This document shows, one piece after another, positions 1 to 64,000 of a stretch of DNA of 64,000 nt. Position numbers and translations under genes: made by a program. Each line of letters begins with the position of its first letter. The first letter of the stretch is position 1. The notes beneath the pieces are model-generated. The model was given only the letters and a program-made list of their open reading frames with translations, did no database searches and had not been told where the DNA came from. Location: assembly GCA_902537665.1 (NCBI GenBank), contig CACBCE010000003.1:58630-122629 (forward strand), read 5' to 3'. This DNA is from an uncultured Pelagibacteraceae bacterium. GTDB lineage: Bacteria > Pseudomonadota > Alphaproteobacteria > Pelagibacterales > Pelagibacteraceae.

Positions 1-641
1 ATGTTTTTAATTTTTTGTGTGTCGTAAGCAGTAAGTCCTACAAATATTAAAACTCCTAAAATAGAAATTACAAAATACATCATTGAGGACTTCATAAAAA
101 TATTAACTATTGATGCAATAATAATACCAATCAACCCCATCATTAAAAAAGATCCTAATTTTGTTAAGTCTCTTTTAGTTGTATATCCATATATACTCAT
201 TGCTCCAAAAGTAGCAGAACAAATGAAAAATACTCTTGTAATACTCATTCCAGTGTAAACTAATAAAATTGACGAAAGAGACAAACCCATTAATGCAGCA
301 AAAATCCAAAAAGTCGTTTGCGCTTTAGCTGCACTCATTTTATTTATACCAAAGCTCATGTAAAACACGATTCCAAGCGGAGCTAACATTACCAGCCATT
401 TTAACCCAGACATATAGATTGCGTTACCCACTTGAGTTAGTCCGACTATAGATCCTGAGCTATCAGTCACAACAGACATTTTGAAAGTTAATAGGGCAAT
501 TATCCCTGTCATAAGGATTCCCGTTGCCATATAATTATATACTTTGAGCATGTAGGCTCTTAAGCCTTCATCCATTACTACACTGGATTGTTGAACAGCT
601 TCTTTAGCTCTACCAAGAATACCTTTTTTATTAAATTCCAT
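1..641 (-). CDS. Bax inhibitor-1 / YccA family membrane protein (3' end truncated by window edge)
   Basis: Own translation of the minus strand from ATG at 641: MEFNKKGILGRAKEAVQQSSVVMDEGLRAYMLKVYNYMATGIL...GMSITRVFFICSATFGAMSIYGYTTKRDLTKLGSFLMMGLIG...VGLTAYDTQKIKN; BI-1 family signatures. Not in the ORF track because it is partial. Confidence 0.88.
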   Translation of the reverse strand, partial: MEFNKKGILGRAKEAVQQSSVVMDEGLRAYMLKVYNYMATGILMTGIIALLTFKMSVVTDSSGSIVGLTQVGNAIYMSGLKWLVMLAPLGIVFYMSFGINKMSAAKAQTTFWIFAALMGLSLSSILLVYTGMSITRVFFICSATFGAMSIYGYTTKRDLTKLGSFLMMGLIGIIIASIVNIFMKSSMMYFVISILGVLIFVGLTAYDTQKIKN

Positions 642-720
642 AACGAAGATATATAATCTTTTACTAATTATTCAAGATACCTTAGAAGTCTAATTACAGA
701 ATAAATACGATAAAAGCGTT

Positions 721-1761
721 ATGAATTATAAAAAATTAGGCAATACCAACCTTGACGTTAGTACAATTTGTCTCGGAACTATGACATGGGGAGAACAAAA
801 TACAGAAGAGGAAGGTTTCCAACAGATGGATTATGCGATCGATCAAGGAGTTAATTTTTGGGACACTGCCGAATTGTATTCAATTCCCCCTAAAGAAAAA
901 ACTTTTGGTCTGACTGAAAAAATTATTGGTAACTGGTTTCAAAAAACAAAAAAGAGAGGCAAAATTATATTAGCAACAAAAGTTGCAGGACCTTCTAGAA
1001 ATTACATTAGAGGAGGAGAAAATAGCTTTGGTATTAAAAATATGACTATAGCGTTAAATGATAGTCTTAAAAGATTGAAAACTGATTATATAGATCTTTA
1101 TCAATTACATTGGCCAGAAAGAAAAACTAATATGTTTGGACGGTTGGGTTACGAACATAAAGAAGATGATAAAAGTTGGAATAAATTTGAAGATGTTCTA
1201 GAAAATTTACAAAAATTTATAAAAGAGGGGAAAATTAGAGAAGTTGGTCTATCAAACGAAACTCCATGGGGCGTATATAAATGTCTTCAGGTATCTAAAG
1301 AAAATAATTTACCAAAAATGATGTCAGTTCAAAATCCTTACAACTTATTAAATAGAACATATGAAATAGGTTTAGCAGAAATCTCCATTAGAGAAGAAGT
1401 TGGTTTATTAGCATACTCACCTCTAGCAAGTGGGTATTTAACTGGGAAATACAGAAATAACCAAATGCCCAAAAATTCTCGATTAGAAAGAGATGGAGAC
1501 TTCTGGACCAGATACGATAAACCCAACACGGCTAAGGCAGTTGATGCATATTTTGAGATTGCAAAAAAAAATAATATTCACTTTACACAAATGTCATTAA
1601 AGTTTTGTGAAATTCAGCCATTTGTAACTTCTGTTATAATTGGTGCTACGACAATGGATCAGTTGAAAACTAACATAGAAAGTGTAAATATAAATCTATC
1701 AGAGGAAGTTATTAATGAAATTAACAAAGTTCAAAATATTTATCCGAATCCATGTCCTTAA
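721..1761 (+). CDS. Aldo/keto reductase (Tas-like)
   Basis: ORF 346 aa; MNYKKLGNTNLDVSTICLGTMTWGEQNTEEE, DYIDLYQLHWPER, GLSNETPWG motifs. Confidence 0.93.
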   Translation: MNYKKLGNTNLDVSTICLGTMTWGEQNTEEEGFQQMDYAIDQGVNFWDTAELYSIPPKEKTFGLTEKIIGNWFQKTKKRGKIILATKVAGPSRNYIRGGENSFGIKNMTIALNDSLKRLKTDYIDLYQLHWPERKTNMFGRLGYEHKEDDKSWNKFEDVLENLQKFIKEGKIREVGLSNETPWGVYKCLQVSKENNLPKMMSVQNPYNLLNRTYEIGLAEISIREEVGLLAYSPLASGYLTGKYRNNQMPKNSRLERDGDFWTRYDKPNTAKAVDAYFEIAKKNNIHFTQMSLKFCEIQPFVTSVIIGATTMDQLKTNIESVNINLSEEVINEINKVQNIYPNPCP

Positions 1762-2264
1762 TTAAAAAAATTTTATATCTATCCTCAATTATACTGTTTA
1801 TTTCACTATCAAAAAGTTTTGCAGGGGACTTAAAAAAAATTGGAAAATTTAAAGACTGGGAAGTTTTAGTAGTTTCAGAGACATCTGGGAAGGTGTGTTT
1901 CGCTCAATCAATTCCAGTATTACAGGCACCTAAAAGTAATAAAAGAGACGCAAGATTATTTGTCACTTTTAGACCTAATGAAAAAATTACTAACGAAATT
2001 AGTGCAACAGCTGGATATGAGTTTAATAAAAATAATACTGTTTTAGCAACATCTGGAAATAACAAATTCAAGTTTGACATTAAGCAACAAGGTTTCGCCT
2101 GGATGACTAGTAATAAAAAAGAAAATATTATGGTTAAGGTTATGAAAAAAGGATCTAGAATTATGGTTACCGGATATAACGAAAAAGGATCACAAACCAT
2201 AGATCATTATTCATTATTAGGATTTACCAAGGCTTATAATTCTGCAAAAAAAGCTTGCAGTTAA
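1752..2264 (+). CDS. Invasion-associated locus B (IalB)-family secreted protein
   Basis: ORF 170 aa with signal peptide, F(K)DWEVLVV...C..AQ pattern and alternating-strand IalB-like layout. Confidence 0.72.
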   Translation: MSLIKKILYLSSIILFISLSKSFAGDLKKIGKFKDWEVLVVSETSGKVCFAQSIPVLQAPKSNKRDARLFVTFRPNEKITNEISATAGYEFNKNNTVLATSGNNKFKFDIKQQGFAWMTSNKKENIMVKVMKKGSRIMVTGYNEKGSQTIDHYSLLGFTKAYNSAKKACS

Positions 2265-2267
2265 TAA

Positions 2268-3449
2268 ATGAAATCTAATAAACGAATAGTTTTAGCTTAT
2301 TCAGGAGGATTGGATACATCTATAATTCTAAAATGGCTTCAAGAAAATTATAACGCAGAAGTCATCTGTTACACTGCTGATATAGGACAAGAGATCAATC
2401 GAAAAAAAATAATAAATAATGCTAAAAAATTTGGCGTCAAAAAGATTATAATTAAAGACTTAAAAAATCTTTTCGTAAAAGATTATGTTTTTCCAATGAT
2501 AAGAGCTAATGCGATTTATGAAGGTGTTTATTTATTAGGAACTTCAATTGCAAGACCATTAATCGCTAAAGACCAAATAAGAATAGCAAAAAAATTTAAA
2601 GCATATGCAGTGTCTCATGGTGCTACAGGAAAAGGAAATGATCAGGTAAGATTTGAATTAGGTTATCACTATTTTGGTCCAAAGATAAAGGTTGTTGCAC
2701 CTTGGAGAATCTGGAAATTAAAATCTAGAAGTGATTTAATTAATTATGCAAAAAAACATGGGATACCCATCCCAAAAGATAAAAAAGGAGCACCCCCTTT
2801 TTCTGTTGATGATAATTTATTTCATACATCTACTGAGGGTAAAATTTTAGAGAACCCAAAAAATTCAGCACCAGAATTTATTTTTCAAAGAACAATCTCT
2901 CCTGAAAAAGCACCGAATAAACCAACTTTTGTTTCGATTAATTTTAAAAATGGTGATCCTGTTGGAATAAATGGAAAAAAATTAAATCCTGAAAAAATTC
3001 TTGCAAAATTGAATTTTATTGCTGGAAAAAATGGCATTGGAAGAGTTGATCTAGTTGAAAATAGATTTCTTGGAATTAAATCAAGGGGAGTTTATGAAAC
3101 ACCAGGTGGAACAGTTTTGATTCACGCTCATAGAGCTATTGAGTCAGTGACATTGGATAAAGAAACGATGCACAAGAAAGATTCAATTATGCCAAGATAC
3201 GCCGAATTGATTTACAATGGTTATTGGTACTCAAAAGAAAGATTTAAGTTACAAAGAATTGTCGATCAAAAAAGAAATAAGGTTAATGGGTCTGTAAAAC
3301 TTAAGCTATACAAAGGGAATATTACCATCCAATCTAGAATTACAAAAAGTAATGCATACTCAATGAAAAAAGTTTCTTTTGAAGAGAATAAAACATTTAA
3401 TAAATCTAATGTTGAAAGATTTATTAACTATCATAAGAAAAAACTCTAA
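2268..3449 (+). CDS. argG: Argininosuccinate synthase
   Basis: ORF 393 aa; IVLAYSGGLDTSIILKWLQE, SHGATGKGNDQVRFE. Confidence 0.97.
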   Translation: MKSNKRIVLAYSGGLDTSIILKWLQENYNAEVICYTADIGQEINRKKIINNAKKFGVKKIIIKDLKNLFVKDYVFPMIRANAIYEGVYLLGTSIARPLIAKDQIRIAKKFKAYAVSHGATGKGNDQVRFELGYHYFGPKIKVVAPWRIWKLKSRSDLINYAKKHGIPIPKDKKGAPPFSVDDNLFHTSTEGKILENPKNSAPEFIFQRTISPEKAPNKPTFVSINFKNGDPVGINGKKLNPEKILAKLNFIAGKNGIGRVDLVENRFLGIKSRGVYETPGGTVLIHAHRAIESVTLDKETMHKKDSIMPRYAELIYNGYWYSKERFKLQRIVDQKRNKVNGSVKLKLYKGNITIQSRITKSNAYSMKKVSFEENKTFNKSNVERFINYHKKKL

Positions 3450-3512
3450 TATTAATAAGTTTTAGGACAATTTATAGTTTGTTAAATTTATTTTTAGTTA
3501 TATCTTAGAAAC

Positions 3513-3971
3513 ATGGAATCACTAAAAAATTGGATGAGAGATACAGCAAACATTTTGTTTGATGATAGTAAAAATGATCTCCGTTCTCTTCCTAAAACTG
3601 TTAGGTTGCAAATTTTATTAGTCTTAAGTTTTATATGGACTACAGTTTTTAGTTTATATGTTTTTTCATACACAACTTTTGTTTTTGGTTGGACTGGTCT
3701 TTTTTTAGCTCATATTGGTTTAATCTTTGCCGTGTATATGACCTTTAAACATTTTCATAGAGCAGAAGAAAATTCAGCTAGTGTTTTTAAAACAAAAAAT
3801 TTCGACCCTTTTAAAATAATGGTGCTTGTTTTTGTGATTGTATTTATATTTGTTTTTTCAAAAGGTATTGAAGTATTAACAAGCCCAAATCCATATTCTT
3901 ATTCAATTCCTTATGAAGGTTCTTCAAAATCAGTGTTTGAAAAATGGTTGCCTTTCAGTAAAGATAAATAA
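3513..3971 (+). CDS. Hypothetical membrane protein (about 3 TM segments)
   Basis: ORF 152 aa, hydrophobic segments; 1-nt stop/start overlap with the next gene. Confidence 0.65.
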   Translation: MESLKNWMRDTANILFDDSKNDLRSLPKTVRLQILLVLSFIWTTVFSLYVFSYTTFVFGWTGLFLAHIGLIFAVYMTFKHFHRAEENSASVFKTKNFDPFKIMVLVFVIVFIFVFSKGIEVLTSPNPYSYSIPYEGSSKSVFEKWLPFSKDK

Positions 3972-4351
3972 TGGAAAAAATAGCAAAAAATTTACAACTT
4001 ATTTTAATGGTTATCATTTTAATAAGTACAGTTATTGCAGTCGGTATAGAAATGTACAAAATGTTCGAAAATAGATCGGTGACTTTAGCCGATTTGTTAT
4101 TGATGTTTCTTTATTTAGAAGTGTTAGCAATGGTAAGAGTTTTTTGGAACCAACAATCAATTAGTATTACTCTTCCATTATTAATTGCAATTACTGCCCT
4201 AGCACGATTTATTATTCTTCAGGGTAAGGAAATGGATCCAACAGCATTAGTTTATGAAGCTATTGCCATTGTTCTAATTGCTGGTGCAATTGTTATTTTA
4301 AGATTAAGACATAGTGACAAGCTTGGTCTAAAGAAAAAAAAATCAAAATAA
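3971..4351 (+). CDS. PsiE-family (phosphate-starvation-inducible E-like) membrane protein
   Basis: ORF 126 aa; four TM pattern with LADLLLMFLYLEVLAMVRVFW. Confidence 0.72.
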   Translation: MEKIAKNLQLILMVIILISTVIAVGIEMYKMFENRSVTLADLLLMFLYLEVLAMVRVFWNQQSISITLPLLIAITALARFIILQGKEMDPTALVYEAIAIVLIAGAIVILRLRHSDKLGLKKKKSK

Positions 4352-4357
4352 ATCAAA

Positions 4358-5497
4358 ATGAAATTTGAAGCCTCAAAGGCTGCGGCCTTAAATAGATTGA
4401 ATAATTTTGTAGAAAAAAATCTTTCTGAATATTCCAAGCTAAGAAATTTTGATTTTGGTCCAGAAAACAGATCAAATATATCGGGTTTATCTCCATATAT
4501 TACTCATGGAGTTATTAACGAGAAAGAAGTTATTGAAAAATCACTTAGCAAGTTTTCTTTTTCAAAAAATGAAAAATTTATTCAAGAAGTTTTGTGGCGA
4601 ACATATTGGAAGGGTTGGTTAGAATTGAGACCAAACGTTTGGACAGATTATTTAGTAGAGTTAAATAAAATTCGAGAAGAATATAAGGATAACCAAAATT
4701 ACAAAAATGCAATAAATGGAAAAACCAATATTGCATGTTTTAATTTTTGGGTAACAGAACTTAAAGAAAATAATTATTTACATAATCATACTAGAATGTG
4801 GTTTGCTAGTATTTGGATTTTTACATTAGAATTACCCTGGCAATTAGGTGCAGAATTTTTTATGCAACATCTTTATGATGGCGACTCTGCATCTAATACT
4901 CTAGGTTGGAGATGGGTGGCTGGAATTCAAACGCGGGGAAAACACTATTTAGCAAGTGAGTGGAATATCAAAAAATTCACTAATAATAGATTTAATAATA
5001 TTAAATTAAATGAAACTGCTCCTCCAAAAGTTTCTGAAAAAACTTACACAATAGTTAAACAAGATTTTAGCAATAAAAATACAGATGATGAAAATCTTTT
5101 TATTTTTGAAAATAGTTTATCATTTGAAACTACAGATTTTCAAAATCATAAATTTAAAAAAATTTATATAATTTCAAATAAAAATGAAAATAGATCTATC
5201 AAACTAAGTGAAAAAGTTATTAAATTTAAATCTCTTTTAATTAGTGATCAAAAACAAAGATTAGAAAATAATTCTATCAATTGTGAAGTGATAGATATAA
5301 GTGAGGTTAAAAATATAAGCGAAAAAGTTATTGCGTTATATCCAACAGTTGGTGAAAACCTGGATTATTTAAATTCAAATAATTTAAAAATAGATTTTTT
5401 ATATAGAAAACTCGATCAATATTCATGGCAATATTGTAATAAAGGTTTTTTTAATTTTAAAAATTATATTCCTAAAATAATATCATCTTTAAATTAA
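4358..5497 (+). CDS. Photolyase/cryptochrome FAD-binding-domain protein, short form without N-terminal antenna domain
   Basis: ORF 379 aa begins directly in the photolyase helical domain (RNFDFGPENRSNISGLSPYITHGVI; VLWRTYWKGWLELRP; HNHTRMWFASIWIFTL; DGDSASNTLGWRWVAGIQTRGKHYLASEWNIKKFT). Confidence 0.85.
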   Translation: MKFEASKAAALNRLNNFVEKNLSEYSKLRNFDFGPENRSNISGLSPYITHGVINEKEVIEKSLSKFSFSKNEKFIQEVLWRTYWKGWLELRPNVWTDYLVELNKIREEYKDNQNYKNAINGKTNIACFNFWVTELKENNYLHNHTRMWFASIWIFTLELPWQLGAEFFMQHLYDGDSASNTLGWRWVAGIQTRGKHYLASEWNIKKFTNNRFNNIKLNETAPPKVSEKTYTIVKQDFSNKNTDDENLFIFENSLSFETTDFQNHKFKKIYIISNKNENRSIKLSEKVIKFKSLLISDQKQRLENNSINCEVIDISEVKNISEKVIALYPTVGENLDYLNSNNLKIDFLYRKLDQYSWQYCNKGFFNFKNYIPKIISSLN

Positions 5498-5715
5498 AAC
5501 CACCTGAACATCCCGATAATTGCTGCAGTAGCATAAAAGAATTGTAAAAATAATATTCCTCTGTGACCGCCCCTATAAGCCCAAATTCCAATTAGGATTG
5601 CAGATATAAGTAATAAACAAAAACCAAAAAACTCTATGCCAATATTCATAGCTACAAATAATGAATATAATATAGCAGTTATAACTCCTGCCCATTCAAA
5701 AATTTTATTATTCAT
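5494..5715 (-). CDS. Small hypothetical membrane protein (73 aa)
   Basis: ORF, two TM segments; start overlaps the end of the upstream small ORF by 8 nt (ATGAATAA). Confidence 0.65.
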   Translation of the reverse strand: MNNKIFEWAGVITAILYSLFVAMNIGIEFFGFCLLLISAILIGIWAYRGGHRGILFLQFFYATAAIIGMFRWF

Positions 5716-5845
5716 TTTCTAATTTGAATTTTTTTCTATTATAAATTTTTTTTTTATTTTTTACTATTTTATTTCTGAGCATTGGTGAGCTCAATAATTT
5801 AGCCATTGGATTTTTCTTTTTAATTTTTTTTCTTTTTTTACTCAT
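5708..5845 (-). CDS. 45-aa basic protein, ArfA-like (alternative ribosome-rescue factor A) candidate
   Basis: Own translation: MSKKRKKIKKKNPMAKLLSSPMLRNKIVKNKKKIYNRKKFKLENE*. ATGA overlap with upstream gene stop (5842-5845), 8-nt overlap with downstream start; core LLSSPMLRNKIVKNKK resembles E. coli ArfA LLHDPLFRQRVEKNKKG (recalled). Not in ORF track. Confidence 0.6.
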   Translation of the reverse strand: MSKKRKKIKKKNPMAKLLSSPMLRNKIVKNKKKIYNRKKFKLENE

Positions 5846-6561
5846 AAGAGACTCTTAAAATTATCATATAAAATTTTTGAATAATTATTCATATCTTTCA
5901 TATTTTTTTTTGCAGATTGATCAAATTTTTCTAATGCGCCATCACCAAGTTGATCCTCGAGTGCCTTTTTATATTCTGGTACACAACCCCACTCATTAAC
6001 TGTTGTATCTTTAATCTCTATATGGAATTGGATGCCATATGCATGATCTTGATATTTAAAAATTTGATACTTAGTTATCGGTGACGATGCTATTAAAGTA
6101 ATATCGGGATTTTTATCAATCCCCTGAACCTCATAAGAATGCCATTGTAAACTTTTAATATTATCTGGAAATTTTGAGAACAAAATATCTTTTTTTTTAT
6201 TGTCAGTAAAATTTATATCCATCATGCCAATTTCTGCTGGGTTTGATTTTACAACTTTACCACCAACTACTTCGCCTAATAACTGACAGCCTAAACAGAA
6301 ACCTAAATAAGGTTTTTTAAAATTTACTACAAATTCTTTTATTCTTTTTTTTTCTTCAACTAACCAAGGATACTCCTTTTCCATGTAGGTATCCATCGGT
6401 CCACCCATGCAAAACATTCCATCAAACTTTGTTAAATCATTTGGGATTTTTTCTCCTTCATCTAACTCAATAGTAGTAAGATTAAAACCGTCATCCAACA
6501 TTAGGTCCTTTATGAAACCTGGATCTTCGACTTTAATATGTTGTAAAATAATTATGTTCAA
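5842..6561 (-). CDS. Type 1 glutamine amidotransferase (GMP synthase GATase-like)
   Basis: ORF 239 aa; KPYLGFCLGCQLLGEVVGGKV nucleophile elbow, GIQFHIE His-x-Glu. Confidence 0.9.
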   Translation of the reverse strand: MNIIILQHIKVEDPGFIKDLMLDDGFNLTTIELDEGEKIPNDLTKFDGMFCMGGPMDTYMEKEYPWLVEEKKRIKEFVVNFKKPYLGFCLGCQLLGEVVGGKVVKSNPAEIGMMDINFTDNKKKDILFSKFPDNIKSLQWHSYEVQGIDKNPDITLIASSPITKYQIFKYQDHAYGIQFHIEIKDTTVNEWGCVPEYKKALEDQLGDGALEKFDQSAKKNMKDMNNYSKILYDNFKSLL

Positions 6562-6636
6562 TATTTAGTATTTTACTCGAGATAGATTTTTATAACAATA
6601 ATTTACTGATTAAATAAAAAATGAAATTTTTAAAAT

Positions 6637-7338
6637 TTATCTTGCTAGTTTAATGAATATATCTCCCATACCAGCATTTAAATTTTCTATAGGTGTATTA
6701 TTTCTTAACTCACAGTATCTACCAGTAACCTTGTGGCTTTTAACAAAATCAATTTCGTTTTTTTCGCAATTTTTTCCATCATGCAATAAACCTATAACTA
6801 TATGATCATTGATATTGTAAACTTGTTTATCATTGATCTTATCACCGTTGCAAAAATAATCTTTATTTACTCTATTAGGAAAATCTTTTTTATTGCAGGG
6901 ATTTTTAATTGTAAAAACAAAAAACTCTTTTGTACCATCACTAAACTTATGTTTTATTTTTTGGACCTCTGAGTACTTCATGACATCACATGAACATGGG
7001 ATACAACATTTGTAGTAATTACCACAAATTTTTTTTTTAGTTTCTTTTTCATTAACAAATATAAAGTCAGGTTCACTGTTAGGATCAATCAATGACCCAG
7101 ATACAGCACAATATAATTTATTGTATTCAATAAAATCTTTGTAAGTAATATCTTTATCAATTATGTATTTAAAGAATTTTGGACCTGCAGCGTTTCTATT
7201 TTTATCAGGAAATATTCTTGACCAATCAGTTATCAAATCTTTATAATAATTTTTTTCTGATGAGCTTGAAATATTTGAAAAAGACATAACTAAAGTAAAA
7301 ATAACTGATAATTTGATAATATTTTTTATAAATCTCAT
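6637..7338 (-). CDS. Hypothetical secreted Cys-rich protein
   Basis: ORF 233 aa, N-terminal hydrophobic signal, about 10 Cys including CGNYYKCCIPCSCD. Confidence 0.65.
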   Translation of the reverse strand: MRFIKNIIKLSVIFTLVMSFSNISSSSEKNYYKDLITDWSRIFPDKNRNAAGPKFFKYIIDKDITYKDFIEYNKLYCAVSGSLIDPNSEPDFIFVNEKETKKKICGNYYKCCIPCSCDVMKYSEVQKIKHKFSDGTKEFFVFTIKNPCNKKDFPNRVNKDYFCNGDKINDKQVYNINDHIVIGLLHDGKNCEKNEIDFVKSHKVTGRYCELRNNTPIENLNAGMGDIFIKLAR

Positions 7339-7492
7339 TTATTCACAATTAGAATTTTTCAATAATTAATTTAGTGTAAATTAATAGATGCTATTTTCTA
7401 GTGTAAAATATTGAAAATTTATATTTTTTTATTTAACATTTGTCGCACCAAATAAACTTTTTAAATTATTAATTTTTATATAATTAGTTTCT

Positions 7493-7966
7493 ATGAAAAA
7501 AATTTTTTCAATAATCCCTCTATTGGTAATGATTTTAATACCAACAATTACATCTGCAAATATAATTAATAAACTCAATGAGGCTGGAAAATTTACTAAA
7601 TTGAACGAAACTCTTACAAAGTCAGGATTAAATAAAAATTTAGAAGGTGACGGACCATTTACAGTTTTTGCACCATTAGATGATGCATTTGCTGCAATTA
7701 GTGCACAAACATATTATGGCCTATTAAGAGAAGAGAATAAACAAAAGCTAGTAAATATTTTAGGAAGACACGTCTTCTCAAAAAAAATAACTTCTTCGGA
7801 AATAGACGGTGAAATAAAACTTAAGGCAATTAATGGTGAAGAAATAACAATCAAAAAAGTTAATGGTATAGTTTATATAAATGAAGCTGAAGTTGTAACA
7901 GCTGATATTGAAGCCTCAAATGGTGTAATCCATTTTATAAATAGAGTTCTTCAACCTTTAAATTAG
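7493..7966 (+). CDS. Fasciclin (FAS1) domain secreted protein
   Basis: ORF 157 aa; GPFTVFAPLDDAFAAI, LGRHVF, GVIHFINRVLQP. Confidence 0.93.
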   Translation: MKKIFSIIPLLVMILIPTITSANIINKLNEAGKFTKLNETLTKSGLNKNLEGDGPFTVFAPLDDAFAAISAQTYYGLLREENKQKLVNILGRHVFSKKITSSEIDGEIKLKAINGEEITIKKVNGIVYINEAEVVTADIEASNGVIHFINRVLQPLN

Positions 7967-9408
7967 TTTGATTGATTTAAGGTAATTGTTTTATTTAATT
8001 TTTTAACAGAAATTGTTTCTGTTTTACCATTTGTCCATTTAACCTGAACTTTTATATTTTTTTCATTTTTTCTAATACCAAAATGAGCCACAGGTTCCAT
8101 TTGGCAAAGATAACCAGATCCAGAGTCAATTGTTTTAGAATGTTTTCTCAAATTTGAAATTAATGTAACTGTTGCTCCTCTTGCAGGTGCACCATATTTA
8201 TTTAAAGGTTTAATTCTCAAATATTTATTTTTTGGGTTTACTTTTGCTTTATACAACGACAATGGCTGATCAAAACTCTCCCCATGAGAAACTAACAACT
8301 CTAGTACACCATCATTATCTATATCAGCAACTGCTGCACCAGTTCCATATCCATTTGGCTCTAAGCCAACCTCTAATGGTATTTGCTCTATCAAACCATT
8401 ATCTAAAATTTTAAAAAGTTTGTTTGGTTCACCAATATTATTCATGAATACTTCGTCGTAACCATCATTATCCAAATCAGCTGAAATGACGGTTCTTATT
8501 CTTGATGGTTCATCAAAAGGTGGTTTAGCTATATCTTCAAAAATATTATCTTTAAGTACATAAGCTCTATGAAATCCTCCCCAATTTCCATTTAAAATAT
8601 CCAATCGTCCTCTATAATAAATATCAGCTAAAGCAGTTCCTCTACCATTTTGAAGGATGTCTTGTACTCTATATTCATTCGCGACATCTAAGAATTTACC
8701 ATTATTATTTTTATATAAAAAATTTGCTCCTCTTTCATTAGCGGCGAACACATCAATCTTATCAGAAATAATATGTCCAGCTACTACTGCTCGACCACCA
8801 GTAATTTTTGCAAGATTTAGTTGTACAGATTTATCGACTATTATGTCATCAGTATATTCATAAAACCTTGTTGGTCCTCCATAATTAGCAACGTAAATCC
8901 CGTAATTTCCATCGCCTTTTCTATCGACACAAACAACTGACCTACCAGCGGTTAAATTAAGGTCTCTTTGGTTTTTTTCGATTTCAAATAAATCTATATA
9001 TTTATTTTTTTCTAAATCTATAAGTCTATCTGAGTATTTTTTTGTACCACTATAAGTATCTGTGTTAAGAAAATATATTTCTTCATATCCATCTTTATCT
9101 ATATCACATGCAGCTACACCAATTGTTCTTCTAAACTCATCTGTAAATTTTTTTTGTTTTACAATATTAATTAATTTTCCGTCTTCGTAAGATAAAGCTA
9201 GATTAAGATAACCAAAACCTGTGACCACAAAATCAAAATTTCCATCTTGGTTTACGTCTGTTACAGAAACTCCATAACTAAGTCTTTTAGGATTATCAAC
9301 AATTTGGTTTGTAATATCCTCAAAAAAATCAGCATACAGAACTATTGGATTAAATAGAAAAGATAAAACTATTATTTTTGTTAAATATTTATTTATTTTA
9401 ATCTTCAT
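7963..9408 (-). CDS. CRTAC1-like FG-GAP/VCBS repeat protein with ASPIC/UnbV-type C-terminus
   Basis: ORF 481 aa; repeats DVNQDGNFDFVVTG, DIDKDGYEEIYF, DLDNDGYDEVFM, DIDNDGVLELLV; C-terminal GSGYLCQMEPVAHFGI. Confidence 0.9.
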   Translation of the reverse strand: MKIKINKYLTKIIVLSFLFNPIVLYADFFEDITNQIVDNPKRLSYGVSVTDVNQDGNFDFVVTGFGYLNLALSYEDGKLINIVKQKKFTDEFRRTIGVAACDIDKDGYEEIYFLNTDTYSGTKKYSDRLIDLEKNKYIDLFEIEKNQRDLNLTAGRSVVCVDRKGDGNYGIYVANYGGPTRFYEYTDDIIVDKSVQLNLAKITGGRAVVAGHIISDKIDVFAANERGANFLYKNNNGKFLDVANEYRVQDILQNGRGTALADIYYRGRLDILNGNWGGFHRAYVLKDNIFEDIAKPPFDEPSRIRTVISADLDNDGYDEVFMNNIGEPNKLFKILDNGLIEQIPLEVGLEPNGYGTGAAVADIDNDGVLELLVSHGESFDQPLSLYKAKVNPKNKYLRIKPLNKYGAPARGATVTLISNLRKHSKTIDSGSGYLCQMEPVAHFGIRKNEKNIKVQVKWTNGKTETISVKKLNKTITLNQSN

Positions 9409-9931
9409 TTTTTTTACTTTTATATTTTTTCATCCAATCACCAAAAATTTTAATAGCATCCTCCATACCCACAGTTTTATTAGGATGGTTCTTTGCTCTA
9501 CCTAACATTGTTGCGATGACATTCACCTGATACTTAATTGAACGAGTTTTGATAGTTTTAATTGTGTAAAGAGCTTTTTCCTTGTTTTTAAACCCCAAAC
9601 CCTGAGTAGTGGTTTTAGGATTGTAGTCTGAATAAAGCGATAAATTTATTGGTTTAAATTTTTTACTTAGTGGCATTTTATCTATGATTTTAAACATTAT
9701 TTTATAATTAAGTTTATCCATCATCTTTTTAGATTTTCCATCAAAGCCAATTAAATTAATAGAGGATTTTTCCGTCTTATCAATTTTACATATCAACTTT
9801 ACATATCTTTTATGAAAATCTTTTATTTTATCTTGATATATTTTTTTTGCTTCTAAATAAATTCTATCTTTATAATTTGGTGTAGAGACAAGTAAGATTC
9901 TACTTTTCCATTTGTATTTTCCTAAGTTCAT
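9398..9931 (-). CDS. DUF4174-like domain protein with extra C-terminal helical region
   Basis: ORF 177 aa; [17 protein letters not shown]... [12 protein letters not shown]...IIDKMPL resembles DUF4174; overlaps DUF2256 gene by ATGA (9928-9931). Confidence 0.55.
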
Positions 9932-10059
9932 ATTTTTTTGCTAGAACATCTCTTTGAGCAATACTTTACTCTTTCCCAATTTAACTTCCATTTTCTTCGC
10001 CAAGTAAAAGGTCTTTTACAAACAATGCAGATTTTAAAGGGAAGATTTTCTTTTTTCAC
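9928..10059 (-). CDS. DUF2256-family zinc-ribbon-like small protein (43 aa, GTG start)
   Basis: Own translation: (M)[42 protein letters not shown]; CxxC...YCSxRC pattern. TAGTG overlap with upstream photolyase stop, ATGA overlap with downstream start. Not in ORF track. Confidence 0.85.
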
Positions 10060-11549
10060 TAAATTGTAGTTTGTTTAATAAATTTATCGGCTGCAGATAG
10101 AATCATTTTTTTTCTATCTACTTTCATTTTATCAAAAATTCTAACCATCATTGAAAGTCTTGGATTTTTTAAAAAAAATTTTCTATTACGATCTATAAAT
10201 CTCCAGTAAAGTCCGTCCATAGTATTGCACCAATCACCTTTTTTAAAATCCATCATTTTCATAAAATAACTTGATCCACAAATGTATGGTTTAGTTGCAA
10301 AAATTCCCCCATCGCTAAATAATCCCATACCATATACGTTTGGAACCATGACCCAATCAGAGGAGTCGACAAACATCTCCATGAACCATTTATAAACAAA
10401 CACTGGTTTGATCTCACAAAGATTCATGATGTTTGATAAAATCATTAATCTTTCAATATGGTGAGACCATCCATAATTTAAAGCATTTTTAATTGCATAA
10501 TCTAGTGGAGGTAAACCAGTTGTTCCTTCATACCATGACTTTTTCATTTTACGATTTTGTTTGAAAAAATTTCCGGTTTCCATTTCATTTGAGTAACTTT
10601 GATAAATTCCTCTCATAAATTCTCTCCATCCTATAACCTGACGAACATAACCTTCTAGAGAATTTAATCTAATTTTTTTACTCTTATGAAAATCTAAAAC
10701 TTTTTTGATAATAAATTCAGGTGTGATTAAACCTAGGTTGATATAAGGACTTAAAGCGCTGTGAAATAAGATATTATCTTTTTGATCTACTGCATCCTCA
10801 TAATCACCAAATAAATTAGATTTTTCTTTAATAAAAAAATTCAATAATTTGACCACATCATTGTACTCTGTAGCAAACCAAAAATTTTCGGTTGTTCCTG
10901 GATGATCTTTAAACAGTTTTTCAATAATGGGTTTTAATTTTTTAGTATGATTTGTTTCATTAATTTTAGGAAACCTTGGAATAGAAATATTTTTTGGTAA
11001 CTTATTTCTATTATCTTCATCAAAACTCCATTTGCCTCCAATAGGATTTCCATCAGAACCCATTAATATTCCAGATTTCTTTCTCACTTCCTTATAAAAA
11101 GTTGCCATGAAAGGTTTTTTTGATTTAGATAGATATTTTTTAAATTCGTCTCTTGAGTTCAAAAACATCGGAGTTTGAACGATATTCCATTTGATCTTTT
11201 CTTTTTTCACGAAATGATTAATTTTTTTCTCAAAAAATTTATCCTCAACTTCAAAACTTGAAATCTCTTTTATTTTTTTTAAATTAATTACTTTTTTTAA
11301 TTTTTTTAAATAATCATCTTTAAATTCTTTATCCTCAATTTTAAAATATTCTAATTTAAACTTATCTTTTCTGAGGTTTTCCGCATGTGAGCGCATTGAT
11401 GACAAAAAGAGAAGTATCTTATTTTTATGATGTTTTTCATAAGTACATAATTGATAATCCTCTGCCATAAAAATTAGGTGGTCTTTTTTGAAGCGATCCA
11501 AGTATTTTGATGGAAATAATTGATTGCCCAGTATAAAAAATAACTTCAT
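10059..11549 (-). CDS. FeS-BCP type cryptochrome / prokaryotic (6-4) photolyase-related protein
   Basis: ORF 496 aa; GNQLFPS N-terminus, [77 protein letters not shown] (Fe-S cysteines). Confidence 0.92.
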
Positions 11550-11576
11550 AATTAAATATAACTAATAAAAATTTTT

Positions 11577-12287
11577 ATGTCAGAAAAATATCTTATTCTT
11601 GGTGCGACAGGTTCAATCGGTTCTAGTTTAGCTGAACAATTAGTAAATTCGGGAAATTCAGTTCATTTAGTTGGTAGAAATGAAAATGAAACAAAAAATA
11701 TTTCTGATAAATTAGGTTGTAGTTTTACAATAGCTGATGTTTTACAGGATGGATTTGTGGAAAAGGTTAAAAATGATATTTCTGATGTAAAAGGAATTGC
11801 CTACTGTGTAGGTTCGATTGATTTAAAACCTTTGAGAATGGTCAATGAGCAAGATTTTAATAAGTGTATGAAATTAAATTTATATTCAGCGGTAGAAGTT
11901 ATAAAAGGATACCAAGATAGTTTAAAAAAAAATAAAGGTTCAGTAGTTTTATTTTCTACAGTTGCAGCTCAAAGAGGTTTTACAAATCATGCTATAATTG
12001 CTTCTACAAAAGCTGCTGTAGAGGGTTTAACTGTTTCTTTAGCAGCGGAATTTGCCCCAAATATAAGAGTAAACTGTATTGCGCCAAGTTTAACTAATTC
12101 TAAAATTGCTCAACCAATGTTAAAGAATAAAGTCTTAGCAGATGGAATTGCTAAAGCTCATCCACTAAAACGTTTAGGAGAGGGAAAGGACTCTGCTTCA
12201 CTAGCTAAATTTCTTATCTCAGATGATAGTTCTTGGGTCACTGGTCAAGTTATAGCCGTTGATGGAGGAAGATCGAAGTTATCTTAA
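11577..12287 (+). CDS. SDR-family oxidoreductase
   Basis: ORF 236 aa; GATGSIGSSLAEQL, STKAAVEGLT, VDGGRS. Confidence 0.93.
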   Translation: MSEKYLILGATGSIGSSLAEQLVNSGNSVHLVGRNENETKNISDKLGCSFTIADVLQDGFVEKVKNDISDVKGIAYCVGSIDLKPLRMVNEQDFNKCMKLNLYSAVEVIKGYQDSLKKNKGSVVLFSTVAAQRGFTNHAIIASTKAAVEGLTVSLAAEFAPNIRVNCIAPSLTNSKIAQPMLKNKVLADGIAKAHPLKRLGEGKDSASLAKFLISDDSSWVTGQVIAVDGGRSKLS

Positions 12288-12293
12288 CAAATT

Positions 12294-12596
12294 ATGTATA
12301 TAGCGATGAATAGATTTAAGATTGTTCTTGGAAAAGAAAAAGATTTTGAAAATGTTTGGAAAAGTAGAGATACACATCTTGAAGGAGTTAAAGGTTTTAA
12401 AAATTTTAATTTAATAAAAGGTGATACTAATAAAGACTACTCGTTATATTCCTCTCATAGCACATGGGTATCAAAAGAGGATTTTATAAATTGGACTAAA
12501 TCTGAAGCTTTTAGACTCGCTCACAAAAATGCGGCTCAACATAGAGATTTATATTTAGGTCCACCAGACTTTGAAGGCTTTGAAGTAGTTTTTTAA
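12294..12596 (+). CDS. Antibiotic biosynthesis monooxygenase (ABM) family, IsdG/HmuQ-like heme-degrading candidate
   Basis: ORF 100 aa; MYIAMNRFKI, GFKNFNL, INWTKSEAFRLAHKNA; Asn6, Trp67, His77. Confidence 0.78.
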   Translation: MYIAMNRFKIVLGKEKDFENVWKSRDTHLEGVKGFKNFNLIKGDTNKDYSLYSSHSTWVSKEDFINWTKSEAFRLAHKNAAQHRDLYLGPPDFEGFEVVF

Positions 12597-12601
12597 CAAA
12601 T

Positions 12602-13660
12602 ATGAAAATTATTTTCATATTATTAATTTTTATTTTTCCAAATATAGTTAGTGCAAAAAATCTTAATTTTACAAAAATTGTAAACTTGAAATCCCCATGG
12701 GGGTCAACTTTTATTGACGATAACAACATACTTATTACTGAAAAAAGTGGGGCTATAAAATTAATAAATATAAAAAATAAAAATATTGATATTATTAATC
12801 ATAACATAAATTTTCTTGAACATGGTCAGGGGGGTCTGCTAGACGTTCTTTTTAATGAAAATTTTGTATACATTTCTTACTCAGAAAATAGAGGAAATGG
12901 AAAAACCAGTACCTCAATAGCAAAATCAAAATTTGATAAAAAAGACTTAATATTTAAAAATATTTTTCAGGCTAACCCACCTATCGACTCAGGTTATCAC
13001 TTTGGATCAAGATTAGCGATCAAAGGTAATTATTTATTTGCATCTGCCGGTGAAAGAGGCCAAGGTATGATTGCGCAAGATCCCACAAAGCATCCAGGCA
13101 GTATTATTAGAATTAATACTGATGGAAGTATTCCAAGAGATAATCCAAAATTCCTCGGTAAATCAGATTGGCTACCCGAAATTTATCAAATAGGTATCAG
13201 AAATCCTCAAGGTTTAACTTTATCTCCATTTGATGAAAAAATTTACATGAGTAACCATGGAGCAAGAGGAGGAGATTGGTTTGGTGAAGCAAAGAAAGGT
13301 GAAAATTATGGATGGAAAATTTTAGGTTGGGGAGGGACAAACTATTCAGGTATTCCTATCGGTCCTAAATGGAAGCCAGGTTTTACAAAAGCGATACAAT
13401 ATTGGGTTCCATCCATAGCAACAAGTGCGATCACAATATACAAAGGTAAAGAGTTTAGTGAATGGAATGGACATGCTTTAATTACTTCACTTAAAGATAA
13501 ATCCTTGAGAAAATTAATATTTGATGACTTATCTAATGTAAAAGAGGAAATCATATTTAAAAATAAAATTGGAAGAATAAGAGATATACAAGTCCATCCA
13601 GATAACGGAAAAATTTACTTTTTAGGAGAAGACGCTCTCTGGCTGATGGAGAAAAACTAG
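12602..13660 (+). CDS. PQQ-dependent soluble aldose-sugar dehydrogenase family protein
   Basis: ORF 352 aa with signal peptide; HGQGGLLDV, SGYHFGSRLAI, GIRNPQGLTLSPF, HGARGGDWFGEAKKGENYGW. Confidence 0.92.
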   Translation: MKIIFILLIFIFPNIVSAKNLNFTKIVNLKSPWGSTFIDDNNILITEKSGAIKLINIKNKNIDIINHNINFLEHGQGGLLDVLFNENFVYISYSENRGNGKTSTSIAKSKFDKKDLIFKNIFQANPPIDSGYHFGSRLAIKGNYLFASAGERGQGMIAQDPTKHPGSIIRINTDGSIPRDNPKFLGKSDWLPEIYQIGIRNPQGLTLSPFDEKIYMSNHGARGGDWFGEAKKGENYGWKILGWGGTNYSGIPIGPKWKPGFTKAIQYWVPSIATSAITIYKGKEFSEWNGHALITSLKDKSLRKLIFDDLSNVKEEIIFKNKIGRIRDIQVHPDNGKIYFLGEDALWLMEKN

Positions 13661-13717
13661 TTTTTTAGATATAAGTAACCACTTAATTCGAATAAAAGAT
13701 TATATCTAAATAAATTT

Positions 13718-14617
13718 ATGAATTGGGTCGTTTTTACAATTTTAGCAGCTTTTTTTCAAAATCTAAGAACTTCTTTACAGAAAAAATTAAATAAAAATTT
13801 ATCATTGGTAGCATCTGCTTATGTAAGATTTGCTTTTGCTTTACCTTTTGCATTTATATTATTTTTACTTTTTCATGACTTTAATGTCGTTTCAGATATT
13901 ATTAATCAAACTAACTTTATTTTTTTCACTTTTTTAGGATCTATTTTACAAGTTACTTTTACAATAACGTTATTATACCTTTTTAGATTTTCGAATTTTG
14001 TTGTCGGTACTTCACTAAGTAAAACGGAAGTTATTCAAATTGCGATCTTTGAATATATCATATTAAAAGATAAATTAAATTTGCTTGGTGTTTTTGGAAT
14101 AATAATTGCAACACTTGGGGTTATTATTATTTCGATCAAAGATTATAAATTATTTTTTAAAAATTTTTTTTCGAAGGTAACACTTATTGGATTAGGAGCA
14201 GGACTTTTACTGGGTCTCAGTGTTGTATATTTTAGGGCAGCTGCGCTAACACTAGAAAATTTTTCATCTAATTTTGATAAAGCGCTTACTACAGTTTTTT
14301 TTGCTTTAGTAATTCAAACTATAATCATTACTGCATATCTGATAATTTTTGAAAAATCGGAATTCAAAAAATTTTATGATAATAAATTTGAAATATGCTT
14401 AACCGGGTTAGCTGGTTTTTTAGCGACACTATCTTGGTTTTTTGCTTTCACTTTGATTCAAGCATCTTTTGTTAGAGCTGTTGGTCAAATTGAAATATTT
14501 TTTAGTTACATCTCATCAAAATATCTTTTTAAAGAAAAAATAACTTTTATTGAGATTTTAGGTATTTTGATATTTATAGCTGGTGCAACTTTATTGCTTT
14601 TAACAAGAGCAACTTAA
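13718..14617 (+). CDS. EamA/DMT-family transporter
   Basis: ORF 299 aa, about 10 TM, EamA repeat layout. Confidence 0.82.
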   Translation: MNWVVFTILAAFFQNLRTSLQKKLNKNLSLVASAYVRFAFALPFAFILFLLFHDFNVVSDIINQTNFIFFTFLGSILQVTFTITLLYLFRFSNFVVGTSLSKTEVIQIAIFEYIILKDKLNLLGVFGIIIATLGVIIISIKDYKLFFKNFFSKVTLIGLGAGLLLGLSVVYFRAAALTLENFSSNFDKALTTVFFALVIQTIIITAYLIIFEKSEFKKFYDNKFEICLTGLAGFLATLSWFFAFTLIQASFVRAVGQIEIFFSYISSKYLFKEKITFIEILGILIFIAGATLLLLTRAT

Positions 14618-14620
14618 TTT

Positions 14621-14887
14621 TTAATTATTTAATAATTTATTTTTTGCCTTTTCAAACTCTTCTTGAGTTAATACACCGCTTTCTCTTAGTGCATTCAATT
14701 TTTCTAATTCATTACTCAAAGATTTATCAGTGTTTAACTCCTCGTTATTGTCATTTGTTTCATTTTCATCTTTGTCAGCTTGGTTAGCTTGTTTAGCACT
14801 AACACCACTCATGATAGCTCTCGTCCCTAAATATAAAACAAAGAACAAAATAGGAATTACCAATCCAAAAAAAATTAATTTTTCCAT
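14621..14887 (-). CDS. SHOCT-domain small membrane protein
   Basis: ORF 88 aa; LEKLNALRESGVLTQEEFEKAKNKLL. Confidence 0.82.
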   Translation of the reverse strand: MEKLIFFGLVIPILFFVLYLGTRAIMSGVSAKQANQADKDENETNDNNEELNTDKSLSNELEKLNALRESGVLTQEEFEKAKNKLLNN

Positions 14888-14890
14888 TAC

Positions 14891-15094
14891 TTAATCATCA
14901 TCCTCTTCTCTCCAATTTTTTTCATACATTAGCCAAGCTGCATATATAACTGAAAATGTTCCAACAATCATACCATAATCGAAACCCGTTTGTTGATCAT
15001 ATAAGTACCAGCCCAATTGAGTTGCTCCAATAGTAGGAACTGTTAAAATTAAGAATACAATTGCAATTCTATATGGATATTTAGGTTTCTTCAC
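14891..15094 (-). CDS. Small hypothetical membrane protein (67 aa)
   Basis: ORF, two TM segments, acidic tail; tandem with the SHOCT gene. Confidence 0.6.
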   Translation of the reverse strand: MKKPKYPYRIAIVFLILTVPTIGATQLGWYLYDQQTGFDYGMIVGTFSVIYAAWLMYEKNWREEDDD

Positions 15095-15130
15095 GCCTCA
15101 AAATATCAAAAAATTTAATAGGTTGTAACT

Positions 15131-15976
15131 TTAAAGTTGCGATCTTTTGAAACACTCTACAGTATTCTTTAATAAACAAGCGATTGTCATTGGTCCAACT
15201 CCACCTGGAACTGGTGTTAATGCTTTAGCATTTTTTGAAACTTCATCAAATGCAACATCGCCAACAATACCTTTATCTGTTTTGTTAATTCCAACGTCAA
15301 TTACGATTGTGTCTTTTTTAACCCAATCTCCTTTAACAAGTTCAGGGATACCGACAGCAGCTATAATAATATCTGCTTCTAAACATTCAGCCTTGAGATC
15401 TTTTGTTTTTGAGTGAGTAATTGTTACAGTGCAATTTTCTTTTAAAAGAAGTTGTGTCATCGGTTTTCCATTTAGATTAGATCTTCCAATTACAACTGCT
15501 TTTTTTCCACTTAAGTTTGGCTCAATTTTTTTAATTAATAAATAACAGCCTAGTGGAGTACATGGCACGGAACTCTCGTATCCTGAAGAAAGATTACCAA
15601 CATTCATAGGATGAAATCCATCAACGTCTTTTGATGGATGAATAGCCTCAATAATTTTCTGTTTATCGATATGTTTTGGCAAAGGTAACTGAACTAAAAT
15701 ACCTGAAACGCTTTCATCTTTATTTAGATCATTAATCTTGTCCAAAATAACTTTTTCTTCCACAGAGTCTGGGTATTTAATTACGTCAGACTTTAAACCA
15801 ACCTCTTTTGCTGATTTCTCTTTATTCCTAACATATATTTGACTAGGGGTAAGGTCTCCAATCAAAATCACCGTTAAACCTGGTACTTTATTATATTTAT
15901 TTTTTAATTCAGCTACCTCTTGTTTAAGTTCTGCTCTTAACTCAGCTGCTGCTTTTTTTCCGTCAATTAGAATCAT
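15131..15976 (-). CDS. folD: Bifunctional methylenetetrahydrofolate dehydrogenase/cyclohydrolase
   Basis: ILIDGKKAAAELR, GILVQLPLPKHID, PVPGGVGPMTI; start trimmed from 16033 to internal ATG (MILIDGK). Confidence 0.96.
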   Translation of the reverse strand: MILIDGKKAAAELRAELKQEVAELKNKYNKVPGLTVILIGDLTPSQIYVRNKEKSAKEVGLKSDVIKYPDSVEEKVILDKINDLNKDESVSGILVQLPLPKHIDKQKIIEAIHPSKDVDGFHPMNVGNLSSGYESSVPCTPLGCYLLIKKIEPNLSGKKAVVIGRSNLNGKPMTQLLLKENCTVTITHSKTKDLKAECLEADIIIAAVGIPELVKGDWVKKDTIVIDVGINKTDKGIVGDVAFDEVSKNAKALTPVPGGVGPMTIACLLKNTVECFKRSQL

Positions 15977-15981
15977 AAGTT

Positions 15982-16272
15982 TTAAAAAATTAAAGGTGCA
16001 ATGTAGAGCTTCATACACATTTCTAAAAACCAAATCAATAGAAGTAATATAATGGGTGAGATATCCAAGGATCCTAAATTAGGTAAAAATCGTCTAATTT
16101 TATTAAGTATAGGATCTGTTAAACGATATGTTAATTCTAAAATTGAATAAACAAATCTATTTTGTGTATTTAAAACATTAAAAGCAACCAACCAGCTTAT
16201 AATTACATTCGCTATTACTACGTAGGAATAAAGCTTTAATATTTGTAAAGCTAAATAAAAAATGGCTATCAT
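15982..16272 (-). CDS. YggT-family membrane protein
   Basis: ORF 96 aa; YVVIANVIISWL, RLTDPILNKIRRFLPNLGSLDISPIILLLL. Confidence 0.9.
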   Translation of the reverse strand: MIAIFYLALQILKLYSYVVIANVIISWLVAFNVLNTQNRFVYSILELTYRLTDPILNKIRRFLPNLGSLDISPIILLLLIWFLEMCMKLYIAPLIF

Positions 16273-17354
16273 TTTTTTTCTATATAAATAGATGAACTTG
16301 GGAATGCAAAAGATGCTTTGTTTTTTTCAACAATCTTTTTTATTTCAATTGCTAATTTCTCTTTTACCGATAACCACTCGTTCCAACTGTCTGATTTAGT
16401 AAAACAACGAACATACATATCAATTGAACTATCAGAAAATTTGTCAACCCTCACCGCAATGCCTATGCTTGTGTTAAAGTCCTCACTTTTTTGAATGTGA
16501 TCTTCAATTTCATTTCTTATAGTTTTTAATTGATCAACTGTTGTGTCATATTGAAGAGTTATAATCCAACTTATTAACCAGTTTGAAGTTTCACTAACAT
16601 TTACAACTGCATTTTCAGCAAATTGAAAGTTAGGAATAATTGCAAGAGATTTATCAAACTTTCTTATTGTTGTTGATCTAAACCCAATTTTTTCAACTAT
16701 ACCTTCTATAATTCCCTCTACTAATATCCAATCACCTATTTTAAATCTTTTTTCAACTAAAACTAAAATACCTGAAATCAAATTTTTAAATAAATCTTGG
16801 GCACCCAAAGCCACTGCAACACCAAATAAACCAAGACCAGCAATAATTGGTCCTATCTTTATTCCCCAAAGTTCTAATACAGCAGCTAGACCTAAAATAA
16901 AAATTAGTATTTTTAAGGATTTAATGATCCATCCAATTAACTCTCTTGTTAAAAGTTTATCAAGTCCACTTAAAATATAAGACACAGGTTCAATAATTTG
17001 ATGTATCACCCAAAAGATTAGAATTGTTATTAATGTTCTATTTATTGTGTCAACAACTTCTCTTCCTTCAATTGAAAAAGTCATGTAATAACTTGCTATA
17101 AAAAACCCCAAAACAATTGGTAAAAATCTTGCTGGTCCAATCAATGAAGACACAAAAGTATCATCTAATTTATTAGTAGTTCTTTTAGAAATTATCTCTA
17201 ATTTTTTAATAATAAGTTTACTTATTAATCCTCTAAAAATTAGAAAAATTAAAAATATTCCAATACCAATTAATATTTGAAAAATATCTACTCCTAATAT
17301 CCCTCTATTCCAGACTGATAAAAAGACTTCAGAAAAATTATTTATTATTTCCAT
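16269..17354 (-). CDS. MscS-family mechanosensitive channel
   Basis: ORF 361 aa; GLGLFGVAVALGAQDLFKNLISGILVLVEKRFKIGDWI. Confidence 0.93.
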   Translation of the reverse strand: MEIINNFSEVFLSVWNRGILGVDIFQILIGIGIFLIFLIFRGLISKLIIKKLEIISKRTTNKLDDTFVSSLIGPARFLPIVLGFFIASYYMTFSIEGREVVDTINRTLITILIFWVIHQIIEPVSYILSGLDKLLTRELIGWIIKSLKILIFILGLAAVLELWGIKIGPIIAGLGLFGVAVALGAQDLFKNLISGILVLVEKRFKIGDWILVEGIIEGIVEKIGFRSTTIRKFDKSLAIIPNFQFAENAVVNVSETSNWLISWIITLQYDTTVDQLKTIRNEIEDHIQKSEDFNTSIGIAVRVDKFSDSSIDMYVRCFTKSDSWNEWLSVKEKLAIEIKKIVEKNKASFAFPSSSIYIEKK

Positions 17355-17356
17355 AG

Positions 17357-18055
17357 TTAAATTTTATATAACAAAAATTCTTCTTCTCCAGGATTAAAAA
17401 GAAATATCTTTTTCCACTTAATTTCATTTAATTTAGCTGATGTTTTTTCGCCTATACACATCAAATTAGTACTCATCCAAAGACTCTCTAGCTGATTAAA
17501 TTTTATAAATTTTAAAAGACTTGATGCACTATTTTGTGAATAAACGTAAACCATATCGGGTATATCAAGTTTTAATTTATTAATAAAATCATTATCAAAT
17601 TTTTCATTATGTACAGTTTCGTAGTTAATTAATCTTTTTACTTCATATCCCTCATTTTGAAGTTGATTATCAAGATCAACTGAGATGTTTTCTCCACTTA
17701 CATAAACTAATTTACCCTCTGTTTTCTCAAAATTCTGCAATATCAATTCTTTCAAATTTAGAACGTTTCCCTCTGCAGCTATTGTATTAGAAAAACCATG
17801 ACCTCTTGCCTCTTTTTCAGTTGCATTCCCTACACAAAAACATTTTATATTTTTATCGAGTCCAGTTAAATTTAAAAATCTTACAGCGTTAGAACTTGTA
17901 AAAATGATACCCCTAAATTCAGAAAGATCTATTTCTTCGTGCAGAATTTTTTTAATTGATAATAAAGGTAAATGGGAAACCTTATGACCAAGAGACTGGA
18001 ACTTGATGATCATCTCAGAACAGTCTTCTATAGGTCTGGTTAATAGAATATGCAT
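17357..18055 (-). CDS. hemD: Uroporphyrinogen-III synthase
   Basis: ORF 232 aa; LLTRP, GIIFTSSNAVRFL, CVGNATEKEA, VYVSG; directly follows hemC. Confidence 0.88.
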   Translation of the reverse strand: MHILLTRPIEDCSEMIIKFQSLGHKVSHLPLLSIKKILHEEIDLSEFRGIIFTSSNAVRFLNLTGLDKNIKCFCVGNATEKEARGHGFSNTIAAEGNVLNLKELILQNFEKTEGKLVYVSGENISVDLDNQLQNEGYEVKRLINYETVHNEKFDNDFINKLKLDIPDMVYVYSQNSASSLLKFIKFNQLESLWMSTNLMCIGEKTSAKLNEIKWKKIFLFNPGEEEFLLYKI

Positions 18056-18056
18056 T

Positions 18057-18974
18057 TTATTTTTTATAAGAATTATTCGATTTTGTTTTTAAAATTTGAC
18101 CAATCTCATTTCCGAGTTCTCTAAAATTTTCTAATTTGTCAGATTTTTTTTCATAAAATCTTTGTGAACCATCTAATGAGAAGAGTTCGGCTTCCACTGT
18201 AATTTTGTTTTCATCTATTTTAGAATAAATTCCAACTGCTGTTTCACAATCTCCCTCTAAAATTTTTAAAATATTTCTTTCAGCATGTGCTCTTTGATAA
18301 GTTTCTTTATGATTGATCTTTTTAAGCATTGAAATCATATCTTTATCATTTTCTCTACACTGTATAGCAATTATGCCTTGTCCTGCACTTGGAATTATTT
18401 CTTCAATAGAAAAAATTTCTGAAACTTTATCTTCTAATTCCAAATACTTTATTCCAGCATAAGATAAAATTATCGCATCATACTCACCATCTGCTAATTT
18501 TTTTATTCTAGTGTCAACATTCCCTCTTATAAGTTTACAACTAACATCAGGTCTAATTTTTTTAATTTGAAATTGTCGTCTATAAGAAGATGTTCCAATA
18601 ACAGCATTCTGTTTTAAATCTTTAAAATTTTTATTGCCATTAATTATTGCGATTTCTCTCGCATCAGTTCTTTCAAGAAACGTATCAGTTAAAAGACCAT
18701 TGGTTTCAATTGCTGGCATATCTTTTAATGCATGAACAGCTATATCAATATTATTTTTTTGAAGCTCTTTTTCGATACTACTTGAAAACAAGCCTTTGCC
18801 ACCAACATCAGATAATCTGGTATCAAGTATCTCATCACCTTTGGTAGAAATTTTTTCAATATTTATATCCTGATCAATAAAATTGGTTACCTCAATAATT
18901 TTCTCTTTTACTTTTTGTGCATATAATAATGCTAACTTACTTCCTCGAGATCCAATTGTTATTTTCTTTTTCAT
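18057..18974 (-). CDS. hemC: Hydroxymethylbilane synthase
   Basis: ORF 305 aa; IGSRGSKLAL, DIAVHALKDMP, GTSSYRRQFQI, RGNVDTR, EGDCETAVGIY. Confidence 0.97.
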   Translation of the reverse strand: MKKKITIGSRGSKLALLYAQKVKEKIIEVTNFIDQDINIEKISTKGDEILDTRLSDVGGKGLFSSSIEKELQKNNIDIAVHALKDMPAIETNGLLTDTFLERTDAREIAIINGNKNFKDLKQNAVIGTSSYRRQFQIKKIRPDVSCKLIRGNVDTRIKKLADGEYDAIILSYAGIKYLELEDKVSEIFSIEEIIPSAGQGIIAIQCRENDKDMISMLKKINHKETYQRAHAERNILKILEGDCETAVGIYSKIDENKITVEAELFSLDGSQRFYEKKSDKLENFRELGNEIGQILKTKSNNSYKK

Positions 18975-19029
18975 AAAAAAATCATTTCTTACTTGTATTG
19001 GGATTGTACAATTATTAAAAACTATTTGT

Positions 19030-20103
19030 ATGAATAAAAAACCCTTAATTCTTGGAATAGAAACTAGCTGTGATGAAACTGCAGCATCTTTAATTTCAGA
19101 AAATGAGCAAGGAATACCAATAATTCTCTCTAATATTATTTCTAGCCAATCAGAGGTGCATAAAAAATTTGGTGGAGTTGTTCCTGAACTTGCTGCCCGA
19201 TCCCACTTAGAAAAAATTGATTGGATTGTTCAAAAGGCTTTAGATGAAAGTGGAAAAAAAATAGATGAAATAGATGCAGTTGCTTCAACGGCTGGACCAG
19301 GATTAGTTGTTTGCTTATCGGTTGGTTTAAGTTTTGGTAAAACCTTTGCTAATTTAATTAAAAAACCATTTATTGCAGTTAATCATTTAGAAGGTCATGC
19401 TTTAAGTCCAAGAATTAATTCAGGATTAGACTACCCATATTTATTTTTATTGATTTCGGGTGGACATTCACAGTTTTTAAATGTTAGAGGACTTGGAAAT
19501 TATCAAAGATTGGGCACAACTATAGATGATGCTTTAGGTGAAGCATTTGATAAAACTGCAAAATTATTAGGAATAGAATTTCCAGGTGGTCCCAAAATTG
19601 AAGTTTTTGCTGATAAGGGAAATCCTGAAAGATATGAGTTACCAAAGCCAATTATTAACAGAGGGGGTTGTAACTTATCATTTGCAGGCTTGAAGACTGC
19701 AGTTTTGAAAATATCGAAAGAAATAAATACAGAACAAGATAAATTTGATTTAGCAGCTTCTTTTCAAAAAACAATAATAGAAATCTTGTATAAAAAAACA
19801 AAAATTGCTTTCTTAGAGTTTGAAAAAAAAAATAATCTAAAAAAAAAAATTTTTGTTGTTGCTGGTGGTGTTGCAGCTAATAAAAAAATTAGATCAATGT
19901 TAATCAATCTATGTAAAGAAAAAAATTATAAAAGTATATTTCCCCCAATAGAACTCTGTGGTGATAATGCTGCAATGATAGGGATGGTGGGCTTAGAAAA
20001 ATTTAAATTAAATCAATTCAATAATCTAGATTATCCAGCAAAACCCAGATGGCCACTAGATGAAAAAGCTAATTTCTTAAAAGGAGCAGGTGTAAAATTA
20101 TAA
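19030..20103 (+). CDS. tsaD: tRNA N6-threonylcarbamoyladenosine transferase TsaD
   Basis: ILGIETSCDETAASLI; start trimmed to internal ATG (MNKKPLILGIETSCDE). Confidence 0.97.
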   Translation: MNKKPLILGIETSCDETAASLISENEQGIPIILSNIISSQSEVHKKFGGVVPELAARSHLEKIDWIVQKALDESGKKIDEIDAVASTAGPGLVVCLSVGLSFGKTFANLIKKPFIAVNHLEGHALSPRINSGLDYPYLFLLISGGHSQFLNVRGLGNYQRLGTTIDDALGEAFDKTAKLLGIEFPGGPKIEVFADKGNPERYELPKPIINRGGCNLSFAGLKTAVLKISKEINTEQDKFDLAASFQKTIIEILYKKTKIAFLEFEKKNNLKKKIFVVAGGVAANKKIRSMLINLCKEKNYKSIFPPIELCGDNAAMIGMVGLEKFKLNQFNNLDYPAKPRWPLDEKANFLKGAGVKL

Positions 20104-20516
20104 TGCAATACTGGTTACTTAAATCAGAGCCTGATGTTTGGTCGATTGATCAACAAAAAAAGGCTGGTGAAAAAGGAGCACCCTGGGATGGTGTAAGAAA
20201 CTATCAAGCAGCTAAAAATTTAAAAACTATGAAAAAAGGTGATCAATGTTTTTTTTATCACTCAAATATTGGAAAAGAAATTGTTGGAATAGTAGAAGTT
20301 GTGAAAGAACATTACATTGATAAAACGGACAAATCAGGAAAATTTGTTGCAGTGACTGTTAAGTTTTTGAAAAGACTTGATAATCCAGTGTCTTTAGAGC
20401 AAATTAAAAAAAACAAGGATTTAAGCCATTTATCTTTAATTAAACAAAGTAGATTATCTGTAATGCCTATTGACTCTAAAAGCTGGAAGATTTTAAATAA
20501 AATGAGTAAATATTAA
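20103..20516 (+). CDS. EVE-domain protein
   Basis: ORF 137 aa; [42 protein letters not shown]. Confidence 0.95.
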
Positions 20517-20521
20517 AAAAT

Positions 20522-22609
20522 ATGCCAAAAAAAAAGAAATCAAAAAAGAATAGAACGAAAAAGAGAAAGAATAAAAAATCTTCAAAAAAAAGAGGAAAAA
20601 TAAGAAGAGTCTCAAAAGCTAAAAGAACCTCTGCAAAAAGATCTAAAAAGAAAAATATCGACAAAACATCATCCAATGGTCAAGTTATTAAAATTAAACC
20701 TGAATGGGTAAAAAGAAGTTTAGCGAATAAAGCTCAATATCAAAAAAAATATACTGACTCTATTAAAAATAACAATTCATTTTGGAAAAAAGAAGGAAAG
20801 AGAATTACTTGGATAAAACCGTACAAAAAAATTAAAGATGTAAAATATAGTAAAGATGAGGTAAGGATTAAGTGGTTCGAAGATGGTACCCTAAATGCAT
20901 CCGCTAACTGTATTGACCGTCACTTAAAAGACAAAAGAGATAAAACTGCGATAATATGGGTAGGGGATGATCCTAAGGATACTCAAAAAATTTCTTATAA
21001 ACAATTACATCAAAAGGTTTCAAAAGCTGCAAATGGTTTAAAAAAACTAGGAATACAAAAAGGTGATCGTGTCACTATTTATCTGACGATGATACCTGAA
21101 TTAGCGATCCTTATGTTAGCTTGTGCAAGAATAGGTGCAGTCCACTCAATAATTTTTGGTGGTTTCTCAGCAGAGTCGATTTCGGGAAGAGTGAATGATT
21201 GCAAATCAGAATATATAATTACAGCTGATGAGGGGGTAAGAGGAGGCAAAACTATCCCTTTAAAAGCAACAACAGATGAAGCTTTGTCTAATTGCCCAGA
21301 TGTCAAAAAATGTATTGTGGTAAAGAGAACCGGTAATTATGTATACTGGGATCAGGATCGAGATGTGTGGTATCACGACTTGATTAAAGATGTGTCAAGC
21401 ACTTGTGAACCTGAAGAAATGAATGCGGAGGATCCGTTATTTATTCTTTACACTTCAGGATCAACTGGAAAGCCTAAAGGAGTATTGCATACAACTGGAG
21501 GATATATGGTTTATGCTTCTATGACTCATCAATATATTTTCAATTACAAACCAAATGACATTTATTGGTGTACAGCAGACATTGGATGGGTAACTGGTCA
21601 TAGTTATATAATTTATGGACCACTGGCTAATGGTGCAACAACTATTATGTTTGAAGGTGTTCCAAATTACCCTGATAGCTCAAGGTGGTGGCAGATAGTT
21701 GATAAATATAAAGTAAATACTTTTTATACAGCACCAACAGCCATAAGAGCTTTGATGAGAGAGGGTGATGGCCCAGTGAATAAAACTTCCAGAAAATCTT
21801 TAAAATTGTTAGGAACTGTTGGAGAACCTATAAATCCAGAGGCATGGATGTGGTATTACAAAACCGTTGGAAATTCGAAATGTCCAATAGTTGATACCTG
21901 GTGGCAAACAGAGACAGGAGGAATTCTTATAGCACCACAAACTGGAGCTATTCCGCTTAAACCTGGATCAGCAACAAAACCTTTTTACGGAATTAAACCA
22001 GTGCTGGTGAATAAAGACGGTAAAGAAATAAAAGGTGAGGGTGAAGGTAGACTTTGTATAGCTCAATCTTGGCCTGGTCAGATGAGAACGGTATACGGTG
22101 ACCATCAAAGATTTATTGATACATATTTTTCTCAATTTGATGGAAAATATTTCACTGGAGATGGATGTAAAAGAGATAAAGATGGTTACTATTGGATAAC
22201 TGGTAGAGTTGATGATGTAATTATTGTTTCCGGTCATAACCTTGGTACTGCTGAAATTGAAAGTGCATTTGTTGCACATCCTAAAGTAGCTGAGGCTGCA
22301 GTGGTTGGATATCCTCATGATATCAAAGGAAATGGATTGTACTGTTATGTAACTTTAAACGCGGGAGAGAGTGAAACAGGTGATTTGGATCGAGAATTAA
22401 AACTTTGGGTAAGAAAACAAATAGGACCTTTGGCAACACCAGATCTAATTCATTTTACCCCAGGGCTTCCAAAAACAAGATCTGGAAAAATCATGAGAAG
22501 AATTTTAAGAAAAATTGCAGCAAATGAACATGGACAATTAGGTGATACAACCACTCTTGCTGATCCTGGTGTGGTCGATAGTTTAGTTGAAAATAGAAAA
22601 AATACTTAA
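20522..22609 (+). CDS. acs: Acetyl-CoA synthetase with Lys/Arg-rich N-terminal extension
   Basis: ORF 695 aa; [46 protein letters not shown]; first about 45 residues polybasic. Confidence 0.96.
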
Positions 22610-23250
22610 AATTTTATCCTTTCATTAAATTCTTTTTTCACAACATCCCATTTTAAAATAACTGAGTTTAAAACTATTTTACGATCTAAAGTTTTTAAAT
22701 CCTCTGCGATTGGGGCCCACTTGTATAATGATAAAGCGCTAGGATTGAATGGTAAATCATTATGATGATCATCCCAATTAATATTTTGTATTCTTTCATC
22801 AAAATTTTTTTTTGCATTTTCTATAATATCAATTGGCATCTTATTTGAAGTTTCATCATCTAAAATTTTTAAAAAAATTTCTTTTGCTTTTTCTGTATCT
22901 TGGTAATTAAAATTCGCTTTCAATTTTGAAAATGTAAACAATGTAAGATCTTGAAGAGCAACTGAATAAATATTCCACTTAGCCAAGTTTACTGAATCCA
23001 TAAAAGTATCATTTTCGAAATGAAGAACGTACCTAGTTCCCATCCTCGTTTTAAGATAACCGTAAAGAGTAACCTGACTCACCCACGCAGATTTTGTTTG
23101 AATAAAAGTTTCAAGTTCATCCAAATTGCTAATTTTTCCCTTTGGAATGAAAGCTTTGAACATGGCAAAAAGATAAGTCTTGAAATCATGCCAAGTTAAG
23201 TCTCTCCATGTTAATTTGTATTTCCCCATAAAAAGCCCTATTTTTGACAC
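22606..23250 (-). CDS. Hypothetical protein located in the acetate-uptake module
   Basis: ORF 214 aa; lies between acs and the DUF4212/symporter genes. Confidence 0.7.
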
Positions 23251-23354
23251 TTATAACTAGAAAAGGCTAGTAAATTTACCAATTTTAACACTTTAAATCT
23301 ATTTCATAATGGTTATGGTTTTGGGCAGTTATAACTAAAAAGAGAGAGGTATAA

Positions 23355-23615
23355 ATGTCAAAACAAGAACAACACTGGGAAAAATCCAAGGGTTTGCTAA
23401 TGATGACGTTAGCAATTTGGTTTGTTTTCTCAATTGGCATCTTCCTATTCGGGGCTGAAATGAACGAAGTTACGGGACCATTTGGTTATCCGTTAACTTA
23501 TTGGTTCACATGTCAAGGTTCTCTTGGAATTTTCGTATTACTGATTTTCTGGTTTGCGAACAGACAAGAAAAAATTGATGAAGAGTTCGGCTTCAGTGAA
23601 AGAGGAGATGACTAA
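23355..23615 (+). CDS. DUF4212 sodium/substrate symporter small subunit
   Basis: ORF 86 aa; two TM, GPFGYPLTYWFTCQGSLGIFVLLIFWFANRQE; 1-nt overlap with symporter. Confidence 0.93.
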   Translation: MSKQEQHWEKSKGLLMMTLAIWFVFSIGIFLFGAEMNEVTGPFGYPLTYWFTCQGSLGIFVLLIFWFANRQEKIDEEFGFSERGDD

Positions 23616-25429
23616 TGATTAAAGGTAATTTTATAGACAATTTACCTAAGGTTTATGGAATCTATACAGGTGGTTTTTTAGCTTTCATAATCATTATGTC
23701 GATTGCCGAGCAGATGGGTATGACAGCGAAAACAATTGGTATTTGTTTCGTTGCCTTCACGGTAGCCATCTATGCTATAATTGGTTATCTATCACGTACA
23801 GCTCAAGCTGATGCGTATTACGTAGCTGGAAGACAAGTACCAACCGTGTTCAACGGAATGGCGACAGCAGCAGACTGGATGTCTGGTGCATCATTCGTTG
23901 CAATGGCAGGTGGTATTTACTTTAAAGGTTACGGTTATATGGCACTACTTGTAGGTTGGACTGGTGGATATGTATTAGTTGCATCACTATTAGCACCATA
24001 CCTAAGAAAATTTGGCTGTTACACAGTTCCAGATTTTATAGGAACGAGATACGGTGGTAATTTAAGTAGATTCATGGCAGTAGTAGTTTTAACTGTTGCT
24101 TCATTTACTTACGTGACTGCACAAATTAACGCCACAGGTACAATTGCATCTGTTGCACTTGATATTCCATTTCAATACGCTGTATACGTTGGACTTATAA
24201 GTATCTTACTTTGTTCAATGCTTGGCGGTATGAGAGGGGTAACTTGGACACAGGTAGCTCAATATATCGTACTAATCATAGCTTACTTATTACCAGTATT
24301 CTGGATCAGTAACAAAATGGGTGCGGGTTTCTTCCCTCACTTCATGTTAGCTGATGAAGTTTCTAGAATAGCTGAATTAGAGGCTCAGTTTGGTTTTGTT
24401 AAAAACTCTGCTGAAAATCTAAAAGAAGTGCCAAAAGGTTTGGCTGGAATAACTAAAGCTCACTCAGCGGTGAACGCAACACCTTGGGCATTTATTTCAT
24501 TAGCGTTAGCGATGATGATGGGAACAGCTTCATTGCCTCACGTTATGATGAGATATTTTACTACTCCAAGTGTAAAAGCAGCTAGAAAATCAGTAGGTTG
24601 GTCATTATTTTTTATCTTCCTACTTTATTCTTCTGCTCCAATGTTAGCGACACTATCTAAGTTGTCATTGATTGATCCGTCACTACCAACAGGTATTATC
24701 GGTAAATCAATAGCTGAAGTTCAATCGATAGATTGGTATCAAAACTGGAACCAAGCAAACTTAATGTTTGTAAGCGACTTTAACGGAAATGGAACTCTAG
24801 AGTTAAATGAGTTTTTCATGGGTGGTAAAGCCGTTGTGTTAGCAACTCCAGAAATAGCTGGATTACCATATGTAATCTCAGGTCTGGTTGCTGCTGGAGG
24901 TATGGCCGCTGCCATGTCAACAGCCGATGGTTTGATTTTAGCAATTGCAAATGCAATCTCACACGATGTTTACTACAAGATCATCGATCCAAAAGCTGAG
25001 ACTGCGAAGAGACTAGTTGTTGCAAGGGTATTACTTGTAGTAATTGGTTTTGCAGGAGCAACAATCGCAGCTCTTGAGATCCAAGGTATCTTAGGTTCAG
25101 TAATCTGGGCTTTTGACTTTGCGATGTCAGGACTATTCTTCCCACTTGTACTTGGTGTATGGTGGAAGAGAGCTAACAAAGAAGGTGCTATTGCTGGTAT
25201 GTTCTTAGGATTAGTTTCTGGTGCTGCTTACCTAGTTTGGGTAAGAACAGGCGGAAGCGGATTCTTAGGAATTACTCAGTTAACGTTTGGTATCTTTGGT
25301 TCGGCTGTCAGCTTAGTATCAATGGTTGTAGTGAGTTTAATGACTCAAGCACCAAACGCTGCAACGCAGAAAATGGTTGATGAGGTTCGAGTACCAGCTG
25401 GTAAATCGATCCTTGGCAAACAACACTAA
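23615..25429 (+). CDS. Sodium:solute symporter (VC_2705/ActP-like, probable acetate)
   Basis: ORF 604 aa; SSS-family TM pattern, YYVAGRQVPTVFNGMATAADWMSGASF, GGMAAAMSTADGLILAIANAISHD. Confidence 0.93.
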   Translation: MIKGNFIDNLPKVYGIYTGGFLAFIIIMSIAEQMGMTAKTIGICFVAFTVAIYAIIGYLSRTAQADAYYVAGRQVPTVFNGMATAADWMSGASFVAMAGGIYFKGYGYMALLVGWTGGYVLVASLLAPYLRKFGCYTVPDFIGTRYGGNLSRFMAVVVLTVASFTYVTAQINATGTIASVALDIPFQYAVYVGLISILLCSMLGGMRGVTWTQVAQYIVLIIAYLLPVFWISNKMGAGFFPHFMLADEVSRIAELEAQFGFVKNSAENLKEVPKGLAGITKAHSAVNATPWAFISLALAMMMGTASLPHVMMRYFTTPSVKAARKSVGWSLFFIFLLYSSAPMLATLSKLSLIDPSLPTGIIGKSIAEVQSIDWYQNWNQANLMFVSDFNGNGTLELNEFFMGGKAVVLATPEIAGLPYVISGLVAAGGMAAAMSTADGLILAIANAISHDVYYKIIDPKAETAKRLVVARVLLVVIGFAGATIAALEIQGILGSVIWAFDFAMSGLFFPLVLGVWWKRANKEGAIAGMFLGLVSGAAYLVWVRTGGSGFLGITQLTFGIFGSAVSLVSMVVVSLMTQAPNAATQKMVDEVRVPAGKSILGKQH

Positions 25430-25438
25430 ATAATCTTT

Positions 25439-25466
25439 TTAAGGGGCGATTAATTTCGCCCCTTTT
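25439..25466 (+). terminator. Rho-independent terminator after the symporter gene
   Basis: AAGGGGCGA-TTAATT-TCGCCCCTT followed by TT. Confidence 0.85.
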
Positions 25467-25498
25467 AATTTCGATCTTTTTCCAATATAAATTTCTCA

Positions 25499-25843
25499 AT
25501 GTCGGCTAACTTTCATCCTTTAGTATATATAATTGACTATATTCTTGGGGTGATCATGTGGACTTTAATTGGAAGAGTTGCAATGAATATTTTTCAAAGA
25601 GAGGATTCTCAATTTTTTTTTATGAGAGTCTTTGTTAAATTTACCAATCCTTTGATCAACTTGTTTAAACCTGTCACTCCATCTTTTATCATACAACCAA
25701 TCGTGCCTCTTTATGTTGCTTGGTTTTTTTTCATGATAAGGTTTTACTTTATGCCTTGGGTCCTAGGATACTCTGTGATGGGTATGTTATCGTTTCCGTT
25801 AGAAAGTGAGATTTCAAGACAAATTTATCAATTTTTTAATTAA
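25499..25843 (+). CDS. YggT-like hypothetical membrane protein
   Basis: ORF 114 aa; RVAMNIF, VKFTNPLINLFKPVTPSFIIQPIVPLYVAWFF. Confidence 0.68.
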   Translation: MSANFHPLVYIIDYILGVIMWTLIGRVAMNIFQREDSQFFFMRVFVKFTNPLINLFKPVTPSFIIQPIVPLYVAWFFFMIRFYFMPWVLGYSVMGMLSFPLESEISRQIYQFFN

Positions 25844-25883
25844 ATTAGATTTTAAAATTTGGTACTAGTTAATTTAATAACTT

Positions 25884-26543
25884 ATGAAAAAAATACAAAT
25901 TTCCCCCTCGATATTATCTGCTGACTTCAGCCAATTAGGAAATGAAATTAAGAGGCTCGAGGACGCTGGTGCAGATATGATACATGTTGATGTAATGGAT
26001 GGTCATTTCGTTCCAAATTTAACTATTGGACCTCCTGTCATTAAGACTCTTAGAAAGCATTCAGAATTAACCTTTGATGTTCATTTGATGATTTCACCTG
26101 TCCATAAATATATAAAAGATTTTGCAGACGCAGGAGCTGATATAATTACTATACACCCTGAAGCCACTGATAATTTAGCAGAATCAATTAAACATATTAA
26201 AAGTTTTAAAAAAAAGGTTGGTATTTCTCTAAATCCAAATACAGAAGTCAACATAATTGAAAATGAACTAAAAAATGTGGATTTGATTTTAGTCATGAGT
26301 GTTTATCCGGGTTTTGGAGGGCAGAAATTTATTCCTGACGTAATTAAAAAAATTAAACTATTAAAAAAACTTAAAGACGATAAAAATTATGAGTACGATA
26401 TTGAAGTAGATGGTGGAATAAATTTTTCAAATTCAAAAGATGTAATAAATGCAGGTGCAAATATTCTTGTATCAGGAACTACAATATTTAAAGAAAACAA
26501 CGGAAATATTAAAAAGAATATAGAAACACTTAAAGAAGTGTAG
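25884..26543 (+). CDS. rpe: Ribulose-phosphate 3-epimerase
   Basis: ORF 219 aa; SPSILSADFSQLG, HVDVMDGHFVPNLTIGP, MSVYPGFGGQKFI, EVDGGIN. Confidence 0.97.
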   Translation: MKKIQISPSILSADFSQLGNEIKRLEDAGADMIHVDVMDGHFVPNLTIGPPVIKTLRKHSELTFDVHLMISPVHKYIKDFADAGADIITIHPEATDNLAESIKHIKSFKKKVGISLNPNTEVNIIENELKNVDLILVMSVYPGFGGQKFIPDVIKKIKLLKKLKDDKNYEYDIEVDGGINFSNSKDVINAGANILVSGTTIFKENNGNIKKNIETLKEV

Positions 26544-26544
26544 A

Positions 26545-28170
26545 ATGCTGGTAAATGAATTTTTTGAAACTTTAAATGAGTTTACAGAAATAATAAAAAA
26601 AAAATTCAGAGGTATTTATCAAAAATCAAGTTTATACGAAAAAAAGATTTCTAAAACTTTTAATAATGAGTTTATCTACAAACCAAGTCCTCACTTACTT
26701 TCATCGATAATCAAATATCAAAATAAGAAATATAAAATTGAAGATTTTGAACTGGAGACAGTTTGGAATAGCCAAATTAAATTTAAAGATTTTGAAAAAC
26801 TAAATAATTTTTTTTGGTTTTTTAGTCTTGATTTAAAATCTTCAAAAAAATCAGCTCAAGAAGTAATCTCAAATTGGATTAATAAAAATGATAAATATAA
26901 AAAAGAGAGTTGGGAATTTAATATCACTGCAAAAAGAATAATTTCATGGTTATCTAACCACCAACTTTCCTATAACGAAAGTGATAAAGAATATAGATCA
27001 ATGTTTGATCATATGATTCAAAAACAAACAAATCATTTATTAAATGAAATAAAAAACTCTAAAGATTTAGAAAATAAAATAATTGGTTGCTCTGCAATAA
27101 TTTTAACAGGATTATGTTACAAAATTGAGAAAAATTATTTAAATGTTGGTTTAAATTTTCTGAAGAAAATTACTAATTCCTCAATAGATAACCAAGGTTT
27201 TACAAACTCACGGAACATAAAACAGTTAATATTTTTTTTAAAATATTTTATAATTATTAGAGAATGGTTTAAGGAGTCTCAAATTGAGGTTCCAGAACAT
27301 ATAGAAGAAAATATTTATTATTTAGGACAAAGTTATGCTTTCATAAGACAAAATATAAACGCCGATCTTTTGTTTAATGGTAATAATAAGTCTAATACGC
27401 ATGATTTTGATCATTACCTAAAAAGACTTGGTTATAAATTTAAAAATGAAAATAAAGACTGTGGTGGTTACATAATTTTAAAGAATAAAAAAATTTGCCT
27501 GGCAATGGATGCAGGATCTTCACCAAATCCTAAGTATACTCAAGACTATCAATCAGGCGCACTCTCATTTGAAATAATTTCAAATGGAAGAAAACTTATA
27601 ACCAATTGTGGTTATTATAAAAAAAATAATCAAAATCTTAATGAAATATCAAAATCTTCGGCTGCACACAGTACTTTAATAATTGATGATAATTCCTCGT
27701 GCAAATTTATAAAAAAGGAAGATAAGTTAATTTTAAAATCAGGTTTTAAAATTACACAAAAAAATTCTGTGTTTGAGAAAAATTATTGGAAAATCAATGC
27801 TGCTCATGATGGATATTTTAAAAAATTCAAATCAATTCATGAGAGAAATATTGAATTTTTTCCTGAACAAATGAAATTTGTTGGTAATGATAGGATTATT
27901 AGAAAAAAAAATAATCATAGTTTCAAGTTTGATATTCGATTTCATTTAGAACCAAATATTAAATTAATGAAAACTCAAGATAATAAATCTATTTTGATAG
28001 AATTAGAGGATGAGGGTTGGAAATTTACTTGTGACAATTATGAAATTAATATTGATAATGGATTATACTTCGGTAATAAAAATTCATATATTGAGAACCA
28101 AAATATATTTGTATCTGGAATATTAAATAACAATGAAAAGAACATTAAATGGGAAATTAAAAAGATATAA
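26545..28170 (+). CDS. Heparinase II/III-family protein
   Basis: ORF 541 aa; C-terminal AAHSTLIIDDNSS, AAHDGY; position between rpe and purH. Confidence 0.85.
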   Translation: MLVNEFFETLNEFTEIIKKKFRGIYQKSSLYEKKISKTFNNEFIYKPSPHLLSSIIKYQNKKYKIEDFELETVWNSQIKFKDFEKLNNFFWFFSLDLKSSKKSAQEVISNWINKNDKYKKESWEFNITAKRIISWLSNHQLSYNESDKEYRSMFDHMIQKQTNHLLNEIKNSKDLENKIIGCSAIILTGLCYKIEKNYLNVGLNFLKKITNSSIDNQGFTNSRNIKQLIFFLKYFIIIREWFKESQIEVPEHIEENIYYLGQSYAFIRQNINADLLFNGNNKSNTHDFDHYLKRLGYKFKNENKDCGGYIILKNKKICLAMDAGSSPNPKYTQDYQSGALSFEIISNGRKLITNCGYYKKNNQNLNEISKSSAAHSTLIIDDNSSCKFIKKEDKLILKSGFKITQKNSVFEKNYWKINAAHDGYFKKFKSIHERNIEFFPEQMKFVGNDRIIRKKNNHSFKFDIRFHLEPNIKLMKTQDNKSILIELEDEGWKFTCDNYEINIDNGLYFGNKNSYIENQNIFVSGILNNNEKNIKWEIKKI

Positions 28171-29705
28171 TGAGAAAAATTAGATCAGCTTTAATATCAT
28201 TATCTGATAAATCTAATCTTAAACCTTTATTGCAAGAATTGAGGAAAAATAATATCAAAATAATTAGTTCTGGTGGAACTTTTAAAGTAATTAAGAAACT
28301 TAAATTCAAATGTTTAGATGTTTCAGATTTTACAGGGTTAAAGGAAATACTTAATGGAAGAGTCAAAACTTTGCACCCAAAAATACATGCTGGTATTTTA
28401 AACAAAAGGAATAACAAATCTCACTTAAGTGATATTAAAAAAAATAATTTTGAGAATATTGATTTAGTAATAGTAAATTTCTATCCATTTGAAAAAACGA
28501 TTAAACAAATAAAAAACCATTCAAAAATAATAGAAAATATTGATGTTGGTGGACCAACTATGGTCAGAGCCGCTGCCAAAAATTATAATGATGTAACTGT
28601 AATAACCTCTACCGATCAATATTCAGAACTTATAAATGAGTTAAAAAAAAATAAAGGTAGTACTTCTCTAAAATTTAGAGAAAAAATGTCTAGATTAGCT
28701 TTTAGCGAGACTGCATATTATGATGCCGTAATTTCAAATTATTTCAATAAATTTAACAATATCAATTTCCCTAAAAGAAATATTCTTTACACTAATTTAA
28801 TAGAAAATCTAAGGTATGGAGAAAATCCTCACCAGTTGGGTGCTTTCTATTCTAAAAATAAAAAAAATAAATTAGACCAAATACATGGAAAAGCTTTGAG
28901 TTATAATAATTACAATGATATTTTGGCTGCAATAACTATCTCAAAATCATTACCAAAAAACATCGGTACAGTTATTGTTAAACATGGAAATCCTTGTGGT
29001 GTCTCAGCTTTGAAAAATAATATAGATAGTTATAAATCTGCCTTAGAGACCGATCCAATAAGTGCATTTGGTGGTATTGTTTCGTGTAACTATAAAGTTA
29101 CTCAAAAACTCGCATTAATGCTGAATAAAATTTTTCTTGAAGTGGTTGTGGCCAATGGTTTTGATAAAAAAGCTCTTAAAATATTAAAATCAAAAAAAAA
29201 TCTTAGGCTGATAAACTCCTCAAAAATTTCATTCAGTGAAGTGTGGAAATCCAACTCTCTAGATAATTTTACACTTATACAATCAGAAGATAAAAAAAAA
29301 TTTTCAAAAAAGGATTTTAAAATTGTTTCGAAAAGACAACCAAGTAAATCACAGCTTGATAATTTAATATTTGCATTTAATGTTTGTCGATACACAAAAT
29401 CAAATGCTATCGTTCTTGCTAGTAATAAATCTACAATTGGCATTGGTTCAGGACAACCTAGTAGATTAGACAGTTGTGAGATTGCAATAAATAAAATGAA
29501 TAAGTTTTCAAAAATCAAAAACGAAATAGTAGCTGCATCAGATGCTTTTTTCCCATTTGTTGACGGAATAGAAAAATTAGTTCAGTCAGGTGCTAGTGCA
29601 ATAGTTCAGCCTGCTGGATCAATAAGAGATAAAGAAATTATAAAATTTGCAAACGAAACAAATACTGTTTTAGTTTTTTCAAAAACTCGCCATTTTAGGC
29701 ATTAG
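28170..29705 (+). CDS. purH: Bifunctional AICAR transformylase/IMP cyclohydrolase
   Basis: ORF 511 aa; GRVKTLHPKIHAGIL, RYGENPHQ, KHGNPCGVS, DAFFPFVDGIEKLVQSGA. Confidence 0.97.
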   Translation: MRKIRSALISLSDKSNLKPLLQELRKNNIKIISSGGTFKVIKKLKFKCLDVSDFTGLKEILNGRVKTLHPKIHAGILNKRNNKSHLSDIKKNNFENIDLVIVNFYPFEKTIKQIKNHSKIIENIDVGGPTMVRAAAKNYNDVTVITSTDQYSELINELKKNKGSTSLKFREKMSRLAFSETAYYDAVISNYFNKFNNINFPKRNILYTNLIENLRYGENPHQLGAFYSKNKKNKLDQIHGKALSYNNYNDILAAITISKSLPKNIGTVIVKHGNPCGVSALKNNIDSYKSALETDPISAFGGIVSCNYKVTQKLALMLNKIFLEVVVANGFDKKALKILKSKKNLRLINSSKISFSEVWKSNSLDNFTLIQSEDKKKFSKKDFKIVSKRQPSKSQLDNLIFAFNVCRYTKSNAIVLASNKSTIGIGSGQPSRLDSCEIAINKMNKFSKIKNEIVAASDAFFPFVDGIEKLVQSGASAIVQPAGSIRDKEIIKFANETNTVLVFSKTRHFRH

Positions 29706-30039
29706 TTATATTGTCAATTTTAGCAGCTAATATAAAATCGTTTTCAGACAAACCCTCTATGGCATGAGTTGTAATATTAATCTTAGCATAACCCCATCCA
29801 AAAACAATATCTGGATGATGACCCTCTTCCTCAGAAACTTTTCCAACTTCGTTGACAAATTTTTGACTTTCTAAAAAATTTTTAAAATCGAATTTTTTTT
29901 CTAAAAAATAAACTTTTTTATCGTTTTGGATAATTTTCCAGCCATCAACTTTTTTTTGATATTTATGAATTTCAGAAATATCAAAAGCTTTAACGCCTCC
30001 CTCACATGGTACACATTTTTTATCTAATAAATTGCTCAT
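29695..30039 (-). CDS. Pterin-4a-carbinolamine dehydratase
   Basis: ORF 114 aa; FKNFLESQKFVNEVGKVSEEEGHHPDIVFGWGYAKINITTHAIEGLSENDF. Confidence 0.95.
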   Translation of the reverse strand: MSNLLDKKCVPCEGGVKAFDISEIHKYQKKVDGWKIIQNDKKVYFLEKKFDFKNFLESQKFVNEVGKVSEEEGHHPDIVFGWGYAKINITTHAIEGLSENDFILAAKIDNITNA

Positions 30040-30049
30040 ATTTTAAAAA

Positions 30050-30124
30050 TGGAGCGGGCAAAGGGGGTCGAACCCTCGACCTTCTCGTTGGCAACGAGAC
30101 GCTCTACCACTGAGCTATGCCCGC
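30050..30124 (-). tRNA. tRNA-Gly (anticodon GCC), CCA encoded
   Basis: Reverse complement GCGGGCATAGCTCAGTGGTAGAGCGTCTCGTTGCCAACGAGAAGGTCGAGGGTTCGACCCCCTTTGCCCGCTCCA folds as a cloverleaf with GCC anticodon. Confidence 0.96.
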
Positions 30125-30174
30125 AAAACCAAATTAATATAAAGAATGTAAATTATAATTTCAAGAAATTTCAA

Positions 30175-31026
30175 TTATTGATAATTCAATTCGATTAAAT
30201 TTCTTTTAAAAATATCATTTAATTTTTGAATAAATCTATCATCAAAATTTTTCTGCCAATCATTTTTGGGACCCAAGTGAAAAAAAGGTATGTTTTTTTT
30301 ATTTTCACGAGCAATAATCGACTCGCTAAAACCATTGTTATCTTCTATTTTTTTTAAATTTTCAAAGGATGTACTTTGTACTGAATTTTTAGCTTTCTCT
30401 CTACTAAATCCATTTTTATTATTTGTTAATTTATCTATAAATTCTACTATCTCCTTGAATACAAAAAAAGTCTCCTTTAAAAGATCCTCATATCTAAGGA
30501 ATTTAACAGGTATTAGCTTATTATTTTGCCAAGATTGATAATTTTTTTCCCATGAGCTAATAAATTGGTAATCACTAAAATCTTTTTTTTTTTTAAAATC
30601 ATAAATATAATTACTTTCATTTTGCATCACACTCAAAGCTTTATCATGATTAATTTGAAAATGTCTTGACATAGAGTCAAGAACATTTCTGGGGTCTCTA
30701 ACTATATATATTCCACCAAGTGTATTTTTACGATTTGTAAAATCATTCTGACCAAGTTTTACTAAAGCATTGTGTGTTTTTAAAAATTTGATTTTATTAT
30801 CTATATTAATTCTTTCTTGAGCTTCAACCCAGTATTTTACTGTATCTCCAGGTTTTTCTAAATTATAATCAAAATCTTTTAGATATTTTTTAGTTGGAAA
30901 TTGCTGAATATTTTGTAATTGTTTATCTCCCAAAAAAAGACCGTCATTTGTATAATAGTAAGCACTTATTAGTGATCTTAACCATGTGTTTCCATTTTTT
31001 GGATATGATGATAGCCAAATAATCAT
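30175..31026 (-). CDS. Sulfotransferase-domain protein
   Basis: ORF 283 aa; MIIWLSSYPKNGNTWLRSLI (5'-PSB loop), YIVRDPRNVLDSMSRHF, FLRYEDLL. Confidence 0.92.
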   Translation of the reverse strand: MIIWLSSYPKNGNTWLRSLISAYYYTNDGLFLGDKQLQNIQQFPTKKYLKDFDYNLEKPGDTVKYWVEAQERINIDNKIKFLKTHNALVKLGQNDFTNRKNTLGGIYIVRDPRNVLDSMSRHFQINHDKALSVMQNESNYIYDFKKKKDFSDYQFISSWEKNYQSWQNNKLIPVKFLRYEDLLKETFFVFKEIVEFIDKLTNNKNGFSREKAKNSVQSTSFENLKKIEDNNGFSESIIARENKKNIPFFHLGPKNDWQKNFDDRFIQKLNDIFKRNLIELNYQ

Positions 31027-31077
31027 ATATTTAATCTTTTAAATACTTTTATTATTATTATATAGTTTATTTTAATT

Positions 31078-31719
31078 ATGAAACTTCCAAAAATTATACC
31101 TATTTTCCCCTTGAGCAATTTTATTGTTTTTCCAAAAACCGCGGTGCCTTTAAACATTTTCGAACCTAGATATTTAGAAATGGTTAATGAAAGTATGAAG
31201 GCAGAAAAATTCATTGGAATGGTTCAACCCAAAACTATGAAAAATTTCGATAACACAAAATTACCTATTCTTCATAAAATTGGCTGTTTAGGGAAAATAA
31301 ATAGCTTTAAAGAGACTGATGATGGGCGTTATCTAATTGAGTTAAAAGGCTTAATCAGGTTTAAAATTATCAACGAAATCAATAATAATAAAAATTACAG
31401 AGAAGTCGAAGTCAATTTTGATGATTACTTACATGATCTAGATGAAAAAAAAGAAGATCTTAAATTTTCAGATTTAGAACTTATTTTCAAAGATTTTAAA
31501 TCATTGTTTGAAAAAAGGGGTTTCATTATTAATTGGAAGGCTTTAGAAAAACAAAGTTTAGATGAGACTATTAATGCATTAGCAATGACCTCACCTTTCA
31601 GTTTAGAGGAAAAGCAAGTTCTATTAGAAGCTAAGAATTTAAATGCTAGAAAAACAAAAATTGCAGAAATACTAAATACTTACACATACGATCAATTTGA
31701 CAACAATACACTGCAATAA
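31078..31719 (+). CDS. LON peptidase substrate-binding (N-terminal) domain protein
   Basis: ORF 213 aa; IIPIFPLSNFIVFPKTAVPLNIFEPRYLEMV, IGMVQP, GCLGKI. Confidence 0.92.
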   Translation: MKLPKIIPIFPLSNFIVFPKTAVPLNIFEPRYLEMVNESMKAEKFIGMVQPKTMKNFDNTKLPILHKIGCLGKINSFKETDDGRYLIELKGLIRFKIINEINNNKNYREVEVNFDDYLHDLDEKKEDLKFSDLELIFKDFKSLFEKRGFIINWKALEKQSLDETINALAMTSPFSLEEKQVLLEAKNLNARKTKIAEILNTYTYDQFDNNTLQ

Positions 31720-31720
31720 A

Positions 31721-32803
31721 TTATATTTGCAAACCTTCATCAGCAATCTTTTTTAAAAATTTATTTACTAATTTATTTTTACCGATTAATTTTACAGATC
31801 TATCAATAAAATCACCCTTGATTTTATTTTTAAAATTAAAACTTTCATAAATAAAATTAATTCCTTCAGAAAAAATTAAATTATTACTCTTAACTTTTTT
31901 TTGAAATTCAATACAGACACTCTGATCTAATGGTAAACCAAGTTCAATTCTGCTGGTGATTATTTCTAATAAATTTTTAACATCTCTTAAAGTCATATTA
32001 AAACCTTGTCCAGCTAGAGGATGTAATTTGTGAAGTATATCACCAAAGGCCAATATATTATTTTTGTAGTATTTTCTTAAATTTGATGATTTTAAATCAA
32101 ATCTAGAAACTTTATTAATTTTTTTTATTTGATAATTCAAATTAAATTTCATTATTGAATTTTTTATATCAAATGCATTATCAAATTTTTTCTTCTGCAC
32201 AGAGTATACAATAGATGTTCTTTTATTTGATACCGGTAAAAATGCAATTGGTCCTCTTTTTGTAAATATCTGAATTGCTACATCATTTGATGGTAAAGTT
32301 TTGTGGTCAATTAATGTTGTATAAGCAATACTTTCATATTTTTTTTCAAATTTTTGAGAAAAAAATTTTTTTGTAATTTCATTTTCCTGATCACAATTAA
32401 TCAGTAAATCGCAATTTATATTATTTAGATTATTATAACTGATAATATTTTTATATTTAAAAAATTTGTTATTTTTAAGTTCAGCAATTAATTGATTAAA
32501 TATTTTATGATTTTCTACAATTGAAAATAAATTTTCACTTTGATTTCCAAATCCAATAATTTCTTTATTATTAGAGTTTTCTGAATAAATTTTTATTTTT
32601 TTGATTGGCCACAAAAACTTGCTAATATTTGATATATTTTTGTTAAAATAATCAACGTTTGATTTTGAAATTCCTATCGTTCTTGTTTTATCTACGATAA
32701 TTTTCTTATCTTTATAAAAAATATCTACAAATATATGTTGATTAATTAAAGCTTTTGCTAAAACCAGGCAAGTCAAGTTATTTCCAATTATTCCAACTTT
32801 CAT
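31721..32803 (-). CDS. UbiH/UbiF-like FAD-dependent monooxygenase
   Basis: MKVGIIGNNLTCLVLAKALI; AFGDILHKLHPLAGQGFNMTLRDV; start trimmed from 32842 to internal ATG. Confidence 0.85.
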   Translation of the reverse strand: MKVGIIGNNLTCLVLAKALINQHIFVDIFYKDKKIIVDKTRTIGISKSNVDYFNKNISNISKFLWPIKKIKIYSENSNNKEIIGFGNQSENLFSIVENHKIFNQLIAELKNNKFFKYKNIISYNNLNNINCDLLINCDQENEITKKFFSQKFEKKYESIAYTTLIDHKTLPSNDVAIQIFTKRGPIAFLPVSNKRTSIVYSVQKKKFDNAFDIKNSIMKFNLNYQIKKINKVSRFDLKSSNLRKYYKNNILAFGDILHKLHPLAGQGFNMTLRDVKNLLEIITSRIELGLPLDQSVCIEFQKKVKSNNLIFSEGINFIYESFNFKNKIKGDFIDRSVKLIGKNKLVNKFLKKIADEGLQI

Positions 32804-32833
32804 AATAAATTTAATTTTAACAAGAAAAATTAG

Positions 32834-34954
32834 ATGATACAAAGTGATATATTTGATTCAATCAATATGAATATAAAGAAAATTACGAATTCAATATTGC
32901 TTTTTGTTGCAAAAAGATTGGCAGAAATATTCGGAATTTTAGTCTTAGTTTCGGGTATTCTTTTATTAATCTCTCTAATATCCTATTCTCCAGAGGATCC
33001 CAATTTTATATTTCCAGAAAATACAGATATAAAAAATATGCTTGGCTTTAGAGGTAGCTATATTTCTGATCTTTTTTTTCAATCAATTGGTTTAATTTCT
33101 TATTTATTTTCTATAACGCTGATATTTACAGGATTAAATATAACTTTATCAAAAGATCTTTTTTTAATTACTGAAAGCATTTTTTTTTCGATTTTATACT
33201 TGGTATTAGGCTCGTCATTTTTCAATTATTTTTACGATAGTGCTTTTGCACTTTTTATAAATGGCAATGGAGGGTTTGTTGGAGGTTACGTAAATGAAAG
33301 TCTATTAAGTAAAATAATTACTCTCAATGTTAGTATTTCTTTCTACTTTTTAATCGTCCTTATAATTATTTTTTTTTTATTAAGTATAAATTTCAATTTG
33401 AAGAAATTTTTTAATATTTTAAAAAAAATAAGTTCTTTATTCTCAAAGAAAGAACAAAACTACACTGATAAAAGTGAAGTAATAAATGAATATATCCCAC
33501 AAGAGGAAATTAAAAATCTTATTCAAGAAGATTTACCTTTTATAAAAGCTGATGAGATTAGAAAAACAGAAAAATTGAAATTTAAGTTACCCAGTTTAGA
33601 ATTGCTAAAAATTCCATCAAAAAAAGAAAGAGAGAATTCTGGAAAAAATCAATCAAGTAATCCTGAATTTTTAGAAAAAATTTTATTAGATTTTGGAGTT
33701 AATGGAAAAATAAAAAAAGTAAGTCATGGTCCTGTTGTCACTCTGAATGAATTTGAGCCTGCTGCTGGTGTTAAAGTTTCAAAAATAATTAATCTGTCCG
33801 ATGATATTGCTAGAAATACTAGCTCTGAGTCAGCTAGAATTTCTACTATTCCAGGAAGTAATACTCTTGGTATTGAATTACCAAATTCATTAAGAGAGAA
33901 TGTTTACTTAAGCGAAATATTGAATAGTCCTGACTTCAAAAAAAAAGAAATAAAATTACCGATTGCTTTAGGAAAAAGTATTTCTGGAAATCCTATTGTA
34001 AGTGATTTATCCACGATGCCTCATTTATTGATTGCGGGAACGACTGGCTCGGGTAAATCTGTTTGTATTAATACAATAATTTTATCTTTACTCTATCGCC
34101 ATACTCCTGAAAAGTGTAAGTTTATTTTAATAGATCCAAAAATGCTTGAGCTTTCAACTTATGAAGGTGTGCCACATCTATTATGTCCTGTAATTACTGA
34201 GGCAAAAAAAGCAGCATCAGTTTTAGGTTGGGTGGTTAAAGAAATGGAGAGTAGATATAGGCTCATGACAAAAGAAGGTGTTAGAAATATTGATGGTTAT
34301 AACGCAAAACATAAACTTCCAATGCCGTATATAGTAGTGGTTGTTGATGAAATGTCAGATTTAATGCTGGTAGCAGGAAAAGAAATTGAGAATTATATTC
34401 AGAAACTTTCACAAATGGCAAGAGCAGCTGGAATACATATTATTATGGCTACCCAAAGACCCAGTGTGGATGTAATAACTGGAACTATAAAAGCAAATTT
34501 TCCAACACGTATATCATTCCAAGTTACATCTAAAATTGACAGCAGAACAATCTTAGGTGAACAAGGTGCCGAACAATTACTTGGAAAAGGTGATATGTTA
34601 TATATGTCTTCTGCTAATAAAATTGTTAGAATACATGCGCCATTTGTATCTGACGATGAGATTGAAAAAATTAATAATTCATTAACATCTCAAGCAGAAC
34701 CTGATTACGTCGATGAAATACTCAATTTTGCAGATGAAAAAGAAATTAGTGATGGATCAAAAAAAGTAAGTGACAAAGATGAACTTTATCAAACAGCTGT
34801 AGAGATAATTAAATCTGAGGGAAAAGCATCAACATCTTTTTTACAAAGGAAACTCCAAATTGGATATAATAGAGCTGCGAGAATAATTGATATGATGGAG
34901 GAAGAAGGAGTTATTAGTAAAGCCAACCATGTAGGCAAACGTGACGTTCTTTGA
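32834..34954 (+). CDS. ftsK: DNA translocase FtsK
   Basis: ORF 706 aa; N-terminal TM segments, LIAGTTGSGKSVCINTIILSLLYR, VVVDEMSDLM, C-terminal gamma winged helix. Confidence 0.96.
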   Translation: MIQSDIFDSINMNIKKITNSILLFVAKRLAEIFGILVLVSGILLLISLISYSPEDPNFIFPENTDIKNMLGFRGSYISDLFFQSIGLISYLFSITLIFTGLNITLSKDLFLITESIFFSILYLVLGSSFFNYFYDSAFALFINGNGGFVGGYVNESLLSKIITLNVSISFYFLIVLIIIFFLLSINFNLKKFFNILKKISSLFSKKEQNYTDKSEVINEYIPQEEIKNLIQEDLPFIKADEIRKTEKLKFKLPSLELLKIPSKKERENSGKNQSSNPEFLEKILLDFGVNGKIKKVSHGPVVTLNEFEPAAGVKVSKIINLSDDIARNTSSESARISTIPGSNTLGIELPNSLRENVYLSEILNSPDFKKKEIKLPIALGKSISGNPIVSDLSTMPHLLIAGTTGSGKSVCINTIILSLLYRHTPEKCKFILIDPKMLELSTYEGVPHLLCPVITEAKKAASVLGWVVKEMESRYRLMTKEGVRNIDGYNAKHKLPMPYIVVVVDEMSDLMLVAGKEIENYIQKLSQMARAAGIHIIMATQRPSVDVITGTIKANFPTRISFQVTSKIDSRTILGEQGAEQLLGKGDMLYMSSANKIVRIHAPFVSDDEIEKINNSLTSQAEPDYVDEILNFADEKEISDGSKKVSDKDELYQTAVEIIKSEGKASTSFLQRKLQIGYNRAARIIDMMEEEGVISKANHVGKRDVL

Positions 34955-35502
34955 TGAAAAATAAATTTTTTTTTTTATTTTTTTTATTTTCAATCGCTGA
35001 GGCTTCAGCAAACATCAAAGAAAAAATTATTCGAAATCTTGAAAATACTAATAATTTAACATTCAATTTTGAACAAAATATAAAAGGTAAGACAGAAAAT
35101 GGTCACTGTGCTCTTTCATACCCACAAAAAATATTTTGTAAATATAATTTAAAAAATGGTAAAATTTTAGTTTCCAATGGTAAATCCATAGTCATAAAAA
35201 CTAACAATAGCTATTATCTATATCCACTTGAACGGACACCATTGAATCTAATATTAGATAAAAAATTTTTAGTTAACAGAATTGAAAATTTAGATGAAAG
35301 AATTTTAGATGACAAATTTGTAAATTTTAAATTTTTTGAAAAAGATTTTGAGGTAAATATTTTCTTTGATTATAACAGTCTTGATTTGGTTGGTTGGCAA
35401 ACAACGGACATTTATCAAAATCTTAGTATCACTTTTTTAGACTCAGTTAAAAAAAATCAAAAATTAAACAGTAATTTATTTGTTTTACCTAAACAAAATT
35501 AA
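34951..35502 (+). CDS. lolA: Outer-membrane lipoprotein carrier LolA-like
   Basis: ORF 183 aa; signal peptide, NLTFNFEQNIKGKTENGHCALSYPQKIFCKY, downstream of ftsK as in many Alphaproteobacteria. Confidence 0.82.
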   Translation: MMKNKFFFLFFLFSIAEASANIKEKIIRNLENTNNLTFNFEQNIKGKTENGHCALSYPQKIFCKYNLKNGKILVSNGKSIVIKTNNSYYLYPLERTPLNLILDKKFLVNRIENLDERILDDKFVNFKFFEKDFEVNIFFDYNSLDLVGWQTTDIYQNLSITFLDSVKKNQKLNSNLFVLPKQN

Positions 35503-36002
35503 ATTGAGACAGACTCAGTTTTATAAATTCTCATACCCCTTGAGATATAATTATTTAATGCATGTTTATGGTCTAAAGAGCAAGTATGTACCCATACTCT
35601 ATTAGTGTTTTCAGAAAAAGAATTTTTTATAGCTGAAGTCAAAAGGAATGAGCCCAATTTTTTATTTTGATATTCTTTTAGTAAACCAAGATAGGCAATT
35701 TCAGTCTCCTTTTTTTCCTTGTGGAAAATAAGTTCAAAATATCCAGCCATATCATCAGCTTTTTTAAGAATATAAGTTTTTACATTTTGATCAGAGATAT
35801 ATTCGATCCACTGTTTATCTGTCCAAACTAGTCGATCAGTCCATCGATGTTCTTTACCAATGCTTTTATAAAAAAACTTATTTATTTGAAAATCTTCTGG
35901 ATCACTAAGATCAATATAACAGTCATCCGGAAAAAATTTTGGTTTTTTTAAATCTTTAAGTGAATTAATTTCTAAATAATTTCTTTCAACTTTAGTGCTC
36001 AC
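35499..36002 (-). CDS. GNAT-family acetyltransferase
   Basis: ORF 167 aa; DMAGYFELIFHKEKKETEIAYLGLLKEYQNKKLGSFLLTSAI. Confidence 0.87.
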   Translation of the reverse strand: MSTKVERNYLEINSLKDLKKPKFFPDDCYIDLSDPEDFQINKFFYKSIGKEHRWTDRLVWTDKQWIEYISDQNVKTYILKKADDMAGYFELIFHKEKKETEIAYLGLLKEYQNKKLGSFLLTSAIKNSFSENTNRVWVHTCSLDHKHALNNYISRGMRIYKTESVSI

Positions 36003-36364
36003 TCCACCATCTTTCCAACTTTTTCACCTCCAAATAGATGAAAATGTAAATGAGGTACTTCCTGTCCACCGTGTTCAGATATATTAGCTAAAGCACGATA
36101 ACCTTTACCGCCGTCTACTGATATACCAAGTTTTTTTGCAACTAAATTTATACCTTTTAATAAACCAACCATTTCCTCTTGAGAGGCGTTTTGACTAAAA
36201 TCATCAAGGTCAATATATTTTCCTTTAGGTATTACCAACGCATGAATTTTTTTTTGTGGGTTAATATCGTGAAATGATAAAACGTGATCATCCTCGTAAA
36301 TCTTTTTACAAGGAATTTCTCCTCTTAAGATTTTAGCAAAAATATTATTATCATCGTAACTCAT
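35999..36364 (-). CDS. HIT (histidine triad) family protein
   Basis: ORF 121 aa; FAKILRGEIPCKKIYEDDHVLSFHDI, GGQEVPHLHFHLFGG. Confidence 0.95.
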   Translation of the reverse strand: MSYDDNNIFAKILRGEIPCKKIYEDDHVLSFHDINPQKKIHALVIPKGKYIDLDDFSQNASQEEMVGLLKGINLVAKKLGISVDGGKGYRALANISEHGGQEVPHLHFHLFGGEKVGKMVE

Positions 36365-36633
36365 TTTTTTCTCTTGTTTAATTCTTCCATTATATCCTCA
36401 ATTTTCACATCATTTGCCTCTAGATACATTATCAAATGATAAAAAACATCAGCTGCTTCATGAATTTTGTTCGAATTTTTTTCTACTGCCTCAATAAGTT
36501 CATTAATTTCTTCAAGGATCTTTTCTTTGCTCAAAGATTTATCACTAAGTAATTTATTAGTGTAAGAACCATCTACTGGATTTTTTTTTCGTTCTCTTGC
36601 AAGATTAAATAAGCTTTCTAAAGTATCAAGCAT
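36361..36633 (-). CDS. hisE: Phosphoribosyl-ATP diphosphatase
   Basis: ORF 90 aa; KEKILEEINELIEAV..HEAADVFYHLIMYLEAND. Confidence 0.93.
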   Translation of the reverse strand: MLDTLESLFNLARERKKNPVDGSYTNKLLSDKSLSKEKILEEINELIEAVEKNSNKIHEAADVFYHLIMYLEANDVKIEDIMEELNKRKK

Positions 36634-36634
36634 A

Positions 36635-37390
36635 TTAAATTCTAACAGGTATTCCTTTTGAGTCCAAATAATCCTTGGCTTCTTTTACCGAGTGCTTTCC
36701 ATAATGAAATATGGAAGCTGCTAAAACTGCGCTGGCTTTTCCTAATTTAATTCCATCCACTAGGTGATCTAAATTACCCACCCCACCAGATGCAATAATT
36801 GGAATATTTACTTTAGATGAAATTTTTGACATGAGATCAATATCATAACCTACTTGTGTTCCGTCTCTATCCATAGAAGTTACTAATAACTCCCCTGCAC
36901 CATTTTTTTCCATTTGTTCAGCATACTCTAACGCATCAATACCACTATTATTTCTTCCTCCGTGAGTAAACACTTCCCACTTATCTCCATTTTTTTTAGC
37001 ATCGATTGCAACTACAATACATTGAGACCCAAATTTTTTTGAACTATCTACAACTACTTCAAAATTTTCAACTGCTGCAGTATTTATGGAAACTTTATCA
37101 GCACCACAATTTAACAATTTGTTTATATCTTCAACACCTCTAACACCACCTCCTACAGTTAATGGTACAAAACATTTTTTTGATGTTTTTTCCACAACGT
37201 CATAAATAGTATCTCTATTTTCATTAGAAGCAGTGATATCTAGAAAGCAAATTTCATCTGCTCCACCATCGCTATAAATTTTTGCTTGCTCTACGGGGTC
37301 TCCAGCATCTTTTAGGTCTACAAAATTAATACCCTTTACAACTCGACCATTTTTAACATCTAAACAAGGTATTATTCTATTTTTAAGCAT
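36635..37390 (-). CDS. hisF: Imidazole glycerol phosphate synthase cyclase subunit
   Basis: ORF 251 aa; [33 protein letters not shown]. Confidence 0.97.
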
Positions 37391-38099
37391 CTTCTTTTAC
37401 CAATTCTTCTAATTTTATATCACCATCATAAATAGCTTTACCAACTATTATACCTTCAATATTTTTCAAATTCTTTGCTTTTTTTATGTCGTCTATTGAT
37501 GAGACTCCACCAGATATAACCACTGGACAATTTGAAATTTCGGCAACATTCATTGTTTCATCAAAATTTGGACTTTGTTTCATACCATCCCTGTTAATAT
37601 CGGTATAAATCAATCTACTAACACCATAATCGTTTATTTCTCTCAAATATTCTAAAGTTAATTTATGAGAGTTTTCTTTCCATCCAGATACTGACAAGTA
37701 CCCGTCTTTGGCATCTAAACCTAGCGCAATTTTATTAGAAAATTTTTCACACGCTTTTTTTAAAAAACTCTTATCTTTAATAGCAGCACTCCCTAAAATT
37801 ACTTTCTCAACGCCAGTATCAATATATTTTTGAATACTATCGAGATTTCTAATACCCCCACCTACCTCAACATTTAAACTAAATTTATCAACTATATCCT
37901 TAATAATATCTAAATTTACTGTCTCACCAGTTAAAGCTCCGTCAAGGTCAACTATGTGTAAATTTTTAAATCCATGGTCTTTATATTTCCCAGCTTGTTC
38001 TTCTGGAGATATTTGATACACAGTTTCATTATTAAAATCTCCTTTAACCAATCTAACACATTTTTTGTCTTTAATATCTATCGCTGGAAAAATCTTCAT
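37383..38099 (-). CDS. hisA: Phosphoribosylformimino-AICAR phosphate isomerase
   Basis: ORF 238 aa; [38 protein letters not shown]. Confidence 0.96.
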
Positions 38100-38102
38100 T
38101 TA

Positions 38103-38957
38103 TCAAAATTTAAAATACTGGCGGTTATAAAATATTTCGTCTTGTCCAATTCTATCAAGATAAGTAAAATTTATCTCTTCAAAAAAATTTTTAAAATTTT
38201 GTTCTTTAGGTATATTGTTTTCCACTGAAATTACCTTGATGCTATTAGTTTTAAAGTCTATTGATTTTAATAAATTCATTTCTCCCCCCTCTATATCTAT
38301 GGATAAATAATCTATATCTTTATTTTTAGGCACAATCTCATCAAAAGTAATGGTTTTGAGTTTTATAGAGTCAGTTTTACTAGCTTGATTGTTAGAAATA
38401 ATTTTAAAATTCCTTTCAAATGAACTATCATTAATACCACTCATTTGAGTAAGACCCTCAGTAACTTCTATAAACTCAACTTCTTTTACCTCATCGCTAA
38501 TTGCATTGTTTAGAACTTTACACTTCCTATTTTTTTTTAATTTCTCAAATTGAATATTTGAGGGCTCAATAGCTATTCCGTCCCAATTTAAAAATCTTTC
38601 AAAATGATAACAATTACTTCCACTAATTCCATCATAAGCACCTATCTCAATAAAAAATCCATTTTTTTTTCCATCAAAAAAATTCTTTTTGATCATTTTA
38701 TCTTGTCCTGCTTGAGATGTATATTTTTCATTCCAAAAAAAAGATCTTTCACAATTCCAAATTTTTTGTCTTAACATTCCTCTGAAAACATGTTCATTGC
38801 TGCTTGCATAAGTATTTGGCACTTGTTCTAATAGTTCTGAATAGATTTTATGAGCATGTATTTTGCCTTCGAGATTATCATTAAAAAGTTGATCTCCTTT
38901 TTTTAATAAGTCATTCACATTCTTTCCAACGAAGGAGCTTAGATCTATGTTTTTCAT
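38103..38957 (-). CDS. FkbM-family methyltransferase
   Basis: ORF 284 aa; SQAGQDKMI, GFFIEIGAYDGISGSNCYHFER, DYLSIDIEGGEMNLL; embedded between hisH and hisA. Confidence 0.92.
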   Translation of the reverse strand: MKNIDLSSFVGKNVNDLLKKGDQLFNDNLEGKIHAHKIYSELLEQVPNTYASSNEHVFRGMLRQKIWNCERSFFWNEKYTSQAGQDKMIKKNFFDGKKNGFFIEIGAYDGISGSNCYHFERFLNWDGIAIEPSNIQFEKLKKNRKCKVLNNAISDEVKEVEFIEVTEGLTQMSGINDSSFERNFKIISNNQASKTDSIKLKTITFDEIVPKNKDIDYLSIDIEGGEMNLLKSIDFKTNSIKVISVENNIPKEQNFKNFFEEINFTYLDRIGQDEIFYNRQYFKF

Positions 38958-38958
38958 T

Positions 38959-39585
38959 CTAGAGCTTCAAAAAATTATCTATCATTTTTAATCCTAATTT
39001 ATCGCTTTTTTCAGGATGAAATTGTGTTCCATAAATATTTTCTTTTTCGACAGAGCAAACAATATTTGATGAATATTCTGTTGTGGCAGTGATTATGTTT
39101 TTATCTTCAGGTGTAAATTTATAACTATGCACAAAATACATATGAGATTTATTTTCTATGCCTTTAAAAATTTTACTATCTTTTACAATTTCAATTTGAT
39201 TCCAGCCAATATGAGGGAGTTTATATTTTCCATTTTGGTTATCAATTTTTGAAACATTTCCTGATATCCAACCCAAGCCATCAGTTTTAGTCTCTTCATA
39301 ACCAATATCAGCAAACATTTGTAAACCAACACAAATTCCAAGAACTGGTTTTTTTTTACTTTTCGCGAATTCATTTAAAGTATCTGTAAGACCATCAATC
39401 TTCTTTAAAGCTTCTATGCAGTTCTTAAATGAGCCTTGACCTGGCAAAATAACTTTGTCACTAGAATTAATCTTATCTAAATCTGATGAGACCTCAATAT
39501 TTACCTTTTCTTTTGCAACTTCTTTGAACGAGTTTATTACCGAGCTTATATTGCCCGAGTTGTAATCAACAATTGTAACTTTCAT
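38959..39585 (-). CDS. hisH: Imidazole glycerol phosphate synthase glutamine amidotransferase subunit
   Basis: ORF 208 aa; VDYNSGNISSV, PVLGICVGLQMFAD, YGTQFHPEKS. Confidence 0.96.
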   Translation of the reverse strand: MKVTIVDYNSGNISSVINSFKEVAKEKVNIEVSSDLDKINSSDKVILPGQGSFKNCIEALKKIDGLTDTLNEFAKSKKKPVLGICVGLQMFADIGYEETKTDGLGWISGNVSKIDNQNGKYKLPHIGWNQIEIVKDSKIFKGIENKSHMYFVHSYKFTPEDKNIITATTEYSSNIVCSVEKENIYGTQFHPEKSDKLGLKMIDNFLKL

Positions 39586-39590
39586 TAATT

Positions 39591-40181
39591 TTATAATGAG
39601 CCTTTAGTAGAGGGAATTGATTTACTATTTCTGGGATCTATCTCTAATGCAGCTCTTAATGATCTTGCAAGTCCTTTAAAACATGACTCAATAATGTGGT
39701 GACTATTATCACCATAAATATTTTCAACGTGTAAAGTGATTCCTGCTGCTTGGGAAAAAGCTTGAAACCACTCTTTAAAAAGTTCTGTATCCATCTCGCC
39801 AAGCTTTTCAACTTTTAAATTTACTTTCCATATTAAATAGGGTCTGTTTGAAATATCAATTGCAACACGTGATAAAGTTTCATCCATGGGTATCATTGCA
39901 TGAGCGTACCTTCTGATACCAATAGATTTTTTCAAAGCTTTTTTTAAAGCCTCACCAATTGCAATGCCAGTATCCTCAGTGGTGTGGTGAAGATCAATAT
40001 GAGTATCCCCTTTGGCTTTTATACTCATATCAATAGATGAATGCTTAGATAATTGTTCAAGCATGTGGTTTAAAAAACCTATTCCTGTGTCAATTTTGTA
40101 TTTACCCTTACCGTCAATATTCAAATCAACACTTATGGTTGTTTCTTTAGTTTTCCTACTTATTTTGCCTTTGCGCTTCAT
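39591..40181 (-). CDS. hisB: Imidazoleglycerol-phosphate dehydratase
   Basis: ORF 196 aa; [45 protein letters not shown]. Confidence 0.97.
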
Positions 40182-40237
40182 AATTAAAAACAGGTATACA
40201 TATATTATTCAATTATGGCAATAATACTAAACCTGGG

Positions 40238-40265
40238 CTTGAAGTATCAAATTTAGTATCCATTT
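40238..40265 (+). promoter_or_regulatory. Candidate sigma32 (RpoH)-type promoter for hslVU
   Basis: CTTGAAG (40238-40244), 13-nt spacer, ATCCATTT (40258-40265) versus recalled consensus CTTGAAA-N11-15-CCCCATNT. Confidence 0.55.
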
Positions 40266-40272
40266 ATAAGCT

Positions 40273-40788
40273 ATGACAACGATTGTGTTAGTTAGAAAGA
40301 ACAATGAAGTGGTAGTTGCTGGTGACGGCCAAGTAAGTATGGGCAATACAGTCGTAAAAAGCACTGCCTCAAAAGTCAGAAAAATTGAAAAAAGAGATGT
40401 CGTAGCTGGGTTCGCTGGATCAACAGCTGATGCTTTAACATTATTTGAGAGATTAGAGGGAAAATTAGAAAAGCATGCAGGTAACTTATCTAGAGCTGCT
40501 GTGGAGCTAGCTAAAGATTGGAGAACTGATAAATATCTAAGAAGATTAGAAGCACTAATGGCGGTAGGTGACAAGAGCAATAGTTATATAATTTCAGGCA
40601 CTGGTGATGTCCTAGAACCTGAAGGTGATGTTATTGGTATTGGCTCTGGAGGTAATTATGCTTTAGCTGCAGGGAAAGTTTTAATGGAAAGTAATATATC
40701 CGCAGAAGAAGTTGCAAAAAAAGCTATAAAAGTTGCAGCTGACATCTGCGTATTTACAAATGAAAATGTCAAAATTGAAAAAATATAA
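40273..40788 (+). CDS. hslV: ATP-dependent protease HslV (peptidase)
   Basis: ORF 171 aa; [38 protein letters not shown]. Confidence 0.97.
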
Positions 40789-42161
40789 TGGATAAATCTA
40801 ACGTAACTCAATTACATCCTAAAGGAGATCAGCAAAAAGAAGAGGCTTCATTGGTAAGCTCCTTGTCACCAAGAGAAATTGTTTCTGAATTAGACAGGTT
40901 TGTTGTTGGTCAAAATAAAGCTAAAAGAGCAGTTGCTGTAGCCCTACGAAACAGATGGAGAAGGCAAGCTTTAAAAGGTGAAATGAGAAATGAGGTTTTG
41001 CCAAAAAATATTTTAATGATTGGGCCAACGGGCGTTGGTAAAACAGAAATTTCAAGAAGACTCTCTAAATTAGCAGAGGCTCCTTTTGTAAAAGTTGAAG
41101 CAACTAGATTTACCGAAGTGGGTTATGTCGGAAGAGATGTTGAGCAAATAGTCAGAGATTTGATTGAAATAGCTATTTCAATGGAAAAAATAAAAAAAAG
41201 AAAAGAGGTCTACGCGAAAGCTCAGAAGTTAGCTGAGGAAAAAGTATTAGATGCTTTGGTGGGAAAAAAAGCTAGTACGGCTACCAGAGAAAGCTTTAGA
41301 AAAAGACTTAGAGACGGAGATCTAGATAATAATGAGATAGAAATAGCTGTGAGCGATAGTGGTGGAAATAGTACATCCTTTGAAATCCCTGGAATGCCCG
41401 GTGCTAATGTAGGAATGATTAATATCGGTGAGATGCTTGGAAAATCTATGGGTAAGCAGGAAAAGAAAAAAAAGATGACAGTTAAAGAGTCTCACGAAAT
41501 TTTGATAAATGATGAGTCGGACAAATTAATCGAACAAGATAAAATAATTAAATCTGCAAAAATCTCTACAGAAAATAATGGAATAGTTTTCTTGGATGAA
41601 ATTGATAAAATTTCTGGAAGAACTGACAGAGTTGGAGGGGATGTTTCTAGAGAAGGTGTACAGAGAGATTTATTACCTTTAATTGAAGGAACAACGGTTA
41701 ATACAAAATATGGTCCTATAAAAACTGATCATATACTATTTATTGCATCTGGCGCTTTCCAACTAGCTAAGCCTTCTGATTTACTTCCTGAGTTACAAGG
41801 AAGACTACCAATTAGAGTTGAACTTGAGGCTTTATCAAGTGATGATTTCAAAAGAATTCTTAAAGAGCCTGATTTTAGTTTAATAAAACAATATGTGGCT
41901 TTGTTAAAGACTGAGAATGTTGAGCTTGAATTTACAGAAGATGGTATTGATGCAATCGCAAAAATTGCTTCTGAGGTGAATGCAACTGTTGAAAATATAG
42001 GCGCAAGAAGATTGCACACAATAATAGAAAAAATTCTTGACGAAATTAGTTTTACAGCAACTGATAGATCTGGTGAAAAAATTTCAATAAATAAAGAATA
42101 TATTGATAAAAATCTTGATAGTCTTATTAAAGATACAGATTTATCAAAATTTATTTTATAA
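40788..42161 (+). CDS. hslU: ATP-dependent protease ATPase subunit HslU
   Basis: ORF 457 aa; [44 protein letters not shown]. Confidence 0.97.
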
Positions 42162-42569
42162 TTTTTTTTTTAAAAAAACGTAAAAAGCCCCACTACCACC
42201 ATCTATAATCTCAGCATCAGTAATACTTTTTATTTTTGCCATTAAACTGGAATTATTTTTGATAAAATCAGGAACAGAATATTTTAGAATTCCAAAGTCC
42301 TTTGAAATGTATGGGTCTTTATCATTTTGAGAATGCAGTCCTTTTCCTGTAACTATTACAACTTTGGGAACTTTTTGGTTAAAACATTCAATAATAAAAC
42401 TTTCTACTTTTTTGTTTGCCTCATCGAGCGTAAAGCCATGTAGATCTAATGATCTAGTAATATGAGATTTACTCTCTTTCCTGTCTAAATCTTTGTTGGG
42501 TAACTTTTCATTTTTTTCTAAAAAGTTTTTCCAATCTTTTTTGTCTTTTTCTGAAATATTACTGGTCAA
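42156..42569 (-). CDS. Smr-domain protein
   Basis: ORF 137 aa; [27 protein letters not shown]. Confidence 0.93.
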
Positions 42570-43166
42570 TTATGAAAGGGTATCAACTAACTGCCAATTT
42601 GGATTATTAGTACTTGTGTCTCTTGAAAACACCCACGTGTCATAGATCTTTTTGATCTTCTCTGGATCTCCAGATACTATATTTTTATCCTTATCCCTAA
42701 TACAAGTTATTACCTCGCCAACAAATTCGACAGTTACTTGTAAAATTTTTCCTAAAAACTTATGTTCCTTAATGTTTGCAGAATTTACTCCTATAAAAGT
42801 AATTTCCGCAAGATGACCTCTTTTGCCTCTTTCCTTAAGAGCAGTGTTAAATTGATCATAAATTTTATTACTTAACAAAGGTTTACTTGTGGTCAATTTA
42901 TTGTCACTATCACCAAAGTCTGTGATAATAGTTTCATATGCTATTTTAGCACCCTTTAAGAAATCTTTTTTTGCATTTTCATCAAAATCTGTTTTTTTAT
43001 TTACTTTGGCTTCAGGATTTATATTCTTTAAAATTTCCTCAAACTGAGGTGAAGCTTTTCCCTCAAAACCTGTCCTTTTCCCAAGAATTCCTCTAAGTCT
43101 TAAAAAAATAAAACCTGCAATCATTGCTAATAAAATAATATCAATATATTCAAAACTATAATTCAT
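42570..43166 (-). CDS. Tim44-domain protein (TimA-like)
   Basis: ORF 198 aa; N-terminal TM, FLKGAKIAYETIITDFGDSD, DTWVFSRDTSTNNPNWQLVDTL. Confidence 0.93.
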   Translation of the reverse strand: MNYSFEYIDIILLAMIAGFIFLRLRGILGKRTGFEGKASPQFEEILKNINPEAKVNKKTDFDENAKKDFLKGAKIAYETIITDFGDSDNKLTTSKPLLSNKIYDQFNTALKERGKRGHLAEITFIGVNSANIKEHKFLGKILQVTVEFVGEVITCIRDKDKNIVSGDPEKIKKIYDTWVFSRDTSTNNPNWQLVDTLS

Positions 43167-43223
43167 ACCTTAAATTTAATTACTATGTTGATTAATTTCA
43201 ACTAACAATTACATTAAAGACAA

Positions 43224-43649
43224 ATGAACACAGTACTTTTAGCTGTTATTTTAATCCCGATTATAGAGATTTACCTTTTTATAAAGATTGGGTCTCAAAT
43301 CGGCGCATTCAGCACGATATTTCTGGTATTTTTTACTGCAGTTGTTGGGGTGTATTATGCCAAATACGAAGGTATTAACACTCTAAGGTCTGGAATAATG
43401 CAAATGGTTAAAAATCAAATTCCAGCACGTGAATTTATTTCTGGTGCTGCAATAGCATTTGGCGCTGTTCTGTTGATCATACCAGGATTTGCAACTGACT
43501 TGATTGGTTTTCTCTTAATTATCCCAATAACACAAAAATTGATATTAGGAAGATTTAATAAAAATTTTGAGAACAAAAACATAAAAAAGAATGATTTTAT
43601 TGAAGGGGAATTTGAAGATATAGAGGATGATAATGACAGAAAAATTTAA
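43224..43649 (+). CDS. fxsA: FxsA-family membrane protein
   Basis: ORF 141 aa; PIIEIYLFIKIGSQIGAFSTIFLVFFTAVVG, LLIIPGFATDLIGFLLIIP. Confidence 0.92.
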   Translation: MNTVLLAVILIPIIEIYLFIKIGSQIGAFSTIFLVFFTAVVGVYYAKYEGINTLRSGIMQMVKNQIPAREFISGAAIAFGAVLLIIPGFATDLIGFLLIIPITQKLILGRFNKNFENKNIKKNDFIEGEFEDIEDDNDRKI

Positions 43650-44055
43650 AATCTTAGCTAAATATATCAAAGACATGTCTAGTGAAACACCTGATGTTGA
43701 AACCTATATATCTGCAGGAAATAATATAGGTAAATATCAATTAGATATCGATATCAAATCAATAGCATTGAAAAATAAAATGATTGAAGTGATTATAACT
43801 TTAAAATTTCAACACAAAGATACGCAACTAAAAAGATCCCATTTTGAAATTATTTACGCAGTAGCAGTAAAAATTGATGAGTCTATTAAAGAAAAAAAGG
43901 ACCTAGAAAAAATTGTGCTATGTGATGTGCCTAATTCAATTTATCCAGATTTAGAAAAATCATTTTTGGACATGATGCATAATTCTGGATTCCCTAATAT
44001 TAAATTGGAAAAAAAAATTGATTTTACAAAACTTTATTTAGAAAAATTCAATTAA
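43633..44055 (+). CDS. secB: Protein-export chaperone SecB
   Basis: KILAKYIKDMSSETPD; YAVAVKI; position between Tim44/fxsA and dnaQ; start trimmed to third residue ATG. Confidence 0.87.
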   Translation: MTEKFKILAKYIKDMSSETPDVETYISAGNNIGKYQLDIDIKSIALKNKMIEVIITLKFQHKDTQLKRSHFEIIYAVAVKIDESIKEKKDLEKIVLCDVPNSIYPDLEKSFLDMMHNSGFPNIKLEKKIDFTKLYLEKFN

Positions 44056-44714
44056 TAAAAATTTTTTTTAAGAGATGTCTTTAAATAAACTTGATGATTT
44101 TTAAGCTCTTCCGCAGATGGTTTGATAACCTTAGTAGAATAAATAACTTTTCCAGTATTTAATTTTGTGTCATCTTCTTCCATGTTTTTAAAATCTAAAG
44201 TTGGTTCTTTTTGATCAATTAAATTTATATAAACCTTGGCTAACAAATCACAATCGATAAGTGCAGTATGTTGAACTCTTTTAGAATTATCAATCCTGTA
44301 TCTTTTACATAAAGCATCCAAACTTGTTTGGGACCCTGGAAATTTATTTCTAGCTAATGACAAGGTGTCTACTATTTCATTATCAATTTTCTTTTTTCCG
44401 ATAATTTTAAGTTCATTATTTAAGTGAGATAAATCAAATTCTGCATTGTGAATTATTAGTCTTTTGCCTTTTATGAATTCTAAAAAATTATCAGCTATTT
44501 CTTCAAATTTCATTTTGTCAGATAAAAAACTATCTGAATATCCATGCACTTCGAAAGCTTTGTCGGATACTTTTCTTTCAGGATTTAAATAACTATGAAA
44601 TTTATTTTTCGTTGGTACCAAGTTATCTAATTCAATACACCCAATTTCGACAATTCTATGCCCCTCTTTAACTGAAATACCAGTTGTTTCTGTGTCTAGA
44701 ACAATTTCTTTCAT
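44052..44714 (-). CDS. dnaQ: DNA polymerase III epsilon subunit
   Basis: ORF 220 aa; EIVLDTETTGISVKEGHRIVEIGCIEL, HNAEFDLSHLN, HTALIDCDLLAKVY. Confidence 0.95.
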   Translation of the reverse strand: MKEIVLDTETTGISVKEGHRIVEIGCIELDNLVPTKNKFHSYLNPERKVSDKAFEVHGYSDSFLSDKMKFEEIADNFLEFIKGKRLIIHNAEFDLSHLNNELKIIGKKKIDNEIVDTLSLARNKFPGSQTSLDALCKRYRIDNSKRVQHTALIDCDLLAKVYINLIDQKEPTLDFKNMEEDDTKLNTGKVIYSTKVIKPSAEELKNHQVYLKTSLKKNFY

Positions 44715-45280
44715 ATCAGATTTTCTATTATCTTCTTTACTCTATTTTTAACAGAATTTTTTTTAAAATTATTCTTAATTATAAAATGAGATTTCTTCTT
44801 TTTAAAATCAAGCGGCAGTTGAATTTTTTTAAAACTCTTTAATAATTTTGTGTTAAAGTTTTTTCTTTTTTTTAATCTATTTAGAATTTCTGATTTCTTA
44901 GACTCTACATAGATTAATATGTCTTTTTTTTTATTAATCTTATTCTCTAAAAGAAGAGGGATATCTAAAACTACAATTTTTTTATCTTTGTTTTTTTTTA
45001 AAAAAATATGCATTTTCTTTCTAACTTCATAATGAACAATTTTAACAATTTTTTTTAGATTTTGCTTGTTAGATAAAATTGCATCAACGATTTTCTCTTT
45101 TTTAATAGGAAAAGAGTCAAAATATAAAGGAAGTTCTTTTTTTAATTTGAGAAATACTTTTTTGTTATTTTTATAAATTTTTGCTACCTCTAAATCAGCG
45201 ATAAATACTGGAAAACCAAAACATTTAGCTACGTAAGTTTTACCAGACCCTATATCACCTAAAATACCTATTCTTTTCAT
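44711..45280 (-). CDS. coaE: Dephospho-CoA kinase
   Basis: ORF 189 aa; RIGILGDIGSGKTYVAKCFG, VLDIPLLLE. Confidence 0.9.
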   Translation of the reverse strand: MKRIGILGDIGSGKTYVAKCFGFPVFIADLEVAKIYKNNKKVFLKLKKELPLYFDSFPIKKEKIVDAILSNKQNLKKIVKIVHYEVRKKMHIFLKKNKDKKIVVLDIPLLLENKINKKKDILIYVESKKSEILNRLKKRKNFNTKLLKSFKKIQLPLDFKKKKSHFIIKNNFKKNSVKNRVKKIIENLI

Positions 45281-46071
45281 GCGTCTAAAAAATTTATTAA
45301 GTCTTCGTTAATTTCTGGTTGAACTTTGTGCCATAATTTAAATGCCTCAAGAGCTTGATAAATAAACATCATTTTACCGTTGAAAACTTTACAGCCTAAT
45401 TTTTTTCCAGTCCTTAAAAAATTAGTCTCTTTTGGGTTGTAAATAACGTCGTAAAATAATTTTTCTTTATTTATATTTTTAAAATTCAAACCTAAATTAT
45501 CTTCATTGCTCAAGCCCAAACTGGTAGCGTTAATAATTATATCAAATTCTGGTCGATCTCCCCAGTCAACTACATTTATTTTTGAAAAATTTCTCTTTAA
45601 GTTTTCAGCCTTTTGCTTTGTTCTATTGCTTATTATTATTTTCAAAACCTTTAATTTTTCCAAAGCATAAATTATGGAAGGTACTACACCTCCAGCTCCT
45701 AATATGAAAATCGATTTATTTTTTAATTCAAATTGAGTTTCTTTTAAACTTAGTTCAAAACCTTTTATGTCAGTATTATGACCTATTAATTTTTTATCAT
45801 GCATATATATGGTGTTAACAGATTGAGTAATCTTTGACTCCTCGCTCAGTTCATCCAAAAAAGGAATTACATCGCTTTTAAAAGGGACAGTAACATTTAA
45901 TCCGTCTAATTTATTATTCTTAATCTCAGAGACAATCTCCTGGATTTCACTCTTTTCTATTTTCTTTTTATCATAACTCGCATTGATATTATTTTTCTTA
46001 AACCAATAATTATGTAATTTGGGTGAGAGTGAATGTTCGATAGGATTTCCAATTACTAAATATTTTTTCAT
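45277..46071 (-). CDS. aroE: Shikimate dehydrogenase
   Basis: ORF 264 aa; YLVIGNPIEHSLSPKLHNYWF, GLNVTVPFK, GHNTDIKGF, ILGAGGV. Confidence 0.96.
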   Translation of the reverse strand: MKKYLVIGNPIEHSLSPKLHNYWFKKNNINASYDKKKIEKSEIQEIVSEIKNNKLDGLNVTVPFKSDVIPFLDELSEESKITQSVNTIYMHDKKLIGHNTDIKGFELSLKETQFELKNKSIFILGAGGVVPSIIYALEKLKVLKIIISNRTKQKAENLKRNFSKINVVDWGDRPEFDIIINATSLGLSNEDNLGLNFKNINKEKLFYDVIYNPKETNFLRTGKKLGCKVFNGKMMFIYQALEAFKLWHKVQPEINEDLINFLDA

Positions 46072-46652
46072 TTATAATTATCTAAATATTTTTTAATTTT
46101 TTCAACTGGAAGCCCCATTATTGTATTCTCATTTCCATTAATGCTTAAAAATAAATTTCGCCCCTCACCTTCTATTTGATAAACATTATAAGCATATAAC
46201 GCTTCATCAGAAATTTTTGCTAAGTAACTTTTAAGCTCATCTTCTCTCATTTTTTTCATTGTCAGAATTGCTTTATCCGTATGATTCCATACCATATATC
46301 CGTTTTTAGATATACATACTGAACTAATTAAATGATGTTTTTTACCATTAAGTTTTTTTAAAATTTCTAAAGCTTCCTCTCTATTTTCTGGTTTTGATAT
46401 TAATTCTCCGTCTAAATCGATAACACTATCAGCACCTAAGACTAAATTATCAGTAAATTTTCCGCTTATCTTATTAGCTTTTAATTCAGCTAAATTTTTA
46501 GATATTAATTCTGGTGATGCTTTCTCTTTTAGCAAACTTGATTTAACAACATCCTCATCAATGTTGGATGGTTTTACTTCATTTAAAATATTATGTTCAT
46601 CAAGAATTTTCTTTCTAACTTTGCTTTGAGAAGCTAGAATAATTTTAAGCAT
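46068..46652 (-). CDS. maf: Maf-like nucleotide pyrophosphatase
   Basis: ORF 194 aa; LASQSKVRKKIL, LGADSVIDLDG, YQIEGEG. Confidence 0.94.
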   Translation of the reverse strand: MLKIILASQSKVRKKILDEHNILNEVKPSNIDEDVVKSSLLKEKASPELISKNLAELKANKISGKFTDNLVLGADSVIDLDGELISKPENREEALEILKKLNGKKHHLISSVCISKNGYMVWNHTDKAILTMKKMREDELKSYLAKISDEALYAYNVYQIEGEGRNLFLSINGNENTIMGLPVEKIKKYLDNYK

Positions 46653-47469
46653 TTTCTTTATAAATTTCGTATATTTTTATTACTGAAGCAGCTGTTTCCT
46701 CTACAGATTTCCTTGTTACATCAATTGATGGCCATTTATATTTCTTAAAAGTATTTCTTGCCATGTCTACCTCCTTTTTAATCTGCTCCAAATCGGTATA
46801 TAATTTATTAGTATTTTCTTTAAGAGAATTCATTCTGTTTTTTCTTATTTCAACTAGCCTTTCTGGTTCGGTGTTTAATCCTATAACGCATGAAGTTTTT
46901 GGATTTTGTTTTAAAACTTTAGGAATAGAGTCCTCGGTAATTAAGGGTATGTTAGAAGTTTTAAGTCCTTTATTTGCTAGAAAAATAGCAGTAGGTGTTT
47001 TGCTTGTTCTGCTAACTCCCAATAAAATTATATCAGATTCTTTTATTTCTTTAACAAGATTGCCATCGTCATGATTCATTGTAAACTGAATTGCTTCAAT
47101 TCTTTTATAATAATCTTCGTCAAGAGCGTATTGACCACTTGGTTGATGTGAGGCCTTCTGGTTTAAAAGTTTAGAAAAACTTAAAATTAAATCACCCAAT
47201 ACTCCGAAACATGGAATTTTTTTTATATCACTATTTTTAGCGAGATATTTCGCCAAATTACTATCAACTATAGAATATAAAATTATAGAGCTTTTTTCTT
47301 TTTCTGCGTTTTCTAAAATTTTTAAAATTTGATTTTCCGTTCTTGTAAAAGAATAAGTGTGTATTTTATAGTTTATATTTTTAAATTGAGCTTTGATAGC
47401 TGTAAATATACGATCCAAGGTTTCACCAGTCGCATCTGATATAAGGTAAATTTGATATAAATTACTCAT
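46645..47469 (-). CDS. Kinase/pyrophosphorylase (PEP synthetase/PPDK regulatory protein, DUF299)
   Basis: ORF 274 aa; IYLISDATGETLDRIFTAI, DIILLGVSRTSKTPTAIFLANKGLKTSNIPL. Confidence 0.95.
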   Translation of the reverse strand: MSNLYQIYLISDATGETLDRIFTAIKAQFKNINYKIHTYSFTRTENQILKILENAEKEKSSIILYSIVDSNLAKYLAKNSDIKKIPCFGVLGDLILSFSKLLNQKASHQPSGQYALDEDYYKRIEAIQFTMNHDDGNLVKEIKESDIILLGVSRTSKTPTAIFLANKGLKTSNIPLITEDSIPKVLKQNPKTSCVIGLNTEPERLVEIRKNRMNSLKENTNKLYTDLEQIKKEVDMARNTFKKYKWPSIDVTRKSVEETAASVIKIYEIYKENA

Positions 47470-47751
47470 GTATAATATGTGTATAAATTTGTATTATCAT
47501 TATCATATTGAACATCTTTCATGTTTTTAAATTTATGTTGTAAAACAATGCTTTTATTAACAATATCAAACATGTTGAAGTCTAAAATAATCATTTAATG
47601 TATTTAGTTAATAAGCTTCAATTTTACGTATATATTTATTAAAATTTAAACTCTAAATGTTAACAAACTGTTTATAAAATGTTTAATAAATTTAATCACC
47701 ACTATTCACAGATTATACTAACATTACAATTAAATATATTTAATTATTAAT
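47470..47751. other. Candidate chromosomal replication origin (oriC)
   Basis: 282-bp AT-rich intergenic gap between divergent PPSR and hemE; perfect DnaA-box match TTATACACA (minus, 47478-47486), near matches CTATTCACA (+, 47702-47710) and TTATAAACA (minus, 47669-47677). Confidence 0.65.
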
Positions 47752-48753
47752 ATGTCTCCACTTGAGGAAGTTATAATAAATAAAAAAAGTAATATAAATC
47801 CTGTTTGGATAATGAGACAAGCTGGAAGGTATTTACCAGAATTTAGAGAAATTAGGAAAAAAAATCCAGATTTTATAAAATTATGTCTTAATGAAAAACT
47901 ATCAAGTGAGATTACTCTTCAGCCTTTAAAAAGATTTGACTTAGATGCAGCAATAATTTTTTCTGATATTTTAATGTTACCATATGGTTTAAATCAAAAT
48001 GTCGAGTTTAAAAAAAATGTGGGTCCATTACTTGGTGAACTAGATTTAATAAAAATTTCAAAAGTTGAAGAAATTAACTTTGTTGAAAAACTTTCTCCTG
48101 TTTACGAATTAATTAAATTAGTAAGTAATTCTCAATTTACGAATAATAAAACCACTATAGGCTTTGTTGGAGCACCATGGACCTTATTAGTGTATATGAT
48201 GAACAAAAAGTCACCAAAACTAAATTTAGATGAAAACTTTTTTGAGGATAAATTTTTAATCGATAAAGTTCTTAAAATCTTAGACAAATTTTTAAAAATA
48301 CACATTAAGAATCAGATTGATAACGGTGCTCAGATAATTCAAATTTTCGATAGTTGGGCTGGCTTGCTAAAAGAAAAAGATTTACGTTATTATATTTATG
48401 ACCCTACATTGAGTTTGGTTAACTATATAAAATCTTTAAATGTGCCTGTTATTTGTTTTCCAAGAGGCATTAAAAATTATAAAGATTTTTGTGAAATTGT
48501 TAAACCAGACACAATATGTATTGATTATGAGATTGACCCAATAAAAATTAGTAAAGAAATAAAAATTCCTGTGCAAGGTGGAATGGATCCAAAGTTTTTG
48601 CTTTCTAATAAAGAAAGCCTGAAAAAGGAGGCAACAAAATATCTAGATATATTTAAAGATCACCCATATATATTTAATTTGGGACACGGTGTTTTACCAG
48701 AGACAGACCCTAATATGATGGATTATCTAGTAAAAACTGTGAAAGATTATTAA
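47752..48753 (+). CDS. hemE: Uroporphyrinogen decarboxylase
   Basis: ORF 333 aa; PVWIMRQAGRYLPEFRE, DAAIIFSDILMLPYGL, GHGVLPETDP. Confidence 0.97.
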   Translation: MSPLEEVIINKKSNINPVWIMRQAGRYLPEFREIRKKNPDFIKLCLNEKLSSEITLQPLKRFDLDAAIIFSDILMLPYGLNQNVEFKKNVGPLLGELDLIKISKVEEINFVEKLSPVYELIKLVSNSQFTNNKTTIGFVGAPWTLLVYMMNKKSPKLNLDENFFEDKFLIDKVLKILDKFLKIHIKNQIDNGAQIIQIFDSWAGLLKEKDLRYYIYDPTLSLVNYIKSLNVPVICFPRGIKNYKDFCEIVKPDTICIDYEIDPIKISKEIKIPVQGGMDPKFLLSNKESLKKEATKYLDIFKDHPYIFNLGHGVLPETDPNMMDYLVKTVKDY

Positions 48754-49751
48754 TGGAAAACAAAAAAGATCACCCACCCGTAAAATTTGGAAAAACTGGA
48801 GTTTTAATAGTAAATTTAGGGACACCAGACTCAACGAGCTGGTTTGATATTAGAAAATATTTAAAAGAATTTTTGTCGGATAAAAGAGTAATTGAGGTAA
48901 ATCCAATAATTTGGCAATTTATTCTAAATGTTTTTATATTAACTTTCCGACCATCCAAAACAGCGAAAGCTTATAAAGAAATCTGGATGAAGGATAAAAA
49001 CATTTCACCACTTTTACACTATACTCAAAAACAAGCAGAAAAACTTTCAAACTTAATTTCAGAAAAAAATTTGCTGATAGATTATGCAATGCGATACGGA
49101 AATCCTAGCATAAGAAGTAAAATCGCAACACTTCATGAAATGGGGTGTGAAAACTTAATAATACTTCCACTTTATCCCCAGTATGCTGCTGCAACTACTG
49201 CAACTGTTTGCGATGAAGTATATAGAACTCTTATGAAAATGAGGTGGCAACCATCACTCAAAATAGTGCCACATTATGAATCTAATCCTTTATATATTGA
49301 AGCACTTGTAAATTCTTTGAACAAAAAAATTAAAGAAATTAATTGGAAGCCAGATTTGATATTGGCTTCTTACCATGGAATACCGCAAAAATACTTTGAT
49401 AAAGGTGACCCCTACCACTGCTATTGTCATAAAACTACCAGACTGATATCAGAAAAGTTTACTTCAATTGAGATTAAGACAACATTTCAGTCAAGATTTG
49501 GTCCTGAAAAATGGCTTCAACCTTACACAGACAAAACTTTAGAAAACTTACCTCAAGAAGGTAAAAAGAATGTTTTAGCTATATGCCCTGGATTTTCTTC
49601 AGACTGTGTTGAAACTTTGGAAGAAATTCAAATTCAAGGTAAAGAGAGCTTTTTAGAATCTGGTGGAGAAAACTTTGATATGGTGCCGTGTTTGAATGAT
49701 AATGATGATCATATAGTTTTATTAAAATCTTTAATTCAAAAAAACACTTAA
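48753..49751 (+). CDS. hemH: Ferrochelatase
   Basis: ORF 332 aa; GVLIVNLGTPDS, YPQYAAATTATV, ASYHGIPQKYFDKGDPYHCYC, CPGFSSDCVETLEEI. Confidence 0.97.
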   Translation: MENKKDHPPVKFGKTGVLIVNLGTPDSTSWFDIRKYLKEFLSDKRVIEVNPIIWQFILNVFILTFRPSKTAKAYKEIWMKDKNISPLLHYTQKQAEKLSNLISEKNLLIDYAMRYGNPSIRSKIATLHEMGCENLIILPLYPQYAAATTATVCDEVYRTLMKMRWQPSLKIVPHYESNPLYIEALVNSLNKKIKEINWKPDLILASYHGIPQKYFDKGDPYHCYCHKTTRLISEKFTSIEIKTTFQSRFGPEKWLQPYTDKTLENLPQEGKKNVLAICPGFSSDCVETLEEIQIQGKESFLESGGENFDMVPCLNDNDDHIVLLKSLIQKNT

Positions 49752-49754
49752 TTA

Positions 49755-50189
49755 ATGAACACCTATTTACTGTTTAAATCATTACACTTAATAGCAGTAA
49801 TTTCTTGGATGGCCGGATTACTATATCTTCCAAGAATTTTTGTTTACCATTCTCAAAACAGCAATAAGCCAATTATATCAGATGTATTTAAGGTTATGGA
49901 AAGAAAACTTTTTTTTTATATTATGACACCAGCAATGGTTCTGTCTTGGTTATTTGGTTTATTATTAATTCATGAAATAGGATTTCAACAACTCGGGCAA
50001 ACTTGGATGATTTTAAAGCTAATATTTGTGGTCTTATTAACGATTTATCATTTATATCTAGGCCGAGTTTTAGGACAATTTCAATTAGATCTTAATACTC
50101 ATTCACATAAATTTTATAGATTTATTAATGAAATACCCACATTATTGCTTATTTTAATCATATTTGTGGTAGTTTTTAAGCCTATCTAG
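49755..50189 (+). CDS. hemJ: HemJ-like protoporphyrinogen oxidase (CopD-family TM protein)
   Basis: ORF 144 aa; FKSLHLIAVISWMAGLLYLPRIFVYH, RFINEIPTLLLI; follows hemE-hemH. Confidence 0.92.
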   Translation: MNTYLLFKSLHLIAVISWMAGLLYLPRIFVYHSQNSNKPIISDVFKVMERKLFFYIMTPAMVLSWLFGLLLIHEIGFQQLGQTWMILKLIFVVLLTIYHLYLGRVLGQFQLDLNTHSHKFYRFINEIPTLLLILIIFVVVFKPI

Positions 50190-50253
50190 GGTTGAATATT
50201 TATAAATAGCATATATATTCAAGTCATTATTAAGTCCTTAATAATTTTAAATC

Positions 50254-51522
50254 ATGAACATTCAAGAATTAAAACTTAAATCATCTGAACAATTAATTAC
50301 TCAAGCAGAGGAGCTAGGCATTGAGAATGCAAGCACACTAAGAAAGCAAGAAATTCTTTTTGCTATTTTGAAAAAGGTAGCTGAAAAAGAGGAAATTACT
50401 GGAGCTGGTGTTTTGCAATTACTCCAAGACGGATTCGGTTTCTTAAGGGCAATGGAGTCAAATTATCTTCCTGGACCTGATGATATTTATGTCAGCCCTA
50501 GTCAGATTAGAAAATTCGGTTTAAGAACTGGGGATACAGTTGAAGGTCCTGTAAGAGCACCAAAGGAAGGTGAAAGATATTTTGCTCTTTTACAAGTAAG
50601 TAAGATTAATTTTGAGGAGCCAGATAAGTCTAGGCACAAAATAGCATTTGATAACCTTACTCCCTTATATCCAGATAAACAATTAGTTATGGAAGTTGAG
50701 ATGACAAAACCTGACAAAAAGCAGGATTTAACACCAAGGTTAATAGACTTAGTAAGTCCGATAGGAAAAGGACAAAGATCAATAATTATTTCACCACCTA
50801 AGGCTGGAAAAACTATGATTTTACAAAGTATAGCTAACTCAATAGCTAAAAATTATCCAGAATGTTATCTAATAGTTTTACTTATCGACGAACGGCCAGA
50901 GGAAGTTACAGATATGCAGAGAACTGTAAAAGGCGAAGTAATAAGTTCTACTTTTGATGAACCAGCGCAAAGGCACGTAGCTGTAGCAGAGATGGTTATT
51001 GAAAAAGCTAAAAGACTAACAGAGCATAAAAAGGATGTGGTCATTTTATTAGACTCAATTACAAGATTAGGAAGGGCTTACAATGCAGTAATTCCGAGTT
51101 CTGGAAAAGTTTTAACAGGAGGTGTTGATGCTAATGCGTTGCAAAGACCAAAAAGATTTTTTGGTGCAGCTAGAAATATAGAAGAAGGTGGATCATTAAC
51201 AATTATATCTACAGCATTGATAGACACTGGTAGTCGAATGGATGAAGTAATCTTCGAAGAATTTAAAGGGACTGGTAACAGTGAAACAGTTCTTGATAGA
51301 AAAATTGCAGATAAAAGAATTTACCCAGCTATAGATATAACTAAATCTGGAACAAGAAGAGAGGAGTTACTTTTTGATAAAAACGATTTACAAAAAATGA
51401 ATGTTCTTAGACGTATTATTGCTCCAATGGGCACTATGGATGCTATCGAATTTATTAGTTCAAAATTAAAAGATACTAAAAATAATGCAGAGTTTTTTAA
51501 CTCGATGAATAGACCATCATAA
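50254..51522 (+). CDS. rho: Transcription termination factor Rho
   Basis: ORF 422 aa; [64 protein letters not shown]. Confidence 0.98.
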
Positions 51523-51564
51523 TTTCGTTTTTCTTTCTAAGTAAATTAAAGTTATAATAAATTT

Positions 51565-52896
51565 ATGACTATTTACGCTTTATCGTCTGGCCCTGGTGTG
51601 TCTGGAGTTGCAGTGATCAGAATTTCAGGTTCAGAGACCTCTAAGGTAATAAAAAAACTTACGAATAAAGAAATTCCTCAGCCAAGAATGGCAACTCTTA
51701 GAAAAATAAACAATATCAACACTTCTGAGCTAATAGATGAAGGTATTATTATATGGTTTCCAGGTCCTGAGAGCTACACAGGAGAAGATATGGCTGAGAT
51801 TCATGTCCATGGGGGCAAGGCTGTAGTATTGGCTCTTCAAAATGAAATTTCAAAAGTCGAAAATTGTAGATTAGCAGAGCCAGGTGAATTTACTAAGTTG
51901 GCTTTTCAAAATGGTAAAATAAATTTATTAAAAGCAGAGAGTATAGCTGATTTGATCTCCGCAGAAACTGAAATTCAGAGATTGCAAGCGGTAAAAATGA
52001 TGAAAGGAAAATCCTCAGAAAAATTCAGTGAGTTGAGGGAAAAACTATTAAAAATTTTGTCATTTGTCGAAGCAAAAATAGATTTCCCCGAGGAGGATTT
52101 GCCAAAAGAAAATTTAAAAAAGATAAAAGAGGATTCATCGAACGTCTTAAATGAGATTAAGAAAATTTTAAATGATCAAAAAGTTGGAGAGATAATTCGT
52201 GAAGGATTTAAAATTGCAATTGTAGGTCCAACCAATGCCGGTAAGTCTAGTCTATTAAATAATTTATCAAACAGGGAAGTTGCTATAGTCTCTGAAATTG
52301 CTGGTACCACAAGAGACGTTATTGAAACACATTTAAACATAGATGGTTATCCAGTTATAATTTCAGATACAGCAGGTATAAGAGACTCCAAGGATGAAAT
52401 TGAAAAAAAAGGAATAAAATTATCATTAAAAAAAGCTGAAAATGCTGATCTAAAACTAGTAGTGGTGGATGCTAAAAGTTCAGATTTTAAAGGATTTTTG
52501 AATGATTTATTAAAAAAAGACGCAATTCTAGTCATTAATAAATCAGATCTGTTGAAAGAAGAATTAGACCCCGAACTCTTTAAATTTAATCATGTTTTGA
52601 TTTCTCTCAAAGACAATCTAAATATAGATAAATTAATTTCTAAAATAAAAAACCATTTAGAAAATAAATTTATTTCAGAGGAAGATATCTTAATTACAAG
52701 AGAAAGGCATAGACAACATTTGCTACAGTGCGCTGAACACTTGAAAAATTTTTCAGACAAAAATGATAAAAAAGATTTTGATAAAGGTGCTGAGGATTTA
52801 AGGTTAGCCACAAGACAACTAGGTATGATTGTTGGTAAAGTTGATGTAGAGGAGATATTAGGTAGTATTTTCAATGATTTTTGCATTGGAAAATAA
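51565..52896 (+). CDS. mnmE: tRNA modification GTPase MnmE
   Basis: ORF 443 aa; SGVAVIRISG, GPTNAGKSSLLNNL, DTAGIRD, C-terminal FCIGK. Confidence 0.97.
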   Translation: MTIYALSSGPGVSGVAVIRISGSETSKVIKKLTNKEIPQPRMATLRKINNINTSELIDEGIIIWFPGPESYTGEDMAEIHVHGGKAVVLALQNEISKVENCRLAEPGEFTKLAFQNGKINLLKAESIADLISAETEIQRLQAVKMMKGKSSEKFSELREKLLKILSFVEAKIDFPEEDLPKENLKKIKEDSSNVLNEIKKILNDQKVGEIIREGFKIAIVGPTNAGKSSLLNNLSNREVAIVSEIAGTTRDVIETHLNIDGYPVIISDTAGIRDSKDEIEKKGIKLSLKKAENADLKLVVVDAKSSDFKGFLNDLLKKDAILVINKSDLLKEELDPELFKFNHVLISLKDNLNIDKLISKIKNHLENKFISEEDILITRERHRQHLLQCAEHLKNFSDKNDKKDFDKGAEDLRLATRQLGMIVGKVDVEEILGSIFNDFCIGK

Positions 52897-53011
52897 TAGC
52901 AGTTTTCTCTGTTTTTCGATCATTTTTGTCGATTTTCGCTGGTAAATAAGACTTTTTTTAAAATAAAAACAGAAATCTTGTAAATATCATAATCGAATAT
53001 AAATTTAGTTC

Positions 53012-54883
53012 ATGAAAAAAGATTTGCGATTTGATGTAGTTGTTATTGGAGGCGGTCATGCTGGTTGTGAAGCTGCAGCGGCCTCAGCAAGACTGGGAGT
53101 AGATACAGCTTTATTCACGCATAACAAAAATACAATTGGGGAAATGTCATGTAATCCAGCTATTGGAGGCTTAGGTAAAGGACATTTGGTTAGAGAAATA
53201 GATGCTTTAGATGGTGTTATGGGAGAAGTTGCTGACAAGTCAGGAATTCAATTCAGATTATTAAATAGAAGTAGAGGACCAGCGGTAAGAGGACCACGAA
53301 CTCAATCTGATAGATCATTATATCGTAAATATATGCAAGAAAAACTTGTAAACTACTGTAATTTAAGCATTTTTTCTGATCCTGTAGTAAAGTTTATTTT
53401 TGAAAATAACCGAATAAGTGCATTTATCACACTTAAAGGTAATAAAGTGAGTTGTAACAAGTTAATCTTAACAACAGGCACTTTTTTAAATGGTTTGATA
53501 CATATAGGTGATGAAAGAACTCCTGCTGGACGATTTAATGAAAAACCGAGCACAGGCTTAAGTGAACAGTTAGAAAAGTATAATTTCAAAATTGGAAGAT
53601 TAAAAACAGGGACACCTCCTAGATTAGACTCTAGAACAATTAATTTTGAAAACTTGGAAAAACAGTTTGCCGATGAAGATCCATATTTTTTTTCTTTTCT
53701 AACCAAAAAAAATTTAAACAAACAAGTGTCTTGTTCCATGACTTATACTAACGAGAGAGTTCATAAAATAATTGAAAAGAATTTATCTAAAAGTGCAATG
53801 TATTCCGGAAGCATACAAGGTGTTGGTCCTAGATATTGTCCCTCTATTGAGGACAAAATAGTAAAATTCGCTGATAAGACAAGACATCAAATATTTTTAG
53901 AGCCTGAGGGTCTAAATGATTATACTATCTATCCAAATGGTATATCTACATCTCTACCTGAGGTTGTGCAACATGAAATACTCAACAATATCAGTGGTTT
54001 GGAGAATGTAAAAGTAATTAGACCGGGATATGCTATTGAATATGATTATATTGATCCTAGAGAGCTCTTTTTAACACTAGAGACAAAAAAAATAAAAAAT
54101 CTTTATCTCGCTGGTCAAATTAATGGAACTACAGGTTATGAGGAAGCAGCTGCTCAAGGCCTTATAGCAGGAATTAATGCTGCTCTATCTTTAAAGAATA
54201 TGGAGCCTTTTATTTTAGATAGATCAGATGCTTATATTGGCGTTATGATAGATGATTTAGTTACCAAAGGCGTTGCGGAGCCTTATAGAATGTTTACATC
54301 TCGAGCAGAATATAGATTAAGTCTTAGGTCAGATAATGCAGACTTAAGGCTTACCCATAAAGGAATTAAAATTGGCTTAGTAGCAGAAACTAGAAAACTA
54401 CTCTTTGAGGACAAATTCAACAAATTAAGCAAAATATCTCTCCAAATGTCTAATTTAAACATTTCACCCTCTAAGGCAGATAAATTTGGAATAAAAATAG
54501 CAAAAGACGGTGTTTTTAGATCAGCAGAGGAAATTCTTACACAAAAAAGTGTTGATATGACAAAAATAAGGAATATTTGGCCTGAAATCACTGATTATGG
54601 GAATGAAATTGATGAGCAGATTGAGATTAACTCTCATTATAGGGGTTATTTAAAGAAGCAAAAGGCCGATATCTTAGCTTTTAAACGAGATGAGAATTTA
54701 ACAATACCAGATAATATTGATTATGACCAATTTTCAGGCCTTTCTAATGAAGTAAAAGCTAAATTTAAAGAAATAAGGCCTAAAACTATGGGTCAGGCCT
54801 TAAGAATCGATGGAATAACTCCAGCAGCTGTATATATTTTGTTGTCACACGTCAAAAGAAAGTCTATTAAGCATATAGCTTAA
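53012..54883 (+). CDS. mnmG: tRNA uridine-5-carboxymethylaminomethyl modification enzyme MnmG
   Basis: ORF 623 aa; [57 protein letters not shown]. Confidence 0.98.
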
Positions 54884-55530
54884 TGGATAACTTAATTTTA
54901 AATTTTTATTCTAAAATTTCCAATTTGAATGTTTCACGTGAAACTTGTAATGAGCTTGAGAGCTTAATTGCGATGATACAGGAAAAAAATCGGAAAATTA
55001 ACATTATAAGTAAAAAAATGTATGAAAAAGAGGCAATAAGAGAGCGCCATATAATAGATTCAGCGCAAATAATTGATTTTGTTGATTTAAATTCCAATAC
55101 AACCTCAGATTTAGGAACGGGTGGTGGAATGCCTGGATTAATAGTGGCTATAGTGATGAAAAAAATTAAAAATGACCTTAAAGTAAACCTTTATGAAAAA
55201 AGTTACCACAAGTGCGCTTTCCTTAAAGAAGTTTCAAAAAAATTAAATTTAAATACAGAAATTATTCAGAAAGATATTTTTTCACTTAAAAACATTGAAA
55301 CAGGAACAATTATGTCCAGGGCGTTTAAGCCAATGCCTGTGATTTTAAACTTGGTTAATGAAAATTTTAAAAAATATAAAAATATTATTTTTTTTATGGG
55401 AAGTAGTGGAAGAAAAATTCTTAATGAAACACTTCAAGAATGGGATTTAAATTATGAAGAAAAAAAAAGTTTAACGAGTGATGACTCGTTTATATTAAAT
55501 ATCAAAAAAATTAAAAAAAAAGTTTCATGA
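54883..55530 (+). CDS. rsmG: 16S rRNA (guanine527-N7)-methyltransferase
   Basis: ORF 215 aa; NIISKK, RHIIDSAQI, DLGTGGGMPGLIVAI; between mnmG and parA. Confidence 0.93.
   Translation: MDNLILNFYSKISNLNVSRETCNELESLIAMIQEKNRKINIISKKMYEKEAIRERHIIDSAQIIDFVDLNSNTTSDLGTGGGMPGLIVAIVMKKIKNDLKVNLYEKSYHKCAFLKEVSKKLNLNTEIIQKDIFSLKNIETGTIMSRAFKPMPVILNLVNENFKKYKNIIFFMGSSGRKILNETLQEWDLNYEEKKSLTSDDSFILNIKKIKKKVS
54930..54945. promoter_or_regulatory. parS centromere-like site inside rsmG
   Basis: TGTTTCACGTGAAACT; 15/16 match to recalled canonical parS TGTTTCACGTGAAACA. Confidence 0.9.
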
Positions 55531-56321
55531 AAATTATTTCAATTATAAATCAAAAGGGTGGGGTTGGAAAAACAACAACTGTTATCAACTTGGCATCGGC
55601 GTTATCTCAACTTGGTAAAAAAATTTTAGTAATCGATCTAGATCCTCAAGGAAATGCTACTACAGGACTGGGATTATCTAACACCTCCCAATCTGATCAG
55701 ACAATTTATGGGATTCTCAATGGCACAATGTCAATTTCAAACGTGATCAAAAAAACAGACTTTCAAAATCTTGATTTAATATCATCCAATGTAGATTTAT
55801 CCGGATTAGAGGTGGAAACGGCTGGTGACAGCGATAGAGCCTTCATACTTAAGACTAAATTAACCTCTTATTTAAATGATTCTAGAGGATTATATGATTA
55901 TATACTTATAGACTGTCCTCCCTCTTTAAGCCTATTAACAGTAATGGCTTTAGTATCATCTAATTCATTGCTTGTGCCACTCCAAACGGAGTTTTTTGCA
56001 TTAGAGGGACTTACACAGCTAATGAAGACTATCGAGAGAATTAAAGCCAACTTAAATCCTGAATTAGAAATTCAGGGCATACTTTTAACTATGTATGATC
56101 GAAGAAATAAACTTTCATCGCAGGTCGAACAAGAAGCAAGAGACTATTTCAAAGACAAAGTTTATCAAACAGTAATACCTAGAAACGTAAGATTATCCGA
56201 AGCTCCATCGCACGGAATTCCAGTTCTGATTTATGATAAAAATTGTCCAGGAAGCAAATCCTATTATAGTTTTACAGATGAGTTTATGGCACAGGAAAAT
56301 AAAATTGGGAGTGCAGCATAA
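55527..56321 (+). CDS. parA: Chromosome-partitioning ATPase ParA
   Basis: ORF 264 aa; IINQKGGVGKTTTVINLASAL, VIDLDPQGNATTGLG. Confidence 0.97.
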   Translation: MKIISIINQKGGVGKTTTVINLASALSQLGKKILVIDLDPQGNATTGLGLSNTSQSDQTIYGILNGTMSISNVIKKTDFQNLDLISSNVDLSGLEVETAGDSDRAFILKTKLTSYLNDSRGLYDYILIDCPPSLSLLTVMALVSSNSLLVPLQTEFFALEGLTQLMKTIERIKANLNPELEIQGILLTMYDRRNKLSSQVEQEARDYFKDKVYQTVIPRNVRLSEAPSHGIPVLIYDKNCPGSKSYYSFTDEFMAQENKIGSAA

Positions 56322-57163
56322 TGAACAAAATTAAAAAAGGATTGGGTAGAGGATTATCTTCCTTAATTGGTGAAACTAAGGTTGAGGATAAAACAAATAA
56401 TCTAAGTTTGGCTGAGATAGTTCCGAACAAATATCAACCAAGAAAAAATTTTGATGAAGAAAACTTAAATGATTTGGTTAATTCAATAAAAGAACTGGGT
56501 GTTATTCAGCCAATTATAGTTAGAAGATCTAATACGAACAATTCTAAATACGAAATTATAGCTGGAGAAAGAAGATGGTTGGCGGCGCAAAAAGCAGGAC
56601 TTCATGAAATTCCTGTAGTTGTTACAGACGCTGATGATCTAAAATCTTTAGAATTCGCAATTGTTGAAAACGTTCAGCGACATGATCTAAATCCTTTAGA
56701 GGAAGCACAAGGCTATAAAAGATTGATAGATGAATTTGCATATGATCAAGATAAAGTATCAAAATTTATAGGTAAGAGTAGAAGCTATATTTCTAACTCA
56801 TTAAGGTTACTTAATTTACCAAAAGAAGTTCTTGATTTTGTAGAACAGAAAAAGATTACCGCTGGTCATGCAAAGATATTAGTTGGGTTGGATAATGCTG
56901 TTTTTTTGGCAAATAAATTTATTGAAAAAAAATTATCTGTAAGACAAGCAGAAAATTTAGTTAAAATATTTAGAAAAACTAAAAGAAATACTACAAGCAA
57001 AGTTGATTCAAATATTCGTGATTTAGAAAATTCTATATCTGAAAAAATTGGACTTAGTGTTTCTATTAAGAATAATAAAAACAATAAAGGCACTATATCA
57101 TTTTATTACAAAGAGCTTGATCAATTAAATAAGATAATCGATATAATTAAGTCTGGATACTAG
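56321..57163 (+). CDS. parB: Chromosome-partitioning protein ParB
   Basis: ORF 280 aa; KKGLGRGLSSLIGE, NKYQPRKNFDEENLNDLVNSIKELGVIQPIIVR, GERRWLAAQKAG, ENVQRHDLNPLEEAQGY. Confidence 0.97.
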   Translation: MNKIKKGLGRGLSSLIGETKVEDKTNNLSLAEIVPNKYQPRKNFDEENLNDLVNSIKELGVIQPIIVRRSNTNNSKYEIIAGERRWLAAQKAGLHEIPVVVTDADDLKSLEFAIVENVQRHDLNPLEEAQGYKRLIDEFAYDQDKVSKFIGKSRSYISNSLRLLNLPKEVLDFVEQKKITAGHAKILVGLDNAVFLANKFIEKKLSVRQAENLVKIFRKTKRNTTSKVDSNIRDLENSISEKIGLSVSIKNNKNNKGTISFYYKELDQLNKIIDIIKSGY

Positions 57164-58145
57164 TATCTTTAAACTTATCTAAAATCATATTGTTTATAAT
57201 TTGGTTAGAGACCTGAGGATTTTTTTTTATCAAACTTTCAGTATTGTTTAAATCTACAATGAACGTCTCTATATCATCTAATTCCCATATTTTTATTTGT
57301 TGTTTAATTATATCTTTATCTTTCCAAAATATTGGAGGTTTAAACGCATTAATTGTTTGATCTACATTATTGGACTCCCTTAAACTCAATCTTAATTTTC
57401 TTAGTCTTTTTAATTTATTTAGAAAAGTTCTTAAAATTAAAATATTATCTTCACTCGACGGGATATTCTCGTTTAGAATATTTAAAGTCTTTTTTTTATT
57501 TTTACATAAGCAGTTATCAACTAATTCATTGGCACTATAATTCTCACTCAAATTAGTTAGTTTATATATATCATTTAAATCAATTTTCTTTTTGTTTTTA
57601 GATAAGAGAACTATTTTTTGTAATTCATTTTTAAGATTAATCCTATCACCTTGAGCCCTTTCAATTATCAAATTTAAATTTTCCTGTGATAAATTAATTT
57701 TATTTTCGGTTAAAATCTTTTTAGCAATTGTTATTAAAGTTTGTGGACTATCTTCGTAAAAGGGAATAATTAGTGCAATCTTTTCTTTTTCAAAAAGGTT
57801 TCTAATTTTAGATTTTTTATCTAATCTTTTTGCTATCAAAACAATTTTAACATCACTAATATTATCTGAGATTATTTGCTTGATTAGGTCAACACTTTTA
57901 TCAGTAACTTCTGAAACTAAAATCAACTTTTCATTCTCAAAAAATGATTTTGAATAAATATTTTCAAATAAAAGTTGTTTATTTTCGATTATTTCTTTCT
58001 CGTTATATTTAAAAGTATTTTCTTTAGTAAATTCATTAAAGTTGGATTGAATAACATCAATCTTTTGACCCTCATTTTCTCCATAAAATAGATAAAAATT
58101 TATTTTTTCTTTATATTTACCTACCTCATAAAACTTACATATCAT
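57147..58145 (-). CDS. holA: DNA polymerase III delta subunit
   Basis: ORF 332 aa; NFYLFYGENEGQKIDVIQ, position next to lptE-leuS. Confidence 0.88.
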   Translation of the reverse strand: MICKFYEVGKYKEKINFYLFYGENEGQKIDVIQSNFNEFTKENTFKYNEKEIIENKQLLFENIYSKSFFENEKLILVSEVTDKSVDLIKQIISDNISDVKIVLIAKRLDKKSKIRNLFEKEKIALIIPFYEDSPQTLITIAKKILTENKINLSQENLNLIIERAQGDRINLKNELQKIVLLSKNKKKIDLNDIYKLTNLSENYSANELVDNCLCKNKKKTLNILNENIPSSEDNILILRTFLNKLKRLRKLRLSLRESNNVDQTINAFKPPIFWKDKDIIKQQIKIWELDDIETFIVDLNNTESLIKKNPQVSNQIINNMILDKFKDTSIQT

Positions 58146-58605
58146 TTTGAATTACACTAAAAAAAATGCCTATATCTTGTACGATTTTAAATACCATATT
58201 TTTTTCAAGCTTGTTTTTGTACTGATTTAACTCAAATTTGTTTTCCATTGAGTCATAAGTTATTTCCTCAATAAATTTCTTGTTAATTACTCTAGCATTG
58301 GTTTGATTAATCAAATCTAAATTCACCTCAATAGTGGTTTTGAAACTTGAAGGATCTCCCTTTTTATCTTTAGTTACTATTACTTCTCTTTTATTAATAT
58401 TTAAATTTATATTAAAAATATTTGAATTTTCACTTTCTTTAAATTTTTCTAAACTTTTTATAATTTCTCTACCAATTTCATTGTCACCCGAGAAACTAAT
58501 AACATTTAATTTAAAATTAATTTTTTGGTTAGTTTGATAAATCGGTGAATACCCACAAGACAATAAAAATAAAAAAATAAGAGTGTATTTTATGTTTTTG
58601 ATCAT
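58135..58605 (-). CDS. lptE: LPS-assembly lipoprotein LptE
   Basis: ORF 156 aa; lipobox LLSCGYSPIY; between leuS and holA. Confidence 0.82.
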   Translation of the reverse strand: MIKNIKYTLIFLFLLSCGYSPIYQTNQKINFKLNVISFSGDNEIGREIIKSLEKFKESENSNIFNINLNINKREVIVTKDKKGDPSSFKTTIEVNLDLINQTNARVINKKFIEEITYDSMENKFELNQYKNKLEKNMVFKIVQDIGIFFSVIQNDM

Positions 58606-61145
58606 TATTCTATAATAAAGTTTATTAGTTTATTTTCTATATATATTGTTTTTATTATTTTTTTATTATCGATATATTTCTTTATTTGATCATCATTTTT
58701 AATGTTTTCAATTAAAGATTCTTTATCTATTGATTTATTAATTTGAAAAACCTTCCTTTTTTTACCATTTATTTGAGTTACAATATTTATTATTTCCTCA
58801 TCTAAATATTTTTCATTTACAGAGGGCCATTGAAGATTTTTAACTGGTTGATTTAATTTCTCAAGACATTCATTAGAAAAATGAGGGATTATAGGATTAA
58901 TAATCTTAAGAATTTTTATGTAATTTTCAAAAAAATTACTACCCCAGTCTAACTTGTTTATTTGCTTGTTATAAAAAGTGTAAATTTTGTAAATAGAAGC
59001 TATTACTACATTAAAACCAAATCTGTCCAAATCATCAGTAATTTTCTTCATAATTTGATTTGTAAATTTTTCTAAAGCTTTATCAAATTCAGAAAATTTT
59101 TTTTTATTAGAAACTATTTTTTCATTAAGTGCCCATAATTTTTGTAAAAATTTGAACGATGCCGAGATTCCACTGTCTGACCATTGAATATCTTTTTCTG
59201 GCGGACTGTCGGACAATATAAATAACCTGACTGAGTCTGCTCCATAAATTTTTATTATTTTTTCTGGATCAACAGTATTTTTTTTAGATTTTGACATGGA
59301 TTCAGATGGACCAACGATAACTTTTTTTGATGGATCTTTATTTTGATAATAATTTTTTCCATCGTCGCTAAAAACATCTTCGGGATAAACCCAATTATTT
59401 TTATCGTCTTTATATGTTTGATGACAAACCATACCTTGGGTAAATAATCCTTCGAACGGTTCTTTAAAACTCGTTTCTTTATTATTAAGACTTATTGCTC
59501 TCATGAAAAAACGCGAGTAAAGCAGATGTAAAATTGCATGTTCAACACCACCAATGTATTGATCCACTGGCATCCAATAATCTATATCTTCAATATCAAA
59601 AGCTTTATTTGTATTTTTTGCTGAACAGAATCTTAAATAATACCAAGAAGAGTCTACAAAAGTATCTAAAGTATCTGTTTCTCTTTTACATTTTTTTCCA
59701 TCAATTACAATTTCCTTCCATTCTGTTTGGGAGTCTAATGGATTACCATTAGTATTAAGTTCAATAGACTCTGGAAGTGTAACAGGTAAATTTTTTTCTG
59801 GTATTTTGACAACATTATTATTTGCATCATAAGCTATTGGAATTGGACAACCCCAATATCTCTGTCTGGATATTCCCCAGTCCTTTAATCTATAATTCGT
59901 TTTTTTCTTTCCTAATTTTTTTTCCTCTAAAATTTTAATTGTTTCATTAATTGAATTTTGTGGAGCTGATAGACCATTTAAAAATTTAGAATTAATTATA
60001 ACTCCTGCACCTGCAAATGCTTCTTTCTGAACTTGATAATCGTCAGACTCATTATCAGGCTTTACTACCGTTTTTATTTGAAGATTATATTTTTTTGCAA
60101 AGTCAAAATCTCTTTGATCATGTGCTGGACAACCAAAAACAGCCCCAAATCCATAATCCATCAGTACAAAATTAGCAAAGTAGACCGGCACTTTTGACTC
60201 ATTATCTAAGGGATTGATAGCCTTTAGTTCAGTTTTAAAACCTATTTTCGTAGCCTGAGCGATTGATTCTTCAGTAGTTCCTGTTTTTGAACATTCTTTT
60301 TTAAATTTTATAAAATCATTATTTTTTTCATAATATTTTGAGCAAGGATGGTCTACTGATAATGCTAAAAAAGAAAATCCAAACAATGTATCTGGTCTTG
60401 TAGTGTAACATTTGATGGATTTTATATCTTCCGAACCCTCTATTTTAAAGTCTATCTCGCACCCAAAAGATTTCCCTATCCAATTTTTTTGCATTGTTTT
60501 TACTTTATCTGGCCATTGATTTAGCTTGTTAAGATCATTCAAAAGATCTTCAGAGAAATAAGAAATTTTAAAAAACCATTGATTCAATTTTTTTCTTTCA
60601 ACAGCTGCTCCTGATCTCCAGCCTTTACCGTCGATAACTTGTTCATTTGCTAGAACTGTTTTATCAACTGGATCCCAATTAACGTAACTTTCTTTTCGAT
60701 AGACAAGACCCTTATCATAGAGATCTAAAAAAATTTTTTGTTGATGTTTATAATATTCAGGCGAACAGGTTGAAATTTCTCTATCCCAATCTATTGAAAG
60801 ACCAAGCATTTTTAGTTGAGATTTCATTACATCAATATTTTTTTCAGTCCAATCTTTTGGGTTTAAGTTATTTTGTCTAGCAGCGTTTTCTGCTGGCATA
60901 CCAAAGGAGTCCCATCCCATTGGATGTAGCACATTAAATCCTTTAAGAGTTTTAAATCGTGAAAGAACATCACCAATTGTATAATTTCTAACATGACCCA
61001 TGTGAATTTTCCCTGATGGATAAGGAAACATCTCTAAACAATAAAATTTTTTTTTATTTTTATTTATTTCAGACTTAAAGATTTTTTCTTTATCCCAGAA
61101 ATCTTGCCATTTACTTTCCGCTAACTTAAAATTATATCTTTCCAC
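58605..61145 (-). CDS. leuS: Leucyl-tRNA synthetase
   Basis: ORF 846 aa; [54 protein letters not shown]. Confidence 0.98.
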
Positions 61146-61156
61146 AATTTTTTGGA

Positions 61157-61744
61157 TTATTTTTTTGGTCTTCTATTTTTGCTAGCATCACCTATTTCGT
61201 AAGGATTTTCTTTTTTATATTTCTCAATTTTTTGCTTTTGATATTTTGTAGCTTTTTTTAGTATATTTAGATTTAGGTCAGCAACGAGGTCTGTATTATT
61301 TTTGCTAATTGAACAATTGGTTAAATTTTCTGAACATTTTTTAAAAAACACATTTATGTCTAATGCATCAGATCTAATTTCGTTAGTCAGAAATCTTATT
61401 GAAATTTTAACAGACTCATTTGGTGTATTATTTTCACTATACCAATCGGTAACAACAATTCCTCCACTGTAGTTCGCAGATACTAAAGGCATAAAATCTA
61501 AAGTGTCTAATGTAGCTCTCCAAAGTGGATTGGAGCTAGCAAAATCGTAGGTGTTACCTTTTTTCATTTGGTTCATGAGTCTAAACCCTTTTCCCTCCTC
61601 CATATTTTTCTTTACTCTGTCTCTAACATTAATAGGGACATCTTTTTCTGCATTTACTTTTTTGTATTTAAATGGCCCACAAGCACTTTGAGGTAACAGG
61701 ACCAAAACTGTTAGAAGAGTAATTATTAGGCGTTTTGAAAACAT
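61157..61744 (-). CDS. DUF3576-family lipoprotein-like protein
   Basis: Signal/lipobox [42 protein letters not shown]; start trimmed from 61774. Confidence 0.87.
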
Positions 61745-61959
61745 GATATTTACTAAAATGATTGTTTTTAGCACAATTTATTATGTTTCAAATTAGAATA
61801 TCTTTGTATTAAAATTATCAAGCAAATATGAGAAAAAAGTGATGTAAAAATGCAACACTATTATAAATTATAGTTAAATTTCTTAGAATTTAATAAGAAA
61901 CTGTTTAATTTTTGCTAAAACAGCCCTGTTTATAATTAATTATAAAAAGGAGTAAATTT

Positions 61960-62895
61960 ATGAACAAACTAACAAAAGTAGGTTTAACTGCTTTAGCTAC
62001 TTCACTTGTTGCAACAGCGTCTTATGCTGGTGAGTTGAGTGTTTCAGGTAGCGCGTCGTTAACTTATACTGGCCTAGATACTAACGCGGACACAAATCCG
62101 TGGGCAATGGGTGACAGTGTTAAGTTTAACGGAGGTGGTGACCTAGATAATGGTATGACTGTATCAGTCTACTATGAATTAGATGGTGGTACTTATGATG
62201 ACTACAATCTAAAATTAGGTATGGGTGATATGGGTACATTGTCATTCTCAGGTGCTTCATCAAGTGGAAGCGGAGTAGACTCTGTTAAAGATATCGTGCC
62301 AAAAGCTTATACACCAGTATACGAAGCTGCTGACGAGGCAGGTGGTGCTGCTGACAATGGTTTACTTGATACATCAGGTAACACTCAAACTGGTCAGTGG
62401 GGATATGATGTAAGTGCAATGGGATTTGACTTCTCTGTATCTTACAACTCAGTTCCAGGTACTTCTGCAAAATCTGAAACAGGTTATTCAGTTTCTTACA
62501 GTGGTTTAATGGATGGTTTAACTCTAGTTTACGGTTTCTTTGATGATGGTGATATAGCTGAAAATGATACTGTTGGTGCTAAATACACTATGGGTAACAT
62601 CACAGCTGCGATCCAGTCAACCAACGTAGACTACGAAGCAACTGCTTCAACAGACCAAGACGCTATACATTACGGTGTATCTATGGCGATCAACGATGAT
62701 CTAACTGTATCAGCAGGTAGACAAGAAGTTGAGTTAGATGGTAAAGCTGAAGATGAAGTTAACTCAGGTATACAAGCATCGTATACTATGGGTTCAATCT
62801 CATACACAGTTGCTATGAACAAAGTTGAAAGTGCTGGTGGAGTTGCAGATAAAGACGCGGAAGCTTCAATTTTCGTAGCTTCATTTGCATTCTAA
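61960..62895 (+). CDS. Porin (Rhodobacter-type Gram-negative porin)
   Basis: ORF 311 aa; signal peptide, AGELSVSGSASLTYTG, repeated beta-strand pattern, terminal F; AGGAG-like SD (aaaaaggagtaaatttatg). Confidence 0.92.
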   Translation: MNKLTKVGLTALATSLVATASYAGELSVSGSASLTYTGLDTNADTNPWAMGDSVKFNGGGDLDNGMTVSVYYELDGGTYDDYNLKLGMGDMGTLSFSGASSSGSGVDSVKDIVPKAYTPVYEAADEAGGAADNGLLDTSGNTQTGQWGYDVSAMGFDFSVSYNSVPGTSAKSETGYSVSYSGLMDGLTLVYGFFDDGDIAENDTVGAKYTMGNITAAIQSTNVDYEATASTDQDAIHYGVSMAINDDLTVSAGRQEVELDGKAEDEVNSGIQASYTMGSISYTVAMNKVESAGGVADKDAEASIFVASFAF

Positions 62896-62918
62896 TCATT
62901 ACTTTAATTGATTTAAAG

Positions 62919-62946
62919 AAGGCCCCTTTTAGGGGCCTTTTTTTTT
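62919..62946 (+). terminator. Rho-independent terminator after the porin gene
   Basis: AAGGCCCCT-TTT-AGGGGCCTT followed by a T run. Confidence 0.93.
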
Positions 62947-63484
62947 ATGTGAAGTAAGAAATTCCTGCGAAACCAAATGGTTTAATTAAATAAAATTTTT
63001 TTATATTTTTATTGTTAATCCCGCCTAATGCTACATCTTTCATAGATGATAACTTTCTTAGACTTAAATATCTAAATATTCCCAATTGATTATTTCTTTT
63101 TTTCTTAAAAATAGGAGATAAAAAAATCTTACCAACACCTTGTCTTTCTTTAATTTTGATTTCCTTTAAATTATGTGCAGAACCTATAATTTCAAAGTTT
63201 TTTTTATTGGGAAATGATTTGATAATTAATTCTTTATATCCAGAAGAAATATATAAACCATCAGCACTAATTTTGTGAGCTAATTTAATGTCATTCCTCA
63301 CATAAAGTTTTTTTTGATATTTTTTGCAGAAATTTCGTAATTTTTTTAAGTCTTTTAATTGAGTTTCTTTATTTTTATTTCTCCAAATTAAAGATATATT
63401 TTTATCTAAATTAATTAGATGAGAATAATCAAACTTATCTATAAAATAATATTGTTTTAAATTTTTAAGATGCATCATACACAA
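62945..63484 (-). CDS. ThiE/TenI-like thiamine-phosphate synthase family protein (divergent)
   Basis: ORF 179 aa; SADGLYI, EIIGSAHNLKEI...GVGKIFLSPIFKKKRNNQLG, ALGGINNKNIKKF; true start may be the Met at 63475. Confidence 0.75.
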   Translation of the reverse strand: MCMMHLKNLKQYYFIDKFDYSHLINLDKNISLIWRNKNKETQLKDLKKLRNFCKKYQKKLYVRNDIKLAHKISADGLYISSGYKELIIKSFPNKKNFEIIGSAHNLKEIKIKERQGVGKIFLSPIFKKKRNNQLGIFRYLSLRKLSSMKDVALGGINNKNIKKFYLIKPFGFAGISYFT

Positions 63485-64000
63485 AGTAATTTAATTGAAA
63501 TAAACGAAAAAATTAAGAATAAAATTAACGATCTCTCTTTATCTGGATATAATCCTAAAGTTATCGCGGTATCAAAAACTTTTTCAGAAGAGGATATAAT
63601 GCCATTAATTAAATATGGTCATTGTGACTTTGGAGAAAATAAAGTTCAGGAAGCACAAAAAAAATGGCCAAAACTAAAAGAACTAAATAAAGATTTGAAG
63701 TTACATATGCTTGGCAGGTTACAAACTAACAAAGTAAAAAATGCAGTTGAAATCTTTGATTACATCCATTCTTTGGATAGTTTAAAGCTTGCCAATAAGA
63801 TTTCAGACGAAATACATAAAAAATCCAAAAAAATAAAAATTTTTATTCAAATTAATTTAGGGGGTGAAAAGCAAAAAAATGGAATAGAGCCATCTGATTT
63901 AGAGGAGTTTTACAATAATTGTAAAAAATTAAAATTAGACATAATCGGAACTATGTGTATTCCTCCAGAGAGCCAGGATCCAAAACATTTTTTTAAAGAT
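63470..64000 (+). CDS. YggS/PROSC-family PLP-binding protein (3' truncated by window edge)
   Basis: Own translation from ATG 63470: MHHTQSNLIEINEKIKNKI...PKVIAVSKTFSEEDI...FGENKVQEAQKKWP...HMLGRLQTNKVKNAVEIFDYIHSLDSLKLANKI...INLGGEKQKNGI. Confidence 0.93.
   Translation, partial: MHHTQSNLIEINEKIKNKINDLSLSGYNPKVIAVSKTFSEEDIMPLIKYGHCDFGENKVQEAQKKWPKLKELNKDLKLHMLGRLQTNKVKNAVEIFDYIHSLDSLKLANKISDEIHKKSKKIKIFIQINLGGEKQKNGIEPSDLEEFYNNCKKLKLDIIGTMCIPPESQDPKHFFKD

Follow-up and report, generated by a model that had tools for sequence, protein, structure and literature searches.

The 282-bp intergenic gap at positions 47470-47751 of the window (the whole 64-kb stretch of DNA analysed) is very probably oriC, the one site from which the chromosome of this SAR11 (Pelagibacter) bacterium replicates in both directions. 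This prediction was retained because the gene context, the selection acting on the gap together with its fixed length, the DnaA boxes recovered de novo, the top-ranking box cluster, the single parS and the switch in strand asymmetry all agree. Conservation, box enrichment, position and the skew switch could each be computed, and the initial annotation, which had proposed a probable chromosomal origin here, is now supported by several independent computational lines. The gap appears to be a good prediction of a known type of origin, rather than a new class of element, with the CtrA brake sites missing.

Genomic context of the gap

The gap is bounded by the ATG starts of a PF03618 gene on the minus strand and of hemE on the plus strand. 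Its GC content is 17%, compared with about 29% for the whole window; the exact length and AT-richness given in the initial annotation are both confirmed. The main features of the locus are as follows.

46645..47469, minus strand: PF03618/COG1806 gene (kinase/pyrophosphorylase), left boundary, E=1.6e-87
47470..47751, no strand: predicted oriC, whole intergenic region, from its fixed length and conservation
47752..48753, plus strand: hemE, right boundary, PF01208 E=5.7e-82
54930..54945, no strand: parS TGTTTCACGTGAAACT, the sole parS of the window, 7.2 kb from the gap
55527..56321, plus strand: parA, best family AAA_31 (E=4.9e-64), assigned from context since it adjoins parB
56321..57163, plus strand: parB, with ParB_N, HTH_ParB and ParB_C domains

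Beyond hemE, the gene order is rho, mnmE, mnmG, rsmG, parA, parB, so that parABS and mnmEG-rsmG do lie nearby as first described, with parS at 54930. In four relatives parS is found 7-10 kb from the hemE-side gap, and no second good parS was detected in the window or in the sampled parts of relatives. The absence of dnaA from the 64-kb window is confirmed, and the rRNA operon suspected head-on to the left of the gap does not occur in the window. Two earlier statements hold in part. The gap had been called the largest intergenic one, which is roughly correct, except that a 344-bp stretch at 5498-5841 exceeds it if an ORF of 50-80 aa is left uncounted. The flip in gene orientation is clear locally, but orientation becomes mixed farther left. 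The resemblance to the hemE-side origin context of Caulobacter and Rickettsia agrees with the published hemE/COG1806 context (PMC1914354).

Conservation across relatives

The relatives compared were the 80 best found with the PF03618 protein, all of them Pelagibacteraceae/Pelagibacterales genomes. Of these 80 loci, 79 allowed a measurement: in most of them the gap is 282±1 bp long between the same two ATG codons, and over five genera of Pelagibacteraceae its length ranges from 261 to 289 bp. The gaps share a mean identity of 0.78 with that of the window, whereas fourfold sites in the neighbouring PF03618 gene reach 0.43, which implies strong purifying selection on the gap. Two loci from one further SAR11 genus (L238 and L239, genomes G004 and G005) have no close hemE, and the PF03618 gene faces rho. 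The gap before the PF03618 gene is there 353 bp long and keeps TTATAAACA, with CTA triplets after a spacer that contains GC. These hemE-less loci argue that the box/CTA element would not be part of hemE.

Apart from the boxes described below, two blocks of the gap are nearly invariant:

47537..47547, no strand: conserved block GTTGTAAAACA, mean conservation 0.93
47612..47622, no strand: conserved block TAAGCTTCAAT, conservation 0.96; the de novo search returned AGCTTCAAT 25 times versus 0.0 expected

Neither of them matches a DnaA, CtrA or IHF consensus, and both may be candidate sites for some further binding factor.

DnaA boxes

Five sites of the gap resemble DnaA boxes:

47478..47486, minus strand: predicted DnaA box TTATACACA; TTATTAACA or TTATCAACA at the same place in relatives
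47554..47562, plus strand: predicted DnaA box TTATTAACA, within the block of highest conservation in the gap (47552-47562, conservation 0.975)
47658..47666, minus strand: degenerate DnaA box TTGTTAACA, which reads TTATTAACA in the consensus as well as in the closest complete relative
47669..47677, minus strand: predicted DnaA box TTATAAACA, one mismatch, in tandem with 47658-47666
47702..47710, plus strand: predicted DnaA box CTATTCACA, one mismatch; TTATTCACA in G055 and many others

The initial annotation had named a perfect box on the minus strand (47478-47486) and two one-mismatch sites (47669-47677 and 47702-47710). All three are present, but its inventory overlooked a fourth box at 47554-47562. 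From left to right, the layout reads as two boxes, the block TAAGCTTCAAT, a tandem pair of boxes, the final box (47702-47710) and then an AT-rich tract extending to hemE.

With the canonical consensus TTATNCACA, no excess is seen in the window (3 versus 3.9 expected), and sites with at most one mismatch number 4 in the gap versus 1.3 expected (P=0.037). Canonical boxes, taken from the window sequence alone, are weak evidence for an origin, and the case was therefore made with relatives. De novo 9-mer counts over 66 dereplicated gaps put TTATTAACA at the top (104 versus 4.4 expected), with TTATTCACA (33 versus 0.4-0.6) and TTATCAACA (18 versus 0.5) also enriched; all three are DnaA-box forms of TTATNCACA, position 6 being often A. 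In a set of 29 strongly dereplicated divergent gaps, 65 boxes were counted versus 4.8 expected, with a shuffle maximum of 12. The lineage box set TTAT[ACT][AC]ACA occurs three times in the window gap, a number reached by just 9 of 5000 shuffles. The gap is also the best cluster of this set in the window, in 870 kb of G015 and in 588 kb of G012, and again within 200 kb around hemE in G055. In G020 it is not the best box cluster and holds a single exact box. The features shared with published hemE/COG1806 origins are thus the flanking orthologues, a DnaA-box cluster exceeding both chance and the rest of the genome, and the AT content.

The SAR11 DnaA carries the domain IV residues RPRQ and the NRDHTT helix-turn-helix signature, which are the usual ones by comparison with the E. 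coli protein. Since these residues are preserved, the A at box position 6 probably reflects tolerated binding and not a new DnaA specificity.

Position on the chromosome

The genome to which the window belongs is fragmented (1.04 Mb in 26 contigs, 81% complete), and the skew was therefore taken from relatives. Their raw cumulative GC skew shows a broad flat minimum between about -45 and +35 kb round hemE and a maximum about half a genome away, which is too flat to place the origin precisely. A corrected skew was thus used, based on T and A at fourfold-degenerate sites with gene strand as a covariate, in three complete relatives (G015, G012 and G055). The T-A switch falls at -20, 0 and 0 kb from hemE, respectively. 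With the three genomes combined, the best switch is at 0 kb (about ±5 kb), and the fit loses 1.6 log units at -5 kb and 3.3 at +5 kb. G015 alone favours -20 kb, 0 kb being 3.3 log units worse. The strand-asymmetry switch expected of a bacterial oriC is therefore found at 0±5 kb in the combined relatives; a switch elsewhere on the chromosome had been named as the observation that would count against the origin, and the corrected one lies within about 5 kb of hemE.

A first strand-corrected fit, with a forced positive leading-strand sign, placed the origin on the opposite side; this fit was discarded, as the unconstrained version gave the same breakpoints with the sign reversed. On the leading strand, fourfold sites have A>T after gene-strand correction in G015, G012 and G055. 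The usual proteobacterial leading-strand T-A direction is the opposite one. Fourfold G-C skew is noisy, and its sign differs between genomes. Atypical skew parameters were reported for this low-GC group in a 2007 survey (PMC2031905). As for coordinates, the complete genome G002 (contig C1) is apparently numbered from dnaA (match at base 382), with its hemE start at 1,090,023 of 1,160,202, which puts a hemE-side origin about 70 kb from dnaA. The G055 genome is 1,308,759 bp long and has hemE at about 335.5 kb.

Alternative readings of the gap

A gap between two diverging genes must contain promoters, and promoter-like matches do number 11 versus 6.3 in shuffles. The region could accordingly be only a bidirectional promoter/leader of the PF03618 gene and hemE, with the origin elsewhere, for example at dnaA, where the 2007 skew survey, which included Pelagibacter, set the origin whenever dnaA and the skew switch were no more than 7% apart (PMC2031905). 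This is very unlikely, as dnaA lies about 63 kb from hemE, a position worse by about 38 log-likelihood units with the three genomes combined. Moreover, a promoter needs neither arrays of DnaA boxes, nor a fixed 282-bp length, nor a chromosome-wide asymmetry switch, and the box and CTA features are retained in front of the PF03618 gene even where rho has taken the place of hemE.

A skew switch marks either an origin or a terminus, and placing the origin at the gap does turn the corrected T-A skew (leading strand A>T) against the direction common in proteobacteria. The origin was nevertheless chosen because of the outward gene-strand bias, parS and the box content. In the relatives, most coding sequence is directed away from hemE on both arms, parS and parAB lie beside hemE with no other good parS in the sampled parts, and DnaA boxes cluster at the gap. 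It is hence scarcely credible that the gap marks a terminus or some other breakpoint of the skew and that the origin sits about 600-700 kb away. The high conservation of a noncoding stretch would also suit a structured RNA leader or a small RNA gene, which seems just as improbable: an Rfam search of the gap gave no family even at E=1, and what is conserved in the gap (17% GC) consists largely of DnaA-box forms on the two strands.

Proposed unwinding side and initiation

Returning to the predicted origin, its hemE side carries a further element:

47718..47732, plus strand: DnaA-trio-like triplets CTA-ACA-TTA-CAA-TTA, AT-rich, on the hemE side

Within the last 45 bp of the gap, divergent relatives carry CTA triplets in a 3-nt register (21 in phase, with 2.25 expected). 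Since the DnaA-trio 3'-GAT-5' reads CTA on the complementary strand (PMC8235120, PMC8287927), opening on the hemE side was proposed. However, the score for contiguous DnaA-trios is barely over that of shuffles (2.61 versus 2.28), so that the CTA triplets following the last box are only suggestive of a DnaA-trio-like unwinding element.

From these features, we infer DnaA binding, the opening side and initiation at the gap as follows. DnaA would bind four to five boxes of the TTATTAACA/TTATTCACA type spread through the 282 bp and would advance from the box at 47702-47710 over the CTA-type triplets in the direction of hemE. Opening would then take place in the 35-40 bp of AT-rich DNA adjoining the start of hemE, where DnaB helicases would load. 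One fork would leave leftward through the PF03618 gene and the other rightward through hemE, parS and parAB, to meet a terminus about half a genome away. Regulation would probably fall to DnaA and its inactivators rather than to CtrA, with a possible part for GcrA/CcrM.

CtrA, IHF and GcrA/CcrM

No CtrA protein was found over the curated cut-off in 8 genomes (best 148 bits versus 350), which one of 14 control genomes did pass; the absence of CtrA in P. ubique has already been published (PMC7987155). One CtrA candidate, picked by its size and by its neighbour gcrA in one genome, was rejected when the family search identified it as PhoB. TTAA-N7-TTAA is in no clear excess in the gaps of relatives (28 versus 18.6±4.2 expected) with none in the window, and TTAACCAT is absent from the gaps examined. 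The SAR11 gap thus lacks the CtrA sites that figure in the published description of hemE/COG1806 origins. Since some accepted origins of this kind also have no CtrA sites (PMC1914354), it may be regarded as a known kind of origin with a notable loss. An IHF consensus is present in 13 of 66 relatives' gaps versus 5.2 expected, with none in the window copy; IHF/HU genes are present. The site methylated by CcrM, GANTC, is rarer in 66 origin gaps than chance would predict (1 versus 7.8 expected). GcrA is encoded in SAR11 genomes, and CcrM has been reported in SAR11 (PMC3973325).

Implications

It is quite possible, although slightly on the doubtful side, that the SAR11 origin is a minimal, length-fixed alphaproteobacterial variant that has lost CtrA control and combines low-affinity-type TTATTAACA boxes with interrupted DnaA-trios. 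If so, the amount of DnaA alone would set initiation, and GcrA/CcrM might act elsewhere than at the origin. A small origin free of CtrA sites, in a group without the standard alphaproteobacterial cell-cycle repressor, offers a testable case. Few bacterial groups of the sea are as abundant as SAR11. Estimating its growth from metagenome coverage requires the position of the origin to be known, and an origin located at base level would provide a fixed anchor; the one predicted here lies about 63 kb from dnaA, where the rule of the skew survey would place it. No prior description of a SAR11 oriC was found in the literature searched, although DoriC may list one.

Comparison with known origins

The Caulobacter crescentus Cori resembles the SAR11 gap in its hemE/COG1806 flanks, its AT-richness and its DnaA boxes. 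In Caulobacter, parS and parAB also lie a few kb from Cori, as they do at the SAR11 gap. The SAR11 boxes are mostly TTATTAACA, unlike those of Cori. Cori moreover has an IHF site and five sites for CtrA (PMC1914354), a protein missing from SAR11, and no IHF consensus occurs in the window copy. Rickettsia origins share with SAR11 the same flanking genes and an AT-rich gap of a few hundred bp, and the location between hemE and COG1806 found in Caulobacter and Rickettsia is the presumed ancestral arrangement (PMC1914354). Rickettsia origins, however, keep CtrA sites, in contrast to SAR11 with neither a CtrA protein nor a clear excess of sites. In DnaA-trio origins, a short GC spacer separates the DnaA box from 3-nt repeats that show CTA on the strand of the box (PMC8235120, PMC8287927); this GC cluster is clear only in other genera (GACC, GGACC) and not in the window copy. 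As in the DnaA-trio origins of Bacillus subtilis and Helicobacter pylori, a box is followed by CTA in a 3-nt register with the same polarity (PMC8235120, PMC8287927), the SAR11 triplets differing in being interrupted, often at every second one.
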